From positions 1 through 33,083 of the IMG/VR virus record IMGVR_UViG_3300025809_000065: DNA of 33,083 bases, one strand, 5' to 3'. The notes beneath the pieces are model-generated. The model saw nothing but the letters and a program-made list of their open reading frames with translations. It did no database searches and was not told the DNA's origin. The position numbers were made by a program, and so were the translations under genes. Of this stretch, positions 1 to 33,083 are shown in pieces. This DNA is from a virus. The first letter of the stretch is position 1. Every line of letters begins with the position of its first letter.

Positions 1-120
1 TAACACTTCATTGATTTTATAGTCCATCTTATCCTTAGCGTCTAGTATGGTATCTGAAGTAACAGCCGATGCAAAGATTATGCTATCTGCATCTATAAGA
101 ACTGTGATTGATTTACTCAT
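1..120 (-). CDS. Partial gene, N-terminus of a probable 5'-3' exonuclease (PIN/FLAP-like)
   Basis: The reverse strand reads ATG at 120 and stays open for 40 codons to the window edge, so only the N-terminus is present. Residues 7-16 read VLIDADSIIF. That hydrophobic strand followed by an acidic D-A-D is the usual first metal-binding motif of phage 5'-3' exonucleases and related PIN-domain nucleases. The start overlaps the stop of the HNH gene by 8 nt (ATGAGTAA), which suggests translational coupling within the early replication operon. The neighbouring exonuclease, SSB, annealase and resolvase genes fit a DNA-metabolism role. The reading frame is convincing; the function rests on one short motif and could be another PIN-type nuclease. 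Confidence 0.6.
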   Translation of the reverse strand, partial: MSKSITVLIDADSIIFASAVTSDTILDAKDKMDYKINEVL

Positions 121-553
121 TATTTTTAAGTTTTATGAAGCTCTCGGCATCTACAAGATTTCTGAACGTCTTGTCCGATTTACTTCCGTTAATTGTTATT
201 ATAGCTCTGTAATTACCGTTAGTCCTTTTAAATATACATCCTTTCTTTCTCGATTCATAATAGTCAGAGTTTTTATGATTAACAGACTTATCTACTAATC
301 TAAGGTTGGATAGCCTATTATCTAACTTATCTCTGTTTATGTGATCTACAACTAAACCCTTTTGTTTATAGTCAGAATCTATATAAGCCTCACAGACTAA
401 TTGGTGAACTGGTCGTATTTTTGTATTAACATTAACAACCATGTAACCTCTAACTGATTTATTAGGCTTTAAATTCCTTTTTTTAGGTACAGAGTAAATA
501 TCACCTTCTTTAGATATAAGATACTTTCCGTTGTAATTAGGTATATCTATCAT
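113..553 (-). CDS. HNH homing-type endonuclease (NUMOD4 + HNH + AP2-like)
   Basis: This 146-residue protein has three recognisable parts. Residues 4-22 (PNYNGKYLISKEGDIYSV) match the NUMOD4 DNA-binding motif. Residues 49-93 form an HNH nuclease core, with His50, the pair Asp70-His71, Asn79/Asn83 and His93. Residues 105-140 resemble an AP2-type DNA-binding repeat (aromatic-rich GCIF...YRAIITING). I start it at 553 rather than at an ATG 51 nt upstream because the NUMOD4 motif begins there and its ATG overlaps the upstream stop as ATGA. Free-standing HNH genes of this type are selfish elements that nick or cut related phage DNA. It lies between two nucleotide/DNA-metabolism genes, overlaps both, and is probably co-transcribed with them. 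Confidence 0.88.
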   Translation of the reverse strand: MIDIPNYNGKYLISKEGDIYSVPKKRNLKPNKSVRGYMVVNVNTKIRPVHQLVCEAYIDSDYKQKGLVVDHINRDKLDNRLSNLRLVDKSVNHKNSDYYESRKKGCIFKRTNGNYRAIITINGSKSDKTFRNLVDAESFIKLKNNE

Positions 554-990
554 ACATCCTCCCCCTCTAAGTATTTCTGCAATGCCGCAAGTGACCTCCA
601 ACAAACTTTAGTTAAATGCAACATACCGTCATCATCCATAGGGTCAATAGAGTGATCCATTAAGTGTCTAGTTAAAGCATCTAACTCATCTCCACTTTTA
701 CTCCTATCCCAATGCAATTTATCACCGTTTCCATGCTGATCGTTTCCAGCTTGACTAGCCTTAGACACCTCTTTTAATGCATCAGGGAAGTATTTTAATA
801 CTCCAGAATAAACAGGCATCTTCTTACGTTTCTGCGCCTTAGTTTCTTGTTGCCCAAAAGGAGGATTATCTAACATATCCTCTATAGGATCACCGTTATA
901 CATATATCTATAATATAGATTTTTCTCTAGCTGTTCAGCTTCTGACTCAGCTCTCATTATTTCTTCATATCTGCTCATACTGCAACTCAT
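550..990 (-). CDS. dATP/dGTP diphosphohydrolase-like protein (DUF5664-type domain)
   Basis: This is a 146-residue protein. The N-terminal 50 residues are charged and probably helical. The rest resembles the phage dATP/dGTP diphosphohydrolase N-terminal domain family: a leader VLKYFPDALKEVS, then a His/Asp-rich stretch HGNGDKLHW (residues 86-94), then DELDALTRHLMDH (101-113) and DDDGMLHLTKV (119-129). Such all-alpha proteins are thought to hydrolyse dNTPs and adjust nucleotide pools during replication. A second in-frame ATG (978) would remove four residues; I cannot choose between them. The stop overlaps the HNH start by ATGA. A G5/C5 hairpin separates it from the exonuclease gene upstream. 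Family assignment is moderate and by motif only. Confidence 0.6.
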   Translation of the reverse strand: MSCSMSRYEEIMRAESEAEQLEKNLYYRYMYNGDPIEDMLDNPPFGQQETKAQKRKKMPVYSGVLKYFPDALKEVSKASQAGNDQHGNGDKLHWDRSKSGDELDALTRHLMDHSIDPMDDDGMLHLTKVCWRSLAALQKYLEGEDV

Positions 991-1006
991 TTATTATTGT
1001 TTTAAT

Positions 1007-1024
1007 GGGGGTTTTTACACCCCC
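1007..1024 (-). terminator. G5/C5 hairpin between exonuclease and dNTPase-like genes
   Basis: GGGGG and CCCCC arms (1007-1011 and 1020-1024) enclose an 8-nt loop in a 43-bp gap. G-runs are rare here, so the stem stands out. On the minus strand it is followed by ATTAAAAC, not a T tract. It is therefore more likely a pause, processing or stability hairpin than an efficient intrinsic terminator. Confidence 0.4.
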
Positions 1025-1033
1025 TATTATTAT

Positions 1034-1963
1034 TTAGCTATTTAAAAACTGTAAGTAAGCTGAATGACTAATTTTATATTGTGTCTGGTCTGTATTAGAC
1101 TGCATAATATACTGTAGTGTTCCTGCTGGAGTTGATGATACTCTAAGTAATTTAACATTTAAAGTTCCATCAGAAGGAGAGCTATACTTAGGCTGTCCGT
1201 TTAATACTCCAAAGTGCATCTTATGTCCCATATATTTTCTTAGTTTAACATACATTGCCTCTGTTGATACAATATCACCAACATTATAGTCTACCATCTT
1301 CTGTAGGTATTCTTTTTGCTGCTTCTTATTACCATCCTGTATCATATCCCACATCTTAATACCTTCATGTGTTTGTTTATTCTCTACGTTAAGGAACTTA
1401 GTAATGTAATCCATTGAATAAGAAGGTAGTCTAAATAATCTCTTAGTCTGCTTCATAACATCAAATGATTTAACAAACGTATTGAAGTGAACTCCGAACT
1501 TCATAGCTCTAGCATTGATCCATCTATTATCAAATCTATCGTTGTTTTGACCTACTACCATGTCAGCGCTATTATACACCTCCATAAAATCAGTAATAAG
1601 CTTCTCGTCACTATGGTTCTTATCCCAAGTCAAGGCGTGTATCTTAGACTCTCCTAACCACTTATAAGATATAGAGATAATCTTAGGCTCTTCAATAAGC
1701 TGCTTATGACCTATATATTGTTTACCTGTCCACCAAACCTTAGCTGTTACTCTAGACGTTTCAATGTCATATACTAATACTCTAAAATCTTTAGATAGTT
1801 CTTGACCTGTTAAACCTAATCTCTTTGCCCACTTTCTAATCGTTCTGGTATGAACTCCGAATGTAGAAGCTAATCCTTCTTGAACGCTTTGCTTAGCTAC
1901 CTCTGTAGAGTATGCACTCTTAATAAGGTTTTTGTCATCTTGTGTTAATTGTTTAAACTTCAT
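1034..1963 (-). CDS. DnaQ-like 3'-5' exonuclease with N-terminal helix-turn-helix
   Basis: The 309-residue protein begins with a helix-turn-helix (about residues 28-51, LASTFGVHTRTIRKWAKRLG). It continues with a DEDD exonuclease core: Exo I VYDIETS with Asp66 and Glu68, Exo II VVGQNNDRFD with Asp145, and Exo III DYNVGD with Tyr226 and Asp230, the DEDDy arrangement. It probably trims single-stranded DNA or 3' ends during phage replication or recombination. The C-terminal segment 250-306 has the layout of a zinc ribbon that usually ends such proteins (GTLQYIMQ, then YKISHSAYLQFL) but contains no cysteine, so metal binding seems lost. No polymerase domain follows. It sits in the leftmost early operon below the first lipoprotein. 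Confidence 0.8.
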   Translation of the reverse strand: MKFKQLTQDDKNLIKSAYSTEVAKQSVQEGLASTFGVHTRTIRKWAKRLGLTGQELSKDFRVLVYDIETSRVTAKVWWTGKQYIGHKQLIEEPKIISISYKWLGESKIHALTWDKNHSDEKLITDFMEVYNSADMVVGQNNDRFDNRWINARAMKFGVHFNTFVKSFDVMKQTKRLFRLPSYSMDYITKFLNVENKQTHEGIKMWDMIQDGNKKQQKEYLQKMVDYNVGDIVSTEAMYVKLRKYMGHKMHFGVLNGQPKYSSPSDGTLNVKLLRVSSTPAGTLQYIMQSNTDQTQYKISHSAYLQFLNS

Positions 1964-1987
1964 AATTGTTATTGTTTTATTTATTAA

Positions 1988-2257
1988 TTATTGTTTTAGA
2001 TTTTTACAGTAATAATCCCCTAGAGAGGTAAACTGAAACTCAACACTGCTTTTTACATAAAGTCTCACTCGTTCTCTCTCATCGCAATCAGGTTCAATGA
2101 CCAAATATCTATGAGTCATGTATCCATCATAATACTTATCCCAAGCTATTACAGTTCCGCAATCGCAGCTAGCTTCTGGTATTTCTTCTGTCAATTCTTC
2201 CTTAGTGCAACTTGTGAATAAAAACAGACCTACTAATACTAATAATACTTTTCTCAT
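1988..2257 (-). CDS. Small lipoprotein of unknown function
   Basis: An 89-residue precursor. Residues 1-16 form a signal peptide (MRKVLLVLVGLFLFTS) ending at Cys17, a clear lipobox (FTSC) for lipid attachment and export. The mature part of about 72 residues is acidic near the lipid anchor (KEELTEEIPE) and has four more cysteines: Cys-X-Cys near residues 31-33, one in EPDCDERE, and one near the C-terminus. These could form disulfides in the periplasm. I recognise no domain. It has its own host-type promoter (2286-2317) and leader AAACAATTAAATTATG. It is the third of three adjacent lipoprotein genes. A role at the cell envelope, such as superinfection exclusion, is possible but is only inference. 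Confidence 0.75.
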   Translation of the reverse strand: MRKVLLVLVGLFLFTSCTKEELTEEIPEASCDCGTVIAWDKYYDGYMTHRYLVIEPDCDERERVRLYVKSSVEFQFTSLGDYYCKNLKQ

Positions 2258-2285
2258 AATTTAATTGTTTTTAATTGTTATAGTG

Positions 2286-2317
2286 CGAATATACAAAAAA
2301 TAAATGATATACGCAAG
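2286..2317 (-). promoter_or_regulatory. Host-type promoter for the 1988-2257 lipoprotein gene
   Basis: Minus strand: CTTG at 2317-2314, 20 nt, then TATATTCG at 2293-2286. This fits the Bacteroidota pattern TTTG-N20-TAnnTTTG with one mismatch in each box. It is followed by an A-rich leader to the ATG at 2257. The 8-mer TAGTGCGA (plus strand 2281-2288) overlaps its downstream edge and recurs near two other candidate promoters. Confidence 0.65.
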
Positions 2318-2333
2318 TTTTATTTGATTTATT

Positions 2334-2867
2334 TTAATAACACTCTATTACTTTATACCAATTATTGCCCTCTCTAAACATTTCACCTATAAGTAACTCT
2401 CCACACTCAACCTCTATAGATCCATCGTACACAGAGCTCACGCCTCCACTACTTAGAGACTCACAAGTGAAGTCATTTTTATTATAATAAGGGTTGTTTT
2501 GAATACTTCCCTGAACACACACTTTTGAAGTACCTAAACTAGATACAGTAGATCCTCCGCCTGTACCGTTTCCGTTCATGTTACCTACTACAGTTAGCTT
2601 AATATTTACTAACCTTAAAGTGTATCCATTCAGGTTTAGATCACCTGTAGTTTGATAGTGCTCCAAATTACCCTTAGCCTTTATCTCCAGATCACTACTC
2701 ATACCTGATAAATCTATAATTGTAACTGAAACCCTAGAAGTGTTTTCAACTGAACTTTCAGATGAAATAATCCTTTCAATGCATACGCTTTCAATACACT
2801 CATCCTTTTGACAAGATGTTAAAGCAAATCCTATAAATAATGTAATTGTTAATAATTGTAGTCTCAT
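2334..2867 (-). CDS. Lipoprotein of unknown function
   Basis: A 177-residue precursor with signal peptide MRLQLLTITLFIGFALTS and lipobox Cys19. The mature domain is beta-rich in appearance: a stretch of alternating polar and hydrophobic residues (VSVTIIDLSG, LRLVNIKLTVVGN), a flexible GNGTGGGS-type loop near residues 98-106, and four further cysteines in its C-terminal half that could pair. I recognise no family. It lies 3 nt downstream of the preceding lipoprotein gene and probably shares the promoter at 3308-3339. Three lipoprotein genes in a row in a phage early region suggest an envelope-directed function after infection, but nothing here identifies it. Confidence 0.72.
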   Translation of the reverse strand: MRLQLLTITLFIGFALTSCQKDECIESVCIERIISSESSVENTSRVSVTIIDLSGMSSDLEIKAKGNLEHYQTTGDLNLNGYTLRLVNIKLTVVGNMNGNGTGGGSTVSSLGTSKVCVQGSIQNNPYYNKNDFTCESLSSGGVSSVYDGSIEVECGELLIGEMFREGNNWYKVIECY

Positions 2868-2870
2868 TTC

Positions 2871-3266
2871 TTAGTTGTTTAATAGTTCATAAAATTGTCC
2901 ATCTAATACAATACCTTTTACGTTATTTGTATCTACAATACTATATAAAGAGTATGTCACTTGATTAAACTCATTAATAATCTTAAGATAGTTTCCATCT
3001 AAGGTAAAGCAGTAAGAAGACACTCCATTAAGTATTCCGTTTTGTCTCAATCCCATAGTTCCGTTTAAGTTAAAATAAAGAACTATAGCACCATTAGGTG
3101 AAGCATACTCTCCTTCCAGCACATCATAGCCATCTGTTATACAGTCACTGGTCCTGTCTGTGTCTATGTAATACTCATCTGCTGAACAGCTAGATGTTAA
3201 AGCCAGCACTACTGCTGCAACTATCACCCATAAAAGCGACTTTGTACTAATTGATAATTTCCTCAT
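2871..3266 (-). CDS. Small lipoprotein, possibly lipocalin-like
   Basis: A 131-residue precursor with a long signal (residues 1-26, core LLWVIVAAVVLALTSS) and lipobox Cys27. The mature part begins CSADEYYID and continues with a short beta-strand pattern (VLEGEYASPNGAIVLYFNLNGTMGLRQ ... YCFTLDGNYLKII ... IVLDGQFYELL, quoted in parts). This pattern resembles small lipocalin-like lipoproteins of Bacteroidota, in which a LxGxY start and GN/LxI strands recur. That resemblance is only suggestive. Its promoter at 3308-3339 matches the host consensus at every position, so strong early expression is likely. It heads the lipoprotein cluster. Confidence 0.7.
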   Translation of the reverse strand: MRKLSISTKSLLWVIVAAVVLALTSSCSADEYYIDTDRTSDCITDGYDVLEGEYASPNGAIVLYFNLNGTMGLRQNGILNGVSSYCFTLDGNYLKIINEFNQVTYSLYSIVDTNNVKGIVLDGQFYELLNN

Positions 3267-3307
3267 AATTTAATTGTTTTTATTATTGTCTGTCATTATT
3301 GACTGTG

Positions 3308-3339
3308 CAAACATACGAAATATAAATGGTTCTACCAAA
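3308..3339 (-). promoter_or_regulatory. Strong host-type promoter for the lipoprotein cluster
   Basis: Minus strand TTTG at 3339-3336, exactly 20 nt, then TATGTTTG at 3315-3308: a full match to TTTG-N20-TAnnTTTG of Bacteroidota housekeeping sigma. It follows immediately after the terminator at 3341-3367, so termination and re-initiation are adjacent. The same TATTTCGTATGTTTGCA core recurs in the promoter at 8031-8062. Confidence 0.85.
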
Positions 3340-3340
3340 C

Positions 3341-3367
3341 AAAAAGGCAACTATTTCTAGCTGCCTT
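3341..3367 (-). terminator. Intrinsic terminator with GAAA tetraloop
   Basis: The minus strand folds AAGGCAGCTA / GAAA / TAGTTGCCTT: a 10-bp stem with one G-T pair, closed by a GAAA tetraloop and followed by TTTTTG. It sits 7 nt below the stop of the 3374-3793 gene and ends the replication/sigma operon just before the lipoprotein promoter. Confidence 0.85.
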
Positions 3368-3373
3368 CTTAAA

Positions 3374-3793
3374 TTAATTGTTTTCGTAAACGTTTCGTAA
3401 GTCTCTTACCATCCTCCTGACACAACTTGAACAGTTAGATGTCATTTTATTTTTACTAAAGATCCTATTATATATCTTAAGTAAGTTCTTTTGGGTTAAG
3501 TAGTCTACTGTAGATGTATTCCTAGCAAAATACTTATCTAGTCTGTTATACTCGTCTTCAGTTAAACATTCAACGTTAGTGTATTTAAATAACTTGTTAA
3601 GCGTTTCTTTGCGCTCATCACAACCGCAATCCTCACCTACTACAGCCTTAACTACTTTCTCTATACCTGTAGCCTTAGTTATCTTAGCTATAGTATCACC
3701 TAGTCCTTTAGACTCCTCCTTTTGCTGCTCCTCAAACTTAGCTTTGTAAGCTCTATAAGCTTTACTTCTTTTGTCACCTTTAAACTCTTCCAT
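3374..3793 (-). CDS. Conserved-looking hypothetical protein with Cys motifs
   Basis: A 139-residue protein I cannot name. It starts with a charged helical segment (residues 1-29), then GLGDTIAKITKATGIEKVVK (30-49, a likely amphipathic helix), then a Cys-X-Cys motif EDCGCDERK (Cys56, Cys58), Cys76, and a C-terminal CSSC (Cys121, Cys124) before a basic helix RRMVRDLRNVY. The two pairs of cysteines could bind one zinc. Proteins with the GEDCGCDERK signature next to a sigma factor are, as far as I recall, common in flavobacterial phages, but their role is unknown. It lies 8 nt downstream of the sigma gene, so it may work with it, for example as a co-regulator or zinc-bound partner. Confidence 0.7.
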   Translation of the reverse strand: MEEFKGDKRSKAYRAYKAKFEEQQKEESKGLGDTIAKITKATGIEKVVKAVVGEDCGCDERKETLNKLFKYTNVECLTEDEYNRLDKYFARNTSTVDYLTQKNLLKIYNRIFSKNKMTSNCSSCVRRMVRDLRNVYENN

Positions 3794-3801
3794 ATTTATT
3801 A

Positions 3802-4371
3802 TTATTTAATTAATGTAAAATCTCCGTTAAAATAGTCTTCAGCGTCTTCGCTAAATAAGCCTCTTATAACTTCTCTGTATTTCTTTATAGAGTTATACAA
3901 GCTGCTTCTACCTATACCTATATCTTTAGATAGCTTATCTAATGATAAACCAGACGTAAAGTAAGCTATAAATACGTTTCTATGATAAAACTCCCACGTA
4001 TTAACCTCTTCATGTATCTTAGCTACTAACTTCTCAAATGCAATAGATTCTAGTTCAGACGCCTCTTCAGATACTAGGTTATTAATAGCTCTATCCATAA
4101 CCTCTTGATCCTTCACCTCACTGTTGACTACGTTTTTCTTTTTCTTACCGTCAAAGTAAACACTTCTTAATGTCATATACATATAAAAGTCATTAACATC
4201 ATCCTCTCCATAAGTAAGGTTTTTACCTTTTTCCAGATACTTCCAAACCTTTAAGTAAGCATCTTGAACTACGTCTTCAACGACAGAAGGGTTGCAACCC
4301 ATACTACGTACAAGTCCAACCCATCTCTGGTGCTTTCCAGCTAACTTACTTAATTGTGTCTTTGCATTCAT
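3802..4371 (-). CDS. Phage-encoded ECF-like RNA polymerase sigma factor
   Basis: I start this 189-residue protein at 4371, not at the ATG 54 nt upstream, because sigma homology begins at MNAKTQL and the upstream stretch falls over a candidate promoter. Residues 15-50 match sigma region 2 (WVGLVRSMG, then VEDVVQDAYLKVWKYL), which binds core polymerase and melts the -10 box. Residues 132-172 match region 4, with the helix-turn-helix LSLDKLSKDIGIGRSSLYN, which reads the -35 box. Between them lies a 55-residue acidic linker with no region 3, as in ECF sigmas. I infer that it drives the six late promoters with the AAC-N15/16-CGTTATA motif, which fits ECF-type boxes in spacing and in the CGT core. 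It is encoded in the early operon, as expected for a middle/late switch. Confidence 0.8.
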   Translation of the reverse strand: MNAKTQLSKLAGKHQRWVGLVRSMGCNPSVVEDVVQDAYLKVWKYLEKGKNLTYGEDDVNDFYMYMTLRSVYFDGKKKKNVVNSEVKDQEVMDRAINNLVSEEASELESIAFEKLVAKIHEEVNTWEFYHRNVFIAYFTSGLSLDKLSKDIGIGRSSLYNSIKKYREVIRGLFSEDAEDYFNGDFTLIK

Positions 4372-4394
4372 TATATATTGTTTTTTCGTTTCAA

Positions 4395-4426
4395 CTAATA
4401 TACAAATAAATACTAAGTTTCGCACT
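4395..4426 (-). promoter_or_regulatory. Weak host-type promoter candidate before the sigma gene
   Basis: Minus strand TATATTAG at 4402-4395 resembles the TAnnTTTG box, but the position 20 nt upstream reads AGTG instead of TTTG. The 8-mer TCGCACTA (4420-4427; TAGTGCGA on the minus strand) overlaps the expected upstream box and could be an operator. Supported mainly by the better start at 4371. Confidence 0.3.
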
Positions 4427-4433
4427 ATAAGTT

Positions 4434-4835
4434 TTAAATACTTCTAATTGTTACTTCAACTCTACTATTAGCCCTATCTAACTCTGTGGGCAATATAGTC
4501 TCAGTTTTTACGTGGTCATCGTTGTCATCCTCCCAGCAACCTAACTCAGTAACAGCATCCAATAAATACTTAGAGGTTATTGCTATAACGTTCATCTTAT
4601 CTAAACGCCTAGAGGTCTTCTTATACACCTTATAAGTAATCTCAACAGGTGTTTGTATTGTTACACCTTCTAACTGCTCTCTAACAGCCTCTAAATACAT
4701 TTTCTTAACTTGATTATTAACTAAGAAGTGTAGGTTTCTATATGAGTTCATGTTTATATAAACCCTTTTATCTTTCTTAGTCTTTCTAGGTAAGTCTACA
4801 TATAAAGGACACTTTAAATTGATAATTGCTTCCAT
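4434..4835 (-). CDS. rusA: RusA-like Holliday junction resolvase
   Basis: This 133-residue protein has the RusA layout: a short basic N-terminal part, then KTSRRLDKMN with Asp79 and Asn82, a lysine helix TSKYLLDAV with Lys89 and Asp93, and the acidic turn WEDDNDDHV with Asp103-Asp104. These acidic residues match the metal-binding set of RusA, which cuts four-way junctions and branched DNA during phage recombination or before packaging. Length is close to that of the family (about 120-140). It overlaps the upstream ATPase gene by 22 nt and ends 62 nt before the sigma start, within which a weak promoter may lie. It works naturally with the ERF annealase and SSB-like protein encoded upstream. 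Confidence 0.82.
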   Translation of the reverse strand: MEAIINLKCPLYVDLPRKTKKDKRVYINMNSYRNLHFLVNNQVKKMYLEAVREQLEGVTIQTPVEITYKVYKKTSRRLDKMNVIAITSKYLLDAVTELGCWEDDNDDHVKTETILPTELDRANSRVEVTIRSI

Positions 4836-5728
4836 TTGTTTTGTTTAGGTTGAACTACTGTTTCTCTTGTATGTGGTATATCTGCTAAAGGATCGTATAA
4901 GTCACCTATAATAACAGGGAAACCTATCTCATTAACCTTAAAGCTAAACGTCTCAAATGAGAACCCTCTAGATCTCTTACAGCTTACTGTTATCCATCCA
5001 TCATTAACTGTGTTTTTTTCTAGAGCTATCTGACTCTCACATTTCTTCTCACAGAATGAACCCAAATGTCCTGTTGGTTTATCTGAGCCAAAGTTAGAAT
5101 GAATTACTGTAACTATGTGACAGTTAAACCTAGATGATAATTCCATAATCTTTTGTACACACATATTAGACTCTTCAAGGTTGTTTACATCAGATACTAA
5201 ATCTGCAATTCCATCGATAACTACTAAACCTACTTCGTTACCTTCATCAACTACCTTCTGCATATAGTATTCTATAAACTTTAATCTAGTCTTATATCCA
5301 ATAGCTCTAAGTCCAAACGTATGATAGCAACCCAAGTCTGCATCGTCGTTCATATCTACAACTCTCTTAAACACTCTTTGTGCATGGTACTTACCTTGCT
5401 CTGTATCGAAGTGTAAAACACACTTATCGTCTCTATGACCTCTAATCTTACCTCCGAATCTATTCTGACCTGAAGGAGCTAAGTAAACTGAAGTTAATAA
5501 AGATATAAAGAAGGTCTTCATGCTTTTTGGCGGAGCTTGAATAAAGCTAAAGTTGCCATAAGTACCAATAGGTACAGGAGCTGTCTTTACACCAGTTTTA
5601 GAGTTATATTGATATTCACCAAAGCTAAGAGCAACAGGAGGTAATTCTAGTATTTCCGATAAGTCCACAAAGCAATCGTTCTCGATCTGCTCCATCAGCA
5701 TCTTATCTATCGTTTCTTGTTCGCTCAT
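4814..5728 (-). CDS. RecA-like/RepA-type ATPase (AAA_25-like), replicative helicase or loader candidate
   Basis: A 304-residue RecA-fold ATPase. After an N-terminal extension, residues 60-80 give the P-loop region FSFIQAPPKSMKTFFISLL, FDTEQ (107-111) holds the likely catalytic Glu, VGLVVIDGIADLV (166-178) is Walker B with Asp172, HIVTVIHSN (204-212) is the sensor strand, and GHLGS follows. This matches RepA-like hexameric helicases and recombination ATPases of phages. The P-loop is unusual: APPKSMKT lacks both glycines of GxxxxGKT but keeps the Lys-Thr. It sits between the SSB-like and RusA genes, so it probably acts in replication or recombination on single-stranded DNA. It overlaps rusA by 22 nt. 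Confidence 0.75.
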   Translation of the reverse strand: MSEQETIDKMLMEQIENDCFVDLSEILELPPVALSFGEYQYNSKTGVKTAPVPIGTYGNFSFIQAPPKSMKTFFISLLTSVYLAPSGQNRFGGKIRGHRDDKCVLHFDTEQGKYHAQRVFKRVVDMNDDADLGCYHTFGLRAIGYKTRLKFIEYYMQKVVDEGNEVGLVVIDGIADLVSDVNNLEESNMCVQKIMELSSRFNCHIVTVIHSNFGSDKPTGHLGSFCEKKCESQIALEKNTVNDGWITVSCKRSRGFSFETFSFKVNEIGFPVIIGDLYDPLADIPHTRETVVQPKQNKWKQLSI

Positions 5729-5738
5729 ATTGTTTGTT

Positions 5739-5819
5739 TTATTTTGTTAAGTAGTTAAATAATAAAGCTAACATAGTAAGCAATATAACTTTAACTGTAA
5801 ATCGTATATTTTCTTTCAT
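5739..5819 (-). CDS. Possible 26-residue membrane peptide
   Basis: An ORF of 26 codons from ATG at 5819 to TAA at 5739-5741, in the 133-nt gap between the terminator at 5824-5852 and the ATPase gene. The product is MKENIRFTVKVILLTMLALL plus six residues, i.e. a basic start followed by a single hydrophobic helix. The TAA is 10 nt before the ATPase start. The start lies directly after the terminator's T tract and I see no clear promoter, so it would depend on read-through. It may be only leader DNA. Confidence 0.3.
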   Translation of the reverse strand: MKENIRFTVKVILLTMLALLFNYLTK

Positions 5820-5823
5820 AAGG

Positions 5824-5852
5824 TAAAAAAAGGGGAGTTGTTAAGCTCCCCT
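5824..5852 (-). terminator. Intrinsic terminator after the SSB-like gene
   Basis: Minus strand: AGGGGAG, 8-nt loop CTTAACAA, CTCCCCT, then TTTTTT. A perfect 7-bp GC-rich stem followed directly by a T run, 9 nt below the stop of the SSB-like gene. It would separate or attenuate the ERF-SSB unit from the ATPase/RusA/sigma genes downstream. Confidence 0.88.
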
Positions 5853-5860
5853 AGTTTAAT

Positions 5861-6163
5861 TTAGAATGGTAAGTCTCCGCTGTCTGCTGCTGGAGCTGCC
5901 TCTTGTGGAGCATCCTCACGAACTACTGTAGTCATCTTACCGTCAGTCCACACTACTTTACCGTTACCGATATATGTTTTAGCTTTCTTAGCCTCTCTCT
6001 CTTCTTTAGTTTGAGAGTCAAATAAACTTACATTCTGTCCAAATTGGTTTGTATCGTCATTCACTGAAATAGTGAAGTTATAATACGTTCCTTTTTTACC
6101 TTGTACAAATTTCTCTTTTGGTAAATCTGCTACGTTGATTGATACTGATAATAATCCTGCCAT
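5861..6163 (-). CDS. SSB-like single-stranded DNA-binding protein
   Basis: A 100-residue protein with an OB-fold-like strand pattern (LLSVSINVADLP, then GTYYNFTISVND, then QNVSLFDSQ, then AKTYIGNGKVVW). It has a low-complexity acidic tail ending SGDLPF. The acidic tail with a terminal Pro-Phe is the hallmark protein-interaction tip of bacterial SSB proteins. The body is shorter than E. coli SSB and diverged, which is common in phages. It lies 46 nt downstream of the ERF annealase gene and shares its promoter (6764-6795). It begins with the standard leader AAACAATTAAATTATG and is followed by a strong terminator. It would coat ssDNA for replication and annealing. Confidence 0.72.
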   Translation of the reverse strand: MAGLLSVSINVADLPKEKFVQGKKGTYYNFTISVNDDTNQFGQNVSLFDSQTKEEREAKKAKTYIGNGKVVWTDGKMTTVVREDAPQEAAPAADSGDLPF

Positions 6164-6209
6164 AATTTAATTGTTTTAATTGTTATTTAATAATTGTTAA
6201 TTGTTTTGT

Positions 6210-6734
6210 TTAAGCTAATAAACCTTTTACTTCTGCTGATAATTTATACTTTTTTTCTATATCACTAATTGAGCCACCTCCTTGAATAAAGGATTGAGCC
6301 TTAGTAAACTCTGCGCTACCTTTGTTTAGCCATTTACGGCTGTCTGAGTGACTGTTTGTCGCATCAGCATCTTTAGTGTCATCAATTAAGAATAAACCGT
6401 TTAGAGCGTACTTACGAGCGTAAGAACTGCTTGAACCGAATGATTGAGCTATGTCCATCCCTTTACGATTAGGATCGACTCCAGCTTGAGCTGTTGTCTC
6501 AATACGTCCTTCAGAGTCAAACAATACTGCTCTTGCTTCAACAAACACTAAGCTACCTACTTCTTTAATCTCATCTGTAATCATGAGTGTTAGACCTACG
6601 TCTCTAAGTAAAGGCTTTACAGCTTCTAGAATGTCCTCACAAGATCGATAGTTATACTTACCGAAATTGTTACGTTGATTTTTTGGTGCTTTTAATGTAG
6701 ATTGCACCTGAACTACTTTGTCGTGAAATGTCAT
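6210..6734 (-). CDS. erf: ERF-family single-strand annealing recombinase
   Basis: The 174-residue protein shows the ERF core. YNYRSCEDILEAVKPLLRD (28-46) and VGLTLMITDEI come first, then a beta segment with SLVFVEARAVLFD, and the signature GMDIAQSFGSSSSYARKYAL (92-111). The C-terminal part (LFLIDDTKDADAT, then a Ser/Lys-rich linker and short helix) is typical. ERF proteins bind ssDNA and anneal complementary strands for phage recombination and genome circularisation. The gene has a consensus host-type promoter 30 nt upstream and is followed by the SSB-like gene, the usual annealase-SSB pair. RusA downstream completes the recombination set. Confidence 0.88.
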   Translation of the reverse strand: MTFHDKVVQVQSTLKAPKNQRNNFGKYNYRSCEDILEAVKPLLRDVGLTLMITDEIKEVGSLVFVEARAVLFDSEGRIETTAQAGVDPNRKGMDIAQSFGSSSSYARKYALNGLFLIDDTKDADATNSHSDSRKWLNKGSAEFTKAQSFIQGGGSISDIEKKYKLSAEVKGLLA

Positions 6735-6763
6735 ATTGTTTTTGTTTTATTATTACTGAGTTG

Positions 6764-6795
6764 CAAACATACAACAAATAAACGATATATGCAAA
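6764..6795 (-). promoter_or_regulatory. Strong host-type promoter for erf and the SSB-like gene
   Basis: Minus strand TTTG (6795-6792), 20 nt, TATGTTTG (6771-6764): a full match to TTTG-N20-TAnnTTTG. It lies just beyond the stop of the 43-residue gene at 6812-6943 and 30 nt before the erf start. Confidence 0.85.
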
Positions 6796-6811
6796 CTTTT
6801 TATAACTTATT

Positions 6812-6943
6812 TTAAATTAATTTTCTTTTTAGTATCTCTAACTTAACAACTTCTCTCTGTTGATCGGTTAAATTGTCGTATCCAATATTGTTAAACATTG
6901 TATGACTAACTAAGTCAAATATCTCTTTACTTCTATTGTCCAT
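6812..6943 (-). CDS. Small protein, 43 residues, unknown
   Basis: ATG at 6943 overlaps the end of the upstream gene by 11 nt; TAA at 6812-6814. The product MDNRSKEIFDLVSHTMFNNI continues with GYDNLTDQQREVVKLEILKRKLI (given in two parts), an amphipathic, probably two-helix peptide with no recognised family. The overlap, sensible composition and position in a string of overlapping small genes support it as real. The erf promoter begins 17 nt after its stop. Confidence 0.55.
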   Translation of the reverse strand: MDNRSKEIFDLVSHTMFNNIGYDNLTDQQREVVKLEILKRKLI

Positions 6944-7118
6944 CGTTTTCTGAGTTAAATATTTCGTTTCTAATTACAGTCTTATACTCTTCTGGAGAGT
7001 CCTTATCTGTTAGTTCATATACATAAGTCTCTAATTGCATTATGTATTTGTCTTGTGATGCAACTAAGTCCTGTAGTGCTTCAATCTGCGCATTCTTTAA
7101 TGTCATTAAGTCATTCAT
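6933..7118 (-). CDS. Small coiled-coil protein, 61 residues, unknown
   Basis: A 61-residue acidic peptide. Residues 1-40 carry regularly spaced hydrophobics (LKNAQIEALQDLVASQ, then YIMQLETYVYEL), suggesting a coiled coil; the tail is polar and acidic. It has no recognised domain. The leader is A-rich (AAAACAATAATTATG), and its end overlaps the next small gene by 11 nt. It belongs to the early small-gene string driven by the promoter at 8031-8062. Confidence 0.65.
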   Translation of the reverse strand: MNDLMTLKNAQIEALQDLVASQDKYIMQLETYVYELTDKDSPEEYKTVIRNEIFNSENDGQ

Positions 7119-7120
7119 AA

Positions 7121-7267
7121 TTATTGTTTTAATTTGTTATTATTTATTATTGATTCTAATTCATTTATTCGTTCTATCTTCCTCTGTATTGTAGCTCTCA
7201 TCATTAAGTTGTCATTAACCAATGTTACAAGTCTGCTAACTAAGTCATCTATATATGCTTTATTCAA
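7121..7267 (-). CDS. Possible 48-residue coiled-coil protein with TTG start
   Basis: An open frame fills the gap between the zinc-ribbon-like gene and the 6933-7118 gene. It has no ATG near its start. TTG at 7267 overlaps the upstream stop by 8 nt and gives a 48-residue product rich in alternating hydrophobic residues (IDDLVSRLVTLVNDNL, then IQRKIERINELESII), a likely coiled coil. It stops 2 nt before the next ATG. An internal ATG pair would leave only 25 residues. Placement and composition support a gene; the TTG start lowers confidence. Confidence 0.4.
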   Translation of the reverse strand: MNKAYIDDLVSRLVTLVNDNLMMRATIQRKIERINELESIINNNKLKQ

Positions 7268-7412
7268 ATTCAGCGTGCTCTAAGCAATTACCACATAAAC
7301 TATCACTTAACTTACTAGCTTCAGATCCACAGCAATTTGAGAATACCCCCTCTTCTGTATGGGGGTTAGCTCTTGCGTATTCTACTATTTGTTTTGATGT
7401 CTTATTATTCAT
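7260..7412 (-). CDS. Small zinc-ribbon-like protein, 50 residues
   Basis: ATG at 7412, TAA at 7260-7262. The product starts MNNKTSKQIVEYARANPHTE, and its second half has cysteines at residues 27, 28, 40 and 43 in the pattern CCGS...LCGNCLEH, plus His46. A C-C...C-X2-C arrangement suggests a single zinc-binding finger, as in many small phage regulators or adaptor proteins. The gene starts 5 nt after the stop of the 7418-7660 gene and overlaps the next frame. A GC-rich inverted repeat (ACCCCC / GGGGGT, about 7345-7365) lies inside the coding sequence. Confidence 0.6.
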   Translation of the reverse strand: MNNKTSKQIVEYARANPHTEEGVFSNCCGSEASKLSDSLCGNCLEHAEFE

Positions 7413-7417
7413 ATCTA

Positions 7418-7660
7418 TTATTTTAATATTGTTACTAATTTATCTACCGTCTCTCTAAGATCGTTTTGGTTCTTAGTATATAAGTATTCTATATCTTTTA
7501 ATTCTTTTTGCATTTTAATATAATGCACTCCTACTATAGATAAACCTTTTACTAATTCCTTTAAATCTTTATTATCTGGTTTTAAGTCACTCCATTCGAT
7601 TATCTTCCTAGATACTGACTCGAACCATAAATCTCTCTCTCTATTCTCTTCGTATGTCAT
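7418..7660 (-). CDS. Small helical protein, 80 residues, unknown
   Basis: An 80-residue charged protein. The C-terminal half has a heptad-like pattern (MQKELKDIEYLYTKNQNDL, then RETVDKLVTIL), suggesting a coiled coil; the N-terminal half is acidic with a Trp pair (LWFES, IEWSD). I recognise no family. Its ATG overlaps the upstream stop by one base (TAATG), so translation is probably coupled. It lies in the early small-gene string. Confidence 0.65.
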   Translation of the reverse strand: MTYEENRERDLWFESVSRKIIEWSDLKPDNKDLKELVKGLSIVGVHYIKMQKELKDIEYLYTKNQNDLRETVDKLVTILK

Positions 7661-7872
7661 TAATTAAAGTATTTATCTAATACTAACTCATCTACTGTAG
7701 ACAACTCTCCAGCAGCCATTACAATATCTGTTATATCTGTCTCCTGAGCTAATACTGTATGAGTCTCAAATGAATGTCCTTGCTCTTCGTCTAGAGCGTT
7801 ACAGCGACTACTACCTTTGTCATAATCACCATCTACTGTTAACACAGCTCCGTATAAAATTACTTCGTACAT
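7660..7872 (-). CDS. Small acidic protein, 70 residues, unknown
   Basis: A 70-residue acidic protein beginning MYEVILYGAVLTVDGDYDKG and ending VDELVLDKYFN. The first half looks like two beta strands with an Asp/Gly turn; the second contains THTVLAQETDITDIVMAAG. There is no recognised family or membrane segment. The gene overlaps the preceding 46-codon frame by 13 nt and the following gene by one base, consistent with tight coupling. Possibly a host-takeover protein; the sequence gives no direct evidence. Confidence 0.62.
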   Translation of the reverse strand: MYEVILYGAVLTVDGDYDKGSSRCNALDEEQGHSFETHTVLAQETDITDIVMAAGELSTVDELVLDKYFN

Positions 7873-8000
7873 AATGCCATGTTTTTTTCGTGTTGAGAAT
7901 AAAATGTTTGACTTGAGCGCACTTGTTGACCAAGTGACTCGTATCTATATCCTAAGATAGGATTGATACCTGTATTCCAAAATTGCTTTTTTGACTTCAT
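7860..8000 (-). CDS. Small basic protein, 46 residues, first gene of early unit
   Basis: ATG at 8000, TAA at 7860-7862. The product MKSKKQFWNTGINPILGYRY continues with ESLGQQVRSSQ and ends MALCTK. It is basic and aromatic at the start, with no recognised domain. It directly follows a perfect host-type promoter (8031-8062) and an A-rich leader with AAAACAATTTAACTATG, so it is probably expressed early and strongly. The 13-nt overlap with the next gene argues that both are translated from one transcript. Confidence 0.6.
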   Translation of the reverse strand: MKSKKQFWNTGINPILGYRYESLGQQVRSSQTFYSQHEKNMALCTK

Positions 8001-8030
8001 AGTTAAATTGTTTTATTGTTATTGATGATG

Positions 8031-8062
8031 CAAACATACGAAATATTATTCGATTTACCAAA
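8031..8062 (-). promoter_or_regulatory. Strong host-type promoter of the small-gene string
   Basis: Minus strand TTTG at 8062-8059, 20 nt, TATGTTTG at 8038-8031: full match to TTTG-N20-TAnnTTTG. It begins 11 nt below the T tract of the terminator at 8073-8101, the same terminator-then-promoter design seen at 3308-3367. Confidence 0.86.
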
Positions 8063-8072
8063 CATATTGCAA

Positions 8073-8101
8073 TAAAAAAGAGGATTATTTCTAATCCTCT
8101 T
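8073..8101 (-). terminator. Intrinsic terminator with GAAA tetraloop
   Basis: The minus strand folds AAGAGGATTA / GAAA / TAATCCTCTT, a perfect 10-bp stem closed by GAAA and followed by TTTTA. It stands 23 nt below the stop of the degenerate M15 gene and isolates it from the small-gene string. Confidence 0.9.
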
Positions 8102-8123
8102 CTTAAAACAAACAAAAAACAAA

Positions 8124-8558
8124 TTAAGACTTTATAATAAAACTCATGGGTTTTAAGCTATCTGCATCATAATATACATAGTTAGTATATACACCAATCC
8201 TAGTTACACCTCGCATTATTAAACCCCTTATTAGTTTCATTCTTTTTACAGGATCCTTTATATTAACCCTTACACCTAATCCAACTCTATGCGGATTCTT
8301 TGTGGTTAGTGTTAAGGTTTTTGCATTTTCTTTACACGTATAACCTAATCCTATTTGAAACCTCATTCTTTCCTCCCTAGCTATATCGTCTAATATATAC
8401 ACAGGCAATCTTTCCATGTAGTTCTTTCCAGACTTTACATTACATCTAAAGCACTTACAACCAAACTGAGACCAGAGTAAATTCTTTAATCCCTCTTTAT
8501 CGTCTGCTTCTTTGTAATCAAAAGTATATTCTGGTTTATGTGCCTCTGTATTATACAT
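8124..8558 (-). CDS. Catalytically degenerate M15-like peptidase (pseudo-endolysin)
   Basis: This 144-residue protein aligns by eye with the M15 endolysin at 9868-10233. FGCKC (32-36) matches FNCKC; FQIGLGYTCKENAK (67-80) matches INISSAYRCEAHNK; KNPHRVGLGVRVNI (87-100) matches NSQHILGKASDLVV; and IGVYTNYVYYD (121-131) matches LGKYNTFTHYD. Of the three zinc ligands, the first His is kept (His90), but the Asp is replaced by Arg97 (Asn99 is near) and the last His by Tyr129. It is therefore likely to fold as M15 and perhaps bind peptidoglycan or a partner without cleaving. There is no signal peptide. It is a monocistronic unit with a strong terminator. Its upstream box TATATTGC is 8 nt from the ATG and lacks a matching TTTG. 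Confidence 0.65.
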   Translation of the reverse strand: MYNTEAHKPEYTFDYKEADDKEGLKNLLWSQFGCKCFRCNVKSGKNYMERLPVYILDDIAREERMRFQIGLGYTCKENAKTLTLTTKNPHRVGLGVRVNIKDPVKRMKLIRGLIMRGVTRIGVYTNYVYYDADSLKPMSFIIKS

Positions 8559-8620
8559 GCTGCAATATACGAATAAATAGTAGTATTTGAGCTATGTATT
8601 ATAAATACTTATAAATAATA

Positions 8621-8640
8621 GTTTTCGTAAGTTTTCGTAA
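8621..8640. repeat. Perfect tandem 10-bp repeat
   Basis: GTTTTCGTAA occurs twice in direct succession. The same 10-mer occurs at 3380-3389 followed by GTTTCGTAA at 3392-3400, inside the end of the 3374-3793 gene. The pair here lies between the degenerate M15 gene and a plus-strand promoter and could be a binding site. Coincidence is possible. Confidence 0.4.
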
Positions 8641-8645
8641 ATAAA

Positions 8646-8677
8646 TTTGCATATGTCAAATATTTTTTGTAACTTCG
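8646..8677 (+). promoter_or_regulatory. Plus-strand host-type promoter in a gene-free region
   Basis: TTTG at 8646-8649, exactly 20 nt, TAACTTCG at 8670-8677: fits TTTG-N20-TAnnTTTG with one mismatch. It points right, against every gene, into a stretch with no ORF but strong hairpins. The predicted start is near 8684. Confidence 0.6.
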
Positions 8678-8683
8678 CTTTAT

Positions 8684-8866
8684 CTTATTCAGATAATTTA
8701 ATTATTATATCTTTTAAGGCATCTTTAGATGCTACCCTACGGAGTAGCTAAGATATATATATTAAAACACAAAGTTAAAAAGTTATTTGTATTAGGGGAT
8801 AACTATATATTTTTTTTTAAATAATGTATATATAATCTACTTACAGCCTTCGGCTGGTGTTTTAGT
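8684..8866 (+). ncRNA. Candidate structured small RNA with three-way junction
   Basis: This part of the 376-nt gap has no credible ORF. An 8-bp helix, TATATCTT (8706-8713) with AAGATATA (8750-8757), encloses two adjacent hairpins. These are GCATC-TTTA-GATGC (8719-8732) and GCTACCC-TAC-GGaGTAGC (8731-8748, one bulged A); they share the bases GC, so the first may shorten. Downstream are AGTTAT/ATAACT (8781-8786 with 8799-8804) and a final CAGCC-TTC-GGCTG stem (8844-8856) followed by GTGTTTTAG, a modest rho-independent end. With the promoter at 8646-8677 this gives a transcript of about 180 nt. The same DNA could alternatively be the 3' end of late minus-strand mRNA. Confidence 0.5.
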
Positions 8867-8906
8867 AGTTGTATATTAGTGCGACTTATAAATAAAGTGG
8901 TAAATA

Positions 8907-8938
8907 CTTGTATATGTTATTTATATTTTGTATATTAG
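8907..8938 (+). promoter_or_regulatory. Possible plus-strand promoter, antisense to the holin gene
   Basis: CTTG at 8907-8910, 20 nt, TATATTAG at 8931-8938, a partial match to the host promoter pattern. A near copy of its box (TTGTATATTAGTGCGAC) lies at 8870-8886. It would transcribe antisense to the 3' end of the 8935-9402 gene. Weak. Confidence 0.3.
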
Positions 8939-9402
8939 CGACCTATAGATCTATACTTCTCTATACCTCTAGAGCCAAAGTATGCAATATATATACCTAA
9001 TAGTAAAGATTTAAGTAACTCAATCCATTCGCTAGGCACTGTTATATTAGTGTCAAATGAATCTAAGTAAATTAATACTACTGTAGTAACAGTTAAAAAT
9101 ATAAGACTTAAAGGTCTAACGTTCTTTGATAAGTAAGAATCACTAGCCATATCTGACTCCCATCGTTTAGATACTGACTTCATTTCTTCAATGTCTAACC
9201 TCATAACAGTAAGTGCGAATTCACGTTCTGCATCTGTCATACCGTTATCTGGTTTAGTTATAGCCTCTATAGCTCCCTGTAGATTTCCAGACACTAGGTT
9301 ACCTACAACGCTAGCTGCATCTTTAAAGTTAATTGATCTTAAGAAGTTACCAATTTTAGTTCCTTCTCCGCCATTCTTTTTTAGTTTTGGATTATCGCTC
9401 AT
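8935..9402 (-). CDS. Holin, GTA_holin_3TM-like
   Basis: A 155-residue protein with a soluble N-terminal half containing AEREFALTVMRLDIEEM and RWESDMASDSYLSKNVRPL. Two hydrophobic helices follow (LSLIFLTVTTVVLIYL, about 98-113, and LLKSLLLGIYIAYFGSRGI, about 128-146). The stretch with RWE-D--SDS-LSKN-RP before the membrane helices is the signature of the 3TM holin family first described in gene transfer agents. It would form pores in the inner membrane to release or activate the endolysin. It overlaps the HExxH lipoprotein gene by 11 nt and is the last gene of the late lysis unit; I see no strong minus-strand terminator after it. Confidence 0.75.
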   Translation of the reverse strand: MSDNPKLKKNGGEGTKIGNFLRSINFKDAASVVGNLVSGNLQGAIEAITKPDNGMTDAEREFALTVMRLDIEEMKSVSKRWESDMASDSYLSKNVRPLSLIFLTVTTVVLIYLDSFDTNITVPSEWIELLKSLLLGIYIAYFGSRGIEKYRSIGR

Positions 9403-9847
9403 CTTTAATGTATTTAACTAACTCACTAACTGCCCAATCCCAATTTATATTCTCAGCTACAAATCTACTATGCATCTTAGGTTGCATTAAGAATACTGTG
9501 TTTGTATGTAACGAGTCAAATATATCGTGACTAAGTTCGTGAAATATTAGTATTTTCTTTTGTTTATTACTTAATGAGTTCCAGTATTCAGGATGTACCA
9601 ATACTCTAACTCTTTCTTTATCAAACATACCATCAGCAAACCCAGCAAAAGGAGTGCCTCTAAGTTCATCACTTAATATAACCATAAAGTCCTTCTTTTT
9701 AAACCTTATGTTATTATCTTTCAATATCTGAAAATATTCATCTACAAAGGGTATCAATGGATCATCTACTATGTACTCATAATTTTTACATGAGCTTAGT
9801 AAAGTTATTGATAATAAAAATAAATACAACCCCCTTATATTAAACAT
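9392..9847 (-). CDS. Lipoprotein with zinc metallopeptidase motif in the lysis module
   Basis: A 151-residue precursor with signal MFNIRGLYLFLLSITLLSS and lipobox Cys20. The mature domain contains LIFHELSHDIFDSLH (100-114), an HExxH zinc site (His103, Glu104, His107) with His114 as a possible third ligand. The spacing HExxH-X6-H differs by one residue from the classical metzincin. It lies between the endolysin and the last holin, so it may act at the outer membrane or peptidoglycan at lysis: a spanin substitute, an endolysin helper or a lipoprotein-processing enzyme. The start codon sits inside a 19-bp tandem duplication (9829-9864), and the upstream copy has ACG where this copy has ATG. Confidence 0.7.
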   Translation of the reverse strand: MFNIRGLYLFLLSITLLSSCKNYEYIVDDPLIPFVDEYFQILKDNNIRFKKKDFMVILSDELRGTPFAGFADGMFDKERVRVLVHPEYWNSLSNKQKKILIFHELSHDIFDSLHTNTVFLMQPKMHSRFVAENINWDWAVSELVKYIKDER

Positions 9848-9864
9848 ACCCCCTTATATTAAAC
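9829..9864 (-). repeat. Tandem 19-bp repeat spanning the lipoprotein start codon
   Basis: GTTTAATATAAGGGGG occurs twice on the minus strand (9864-9849 and 9845-9830) with a period of 19 bp. G-runs are rare in this genome. A related pair with the same period and with 29 of 36 bases identical lies at 32795-32830, about 23 kb away. Confidence 0.75.
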
Positions 9865-9867
9865 GTT

Positions 9868-10233
9868 CTACCATCGAGCCTCGTGCCCTCTTATATCGTA
9901 ATGTGTAAATGTATTGTACTTCCCAAGTCCTCCTTGAGATATAAACTTGCCATCCATTAATCTATCTAATGCAGTGTAAACTTTGTCTGTAGATAAGTTC
10001 TTTACAACTAAGTCACTTGCTTTGCCTAAAATATGCTGTGAATTTGAAACTCCACCAATATCTTTATTGTGAGCTTCACACCTGTAAGCACTACTTATAT
10101 TTATTGGTTCATCTAATATATCTCTAACTATCTGCAAGTTTTTCGCTAGTATTTCAACATTCTTCCTAACGTCATCAGGCATTTCACACCCACACTTACA
10201 ATTAAACTCTTTTATGTTAAAGTTTTTTGTCAT
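9868..10233 (-). CDS. Endolysin, peptidase M15_3 family
   Basis: A 121-residue single-domain enzyme. FNCKCGCEMP (10-19) is the usual start of M15_3 phage peptidases. NISSAYRCEAHN (45-56) and NSQHILGKASDLVV (64-77) carry His67 and Asp74, and THYDIRG (110-116) carries His111, giving the full zinc triad of D-Ala-D-Ala carboxypeptidase-like enzymes. It would cut peptide cross-links of peptidoglycan at lysis. It has no signal sequence, so it depends on a holin. It overlaps the upstream holin-like gene by 17 nt and lies 20 nt before the lipoprotein gene, forming a compact lysis unit under the late promoter at 10462-10489. Confidence 0.9.
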   Translation of the reverse strand: MTKNFNIKEFNCKCGCEMPDDVRKNVEILAKNLQIVRDILDEPINISSAYRCEAHNKDIGGVSNSQHILGKASDLVVKNLSTDKVYTALDRLMDGKFISQGGLGKYNTFTHYDIRGHEARW

Positions 10234-10441
10234 TATTCTTTCCCTTTCTCTTTTTCTTAGCTTTCTTTATTTTAGATATTCTATGTAGTCTATCGCTAAA
10301 TTGGTTTATTCCGTTAGTTATCTGTATAAGTGTCCACACAATACCTACGAGCATAGCTCCTATTTTTATGCCTTCACTTATTTGTGTCATTGATAAACCA
10401 ATCGTAGTTGCGTTTATTAACGCAGTAGACTTCCATTCCAT
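10217..10441 (-). CDS. Small holin-like membrane protein
   Basis: A 74-residue protein with one clear membrane helix (IKIGAMLVGIVWTLIQI, about 26-42) preceded by a less hydrophobic stretch and followed by a strongly basic tail (KIKKAKKKRKGKN). One membrane span with a lysine-rich C-terminus directly upstream of an endolysin is typical of class III holins or holin partners. It is the first gene behind the late promoter motif CGTTATAA (10462-10469), whose C lies 28 nt before its ATG. With the 3TM-like protein at 8935-9402 the phage would have two holin-type genes. Confidence 0.6.
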   Translation of the reverse strand: MEWKSTALINATTIGLSMTQISEGIKIGAMLVGIVWTLIQITNGINQFSDRLHRISKIKKAKKKRKGKNNDKKL

Positions 10442-10461
10442 TTCTTAATATCTCTTTAAGA

Positions 10462-10489
10462 TTATAACGAGCTGTTCTATATGTGTTTG
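10462..10489 (-). promoter_or_regulatory. Late promoter motif before the lysis unit
   Basis: Minus strand CAAAC (10489-10485), 15 nt, CGTTATAA (10469-10462). It lies in the 55-bp gap before the holin-like gene; ATG follows 28 nt after the C. It is one of six similar sites before late genes and unlike the TTTG-N20-TAnnTTTG early promoters. Confidence 0.65.
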
Positions 10490-10496
10490 TTTAGTT

Positions 10497-11717
10497 TTAA
10501 ATATTTGTAATGTAATTAGCCTCTGCATCAGTAATTTTCATTGGATAAGCTCTAATATCACTAATTATTCCGCTAAATGTTGTAGAGTTGTCTCTGTAAT
10601 CATAATCTGTGTTAGTAAATCTATCTACATCTGAAAAAGCTATTGTAGTCGATGTGTCTACAGCAATTATCTCTCCATTCACAGAAACTCTAGTAGAAGC
10701 TCCGTCAACCATTACCATAACCTTTACGTTTTTAGAATATGCATCTACGTTATGCACGTAAGTAAACAAATCCGAATCCTTAGAAACTAATATCATAATA
10801 CCTGAATTATTAGCCTGAGATCTAACCTGAACCCTGTTGCTCGTGGTACCATCACTGAATGTAACCATGCTTAGAGCGTCTCCTAAATCATCAAATCTTA
10901 CGTCAAAATAAAAAGCACCTTCATCTTCTGAAAACGCATCTTCATCAAAATCATAAAAATCAATATAGTCATTATCTCTAAACACAGAGCTTCCTTCTGT
11001 CTTTATAAAAGATGTAGGAACTTTATTTGTTTCAAATTGACCTCCCCATAGCTCAACTCCGTCACCTAGGTAAGTTGCAGTAGAGCCTGTTCCAATTCTT
11101 ATTATTTGACCTCCAGTATCTACAGGTGTGCCTGACACTGATATTCTGTACCATCCGTTACCAGCATCTTCTATTCTAGCTGTTCCAGTCGAGTTCTCTA
11201 CTACAGTTCCACTTGTTAAGTTGAAATCAGCATCACCCCAGTTAGTATAAGGAGCAGTTCCTCTAGCTAAAAGAATATTTATGGGTTCGGTCCCGTTATT
11301 CTTAGCGTAAATAGAAAATGTAGATTCGTCTAAGCTTCCAGAAGTCGCTACTTGTTGTGTGAATTTAGCTACAGCAGATTGAGTAGTAGGCTTCATTGCC
11401 CAAGACTCTAACTTTCCGTTAGGAGCAATACCCTCTTCATTTGTGAAAGCTACATTGGTGTTGATATGTGTTCCGCTACTAAAGTCTGTATTCCAAAGGT
11501 AATAGTTTGTATTCTCTCTTTCAGTTATATACGAAACCTTATCACCTTCCCACATAAGACGTGGTATACCATTGCCTTCTTCAATCAATATCTTATCTTT
11601 ACCAATAGTAGTACCTATAGAACTTCTGTTGAAAATAGTTGTATACCCAATTATAGGTAATATATCACCATTAAGACTTCTAGCGAATGGTATCAGTACA
11701 AATGACGGCTGCTTCAT
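10497..11717 (-). CDS. Lectin-like fibre/receptor-binding protein
   Basis: A 406-residue protein. Residues 1-65 form a start domain with GYTTIFNRSS. Residues 66-245 form a carbohydrate-binding-like jelly roll of the phage spike/fibre type (NTNYYLWNTDFSSG, then GIAPNGKLESWAM, IEDAGNGWYRISV, VELWGGQFE, PTSFIKTEGS). Residues 250-406 look like a concanavalin/LamG sandwich (FYFDVRFDDLG, VMVDGASTRVSVNGE, FSGIISDIRAYP). The middle module recurs three times in the 24349-29028 protein. It probably decorates the virion and binds surface glycans. It follows a 40-residue ORF, and its start is preceded by nine A residues on the coding strand. It ends just before the late promoter of the lysis unit. Confidence 0.72.
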   Translation of the reverse strand: MKQPSFVLIPFARSLNGDILPIIGYTTIFNRSSIGTTIGKDKILIEEGNGIPRLMWEGDKVSYITERENTNYYLWNTDFSSGTHINTNVAFTNEEGIAPNGKLESWAMKPTTQSAVAKFTQQVATSGSLDESTFSIYAKNNGTEPINILLARGTAPYTNWGDADFNLTSGTVVENSTGTARIEDAGNGWYRISVSGTPVDTGGQIIRIGTGSTATYLGDGVELWGGQFETNKVPTSFIKTEGSSVFRDNDYIDFYDFDEDAFSEDEGAFYFDVRFDDLGDALSMVTFSDGTTSNRVQVRSQANNSGIMILVSKDSDLFTYVHNVDAYSKNVKVMVMVDGASTRVSVNGEIIAVDTSTTIAFSDVDRFTNTDYDYRDNSTTFSGIISDIRAYPMKITDAEANYITNI

Positions 11718-11802
11718 TTTTTTTTCTTTTTAAATATTTCTTTAACTTAATAACATTAACCTCTTTAGGCTTGTATATGTTTACTTTGTTTTTTAATCCC
11801 AT
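11680..11802 (-). CDS. Possible 40-residue basic peptide overlapping the fibre start
   Basis: ATG at 11802, TAG at 11680-11682. The product starts MGLKNKVNIYKPKEVNVIKL, is lysine-rich up to the A9 run (11717-11725 on the plus strand as T9), and then overlaps the fibre gene by 38 nt in another frame. It begins 5 nt after the stop of the connector gene. It may be a small virion or coupling peptide. A slippage event on A9 could fuse it to the fibre frame, but there is no evidence that this happens. Confidence 0.4.
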   Translation of the reverse strand: MGLKNKVNIYKPKEVNVIKLKKYLKRKKNEAAVICTDTIR

Positions 11803-11807
11803 AATTT

Positions 11808-12326
11808 TTAAATATACCAGCCACCTGTATAGTTGACTTCTTTATCTGGATACATATCCTCAGATGTATTCTGACTATATTCAGTGAACTTATTACTATT
11901 CAAGCACATGTAGTCAAGAAATCTCTTTGTGTAAAACTCAGCAGTATCATTCATTCTTTGAGCTAAATAAGTAACCTCATCTTTAGTTACAGCTTCAGCG
12001 TTCTCAGCAGTATGCTTATGCAAGCCTCCATTCTTTAATGTAAAGGCACTGTAAGGTAGTATCGTTGCTTGAGTGTACCAAACTAACATAGGTTTAATAA
12101 ACTCGTCTAGTAAGTCCTTATAATCAGAATTAGAACTTTCTGTTATCGTTCCATCTACTATGATCTCTTGTAGTTTCTTGTATAGCTTTCCTCCTAAGTA
12201 GTTTTGAATGTGTATATCCTGAGCTACTTCAATATATTGAACTATCTTACTAGAATCTACGTTTCCGTCTATTAGTGACTTTTTCTTTAAGTCAGCTACA
12301 CTTATAAATAATGCTTTTCTTGCCAT
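11808..12326 (-). CDS. Head-tail connector / adaptor (DUF6712-like)
   Basis: A 172-residue mostly helical protein starting MARKALFISVADLKKKSLID, with VDSSKIVQYIEVAQDIHIQN (22-41), GGKLYKKLQEII (45-56) and a long second helix pair ending in EFYTKRFLDYMCLNSN. This pattern (start-domain helices binding the portal clip, a YTQATILPY hydrophobic middle, and a C-terminal tail) matches the helical connector family found after portals in Bacteroidota phages. It would sit between portal and tail. Its ATG is 1 nt after the portal stop. The family name is from memory of similar proteins and not verified. Confidence 0.62.
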   Translation of the reverse strand: MARKALFISVADLKKKSLIDGNVDSSKIVQYIEVAQDIHIQNYLGGKLYKKLQEIIVDGTITESSNSDYKDLLDEFIKPMLVWYTQATILPYSAFTLKNGGLHKHTAENAEAVTKDEVTYLAQRMNDTAEFYTKRFLDYMCLNSNKFTEYSQNTSEDMYPDKEVNYTGGWYI

Positions 12327-12327
12327 C

Positions 12328-13569
12328 TTATTCTTCTTCGTCTGTTGGTTTAACTTCCTCCAATGATACTTCTATATCATTTACTTCAGGAGTCTCACTA
12401 AGCTCAACTTGTGAGCTTAGCTTCTCTCCAGTTTCTTCTTCTCTTTTTACTTTAGTAGAGATGTTTTCTAACTCAGTAAACTCAATAGGTTGTAGTGTTA
12501 CAAAGTATAAATCTAATACTATCTCATTAAACAAAAGTATGTCAGTAAGAGCTTCTATAATCTCATCCTGTATTGGTCTAATAATTACGTTATCCATAAG
12601 TACAGCAGCAGTTCTTAATTCCTCTGCATTGTTACCAAATCCTGTATTATCTTTAATACCCAATAATATAGGAGATACAATACCATGACCTAACATAATT
12701 TTCTGTGTAGCTTCATCACTCATAAACTGATACTGTGCATGAGCATCAGGTAAATGGATAGGCTCTATATCTGCCTTAGTTTCTTGTGACTCGTTAAACG
12801 CAATGATAAATTTACCAGCATTTGAACTACCTGAAAACTTGTCGTATATCTTACGCTCTAAAGCAGCCTGAGTCTCTTCTGGTGGCGTACCGTTATTAAA
12901 GTTAATTAATAAAGACGGTTGTAAACCATTTTTAATATTGTTGATATGGTAGTTAGATACTTCCTCTTCAAGAGAACAGTATTGTAAACATCCATTATAA
13001 TCTACAGGTGCATAGTAATAGAATCCACTTCTATATGGTTTAATGACGTATAGCTCGTTTCTCTGACCTTTACTTCCGTTTCCGTACGTAGGAATCCTTT
13101 TAGGTCTATCAGTAGCCTTTAGCTCGCTCCATTTTGGATGATAGTAATAAGCATCAATAGTTCCGTTTTTACCAGCTTTCTCAGCTCTAAGTGTTTCCAT
13201 AGGAAAGTGAGATACTTTTAATATCTTTGTCTTAGATCTATTGTAAGATACTTGAATAGCAGCTTGACCTAACATTTTGTAGTCATGTGCAACTCTTTTA
13301 ATCTGCTTCTTAGGTAAAAGCATTTTCATCTTTAAATACCCTTCTGGATTCTCATCTCTATTAGTAGCTTCTAAACCTCTACCAGCTACCATATCAACTA
13401 TACCGTTAATACATCTTGAGTTGGTTGGTGAACCTAAATAGTTATCTATTAGTTTCTTGAAGTAGTCGTTATTATCTCCATACTCTACCCAATCCCTATT
13501 GTGAATTTCTTTCACTACAGGAGTCTGATACCCAGATAAATTAACTACTCTTACGTTGTTGCTTTCCAT
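12328..13569 (-). CDS. Portal protein
   Basis: A 413-residue protein with the phage portal layout. It has an N-terminal wing (RDWVEYGDNNDYFKKLIDNY, 25-44; SRCINGIVDMVAGRGLE, 52-68), a middle beta domain (YYYHPKWSEL, YVIKPYRSGFYYYAPV, HINNIKNGLQPSLLINFNNG), and a helical stem (AHAQYQFMSDEATQKIMLGH, ILLGIKDNTGFGNNAEELRT). Residues 375-413 form an acidic tail. It makes the dodecameric ring for DNA entry and tail joining. It is transcribed after, not before, the capsid gene. Its own late promoter motif (13589-13616) overlaps the end of the preceding gene, and the leader is 24 nt long from that motif. Confidence 0.85.
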   Translation of the reverse strand: MESNNVRVVNLSGYQTPVVKEIHNRDWVEYGDNNDYFKKLIDNYLGSPTNSRCINGIVDMVAGRGLEATNRDENPEGYLKMKMLLPKKQIKRVAHDYKMLGQAAIQVSYNRSKTKILKVSHFPMETLRAEKAGKNGTIDAYYYHPKWSELKATDRPKRIPTYGNGSKGQRNELYVIKPYRSGFYYYAPVDYNGCLQYCSLEEEVSNYHINNIKNGLQPSLLINFNNGTPPEETQAALERKIYDKFSGSSNAGKFIIAFNESQETKADIEPIHLPDAHAQYQFMSDEATQKIMLGHGIVSPILLGIKDNTGFGNNAEELRTAAVLMDNVIIRPIQDEIIEALTDILLFNEIVLDLYFVTLQPIEFTELENISTKVKREEETGEKLSSQVELSETPEVNDIEVSLEEVKPTDEEE

Positions 13570-13588
13570 ATTTCTTTTGTCTATACGT

Positions 13589-13616
13589 TTATAACGAATT
13601 AATTACATTATGTAAC
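13589..13616 (-). promoter_or_regulatory. Late promoter motif before the portal gene
   Basis: Minus strand GTTAC (13616-13612), 15 nt, CGTTATAA (13596-13589). The upstream box overlaps the last codons of the 13608-15032 gene. ATG lies 27 nt after the C of CGTTATAA. Confidence 0.6.
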
Positions 13617-15032
13617 TGTGTGCCATTGAAAATCATCAACTAAGCCTGTAACATTATCTATTCTTATTAATAGGTAGTTTACACTGTCTCTTGTTAGTGC
13701 TGCTGTTGTGTATTGATATATAGTTCCCTCTGACTCTTCGTCAGTAATTAGTCCAACTAAATCCTCATGGTAAACTTTGCTTGAGTTCTTTCCAGCCGCT
13801 CTTCTAAGTATGTTGTCTCCTACAGATATTAAATCTCCATTGGAGAAATCAAAGGATCTTCTTCTCTTTGAGTTTTCTGCTGTGTTTGATGTATTTACAG
13901 ATACCGCAGATGAAGGTTCGCTTATGTTTGTTGAAAACCAACTTACATACTCACTAAATACTGTAGGTTTAGATATGTATGGATCAGTTGTTAGACTGAC
14001 AGGGAAAAACTCTTGAAACTTTATGTAGTCAGTATCTTTAGCTACCTCTACGTGAGTAACAATGTTATCTGTACTTCTAATTAGTGTCCAATCTCCATTA
14101 GAATTCCTAGCTATAAAGTGATACCTATCCCAAGGGCTAGACTTTCCGTCCATTATAGGTGTACCTGATATATCCTTATATAAACTCATACCTACTGTCC
14201 AGTCTGACACAGAGTCCTCCTTAAATACAGATACATCACCAGTTGTGTCTAGTGTTAATTCATCTTTGACTATTAACTCTACTATCTTATCACTAGCTTG
14301 CTCTGATTGACCTCCAGCAAAATGGTAATAAGTACCCTCTAATTCTGGTGTGTTAGCTAGGAATGTTGGGTGGTATCCACTACTGTTTCCATTATTTACA
14401 TCAAAACCAAATGAATGCACTACAACTTCCTCTAAACTTATTGGTGTATCCTTAAATTCACCATATTGAGTAGTTCTAACCTTAAAGTCACCTAAAACAT
14501 TAAATGATGTTTCTACATATCTATCAATACCGTTACTTCTCATTTCACCTTGACCGCTATTATCTACATCAAACTTTATAGCGAAGTCACTTACAACTAA
14601 ATTACCTGTATTTGTTGGAGGTGTATATCCACCGCCTCCAGTGTCTCCTCCTCCGCTAACAGTTTCATCTCCCTCTCCTTCAGTTTCATCGGCATCACCG
14701 TACACATAATAATCAGCAGAATGGTCATATTGAGAGTAAAAGTTGACAGAGTCTAGTTGACCTCTAAATTTAGCTATATCTCTATATAATGGTATATTTC
14801 CATTAAATACAATTACTGATAAAGTCGTATCCTCTTCTATTGAAGATATAAAAGAACTGTCAGATAATGTTATTATCATTCTATCACCAGCTATGTAGCT
14901 GATGTCACCAGATGCTATTTCTATCTTTTGTTTTTTCTCCTGATTAATAACCCATGCACCAGTAGGCGTACCTTCTCTTCCAGAGATTTGCATAGTTAAT
15001 ACAGGTAATTCGTTTATGTCTAGTATATTCAT
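13608..15032 (-). CDS. Virion protein, probable receptor-binding/baseplate component
   Basis: A 474-residue protein with no catalytic motif. Residues 1-100 form a beta-rich anchoring domain (MNILDINELPVLTMQISGRE, VWVIN-type strands, LYRDIAKFRGQL). A Gly/Thr/Pro linker follows near 125-150 (SGGGDTGGGGYTPPTNTG). The C-terminal 320 residues are mostly beta with Ser/Asn-rich loops (RYHFIARNSNGDW, TVFSEYVSWFSTN). A linker joining an anchor domain to a large exposed beta domain is typical of receptor-binding or decorating virion proteins. It has its own late promoter with a predicted leaderless start, directly after a terminator, so its level is probably set separately from capsid and portal. Confidence 0.55.
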   Translation of the reverse strand: MNILDINELPVLTMQISGREGTPTGAWVINQEKKQKIEIASGDISYIAGDRMIITLSDSSFISSIEEDTTLSVIVFNGNIPLYRDIAKFRGQLDSVNFYSQYDHSADYYVYGDADETEGEGDETVSGGGDTGGGGYTPPTNTGNLVVSDFAIKFDVDNSGQGEMRSNGIDRYVETSFNVLGDFKVRTTQYGEFKDTPISLEEVVVHSFGFDVNNGNSSGYHPTFLANTPELEGTYYHFAGGQSEQASDKIVELIVKDELTLDTTGDVSVFKEDSVSDWTVGMSLYKDISGTPIMDGKSSPWDRYHFIARNSNGDWTLIRSTDNIVTHVEVAKDTDYIKFQEFFPVSLTTDPYISKPTVFSEYVSWFSTNISEPSSAVSVNTSNTAENSKRRRSFDFSNGDLISVGDNILRRAAGKNSSKVYHEDLVGLITDEESEGTIYQYTTAALTRDSVNYLLIRIDNVTGLVDDFQWHTVT

Positions 15033-15037
15033 ATCTA

Positions 15038-15065
15038 TATAACGAGAATTTTAATTAATTGTTCC
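15038..15065 (-). promoter_or_regulatory. Late promoter motif (GGAAC-N16-CGTTATA), leaderless type
   Basis: Minus strand GGAAC (15065-15061), 16 nt, CGTTATA (15044-15038). This is the clearest ECF-like example. The ATG begins 12 nt after the C, so a start about 13 nt downstream of the C would put the mRNA 5' end at the ATG. It stands 15 nt below the terminator T tract. Confidence 0.7.
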
Positions 15066-15080
15066 TTAAATATACCGCAT

Positions 15081-15111
15081 AAAAAAAGAGGTACATTTCT
15101 GTACCCCTCTT
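15081..15111 (-). terminator. Intrinsic terminator after the tail-tube candidate
   Basis: Minus strand AAGAGGGGTAC / AGAAAT / GTACCTCTT with two bulged G, then TTTTT: a 9-bp stem. It begins 23 nt below the stop of the 15134-15676 gene and ends the capsid-tube unit. Confidence 0.85.
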
Positions 15112-15133
15112 AATATTAAAGTATTAACAATTA

Positions 15134-15676
15134 TTATGCATTCATAAGAGCAGTGTCAATAACAAATCCAGCAGCATCACCCATAATAGCTGAGTCGATG
15201 AAAGATGAAGGAGATAATTCTTTACCTTCAAATGTAATGTTATATCCATTTAAGTCTCCCATTGCAGAACCAGTTGATGTAGATACAGAAAATTCAACAC
15301 CATTTTGAGCTCCAGCTAAACGGAAATTACCGTTGTAATCTTCAATGATTACGTGAGGTCTTCCGTAAGAAAGAAGTTTTAATTGTTTTTGAGATGCAGC
15401 ATCTTGCACTTTAAGTGAGATAGCACCTGACTGAGTCCAGAAAGAAGTTCCGTTATCTCTTGAGTTTTCGTTAGTTTCCTCAAAAGAATTGTTTTCACCT
15501 CTTAACTCAAATTTGTATGTAGTAATAGCAGAACCAAGTGCTGTAATCTCATCGTCAGAACCAAGAGTTAAAGCATCATACATTGCAGAGTTGAAGTTTG
15601 CAATATATAAGTTTCTCAATCCACCAACGCTTTCTTTACAAGCCTCTACTCTACCACCAGTAAAATCACAAGCCAT
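15134..15676 (-). CDS. Probable major tail tube protein
   Basis: A 180-residue beta-rich protein starting MACDFTGGRVEACKESVGGL with LYIANFNSA. It continues with AITTYKFELRGENNSFEET, SAISLKVQDAASQKQLKLL, HVIIEDYNGNFRLAGAQNGV and YNITFEGKELSPSSFI. The order 'strand, insertion, long hairpin, ending with a GKE-SP segment' resembles tail-tube proteins of siphoviruses and, from memory, abundant virion proteins of Bacteroidota phages. A position two genes before portal and directly after the capsid gene suggests high expression. A G/C hairpin (15717-15734) in the leader could lower it relative to capsid. An alternative is a second head-decoration protein. Confidence 0.55.
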   Translation of the reverse strand: MACDFTGGRVEACKESVGGLRNLYIANFNSAMYDALTLGSDDEITALGSAITTYKFELRGENNSFEETNENSRDNGTSFWTQSGAISLKVQDAASQKQLKLLSYGRPHVIIEDYNGNFRLAGAQNGVEFSVSTSTGSAMGDLNGYNITFEGKELSPSSFIDSAIMGDAAGFVIDTALMNA

Positions 15677-15716
15677 AGTTTTAGTTTTTAAGTTATTATT
15701 ATTATTATTATTATAA

Positions 15717-15734
15717 GGGAGGTTTTACCCTCCC
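15717..15734 (-). terminator. Hairpin between capsid and tail-tube genes
   Basis: Minus strand GGGAGG / GTAAAA / CCTCCC followed by TTATAATAATAATAAT. The stem is 6 bp and all but closes the 71-nt gap. No T run follows, so partial termination or mRNA 3'-end protection is more likely than full stop. Confidence 0.5.
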
Positions 15735-15747
15735 CTATTAAAGTTGA

Positions 15748-16647
15748 TTATGCAGAGTAAAGAACAATCTCAGATCCGATACCAAAGTTTACAGTAGCTG
15801 TGTAACGTAAAACGATACGTACATTCTGTGAACCGTCGATGTCAGCCATGTCGATAACTTTAGCTACATTCTTGTCATTTAATAATCCAGTACCATACAT
15901 AAGGTTTCCAGATTGCGCAGCGATCATTTTGTTAGCTGGCATACCGTTAGATACAAACAATTTAACTCCTTCGAAATCAAGAGCAGTCTGTCCTACGTGG
16001 TATAAATCTTTATATCCTAAAGCAGCTTGAGCTCTAATGTAAGCACGAGCAGTTGATGGAGAGATATATACAGATAAATCTTCTTGTCCGTAAACGGTAG
16101 TTGGAATAGCATCTACTACTTTCCCTAACTCAGCAATAACGTTAGAAGCATCGATAGTTGTACCAAGTACATCTACTACATCAGCATCAGCAGCAGCTAA
16201 AGCGATAAGTCCGTCAAATTCACCAGCAACAGAATCGTCACCACCAAAGATAGTGTTCTCAATCTTCTCAGCTACTTTAGATACTACGTGTCCTAAAAGG
16301 TAGTCAGAAAAAGCTGGAGGAATAGAGTCGTGTGCGCTCATTCCCATAGAGATAGCATCCCAATCGTCTCTGAAGTCTTGCTTACAGAGTTGTAGGTTTA
16401 CTTGAAATTCTTTAGGCTCTAAGTAACGCTCAGTAAGAGTCACTGTAGAAGTTGCATCGAAATCACAAGTTCCATCAGCTACTAAATCGTTAGTTGAAAG
16501 TTTCTTGATTACTTGTTTGAATTTTACATTCGGTTTTACTGTAACTCCACCTTTTTCGATAGTGTTAGCAGAAAGCAAAGCCGCAGAGATAAAACCTTGT
16601 AGTTTTTCTCCAGCATAGCTCGTTGTAATTGAAGTTGTTGTTGCCAT
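15748..16647 (-). CDS. Major capsid protein, HK97-like fold
   Basis: A 299-residue protein without a long N-terminal scaffold arm. It contains the HK97 pattern: an N-terminal extended part (VKPNVKFKQVIKKLS), an E-loop-like region (TLTERYLEPKEFQVNLQLC, 71-89), a spine helix SDYLLGHVVSKVAEKIENTI (114-133), the central axial domain (DLSVYISPSTARAYIRAQAA), and a C-terminal strand set (NVRIVLRYTATVNFGIGSEI). It forms the icosahedral shell. It follows the Glu-rich scaffold candidate by 33 nt and the XkdF-like protease further upstream, the usual protease-scaffold-capsid order. The start has an A/T-rich leader (ACGCTAAAAATG) and no late motif of its own. Confidence 0.85.
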   Translation of the reverse strand: MATTTSITTSYAGEKLQGFISAALLSANTIEKGGVTVKPNVKFKQVIKKLSTNDLVADGTCDFDATSTVTLTERYLEPKEFQVNLQLCKQDFRDDWDAISMGMSAHDSIPPAFSDYLLGHVVSKVAEKIENTIFGGDDSVAGEFDGLIALAAADADVVDVLGTTIDASNVIAELGKVVDAIPTTVYGQEDLSVYISPSTARAYIRAQAALGYKDLYHVGQTALDFEGVKLFVSNGMPANKMIAAQSGNLMYGTGLLNDKNVAKVIDMADIDGSQNVRIVLRYTATVNFGIGSEIVLYSA

Positions 16648-16680
16648 TTTTAGCGTTTTTAAATTAATTAATTAATGTTC

Positions 16681-17247
16681 TTATTTAAATAGTTTTGCGA
16701 AAACTCTGTCTTGTGTAGTTGTTACTCTATTCTGAGAGTACAAGTTATTAGACTTAGCTTCGACTTCTTGTTCTGGAGAGTGAGCAATTTCTTCTACCTC
16801 TTCAGATAATTCAACCTGCTCAGATAATTGAGCTGGCATTTCTTTGTAAGCTTCTTGCTTCTCCTTTAATAACGATTCGATCATAGACATCATTTCATTT
16901 TTAAGTGAACTTAACTCTTCTGATGTTACGTAAGCTGGAGCAGCTTGAACTTCCTCTTCTGTAGTTCCGTCTTCAGCTAACTCTACTTCTTCAGAGATTT
17001 CTTCTGTTACCTCTTCAGATAACTCAACCTCTTCAGTTGCTTCGATAACTTCTTCAGATACTTCAGACAATTCCTCTTGTACCTCTTCAGATACTTCCTC
17101 AGTAAGCTCTACTTCTTCAGTTGCTTCAGGAGCAGCTTCTACAGCTACTTCTTCCACTACTTCTTCTGTAAGCTCAACCTCAGTAGTTTCTTCTTGAGAT
17201 GATAGAAAAACGTTTTGTAGTTTTTCCAATAATTCTGTTGCTTTCAT
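16681..17247 (-). CDS. Glu-rich capsid scaffold candidate
   Basis: A 188-residue, very acidic protein built largely of repeats of the type ELTEEV-EEV (about residues 20-105). A helical segment follows (LSSLKNEMMSMIESLLKEKQ) and a basic C-terminus NRVTTTQDRVFAKLFK that could touch the capsid protein. Acidic coiled-coil proteins with a basic tail immediately before the major capsid gene are usually scaffolds removed by the maturation protease. No sequence family is recognised. It is the first gene behind late motif CGTTATAT (17269-17276) and has a 29-nt spacing to its ATG, so scaffold and capsid are probably co-transcribed from there. Confidence 0.65.
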   Translation of the reverse strand: MKATELLEKLQNVFLSSQEETTEVELTEEVVEEVAVEAAPEATEEVELTEEVSEEVQEELSEVSEEVIEATEEVELSEEVTEEISEEVELAEDGTTEEEVQAAPAYVTSEELSSLKNEMMSMIESLLKEKQEAYKEMPAQLSEQVELSEEVEEIAHSPEQEVEAKSNNLYSQNRVTTTQDRVFAKLFK

Positions 17248-17268
17248 AAATTTAAAGTTTTAATATTA

Positions 17269-17296
17269 ATATAACGAATATAGAATCGACCGTTTT
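17269..17296 (-). promoter_or_regulatory. Late promoter motif before scaffold and capsid genes
   Basis: Minus strand AAAAC (17296-17292), 15 nt, CGTTATAT (17276-17269). ATG lies 29 nt after the C. The upstream box abuts the stop of the 59-residue gene at 17299. Confidence 0.62.
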
Positions 17297-17298
17297 AA

Positions 17299-17478
17299 TT
17301 ATAACTGATAATCAGTTGATTCCGTACTCTTAGTTGTTGATGTACTAGTGTTTATTACTGTAGAAGACCCCTGTCCTATTAAAGAACCTATGCCATGTAG
17401 GATAGCACTATAGCTATCCTTACATTTACAGTTTTCCGTTGTGTAAGTATTTTTACACTTGCAATACCATGCTTTCAT
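17299..17478 (-). CDS. Small Cys-rich protein, 59 residues
   Basis: ATG at 17478, TAA at 17299-17301. The N-terminal half reads MKAWYCKCKNTYTTENCKCK, with four cysteines as two CxC pairs (Cys6, Cys8, Cys17, Cys19), a likely zinc knuckle. The next part is GIGSLIGQG, followed by a Ser/Thr-rich tail ending DYQL. It lies 4 nt after the long fibre gene and just before the scaffold promoter. The C-X-C...C-X-C pattern is unusual for a virion protein. It might be a chaperone or capping protein for the fibre, but that is a guess from position. Confidence 0.6.
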   Translation of the reverse strand: MKAWYCKCKNTYTTENCKCKDSYSAILHGIGSLIGQGSSTVINTSTSTTKSTESTDYQL

Positions 17479-17482
17479 ATTA

Positions 17483-20400
17483 TTAAGGTGTGTTATTTAC
17501 TAAGTTTGCACTTACAAAGTTGTATCCTGTTAAGTCTGCGTTTCCTTCTATATCTGTTATAGTTGTTACACTAGTCTCTATCTCGTAATAGTGGGTTGGA
17601 GCTGTAGATAACAAACTTAGGTCTTGAGTAGCACCGCTATTATATATAGTGGATACGTTAGTGTCTTGATTTGTATCCCAAATAGCTATTTGATTAATAT
17701 TACCACCAAAGTAATTATTATGTACGTTAGAAGCTCTACCAATTCTGAATATATTATCACTAGGATTAGCTCCACTTATAGCTCCATCATAACCGCTATT
17801 ACTAGCCACACCTATATTAGACTTAAGTACGCCATCAATATATATGTTAAATCTACTGTAATAGTCTGAAGATAGATTAGGATCTACCCCTGTAGTGCCT
17901 CCATCAAATGTAATCATTACATGCTGCCAAGTGCTAGCTACAAAAGAATTACCTGCTACTAATATAATATTATCATAAACAGTACCGTAGTTTAACACTA
18001 AAGAAGTTCCACCGCTTTGTTTAATAGTAATAGCTCCTCCATTATAATCGTCTCCTGCTCCGTAAACCATTAGGGTCTGATTAGATGTATTATTATTAGG
18101 CTTAACCCACATTGATATAGTCCAAGCGTTACCGTCTCCGTTAGTAGCTCTTTCTAAAGCAGTCATGTTTACAGGATTCCCCTGTAAGTAGCTAGTACTT
18201 CCATTAAAGTTCAATGACTTATTATTAGTATAAGCGACTTGTGCTACGGTTACAGTTACTGTAAAATCTACAGTACCACCAATAGCGTTACCTGCCTTAC
18301 AGTTTACTACAATAGTATCAGCAGCAGTTCCTAAGAATGCAGGAGCTGTACCACTAAGTATACCACTATCTTGATTCAATGTCATCCAACTAGGAGCATC
18401 TACTTCTGCAAATTGATTTACGATATTATCACTAGATACTATTTGAAAGTTTAATACATTACCCTCTGTCACTGTAGCTGTTTGATTTGCCACTGTAGGT
18501 ACAAAGTTAACATCAGGCTGTGAGCCTCCGTTAATAGATTGCTTAGATATTACAGGGATAGAATAATATGCTCTATTACCTCTCACGCCAAAGTATAAAT
18601 TTACTGAACTACCTATTGCAGGGTCTGCCTTAGCAGTTGCTACCTTCTCATTATTATCTTCACTATATATTGTAAGTTTACCATCATCATTAAATCTCAT
18701 TGAGAACATTCCCTGTATTGTGCTAGCTCCACCTTTTCTGTACCCTACTACACCTGCGCCATTATCAAAGTAATATGTAGCATTAGTGTTTACATTCCAA
18801 TCAGATACTCCATTGAATTCAAAGTCTAAAGCTTCATTTGTTGCGTAAGAAAATTGATTATCTAGTTGTTCCTCTGCAGTAACTACTCCACTTGCTGCTG
18901 CTGTATAGTTAGTTCCAAAGTAATCACCTTGACCTACCTCATCTAACATAAACATAAGTTTCTCACCCTTTTCTATAGAGATAGCACTCTTAATTACTGT
19001 ATGGTCCAATATTCCGTTTATAATACCTGCTTCAGTGTTAGCGAAGTCGTGAACTATATCCCATATATAATCTACGTTGTTTATAATTCCATTAGGTAAA
19101 ACACCATTCGCCCAAGTATACATTTGCATATTGAAAGATGATACAGATAAAGCTATTGTAGTCTTAGCTACAGCTACTTCGTTAGTTCCACTATAATCTA
19201 TTAACGTTAAATGTCCGTCATTACCAAATCTAATACCCATAGCGTCTCCATTAGATACTACATACTTAGAACCTGAATTAGTAGTAAGTAATGTACTGTT
19301 AGAGCCTGCTGTAAATCCACCTGCATAAGTAAAGTTAGTACCCCAATTAGATGCTGTGTTTGCTCCACCATTATAAGCTATAGGAGATTCAGCTCCATCC
19401 CATATACCTAATATCAAGTTAGATCCTCCGTTACTTTGAAAGTTCCATTTAAACTCTGAACCTTGCTCTAAAGCTTGACCAAAGTAAAAAGGTAATTGTT
19501 GGTTAATTGTAGAGTCGTTAGTTGATGTTTCTACAGGTTCATTGGAGTTAGTTCCATAAGAAATAAACCATCCTGAACTCGTAGCTAACCCACTTGAACC
19601 ATTAATCATATTAGAAGCATCAATAGTAACTGTAGAAGCATCATCTAGTACAAGCACTAAATCAGTGCCTATAACTGAACCGCTTACTACAGGGTTACCT
19701 GAACTACCTGAACCACCTAGTGTTGAAGCGTCAACAGTAACGGTAGAGCCGTCACTCATAGTTAATACTATGTCAGTACCACTAACTACACCACTTGAAA
19801 CTGTAGTGTCTTCATCAAGAGATAGCCCTGTAACATCTACAGTAACCGTACTAGCATCTGCCATCGTAAGTGTTAAGTCTGAACCACTTAATGAACCACT
19901 AGATACGAAGTTATTTTCATCTACACCTAAAGTAGTTACATCTACTGTGTAAGATACACCGTCATTAAGTCCTAGTGTTAAGTTATTACCGCTCAATGTA
20001 AAAGAATTAACAAATGTATCATCTGAAGCGAAACCTGCTGTATTAGTAAATATAGCATTTAATTGTACTACTGCTTGATTAAGTACTGAGTTTACAAATG
20101 ATCCATTTATACTCACTGCATTAACAGGTAAGCTTTCAACTATAACCTTAGCACCTCCTTTAATCTTTATCTGTATCTCTGTGCCATTTGCAATAGCCTC
20201 TAGTGTGTTTACTGCATGAGGAACTAGTAAACTATCAGCTCCTAAAGATAAGTCTCTTAAAAGTATTGTAGAGCCTGTGGAATCTAATCCGAAGTCCATT
20301 ACCTTATACTTTAAATATGGAGAAATAAGCTCTAAGTCTTTATCTTCGAATAACCTGTTATGTACAATAGCCTGATACCTACCTGTTCCATCGTCACCTG

Positions 20401-21154
20401 CTCTAACTTGTAGCACTCCGTAGTCAATGTCATTAGTTCTGTCTACTTTACGTATCTCAGCAAAGATAGTAGTACCTGCGTGAATCTCTACAGGGTGATC
20501 AAAGAACCACTCTATTAAGTCTCCTGCAAATCTCTTCTCCGTAGTGCCTAGTATCTGCTTATATACTTGTATGTCATTAATAGATAATTTATATTCTAAA
20601 GACACTCCTACCTCTACATTCTCTGCTAGTGTTGTAGTAATACCTAATCCTGCTATATTTACAGCAAAATAGTTAGGACCTGTATAGCCTATAGAAGTTA
20701 AAGCGTCAGGGCTTCCACCTAAAGGTAAAGAGAACATATCTGTATATACTCTACCGCTAGGAGGAATAAAACCATCAGCTCCTTGATTAGCTACTAAGCT
20801 TTGATCTTTTAGTCCACCCCACATAGGGTAAAAGTTTGTATCATTACCTAAGTTAGTAAAGAATATGTTTTCAGCTCCTGAAGACATCTTATGTTGCTCG
20901 CCTAAGAATAGTGAGTTAAGAGTAGTCTCTATAGCTCTGTCACCTATTAATTGGTCCTGTTCAGGGTCATATTCAAAGTGACTTAGTGTTTCTATTTCTT
21001 TATCTGTAATGGTTCTACCAGATACGTAATCTGTAGAATCGTTTTGACTATCCCTACTTGAGTCTATGCTATTTAGTATGCTGTTTGACTCTATATCGTT
21101 AAATGGATGCTGACTATCGTCAGACGTACCTCCTGTGTTTCTAATTATAGGCAT
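17483..21154 (-). CDS. Large tail fibre / spike with LamG domain
   Basis: A 1223-residue modular protein. The N-terminal 380 residues are a virion-attachment region without a recognised family (LSHFEYDPEQDQLIGDRAIE; MWGGLKDQSLVANQGADGF). Residues about 385-515 hold four beta repeats of about 33 residues (SGSLSGSDLTLTMADASTVT and relatives). Residues 530-880 form two related lectin-like segments (DWNVNTNATYYFDN). Residues about 885-975 are an Ig-like putative domain (PSWMTLNQDSGILSGTAP). Residues about 985-1180 are a LamG/concanavalin sandwich (AWTISMWVKPNNNTSNQTLM; WQHVMITFDGG; FNIYIDGVLKS). It probably recognises host surface glycans. It starts 4 nt after the protease gene and belongs to the same late unit (21.76 kb start). 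Confidence 0.75.
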   Translation of the reverse strand: MPIIRNTGGTSDDSQHPFNDIESNSILNSIDSSRDSQNDSTDYVSGRTITDKEIETLSHFEYDPEQDQLIGDRAIETTLNSLFLGEQHKMSSGAENIFFTNLGNDTNFYPMWGGLKDQSLVANQGADGFIPPSGRVYTDMFSLPLGGSPDALTSIGYTGPNYFAVNIAGLGITTTLAENVEVGVSLEYKLSINDIQVYKQILGTTEKRFAGDLIEWFFDHPVEIHAGTTIFAEIRKVDRTNDIDYGVLQVRAGDDGTGRYQAIVHNRLFEDKDLELISPYLKYKVMDFGLDSTGSTILLRDLSLGADSLLVPHAVNTLEAIANGTEIQIKIKGGAKVIVESLPVNAVSINGSFVNSVLNQAVVQLNAIFTNTAGFASDDTFVNSFTLSGNNLTLGLNDGVSYTVDVTTLGVDENNFVSSGSLSGSDLTLTMADASTVTVDVTGLSLDEDTTVSSGVVSGTDIVLTMSDGSTVTVDASTLGGSGSSGNPVVSGSVIGTDLVLVLDDASTVTIDASNMINGSSGLATSSGWFISYGTNSNEPVETSTNDSTINQQLPFYFGQALEQGSEFKWNFQSNGGSNLILGIWDGAESPIAYNGGANTASNWGTNFTYAGGFTAGSNSTLLTTNSGSKYVVSNGDAMGIRFGNDGHLTLIDYSGTNEVAVAKTTIALSVSSFNMQMYTWANGVLPNGIINNVDYIWDIVHDFANTEAGIINGILDHTVIKSAISIEKGEKLMFMLDEVGQGDYFGTNYTAAASGVVTAEEQLDNQFSYATNEALDFEFNGVSDWNVNTNATYYFDNGAGVVGYRKGGASTIQGMFSMRFNDDGKLTIYSEDNNEKVATAKADPAIGSSVNLYFGVRGNRAYYSIPVISKQSINGGSQPDVNFVPTVANQTATVTEGNVLNFQIVSSDNIVNQFAEVDAPSWMTLNQDSGILSGTAPAFLGTAADTIVVNCKAGNAIGGTVDFTVTVTVAQVAYTNNKSLNFNGSTSYLQGNPVNMTALERATNGDGNAWTISMWVKPNNNTSNQTLMVYGAGDDYNGGAITIKQSGGTSLVLNYGTVYDNIILVAGNSFVASTWQHVMITFDGGTTGVDPNLSSDYYSRFNIYIDGVLKSNIGVASNSGYDGAISGANPSDNIFRIGRASNVHNNYFGGNINQIAIWDTNQDTNVSTIYNSGATQDLSLLSTAPTHYYEIETSVTTITDIEGNADLTGYNFVSANLVNNTP
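19640..19990 (-). repeat. Four degenerate beta-repeats inside the fibre gene
   Basis: Four consecutive segments of about 33 codons encode variants of SG-x(3)-G-[ST]-D-[LI]-x-L-[TV]-x(2)-D-[GA]-[SV]-[TS]-x-T-[VI]-D. Such repeats form the elongated shaft of many marine phage fibres. They are similar at the nucleotide level as well, so copy number could change by recombination. Confidence 0.6.
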
Positions 21155-21158
21155 TTTG

Positions 21159-21764
21159 TTATTGTTTTAGGATTAAGTTCTTAATTATATCTATTGCTTT
21201 CTGAGCAGCTAGCTCTTCAGTGTCTTCTTCTTTATTTGATTTATCTAACTTATCTGTGAAGAACCCCTCTATACTAAAGCCTTTTACACGATTAGTCTTA
21301 ACAAACTCTTCCCATATCTCATCATTGTTTACTTTAACGGATACCATCCAAGTTCCTAAAGGCATATTTAAGCCATACTTTCTAGATTTGTCTTGTACTT
21401 CGTCTTCTACAATCCAAGACTCCACTACAGATAATCCACCAATCTCTACTTCATGTTCAAGTGTAGCGTTATTCTGCTTACCCCTCGATAGAAAAAGCTG
21501 AGATGCTTTTCTTACTGTCTCACTAGAGAATTTAATAAAGTATTCTCCTTCAGAGTTTCTTCTGTATATCTCTTTGTTAGGTATAAGAGCAGCACCCATA
21601 AGGATTCTACGCTCTTGATTAACCTCAGTCAATTTAACTTCTGCTGCCTTTAAAGCAATGAAGTCTTCCTCTATAGCTGGGTTCTCAACGATTGAGATAG
21701 CTTCTATGCCACCAAAATCGCTTTCCTCATCTATAAATAATTCGTATGTCTCTAAGTTTTCCAT
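21159..21764 (-). CDS. XkdF-like prohead maturation protease
   Basis: A 201-residue protein starting MENLETYELFIDEESDFGGI. The segment 79-167 fits the XkdF-like serine protease pattern: FSSETVRKASQLFLSRGKQN, then LEHEVEIGGLSVVESWIVED with His104, GLNMPLGTWMVSVKV, and KGFSIEGFF with Ser164. His and Ser are the probable catalytic pair; capsid proteases of this kind cleave scaffold and capsid N-termini inside the prohead. It heads a late unit behind CGTTATAA (21769-21776) with a 12-nt leaderless spacing, and is followed by the fibre, the Cys-rich protein, scaffold and capsid genes. Confidence 0.8.
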   Translation of the reverse strand: MENLETYELFIDEESDFGGIEAISIVENPAIEEDFIALKAAEVKLTEVNQERRILMGAALIPNKEIYRRNSEGEYFIKFSSETVRKASQLFLSRGKQNNATLEHEVEIGGLSVVESWIVEDEVQDKSRKYGLNMPLGTWMVSVKVNNDEIWEEFVKTNRVKGFSIEGFFTDKLDKSNKEEDTEELAAQKAIDIIKNLILKQ

Positions 21765-21768
21765 AGTA

Positions 21769-21776
21769 TTATAACG
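21769..21776 (-). promoter_or_regulatory. Late -10-like motif CGTTATAA before the protease gene
   Basis: CGTTATAA on the minus strand fills the 31-bp gap between tape measure and protease genes. The ATG lies 12 nt after the C, identical to two other late starts. I find no convincing AAC box at 15-16 nt upstream (AAATA instead), so it is weaker than the others. Confidence 0.5.
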
Positions 21777-21795
21777 TGTTTATTTTTTGTTATAT

Positions 21796-24207
21796 TTAAT
21801 CTCCTAAAGATGCTGTAGTTTTAATTACATTATCTAATTGTTGCTGTGATGTCATTTGAGATGAAACTACATAAGCCTGAACAGGCTCGTTGAATTTAGA
21901 ACCAACTCCTTGTGCTAATTGATTAACTCCAGTGGATCCAACTAAGTTAAAGTCAAACTCTCTTGAAGGTGCACCTGCGCCACCTCTAGGAGCAGCGCCA
22001 CCACCTCCTCCGCCTCCACTAGAACCTCCCATAGAGGATTGCCCTATAGCAGATGCAGCAATAGCGGCAATAGATATACCAGCTCCAATCTTATTCTTAG
22101 TTACTCTGGTTGCACCTGTAGCTTGTATTCCAGCAGCAGAAGCAAAAGAAGCTTTACCAGCAGCTATTAAACCAGCACCCATAGGATTACCTCCAGCTAA
22201 CATAACAGCACCTTTAGATGCAGCAGCCATACCAGTTGCAGTAGCCTCCTGAGACGCTGCGTTAGTTGCAGCCATTATACTTGCGTTGGCAGATTGAGTA
22301 TTCACTACTACATTTGCAATAGCAGCACCCTTCTCTAGTACTAATGCAGCCATAGCCATTGCTTTATTTTCTTGAGCAAAACCCTTCATTATACTGCCGA
22401 CTCCAGATACCCAAGAGATGTATTCTAAGTTTATGTTTTTCTTAGCATCTATCTTATCTCTTTCTATTTGTAGTTCAAATTGCATTTGCTCCATTAACCA
22501 GCTATTTCTATCAGCTTGTATTAGTTGCTCAATTTCTAGTAGTTCGTAACCTTGTCTGTCTAATCTTATTTTCTTCTGTTCTAAGTCAGCCTCAAAGTTT
22601 TCTTGTTCAGCCTCTCTACGTGCTAATGCAGCTTCCTGTTGTCTTTCTATATCTTCAGCACCTACTAATGATTGAGGTTTGTTTAACATACCAGCTCCAG
22701 TTCCGTCAGTAAATGCAGCCATCATAGCTTCATTGTCAGAAGCCATTTGTAGTCTATTGTTTATCATGTCAGCGTTAAACTTACGCATAAGCTCTAATTG
22801 AAATACTTGCCTTTGTGTTGTATGAAGTATAGTTAAAGCAGTTACACCTTCTTGATACTCTGTTTCCGCTTGCATTTCAGAATCCCTAAATACACTTTTA
22901 GCATCAGCAATCTGAGCATCTGTTCTCTTACCTTTAAGGTAATCCTCTAGTCTTAATTTTTGCTTCTCTATAAAGCTAGTTTTTCTCCTTAGTAAATCTT
23001 GATTAGCGTACTTCTGTTTAATATTTAACTGCTCTCTTTCATTCTCTTCAGCCATTAAAGCTTGCTTTCTATTGGTATCTAATATGAATTTTTCTAAATC
23101 TAATAGCTGTTGTTTAAATATTGCGTTAGATGCACCTCTTCCTCCACCTCTTTTTCTATCGTTAAATATATCCTTTACATCTGGTATTTTATCTACAAGC
23201 TTATCTATAGTTAACCTTATTTCAGCTTGATCTTCAAGAGCTTCATTGAGTTCAGTTGTAGTGGATACTAAGGCTCTTTCACTAGCTCTAAGTTTATCAT
23301 AACTCCTTTGTTGGTCATCAGCAGCACTAACACTTTTAGCGGTTGTCTGACTGTTTATACTAGCTCTCTTGTTCTCAACCTCAAGCCTTTTAATATCTAT
23401 CTCTAACTGAATTTCGTCAGATTTTATTTGAAGCAGTGCTAGTTTAGCGAACTCATCCTCAATTAACTTCTGTATAGCTTGAGCCTTAGCTAAGTCTTCT
23501 AGGGCTTGTATTTTCCTGTCTATAGCCTCTACACTTTCATCTGTTATCTTACCATTCTCACCTATAACTATGTTTAAATCCTTATATTCAGAGTTTGCAC
23601 GATTAACAGCTCTCTCAGTCTCTTTAAGACTCATTGTGTTAAGTTCGTTAGCTCTAGCGAGTATCTTTAAGTTTGACGCTGCCTTAGCTGCCGAATCGCT
23701 TATACTGTTAGTAGATTTCTCTGCTTTCTTAGTTGAACCAGCAAATGCATCCATTAAAGCAATAGCTGTTTGCACGGCTAACAATATACCTAAAGGACCT
23801 CTTAATACGGTCCACATACCTTTTAAAGCACCAACGAATCCCCCAGCGTTACGAGCTGATAAAGCGAACATAGAAGCTAACTGAGACAAGTTGTTTGCCA
23901 CACCCCTAATACCGTAAGGTGCATCAGATATAGCTCTACCAAGTTCTAATACAGAAGCTGTTGCGGTACCAGAAGCAGCAGTAGTACCGCTAATAGCAGT
24001 ACCTAACTTTTGATATGAAGCGGCTGTAGCTTGTATTTGACCACCAGAAGTCATTTTACTAACTGTAGTGTTAAGTTGCTTAGCAGCTTGTTCAGCTTGT
24101 TTAGCTGTAAGGGTAATTTTCTCAAATCCCTTCTCCATAGTCTTTAAGCTGATTTGACCAGTCTTAGAGTCTACTTGAATCTTAATTTTTACTGTTTGCT
24201 CTGCCAT
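21796..24207 (-). CDS. Tape measure protein
   Basis: An 803-residue protein. The N-terminal 140 residues contain ALDxx-type helices (MSGGQIQATAASY-like part and ELGRAISDAPYGIRGVANNL) and a hydrophobic segment at about 135-155 (GPLGILLAVQTAIALMDAF). Residues 160-560 are long charged coiled coils (KSTNSISDSAAKAASNLKIL, EQENFEADLEQKKIRLDRQ). The C-terminal 200 residues are Ala/Gly-rich with a small hydrophobic domain (GAVMLAGGNPMGAGLIAAG) and a poly-Gly stretch. This is the usual design for a phage tape measure, which sets tail length and may help DNA pass the membrane. It overlaps the 46-residue gene upstream by one base. Confidence 0.85.
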   Translation of the reverse strand: MAEQTVKIKIQVDSKTGQISLKTMEKGFEKITLTAKQAEQAAKQLNTTVSKMTSGGQIQATAASYQKLGTAISGTTAASGTATASVLELGRAISDAPYGIRGVANNLSQLASMFALSARNAGGFVGALKGMWTVLRGPLGILLAVQTAIALMDAFAGSTKKAEKSTNSISDSAAKAASNLKILARANELNTMSLKETERAVNRANSEYKDLNIVIGENGKITDESVEAIDRKIQALEDLAKAQAIQKLIEDEFAKLALLQIKSDEIQLEIDIKRLEVENKRASINSQTTAKSVSAADDQQRSYDKLRASERALVSTTTELNEALEDQAEIRLTIDKLVDKIPDVKDIFNDRKRGGGRGASNAIFKQQLLDLEKFILDTNRKQALMAEENEREQLNIKQKYANQDLLRRKTSFIEKQKLRLEDYLKGKRTDAQIADAKSVFRDSEMQAETEYQEGVTALTILHTTQRQVFQLELMRKFNADMINNRLQMASDNEAMMAAFTDGTGAGMLNKPQSLVGAEDIERQQEAALARREAEQENFEADLEQKKIRLDRQGYELLEIEQLIQADRNSWLMEQMQFELQIERDKIDAKKNINLEYISWVSGVGSIMKGFAQENKAMAMAALVLEKGAAIANVVVNTQSANASIMAATNAASQEATATGMAAASKGAVMLAGGNPMGAGLIAAGKASFASAAGIQATGATRVTKNKIGAGISIAAIAASAIGQSSMGGSSGGGGGGGAAPRGGAGAPSREFDFNLVGSTGVNQLAQGVGSKFNEPVQAYVVSSQMTSQQQLDNVIKTTASLGD

Positions 24208-24347
24208 TATCTTCTTTTAGTTACATTCTTAAATTCACTCCAGTTCTGTGGAGTCTTATACTTTCCTTTTGCTATGTTAATATCCTCATCTCCGACATTA
24301 AATTCATCGGAGTTGAGTATATCTATTAATTGTTTTAATCCTTCCAT
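24207..24347 (-). CDS. Small acidic protein, 46 residues, directly before the tape measure
   Basis: ATG at 24347 one base after the stop of the large tail gene; TAA overlaps the tape-measure ATG (TAATG). The product starts MEGLKQLIDILNSDEFNVGD and ends with a basic part PQNWSEFKNVTKRR. Position immediately before the tape measure is where tail-assembly chaperones of siphophages usually lie; this one is too short for a typical G/GT pair and I see no slippery site. It may be a reduced chaperone or an unrelated small gene. Tight packing on both sides supports it as real. Confidence 0.65.
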   Translation of the reverse strand: MEGLKQLIDILNSDEFNVGDEDINIAKGKYKTPQNWSEFKNVTKRR

Positions 24348-24348
24348 A

Positions 24349-27300
24349 TTAAACAGTTATTTCTATTATATTACTATCTTCTGACTCTAGAAATGTAGTA
24401 TTGTCATAGTACTTAGCTTTCCTAGCTGTTATGTCGTAAATGCCAGCTCCTAGCTCGGAATCTGCTAAAAACGCTCTACCATCATTGAAGTCCATTTGAT
24501 AAACACCCTCTACATATAACTTATATACGGCATCATTGTTTGGCGTTGGGTCATATACTCTAAATAAATTACCATTAGAGAACGATCCACCTAATATTAA
24601 TTCAGGTTCATTCAAGTTTATATTAGAGTAAGCGATGTCATTCATTAACTCCATCTTAGACTCACCAGTTGTTATATTAAGCTTTAATGAGTTTATTCTG
24701 TACTTTCTTCCTTTGATTATAACGACATCCTCTAGTTTCAATTTCATTACAATTCTCACAGGTAGATAGGCGGATATATCTATAAGTCTAGATTGTTTGT
24801 CGTATATACCTAGTAAGTAGTTTTTATGGTAGTTTTGAAATAATGAGTTCTCATTAGTTCCAGCTCCCTCCCATACATACCATTCATCAAACTCACTACC
24901 AAAGTTAAGTGATTGTAAGTTGCCTCTTAACGAATTAGAAGGTCTAAAGTACCTTGTTATATTAGTGTGAGATGATGTGACTAAATCACCATTTCTATCA
25001 TATACACTACCATCAAAGTCTATCTTAGCGTCAGCCCCAGATGAATCTGTAGTTCCGTATATATCTTCAATTATTGGGTAGAATAATAAAGGCTTACCTA
25101 ATACAGGGTTTTCGTCTTTACTAGCCATCCATCCCCATTGAATATCCATTACAGTAGTTTCATCTGATTGGTCTGTCATTCTCTCATACATAACTTTTTC
25201 AAAGTTAGCCTTGACATTGTATTTACCTCCATCAAACGCTATAGGTGCATTTAAGTCTCTACTTAAGTTATTCATTAGTTCTGATCCGAATGTGTCTGCT
25301 GTTCTTTCATTTTGCTTTATAGCAGCTAGAGTTTTGTGTGGTGCAAACTCATATTCTACAGATGAAAATATATTATTTCTTTTAACTATTAAATCACTTG
25401 TATCAACGAATTCAGTTATATCAACCTCACTACCACCTAGATAAAACGCATCTAATGGTCTTACTCTTATTTGACCAGAGTACCTAGATACTTCTGTTTT
25501 AGGAACTAAGTAAGCTGTAAGATTAAACATCTTAAATATAGATGTTAAAAAATCCAATACCTTCATGTTAGGTAATTGAGCTTGTATACCAACTCCACTT
25601 CCAGATAGTGTTTGTGCATTTTCACCATCATACTCATATAGAGTAGGGTCTGTGTATATTACAGGCGTCCAAGGGTTTGTTATATCTGGATTAACTACCT
25701 GAGCTGTATTAGCTTTTACTTTAGTTAAAAAGAAGTTCTTTATACTGTATTCAGATATACCAGATTGAGTTGTAATCTTAATTCTAGGCTTAACGTACAT
25801 GTAGTTTGCGTATGAGTTAGCTCCAGAGCCTTGAGTACCAACATTGAATACATGAGATACAGAAGTGTCTCCTCCACCTATGAAATAGTAATTATTAGAG
25901 CTGTTTGAACCAGAGCTAAAATCTATTATCTCAACAATATACTCTCCAGCACCAACAACATCTACGTCAAAATCTATTTGATAAGAGTAAGATACAGGGT
26001 TAGAGTAACCTCCTTGAAGGTTTCTACCTGTGTCAACTATACTTAAGTAATCTAAATCCCATCCGTTAGTGTCTTGATTAGAGCTTGCTCCGCTTTCACC
26101 TCTCCACTCGTATTGGTCTGAAACTATAGCAGTTCCGTTATCAGGCATTATAGCTAATTCACTTAATGTAAATGAATCTGAGGATGACTCTAGTTGTTTA
26201 CTAATACCACCTCTTTCTCTATGCATAAACAAGCATAATTCACTGTATGCAGTGTTGTTTTCATTAAAGAAGTCATCGCTAAATACTATACCGTATTTTT
26301 GCTCTATAGCCTTTATTACGTGCTTTATTTTAACAGCTAACTTTAAATCCTTATAATAAATACCTTTTTTTGTCTGAGTAGAACCCCATTTTACGTTACG
26401 ACTATCAACTCTATCTTTTACCTGAGGTAAATCTGCTGAGTCATAAAAATAATGTGAGTCACAGCTAATGAATGGTATAAATACGTCTGGAGTCTTCTCA
26501 GTGTAGTCTGGAGCAGCACTTAAATCATAGTTATCATCAAACTCAAGTCCGTTTTCAACTAGTTGTTGAACAGAAGTAGCTGAGTATTCTAAGTTTAAGG
26601 CGTCTAGAATCGTGTTTTCTAAGTCAGGTAGTATATCATCACCAATTAAATCTTTAAGTGTAACTGTGCTACCGTAAAACACTATAGAGTAGCTGTAAGG
26701 TACCCCATTCCTAATTGAAGATGATGTTAAACTAATTCTACCATGCTTATAGTCAGCTCCACCAATTCTTATTACTGCTTCATGTTTTAATCTGTGGTCG
26801 TAACCACTTATAACATCTGCATTATAGAAGTGAGAGAATAATTCGTTGTTTTTAGGTGATGCTGGAACTGTAAACTGTTGAGAGTATTCGGTAAAAACCT
26901 TGCCTATATCTCTAGCGTCTTTTATTTTATCCACTATATTTATATCCTCAAAGTCAAATAGGTCTAAACTAACTTGAGTTGTGTATGTAGTTGCGTCAAC
27001 TCTTTCAAATAAGTCTAATTGATCTATAGATAGTTCATAAGAAGTGTTAGATGCACCTCTTGTTACCGTACTCCCTTCTGTTTTTATATAGCTTGTTAGA
27101 TAGCTTCCTGCTTCCATTTGAGCACCCCAAACAGAAACGTCTGCGTAACTTGAGTTATTTCCAGCCCTTAAAGATAATTGCAACCTATCATTTGTACTTT
27201 CGCTATATTCAAATCTTTGCCATTCTGGCGTTACTGTTACATTATTATTAAAACCTACTTCGTCTATGCTTATCAAATAATTTTGAGATGTATTTGATTT

Positions 27301-29028
27301 CATATAAACGCTCGAAATTCCTTGACCTGCATTAGAAACAATTTGCCTTATTACACTGTAATCGCTACTTCCTATTCCTATACCTTGATTAAAAACGATC
27401 CTATCCGCATTTTGTTCACCGATTGGAGATAAACTATAATTTGCAGTAACAATGGGGTTTATTCCTGTTCCTGCTGATATCTTACTCCAAGCTGCATTTG
27501 TTAAATCTTCACTATATAGTAAATTATTTGTTCTTTGAGGTTCTGATGTAGAATTTATGAATATTCCACCTGTATTTGCATTAGTAGTAAAAGGTATTGA
27601 TAGGTTATTAGTTCCCTCTGTTAATGTATGAATTACATTTAAACCACCTGTTCCGTCACTTGTATCAGATATTCTTATAGTATTACCTGATTGACTAACG
27701 TATTCAGAAGAAGCTACTGTTGAGCTTGTGTTTTTAACATAAGGGTTTAATGTATTTCCATCCTCTAATTGAACACCCCATAAATAAAACTCAGAACTAC
27801 CAGCGGCGGTTCTAATGTTGAATGAAGTTGTACCAGTTGAACCTACAAGCCTCCATACAGCAGAAGCTCTATACCATCCGTCTCCAACGCTTTCTATTTT
27901 AGAACTAGAATAGTAACCAGTTACACTTAGAGCTGTTCCAGTATATATATTAAATTCAGCAGTTGAACCGCCCATGTAAAAGGAAACTACAGATCTACTT
28001 ACGTATTTAAAGTATGCTGAATGTGTTTGGTACTCTGAGTTTACAAAATTAGTATTTTGATTAAGTGAAGGTATAGAAATTGCTGCTGTAGCCTTTATTT
28101 TAGAAGCAGAAGCAGTTCCATCTGGAGCTATATGATTCTCTCCATTTACTGAGAATAACGAACGAACCCACTCTGAACCAGAGAAAACTTCGCTTTTATA
28201 AGCTTTATTAGTAACTAGCTTATCCTGAATATATTTTTGGTTAACACGTTCGGAAGCAGTTCCTGTTGAGCTTGCATTTCTAACGTAAGGACTTAATGTA
28301 TTTCCATCCTCTAATTGAAAACCCCACGCCCAAATAGCTGTACCGATAGTTAAGTCTCCAAAGCCAAAGTTAGCACCTCCACTAGTAGTAGGTGTGTGCA
28401 TTGAAGATATTCTATACCATCCGTTACCGACTTTTTCTATGCTAGAAAGACTAATTGTTTGATGCTCAGAAACAACGGTGCCAGTATCTAGATTAAATTT
28501 AGCTCTACCTCCACCAGCAAATCCCCTTAAAGAAACTGTTGATGAAGTGTCTTTCTTAACGTAAACAGATATATATATTGGTTCACCTGCAACTTGATTG
28601 TGTAAATCGTATGTGTAGTTAGATGCGTTAGAGCATAACATTCTATCTGCTGTGGTTGTTCCGTCTGGAGCTACTGAGTTATTAGCTGTTACTGTAGTGT
28701 TGTACTTAGTCCATGTGGTTTGATCGAATTGCTCGCTGTTATAAGCTCTATTAGCAACCAGTTTCTCCTGACCATATTCTAAATTAGCAACCTTTAATGT
28801 GTACTTCTTTGATGGTTGCATATTAAGTGAGTCTTGACTCATAGAAAATTTAGAGCCAGAAATAGATGTAAGGTGAGCTTTACCGTCATCTATAGCTGCA
28901 TGATATTCAAAGTCAAATACAGACTCATCTTCAGTGTCTAATACGTTATCTGACAAAAGGTTAACATCACTTATTGAAGCTGGAATTTCTGTGTCTTTAT
29001 TTACGAATAATTGAACGTCTCTACGCAT
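24349..29028 (-). CDS. Large baseplate/tail-hub protein with three inserted carbohydrate-binding-like modules
   Basis: A 1559-residue protein. Residues 1-92 are a tail-type domain (MRRDVQLFVNKDTEIPASI). Residues about 94-265, 275-445 and 502-660 are three copies of a lectin-like module (NRAYNSEQFDQTTW, NKAYKSEVFSGSEW and NLLYSEDLTNAAW starts; GNGWYRIS-type middle; WG-Q-E ends). From about 665 on, the sequence returns to a tail domain (LDLFDFEDINIVDKIKDARD, FTVPASPKNNELFSHFYNAD, EAVIRIGGADYKHGRISL). This part is shared by Bacteroidota siphophage baseplates as I recall them. The far C-terminus has LRGNLQSLNFGSEF and a beta end. The three modules look inserted between two halves of an original tail protein. 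It is the likely host-contact hub. Confidence 0.68.
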   Translation of the reverse strand: MRRDVQLFVNKDTEIPASISDVNLLSDNVLDTEDESVFDFEYHAAIDDGKAHLTSISGSKFSMSQDSLNMQPSKKYTLKVANLEYGQEKLVANRAYNSEQFDQTTWTKYNTTVTANNSVAPDGTTTADRMLCSNASNYTYDLHNQVAGEPIYISVYVKKDTSSTVSLRGFAGGGRAKFNLDTGTVVSEHQTISLSSIEKVGNGWYRISSMHTPTTSGGANFGFGDLTIGTAIWAWGFQLEDGNTLSPYVRNASSTGTASERVNQKYIQDKLVTNKAYKSEVFSGSEWVRSLFSVNGENHIAPDGTASASKIKATAAISIPSLNQNTNFVNSEYQTHSAYFKYVSRSVVSFYMGGSTAEFNIYTGTALSVTGYYSSSKIESVGDGWYRASAVWRLVGSTGTTSFNIRTAAGSSEFYLWGVQLEDGNTLNPYVKNTSSTVASSEYVSQSGNTIRISDTSDGTGGLNVIHTLTEGTNNLSIPFTTNANTGGIFINSTSEPQRTNNLLYSEDLTNAAWSKISAGTGINPIVTANYSLSPIGEQNADRIVFNQGIGIGSSDYSVIRQIVSNAGQGISSVYMKSNTSQNYLISIDEVGFNNNVTVTPEWQRFEYSESTNDRLQLSLRAGNNSSYADVSVWGAQMEAGSYLTSYIKTEGSTVTRGASNTSYELSIDQLDLFERVDATTYTTQVSLDLFDFEDINIVDKIKDARDIGKVFTEYSQQFTVPASPKNNELFSHFYNADVISGYDHRLKHEAVIRIGGADYKHGRISLTSSSIRNGVPYSYSIVFYGSTVTLKDLIGDDILPDLENTILDALNLEYSATSVQQLVENGLEFDDNYDLSAAPDYTEKTPDVFIPFISCDSHYFYDSADLPQVKDRVDSRNVKWGSTQTKKGIYYKDLKLAVKIKHVIKAIEQKYGIVFSDDFFNENNTAYSELCLFMHRERGGISKQLESSSDSFTLSELAIMPDNGTAIVSDQYEWRGESGASSNQDTNGWDLDYLSIVDTGRNLQGGYSNPVSYSYQIDFDVDVVGAGEYIVEIIDFSSGSNSSNNYYFIGGGDTSVSHVFNVGTQGSGANSYANYMYVKPRIKITTQSGISEYSIKNFFLTKVKANTAQVVNPDITNPWTPVIYTDPTLYEYDGENAQTLSGSGVGIQAQLPNMKVLDFLTSIFKMFNLTAYLVPKTEVSRYSGQIRVRPLDAFYLGGSEVDITEFVDTSDLIVKRNNIFSSVEYEFAPHKTLAAIKQNERTADTFGSELMNNLSRDLNAPIAFDGGKYNVKANFEKVMYERMTDQSDETTVMDIQWGWMASKDENPVLGKPLLFYPIIEDIYGTTDSSGADAKIDFDGSVYDRNGDLVTSSHTNITRYFRPSNSLRGNLQSLNFGSEFDEWYVWEGAGTNENSLFQNYHKNYLLGIYDKQSRLIDISAYLPVRIVMKLKLEDVVIIKGRKYRINSLKLNITTGESKMELMNDIAYSNINLNEPELILGGSFSNGNLFRVYDPTPNNDAVYKLYVEGVYQMDFNDGRAFLADSELGAGIYDITARKAKYYDNTTFLESEDSNIIEITV
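27717..27780 (-). repeat. Copy 2 of a 64-bp direct repeat in the baseplate gene
   Basis: Matches 28263-28326 at 57 of 64 bases by my count. It encodes the end of a lectin-like module (LWGVQLEDGNTLNPYVKNTS). The long identity at third codon positions suggests a fairly recent module duplication or gene conversion. Confidence 0.7.
28263..28326 (-). repeat. Copy 1 of a 64-bp direct repeat in the baseplate gene
   Basis: Partner of 27717-27780, 546 bp apart. It encodes AWGFQLEDGNTLSPYVRNAS at the end of the first module. Confidence 0.7.
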
Positions 29029-30537
29029 TTAGTTGATTGAATTTATAGTATCAAAAGCAAAATCACATTTTACTGTATACTCTATTAGTTTTTCATTTAT
29101 ACTTGTCTTGAAATCTATACTACTGTCTGATATATTAACAGGTAAAACCTCACTATCTCTCTGTAGCCAAACATCCTGAGATAGCATTAACTGCTTAAAT
29201 ATCTCATTGTGACTCTCTGGATAGAATCCAGAACTTAGAGTTATAGATTGTTTACCAGATTTATATAAGTTTTTATACTGGTGATCCGCAGAACTGTAAT
29301 TTCCAAATTCATTAAGTGTATTCCTTCTGAAAGAATCTTGCTCAGTCTTCATTGATTCTGTTGAATTCTTAAAGAACCATAGAGATTGCAATGCTCCAAA
29401 CTTATTAGTAAAAGTAAGCTTCATGGGATTGTACTTACACTCTTTTATATAACTAACTTTTACTGTTTCTATTGAGCCGTCTATATTCTCTAGGTATATT
29501 TTGTCAGGTCCAGTTATACTGTGTTGATTAACAAACTCTTCTGCTGCTGAGTTGTAAAAGTATTCCTGACTTCCAAAGCCTCCGTCTCTTACTAAGTCCT
29601 TTAAGTTTATGCCTATATATCCAAATTTTCTAGTAATTATTGCGGCTGTAGAAAAAGTAATGTCATTGTTTATGCTATGTACACTTATAACTTCACCATC
29701 CTTCTCTTCTACAACCCTTACTGTTTCTGTAGCTGAGATTGCATAAGAAGAAGTACCTCCGTCTAAAGCTATTATGTGACTATTGCTTTGAGCTAAAGAG
29801 CCTTCGTTTTGAGGGTTAACTCCATCTTCAAAGTAACCATAACCATTGTAAGCTATTCCGAAATCTGGATCTAATGAATACAACTCACCTGACTTTGAGT
29901 AAAAAGGAAATATATCTATAAAAGGGTTCCAGTTAGCTTCAGTTCCACTTTTTGCTAATGATTCAGTAAAGAAAGACTTAGCAAATTCAGATATATTAAA
30001 TAGTATTTCGGTTTGGTCTGATACACTAGCTACAGATCTTATCACATATGTAGGAGTAGATGGTCTATCCGTATACCTAGCTCCTTGATATGCGTATATA
30101 TGTAACTCAGCACTGTCTATTGCATCTCCGTAAACTAGAGGTCTTACTTCGTAGAAATGCGGACTTCTAGCCATTATTTTCTTATCATAGTCGTATGTAT
30201 TGTTATCTATGTCAGTTGATGTAGCTGTTACGCTTAAGGTACCTACTGATGAAATAAAAGCACTTGTTACATTTACATCTGCAAAAGTAACACTTACTGT
30301 AGATGTACTCACGCTTATAACTAAAGGTCCTAGCGATTTACTATTTGCGTTAGAAACCCTTAAAGCTTCAGCATAAGCTTCAGCAGCTTCAGTTCCAGTT
30401 GTACCTCCGTAGAATGTATTTGAGTCAGAAGATCCTTCTACAGCCGCAATAAGAGTAATTTCGTTTCCACTACCGTTTATAGTCAAACCGTTTCCAGCCG
30501 CTACTGATGCATTAAAACTAATTTGTAATTTTTTCAT
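29029..30537 (-). CDS. Distal tail-like virion protein
   Basis: A 502-residue protein. Residues 1-120 form an unusual beta domain rich in Ser/Thr/Val (SLGPLVISVSTSTVSVTFAD). The rest resembles a minor tail protein seen in Bacteroidota siphophages: HFYEVRPLVYGD, ILFNISEFAKSFF, an exposed loop, KYNPMKLTFTNKFGALQSLW (around 367), FRRNTLNEFGNY, and a C-terminal ITLSSGFYPESHNEIFKQLM, SQDVWLQRDSEVLPV and NEKLIEYTVKCDFAFDTINS. This C-terminal part looks like a ring-forming distal tail fold. It lies directly before the baseplate gene (TAAATG junction), so it probably docks that protein to the tube. Confidence 0.6.
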   Translation of the reverse strand: MKKLQISFNASVAAGNGLTINGSGNEITLIAAVEGSSDSNTFYGGTTGTEAAEAYAEALRVSNANSKSLGPLVISVSTSTVSVTFADVNVTSAFISSVGTLSVTATSTDIDNNTYDYDKKIMARSPHFYEVRPLVYGDAIDSAELHIYAYQGARYTDRPSTPTYVIRSVASVSDQTEILFNISEFAKSFFTESLAKSGTEANWNPFIDIFPFYSKSGELYSLDPDFGIAYNGYGYFEDGVNPQNEGSLAQSNSHIIALDGGTSSYAISATETVRVVEEKDGEVISVHSINNDITFSTAAIITRKFGYIGINLKDLVRDGGFGSQEYFYNSAAEEFVNQHSITGPDKIYLENIDGSIETVKVSYIKECKYNPMKLTFTNKFGALQSLWFFKNSTESMKTEQDSFRRNTLNEFGNYSSADHQYKNLYKSGKQSITLSSGFYPESHNEIFKQLMLSQDVWLQRDSEVLPVNISDSSIDFKTSINEKLIEYTVKCDFAFDTINSIN

Positions 30538-30538
30538 T

Positions 30539-31024
30539 TTATTTCTTTTTTATATCTTTATTAACGTCTTCGACTAATAATTCTAAAGTAGACTTAAGAG
30601 CATTTGTTATTTCACTATCTATATTATCTTCAATACCTCTAAACGACCTAGCTATAACTTTACTACCTTCAAATCCTTTTCTATTTATACTTCTAGCTAT
30701 AGCGAATGCTGCTTTTTTGTATTTTAATTCTGTTAAACCTCCAGAACCTCTAGGTCTCATACCTTTATGCTTCATCCACTTTGATATACGAGACACCATA
30801 ACTTGAGATGGTCCTTTAGTGCTAGCTTTCTTTCCTTCAGATACTGTAAGTAAATATCTATTAGCTGTAATCTCTACACCGTCCGATACTACCTTACTAT
30901 TGATTGACCTAGCTAACTCCTTAGATGCTACATTACCGTCTCGTGAGAGGCGGTTTTTCAGCTCAGAAACGTAATGTTCTCCAATCTTTTTCAGAGCTGC
31001 TTCTATTTTCTTAAAGAAATCCAT
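30539..31024 (-). CDS. Neck / head-tail joining protein, gp10-like candidate
   Basis: A 161-residue basic protein. Start MDFFKKIEAALKKIGEHYVS (helix), then VASKELARSINSKVVSDG, VEITANRYLLTVSEGKK, a basic loop RISKWMKHKGMRPRGSGG, KYKKAAFAIARSINRKGFEG and a C-terminal helix ITNALKSTLELLVEDVN. A long N-terminal helix, an ITA-type beta hairpin with a basic loop, and a closing helix are typical of HK97 gp10-like neck proteins. Its ATG overlaps the preceding stop (31024). Function by analogy and by place between completion and distal-tail genes. Confidence 0.55.
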   Translation of the reverse strand: MDFFKKIEAALKKIGEHYVSELKNRLSRDGNVASKELARSINSKVVSDGVEITANRYLLTVSEGKKASTKGPSQVMVSRISKWMKHKGMRPRGSGGLTELKYKKAAFAIARSINRKGFEGSKVIARSFRGIEDNIDSEITNALKSTLELLVEDVNKDIKKK

Positions 31025-31491
31025 TAGCAGTCTTCTGATGTAGCTCCATCGTTAAGCTTTTTGATAGTAATATTGCATTCCCATCCAGCTATCTCGTTTT
31101 CAAACCTATCTTTAAATGGTGTAGCGGAGACGGACTCGCTTACTCTTGCAAAGCTATTGTCTACCAAGTCGAGTCTCCTAAGTCCATTAGTTAACTCTGT
31201 AAGCACCCTTAATTGTGTATTAAGTATATCTTGTGTGTTATCATTACCATAGAAGTCTTCAACACCTAAGTCTTCGTCTATATGGTCTACTATATCAGCA
31301 GCTACAACCACTATCTTATAGTCTATTGTGCGCTCTTCTATAACAGCTTCCTCTACCATTAAGTGTAGTAGTGGGAATGTATCATCTTTACTTAGGTTTA
31401 CATCTGATAATTCACCAAAGGTAATCTTATTAGTGAAATCATTCCCTTCGGTCAGTGTTTTAAGTGTGTCTATTAATTGATAAAAGTTCAT
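31024..31491 (-). CDS. Tail terminator/completion protein candidate
   Basis: A 155-residue protein starting MNFYQLIDTLKTLTEGNDFT, with ITFGELSDVNLSKDDTFPLL, AVIEERTIDYKIVVVAADIV, a long helix TQDILNTQLRVLTELTNGLR, and a final strand EIAGWECNITIKKLN. The pattern 'helix, strand-with-metal-like loop, long helix, final strand' is that of tail terminators, which close the tube at the neck. No catalytic residues are visible. It stands beside the neck protein gene. Moderate support from order and fold pattern only. Confidence 0.5.
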   Translation of the reverse strand: MNFYQLIDTLKTLTEGNDFTNKITFGELSDVNLSKDDTFPLLHLMVEEAVIEERTIDYKIVVVAADIVDHIDEDLGVEDFYGNDNTQDILNTQLRVLTELTNGLRRLDLVDNSFARVSESVSATPFKDRFENEIAGWECNITIKKLNDGATSEDC

Positions 31492-31492
31492 A

Positions 31493-31567
31493 TTATTTTC
31501 TTTTCATTGATTGCTTCATTAATGTATTCTCTACTCTATTCTTATCTTTCTCGTATTCTAGCATCAT
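31493..31567 (-). CDS. Possible 24-residue basic peptide
   Basis: A double ATG at 31567 and 31564 begins one base into the upstream stop (TAATGATG); TAA at 31493-31495 is 1 nt before the next gene. The product is MMLEYEKDKNRVENTLMKQS plus MKRK. It exactly fills the gap between two genes, the pattern for the real small genes elsewhere here. At this length it could be chance. Confidence 0.4.
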   Translation of the reverse strand: MMLEYEKDKNRVENTLMKQSMKRK

Positions 31568-32289
31568 TAAGCACTTGTGAAGAGAGGTTTCTGTAACTTC
31601 ATCAATCCTTCCAACATTTCCCTGTGCAAGCGTATGTATGCTTTGAAACCATCCCCATTTTCTTCCGAAGTTCCCTTGTATAGAGGATTGGTCATCTCCC
31701 CCTTCAGAATGTCCTCCTCCAAAGAGTCCAGAGTATACTTCTGTAATTTGATTCCTAAACGGTAAAAAAAAACCGTCGCCCCTAAAGCAACCGAAAGTGG
31801 CATATCTTTCATGACCTGTGAGTATTTATCAGATCCTTCGTACTTATCTATTAAGTAGTACTCTTTTTTACTATGATATACTGGTCTAAACAATACAGCC
31901 ATTGCTTTGTGCATTTGTTGCCAGTCACCTAAGTAACTCTCTAAGTCAATGTACTCACCAAAAGATATATCGTCTAGCTTAGGTATAAACCCAAACTCTA
32001 CAGTGTTCTCATCTCCTACAGAATTCAAACCAGTCATCTTAAACTTTCTCTCTAAAGGAGTCTCTGATTCAAATAGACCAGTAACCTGTGCAATAGTACT
32101 CTCAAAAGCATGTAAAGGAATAGATGTAGCAAACTCTGGACTAAGACCACAGAAGATCTGTAGTATCTTGATGTTTAAGTAAGTCTCATCTTCCTTGTCC
32201 CACTTGTCTAAGACCTTTAAGTAGTCTTGATACTGCCCTAGTGTAATACCTGACAGGCTAAGTGGTATATTTAAATCAAATTCTTTCAT
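31567..32289 (-). CDS. First late gene, possible tail-assembly protein
   Basis: A 240-residue, mostly helical protein beginning MKEFDLNIPLSLSGITLGQY. It has repeated 'SLGQYxDYL' and 'DISFGEYIDLES' segments (about residues 14-24 and 110-121), an FRPVYHSKKEYYLIDKYEG turn, and a helical end. The fold and position at the head of the tail block suggest a tail-assembly or chaperone role, analogous to lambda G. I start it at 32289 because the late motif CGTTATAA places its C 12 nt before this ATG; the ATG at 32319 would lie upstream of that motif. No family is recognised with certainty. Confidence 0.55.
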   Translation of the reverse strand: MKEFDLNIPLSLSGITLGQYQDYLKVLDKWDKEDETYLNIKILQIFCGLSPEFATSIPLHAFESTIAQVTGLFESETPLERKFKMTGLNSVGDENTVEFGFIPKLDDISFGEYIDLESYLGDWQQMHKAMAVLFRPVYHSKKEYYLIDKYEGSDKYSQVMKDMPLSVALGATVFFYRLGIKLQKYTLDSLEEDILKGEMTNPLYKGTSEENGDGFKAYIRLHREMLEGLMKLQKPLFTSA

Positions 32290-32293
32290 GTTA

Positions 32294-32322
32294 TTATAAC
32301 GTATCTGCCATTTAATCATTCA
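32294..32322 (-). promoter_or_regulatory. Late promoter motif for the tail block, leaderless type
   Basis: Minus strand TGAAT (32322-32318), 16 nt, CGTTATAA (32301-32294). ATG lies 12 nt after the C. It is next to a 22-bp repeat array and faces a mirror-image copy at 32403-32432. Confidence 0.65.
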
Positions 32323-32325
32323 CTC

Positions 32326-32391
32326 TGCCACAGTGTCAGTAATAGCATGACATCATGTCAGTATATACATGCCAAATTGTCAGTTAATTTA
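32326..32391. repeat. Three tandem 22-bp repeats with dyad core (iteron/operator array)
   Basis: Units at 32326-32347, 32348-32369 and 32370-32391 share TG[CA]CA-N3-TGTCAGT-N-A. The middle unit has a near-perfect palindrome TGACATCATGTCA. Period 22 bp is about two helical turns, so proteins would bind on one face. The array lies between two divergent late-type promoters. A weaker match may lie at 32306-32318. Confidence 0.8.
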
Positions 32392-32402
32392 GTGTGTTTT
32401 AA

Positions 32403-32432
32403 GCGAATAGAATGTAGACGTATCCGTTATAA
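32403..32432 (+). promoter_or_regulatory. Rightward late promoter motif
   Basis: Plus strand GCGAAT (32403-32408), 16 nt, CGTTATAA (32425-32432). Same spacing and similar boxes as the leftward copy at 32294-32322, but pointing right, away from all genes. No ORF begins in the next 200 nt. Confidence 0.55.
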
Positions 32433-32437
32433 GAGTA

Positions 32438-32690
32438 TCTATAACCTAATACATAGTAGATAAGTTTAAAGTATTGTTGACATTAGGCACTGTCATCTAA
32501 TAACCCTAGAGTTTCCCTTCTAGGTTTGATACATAAACACGTTAGAGTGCTGTTCTCGTAAGAGATTAAAGTGTGGGTACGCAGAAGGCTTTCCTCGATA
32601 TTGTCATATGAATATCCGTTTGAATGAGTTTACCTGAATATCTAATAAGAGAAGATTCTCACTAAAGGTATAGTAATATACTTTATTAGG
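32438..32690 (+). ncRNA. Hairpin-rich region, candidate late non-coding RNA
   Basis: No ORF over 13 codons follows the rightward promoter here. Hairpins in order: TATCTA/TAGATA (32436-32462), TGACA/TGTCA (32478-32495), AACC-C-TAGA/TCTAGGTT (32502-32526), TCTC-GTAA-GAGA (32554-32565), GATATT/AATATC (32597-32616), GAGAA/TTCTC (32649-32660), and an 8-bp stem AAGGTATA-GTAA-TATACTTT (32665-32684). Two loops are GTAA, a GNRA tetraloop only on the plus strand. CTAATAA (32642-32648) and TTATTAG (32683-32689) can close the end as an alternative. Suggestive of a structured RNA, but short hairpins arise by chance in AT-rich DNA. Confidence 0.35.
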
Positions 32691-33083
32691 AGAAGTGTAT
32701 TTAAACCAATCCTACATTTATATAAACCTTCAAACCTAAATTTATATAATTTCTAAAATTAGATGATCGATTAAATACAAAAAGATATTTGAGTACCCCA
32801 CCATATTAAACATACCCCACCATGTTAAACAAGAAATGGTTGAAATCATTACATCGACCTACACCACCCACCAATCATTCATTTTACGTCAATCACACCT
32901 TTTCACACTCCACCACACAATAATACATATACTATCTTATGTACTTACTCTATTATATATATAATCTATATCATATACTAATGAACACCTATATATGTAG
33001 GCTTAAACACTGTAATGTATATACTCTGAGTTGAGAAAATGGTTATAAGTAAAGAGATATTTGGGTAAGTAAAATAAAGGTTT
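32691..33083. other. Gene-free right end of the window
   Basis: I find no convincing gene. It holds two ATTTATATAA copies (about 32716 and 32740), a paired 19-bp repeat (32795-32830), a C/A-rich stretch with CCACC words on the plus strand (32855-32930), and AT runs. Together with the 22-bp array to its left it could be a replication origin or packaging-related region. Confidence 0.4.
32795..32830 (-). repeat. Second pair of 19-bp repeats, related to 9829-9864
   Basis: Minus strand GTTTAACATGGTGGGG then TAT then GTTTAATATGGTGGGG, period 19. It matches the pair at the lipoprotein start in 29 of 36 bases, with differences concentrated in the three bases before the G run. Confidence 0.7.

Follow-up and report, generated by a model that had tools for sequence, protein, structure and literature searches.

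The window, that is the whole stretch of 33,083 nucleotides constituting the analysed virus record, carries on its minus strand, at positions 8124-8558, an intact open reading frame with an ATG start. Its product of 144 amino acids (pI about 9.5), given here the working name P, is predicted from its fold, its family and its zinc-ligand positions to be a catalytically dead M15_3-fold protein, i.e., a pseudopeptidase. A gap of 376 nt (8559-8934, minus strand) lies between P and the gene for a holin (8935-9402, minus strand; recognised by its match to phrog_3427 and by synteny), which in most loci adjoins P on its upstream side, and the phage's own M15_3 endolysin is encoded at 9868-10233 (minus strand; Pfam PF08291, E 8e-21) with an intact His/Asp/His site. 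The same lysis cassette contains a small lipoprotein-like protein with a HELSH zinc-protease motif (9392-9847, minus strand), seen only in close relatives of the window, which has a weak PF18894 (PhageMetallopep) match (E 1.6e-4, below the cut-off) and is perhaps an envelope-directed lysis accessory. Searches of IMG/VR started from P and from two distant members gave, after duplicate removal, a family of 84 distinct proteins that are 32-92% identical to the P of the window.

The surroundings of P point to a gene with its own expression signals. Flavobacterial promoters contain, between -12 and -5, a -7 box of the form TAnnTTTG or, as a variant, TAnnTTGY (PMC9723704; PMC6847099), and the sequence TATATTGC (8562-8569, minus strand), which resembles this variant (PMC9723704) and ends 3 nt before the ATG of P, is a candidate near-leaderless promoter. 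Taken as such, the box predicts a near-leaderless P transcript, and transcripts of the leaderless type are uncommon in flavobacteria (5.5% of mRNAs; PMC9723704). A -7-like box 2-6 nt before the ATG was found in 37 of the 84 P genes, which as relatives are not independent of each other, against a rate of 1.4% over all ATGs of these loci; E. coli-type sigma-70 sites were fewer in the region than in shuffles. An intrinsic-terminator-like hairpin with a T-run lies some 20 nt downstream of the stop codon of P (about 8074-8105, minus strand) and is conserved in the relatives L003 and L005; it was found by our own hairpin search, contains 13 pairs with only 3 G-C among them, and is not listed by the consensus scanner. 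Such a terminator stands behind 64 of 83 P genes, compared with 141 of 936 other ORFs. The initial annotation of this DNA, which described P as an intact and separately terminated gene, is borne out on both points. The possibility that P is the first gene of an early operon was rejected because of the conserved terminator behind it. A minority of lineages (e.g., L122) differ: no box precedes P, which overlaps the ORF before it or directly adjoins it, and in these lineages P would thus close the lysis operon. Two further elements are located in the gap between the holin gene and P: a perfect tandem repeat of agttttcgta (2 x 10 bp; 8620-8639, plus strand), possibly a site for a regulator, and the hairpin CAGCCTTCGGCTG (8844-8856, plus strand), which the scanner lists as terminator-like on the plus strand.

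The M15 homology of P, asserted initially from its likeness to the endolysin of the same phage, is secure, since tblastn, profile-profile and P-profile matches agree with an M15 fold obtained from an alignment free of active enzymes. Pairwise BLASTP of P with the window endolysin (25% identity, E 0.009 in a single comparison) is too weak and was dropped as a proof of homology in favour of profiles and structure. When cultured phages were searched with P by tblastn, M15 peptidases of Aeromonas phages were matched at E 1e-4; comparison of the P profile with M15 gave a probability of 97.9 and E 3.4e-13, and a search with the P profile picked up M15 endolysins outside its own build set, down to 4e-18. 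AlphaFold2 supplied with a P-only alignment (84 sequences, no active enzyme among them) returned a model with pLDDT 93 and pTM 0.86; a first run with 9 sequences, discarded, had reached pLDDT 56. The best match of the model among solved structures is the zinc DD-peptidase 1lbu (Z 12.0, rmsd 2.7, 116 residues), followed by LysB4 (Z 8.2) and then by Ply500, Hedgehog and VanXY at Z 5.5-8, and predicted viral M15 peptidases match it with E down to 1e-9. As modelled, P is structurally a member of the Peptidase M15_3/LAS fold. Family databases recognise little of this: P scores with no family in Pfam, where PF08291 stays without a match up to E 10, nor with any in PHROGs or NCBIfam, phrog_894 is touched by 5 of the 84 members (best E 0.0014), and weak Pfam matches of some members to DUF7695 (0.0067) and SPP1 gp23.1 (0.017) were taken as chance.

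In the D-Ala-D-Ala carboxypeptidase, the M15 reference, zinc is held by H154, D161, and H197, and the arginine that binds substrate is R138 (PMC11266112). The corresponding site of the window P reads HRY: the first ligand is kept as His90 (codon 8289-8291), the Asp ligand is replaced by Arg97 (8268-8270) and the last His by Tyr129 (8172-8174, all on the minus strand), so that the two ligand changes noticed in the initial annotation are real by alignment. Across the family position 97 is Arg, Lys or Gln and position 129 Tyr or Glu, while His90, the sole canonical ligand position retained, is Phe or Tyr in 8 other complete members. Among the 87 P proteins readable at all three positions the patterns are HKY (37), HRY (35), HQY (7), YRE (4), FRE (3) and FRY (1); the HDH triad occurs in none of them, versus 100 of 100 M15_3 relatives with complete sites. 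The active endolysins of these phages are of two types, C-type (CKCGCEMP...THYDIR), to which the window endolysin belongs, and F-type (DSPD..GSG..M...IHVDxD), and all enzymes of both types have the substrate arginine; this arginine, that of the Tyr-Arg pair, is Thr74 in the window P and mostly Thr or Val across the P family.

The emptied site appears to have been rebuilt rather than left to drift. In the former pocket Tyr73, Arg91, and Asp131 are invariant and His90, Tyr129, and Asp133 nearly so, and Trp29, Glu49, Pro52, and Arg91 are new invariants of the P family, absent from active enzymes. The reading frame is intact in nearly all loci, and pairwise dN/dS, where it could be computed, is 0.07-0.22 for P versus 0.07-0.26 for the endolysin. 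By these ratios P is under purifying selection, and judged by residue conservation its old active-site pocket is not decaying, the pseudo-site positions being among the most conserved. The earlier proposal of selection for a non-catalytic role stands as far as the keeping of a dead homologue with a conserved pseudo-site is concerned; the tie to the phage's own M15 endolysin, which went with it, is disfavoured by the evidence given below. In the P genes of L130, L128, L131, L135, L134, L137, and L138 Phe or Tyr at position 90 is paired with Glu129 (7 of 8 cases), and from this covariation there is a hint that positions 90 and 129 touch. Cys34, Cys36, Cys39, and Cys75 (8457-8459, 8451-8453, 8442-8444, and 8334-8336, minus strand) are invariant in all 16 members of the clade to which the window P belongs, most other P members lack them, and similar cysteines are found in C-type and Aeromonas-phage M15 enzymes. 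These four residues could form a structural zinc site, and since they could hold zinc, the zinc content of the window P is a confounded test of its dead site.

P was initially taken for a paralogue of the phage's own endolysin, and this part of the claim has to be given up: P is an endolysin relative but not a duplicate of the enzyme encoded beside it, because it groups with the F-type and the window endolysin is of the C-type. The grouping of P with two active F-type enzymes, L174 and L175, has full support (FastTree 1.0; SH-aLRT/UFBoot 100/100), its placement inside the F-type group has support 84/76 with the C-type endolysin of the window falling outside, and P shares M48, D57, R106, R120, and D133 with the F-type, all of which the C-type lacks. 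The monophyly of all P proteins, which sit on long branches, is weakly supported (0.72; SH-aLRT 72.7, UFBoot 38). By these trees and shared residues, P descends from the F-type M15 endolysin lineage, which is still in use by related phages. Its closest sequence relatives are active F-type M15_3 endolysins from sister phages (L122, L174, L175) and that of Pseudoalteromonas phage H105/1, which keep both the His/Asp/His site and the substrate arginine that P lacks. With the wider PF08291 (Peptidase_M15_3) phage endolysins of phrog_894, from which it descends, P has the fold and the order of blocks in common; it differs from them by the absence of the zinc Asp and His, of the substrate arginine and of a Pfam M15 match, and by an added N-terminal arm.

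The position of P in the phage genomes is fixed to a large extent. As far as the flanks reach, the 84 loci have the recurrent order endolysin, holin, P, small genes, ERF, SSB, ATPase and a sigma-like gene; the last of these, at 3802-4425 (minus strand) in the window, closes the recombination block in most loci and may be a driver of late genes. The class of the endolysin upstream of P is M15 C-type in 35 loci, M15 F-type in 26, GH24 in 8 and amidase in 2, and in 13 no endolysin was found, 10 of these having a flank of under 1.7 kb. Representative endolysins match Pfam at E below 1e-39 (GH24) and E below 1e-13 (amidase). Comparison of the window with L128, L130, L131, L134, L135, L138, L143, L150, and L171 illustrates that the endolysin slot has been exchanged among four classes (C-type M15, F-type M15, GH24 lysozyme, and amidase) and that the P slot stays. 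When 14 whole records, picked either for the lack of a visible M15 or to check an M15 assignment, were searched for M15_3, 13 were negative, including one record of 38.7 kb; the GH24 and amidase contigs are mostly fragments of 5-18 kb, and the absence of M15 holds for the slot and not for every genome. The persistence of P beside a GH24 lysozyme or an amidase makes a role tied to the phage's own M15 endolysin unlikely, and it is the strongest argument against such a role.

What, then, may a disarmed endolysin relative be kept for? The reading preferred here, with a probability of roughly 45%, is that P is a pseudopeptidase of the cytosol that binds a partner through its rebuilt active-site pocket, in the manner of Hedgehog, and sequesters or blocks this partner. 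P would be devoid of catalysis, the zinc triad and the substrate arginine being lost across the family, and the zinc ion would be replaced by a tethered cation (Arg or Lys97) together with Tyr or Glu at position 129. We infer a location in the cytosol because neither a signal peptide nor a membrane helix is apparent in P when judged by eye. The pocket formed by Tyr73, His90, Arg91, Tyr129, Asp131, and Asp133, together with the new conserved N-terminal arm (Gly23, Leu24, Trp29), might bind a protein or a small ligand, and the partner to be sequestered or blocked is probably not the M15 endolysin. The N-terminal domain of Sonic hedgehog (PMC11266112; PMC4102407) has an M15-type fold as in P (Z about 7), and this fold was there recruited to binding, with partners that dock at the pseudo-active site (PMC11266112); for P such binding is proposed by analogy. 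The likeness has limits, since Hedgehog keeps all three zinc ligands as well as the zinc and is secreted, whereas P has two of the three positions changed and no visible export signal. It is put forward more tentatively that a lysis enzyme lost its activity in the common ancestor of the group, or close to it, and was taken into a cytosolic function outside lysis, e.g., host takeover or counter-defence. Against the preferred reading it has to be said that P, lying as it does in synteny with the lysis cassette, could have a role in lysis that is independent of the endolysin class.

This last thought leads to the main rival, namely that P is a lysis-timing or wall-protecting factor, which would bind peptidoglycan or a lysis protein and delay or tune lysis with an endolysin of any class, passing the holin together with the endolysin or meeting the latter in the cytosol. 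It is close to the initial view of P but is not specific to M15. In almost every locus P adjoins holin and endolysin, in L122-type lineages it comes last ahead of the terminator and lacks its own promoter, and regulators of wall hydrolases are known among inactive LytM homologues (PMC8416486). Yet P lacks the zinc site and the substrate-binding arginine, many lineages provide it with a promoter-like box and a terminator of its own, it is retained alongside three unrelated classes of endolysin and it has no apparent export signal, so that a role in lysis timing is considered unlikely, though it deserves to be kept in mind. The lost arginine and the export signal that is not apparent by eye also weaken two functions suggested at first, i.e., the binding of peptidoglycan and the blocking of rival endolysins.

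A regulator acting on nucleic acids is less probable still. P would here be transcribed from its own promoter by the host polymerase during host takeover, and its basic surface would act on DNA, RNA or the transcription machinery. P is indeed more basic than the endolysins (median pI 9.1 versus 7.8 and 8.3; the charge of the window P is +9.6), ERF, SSB, and ATPase genes adjoin it, and Sigma-A-like boxes lie at its start codon; however, the difference in pI is modest, no DNA-binding motif was found in P, and the terminator separates P from the recombination genes, so that it does not belong to their operon. It is improbable that P, as a moron-like unit, serves superinfection exclusion or blocks the lysins of rival phages and so shields the infected cell from competitors. 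The autonomous unit of promoter, gene and terminator in many lineages would fit such a role, but without an apparent envelope-targeting signal P should have no contact in the periplasm with tail lysins or free endolysins, the ORFs read include no recognised integrase, and four diverse P members matched none of the PADLOC anti-phage defence profiles. There is very little to be said for P still being an enzyme with another metal geometry or chemistry: His90 is kept in 90% of members, Asp131 and Asp133 are conserved and the window's clade has its four invariant cysteines, but the residues found at positions 97 (Arg/Lys/Gln), 129 (Tyr/Glu), and 90 (His/Phe/Tyr) leave no conserved metal site there, and the cysteines are missing from most of the family. 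That P is a decaying, functionless relic of an old endolysin, as the loss of catalytic residues might suggest, is hardly credible and is already contradicted by conservation, given an ORF kept in nearly all loci, dN/dS of 0.07-0.22 and the new invariant W29, E49, P52, and R91.

Dead relatives of wall peptidases that are kept by selection are a known kind, and the inactive LytM-domain regulators of the LAS group resemble P in this respect, although they have the LytM fold and are cellular (PMC8416486), while P has the M15 fold and belongs to phages. What is new is an unnamed phage family of M15 pseudopeptidases without the catalytic zinc site. In a 2024 review of pseudopeptidases (PMC11266112) M15 is represented by Hedgehog and phages go unmentioned, and a literature search for phage pseudoenzyme endolysins or phage M15 pseudopeptidases found none. 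That a family of 84 or more dead M15 proteins occupies a fixed slot suggests that phages, too, recruit disarmed lysis enzymes. A slot that swaps the class of its endolysin and yet keeps P separates the lysis enzyme from the job of P, and makes the latter testable. The Arg or Lys in place of the zinc site would also offer a clear case in which to study how a metalloenzyme fold outlasts the loss of its metal. If P does serve a cytosolic function outside lysis, the family would be a widespread phage counterpart of Hedgehog from which zinc has been lost altogether.

In the present searches P is found only in uncultured phages. Two scans of 84,980 prokaryote genomes gave no P, and so identified no prophage host, tblastn of cultured phages with three diverse members gave only distant M15-like or unannotated regions and no carrier, and the P profile has no match in Flavobacterium phage 11b, Nonlabens phage P12024S or Olleya phage Harreka_1. 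Because of the promoter motif and the similarity to Nonlabens, Flavobacterium, and Olleya phages, the host is probably flavobacterial, and many of these phages probably infect marine flavobacteria.
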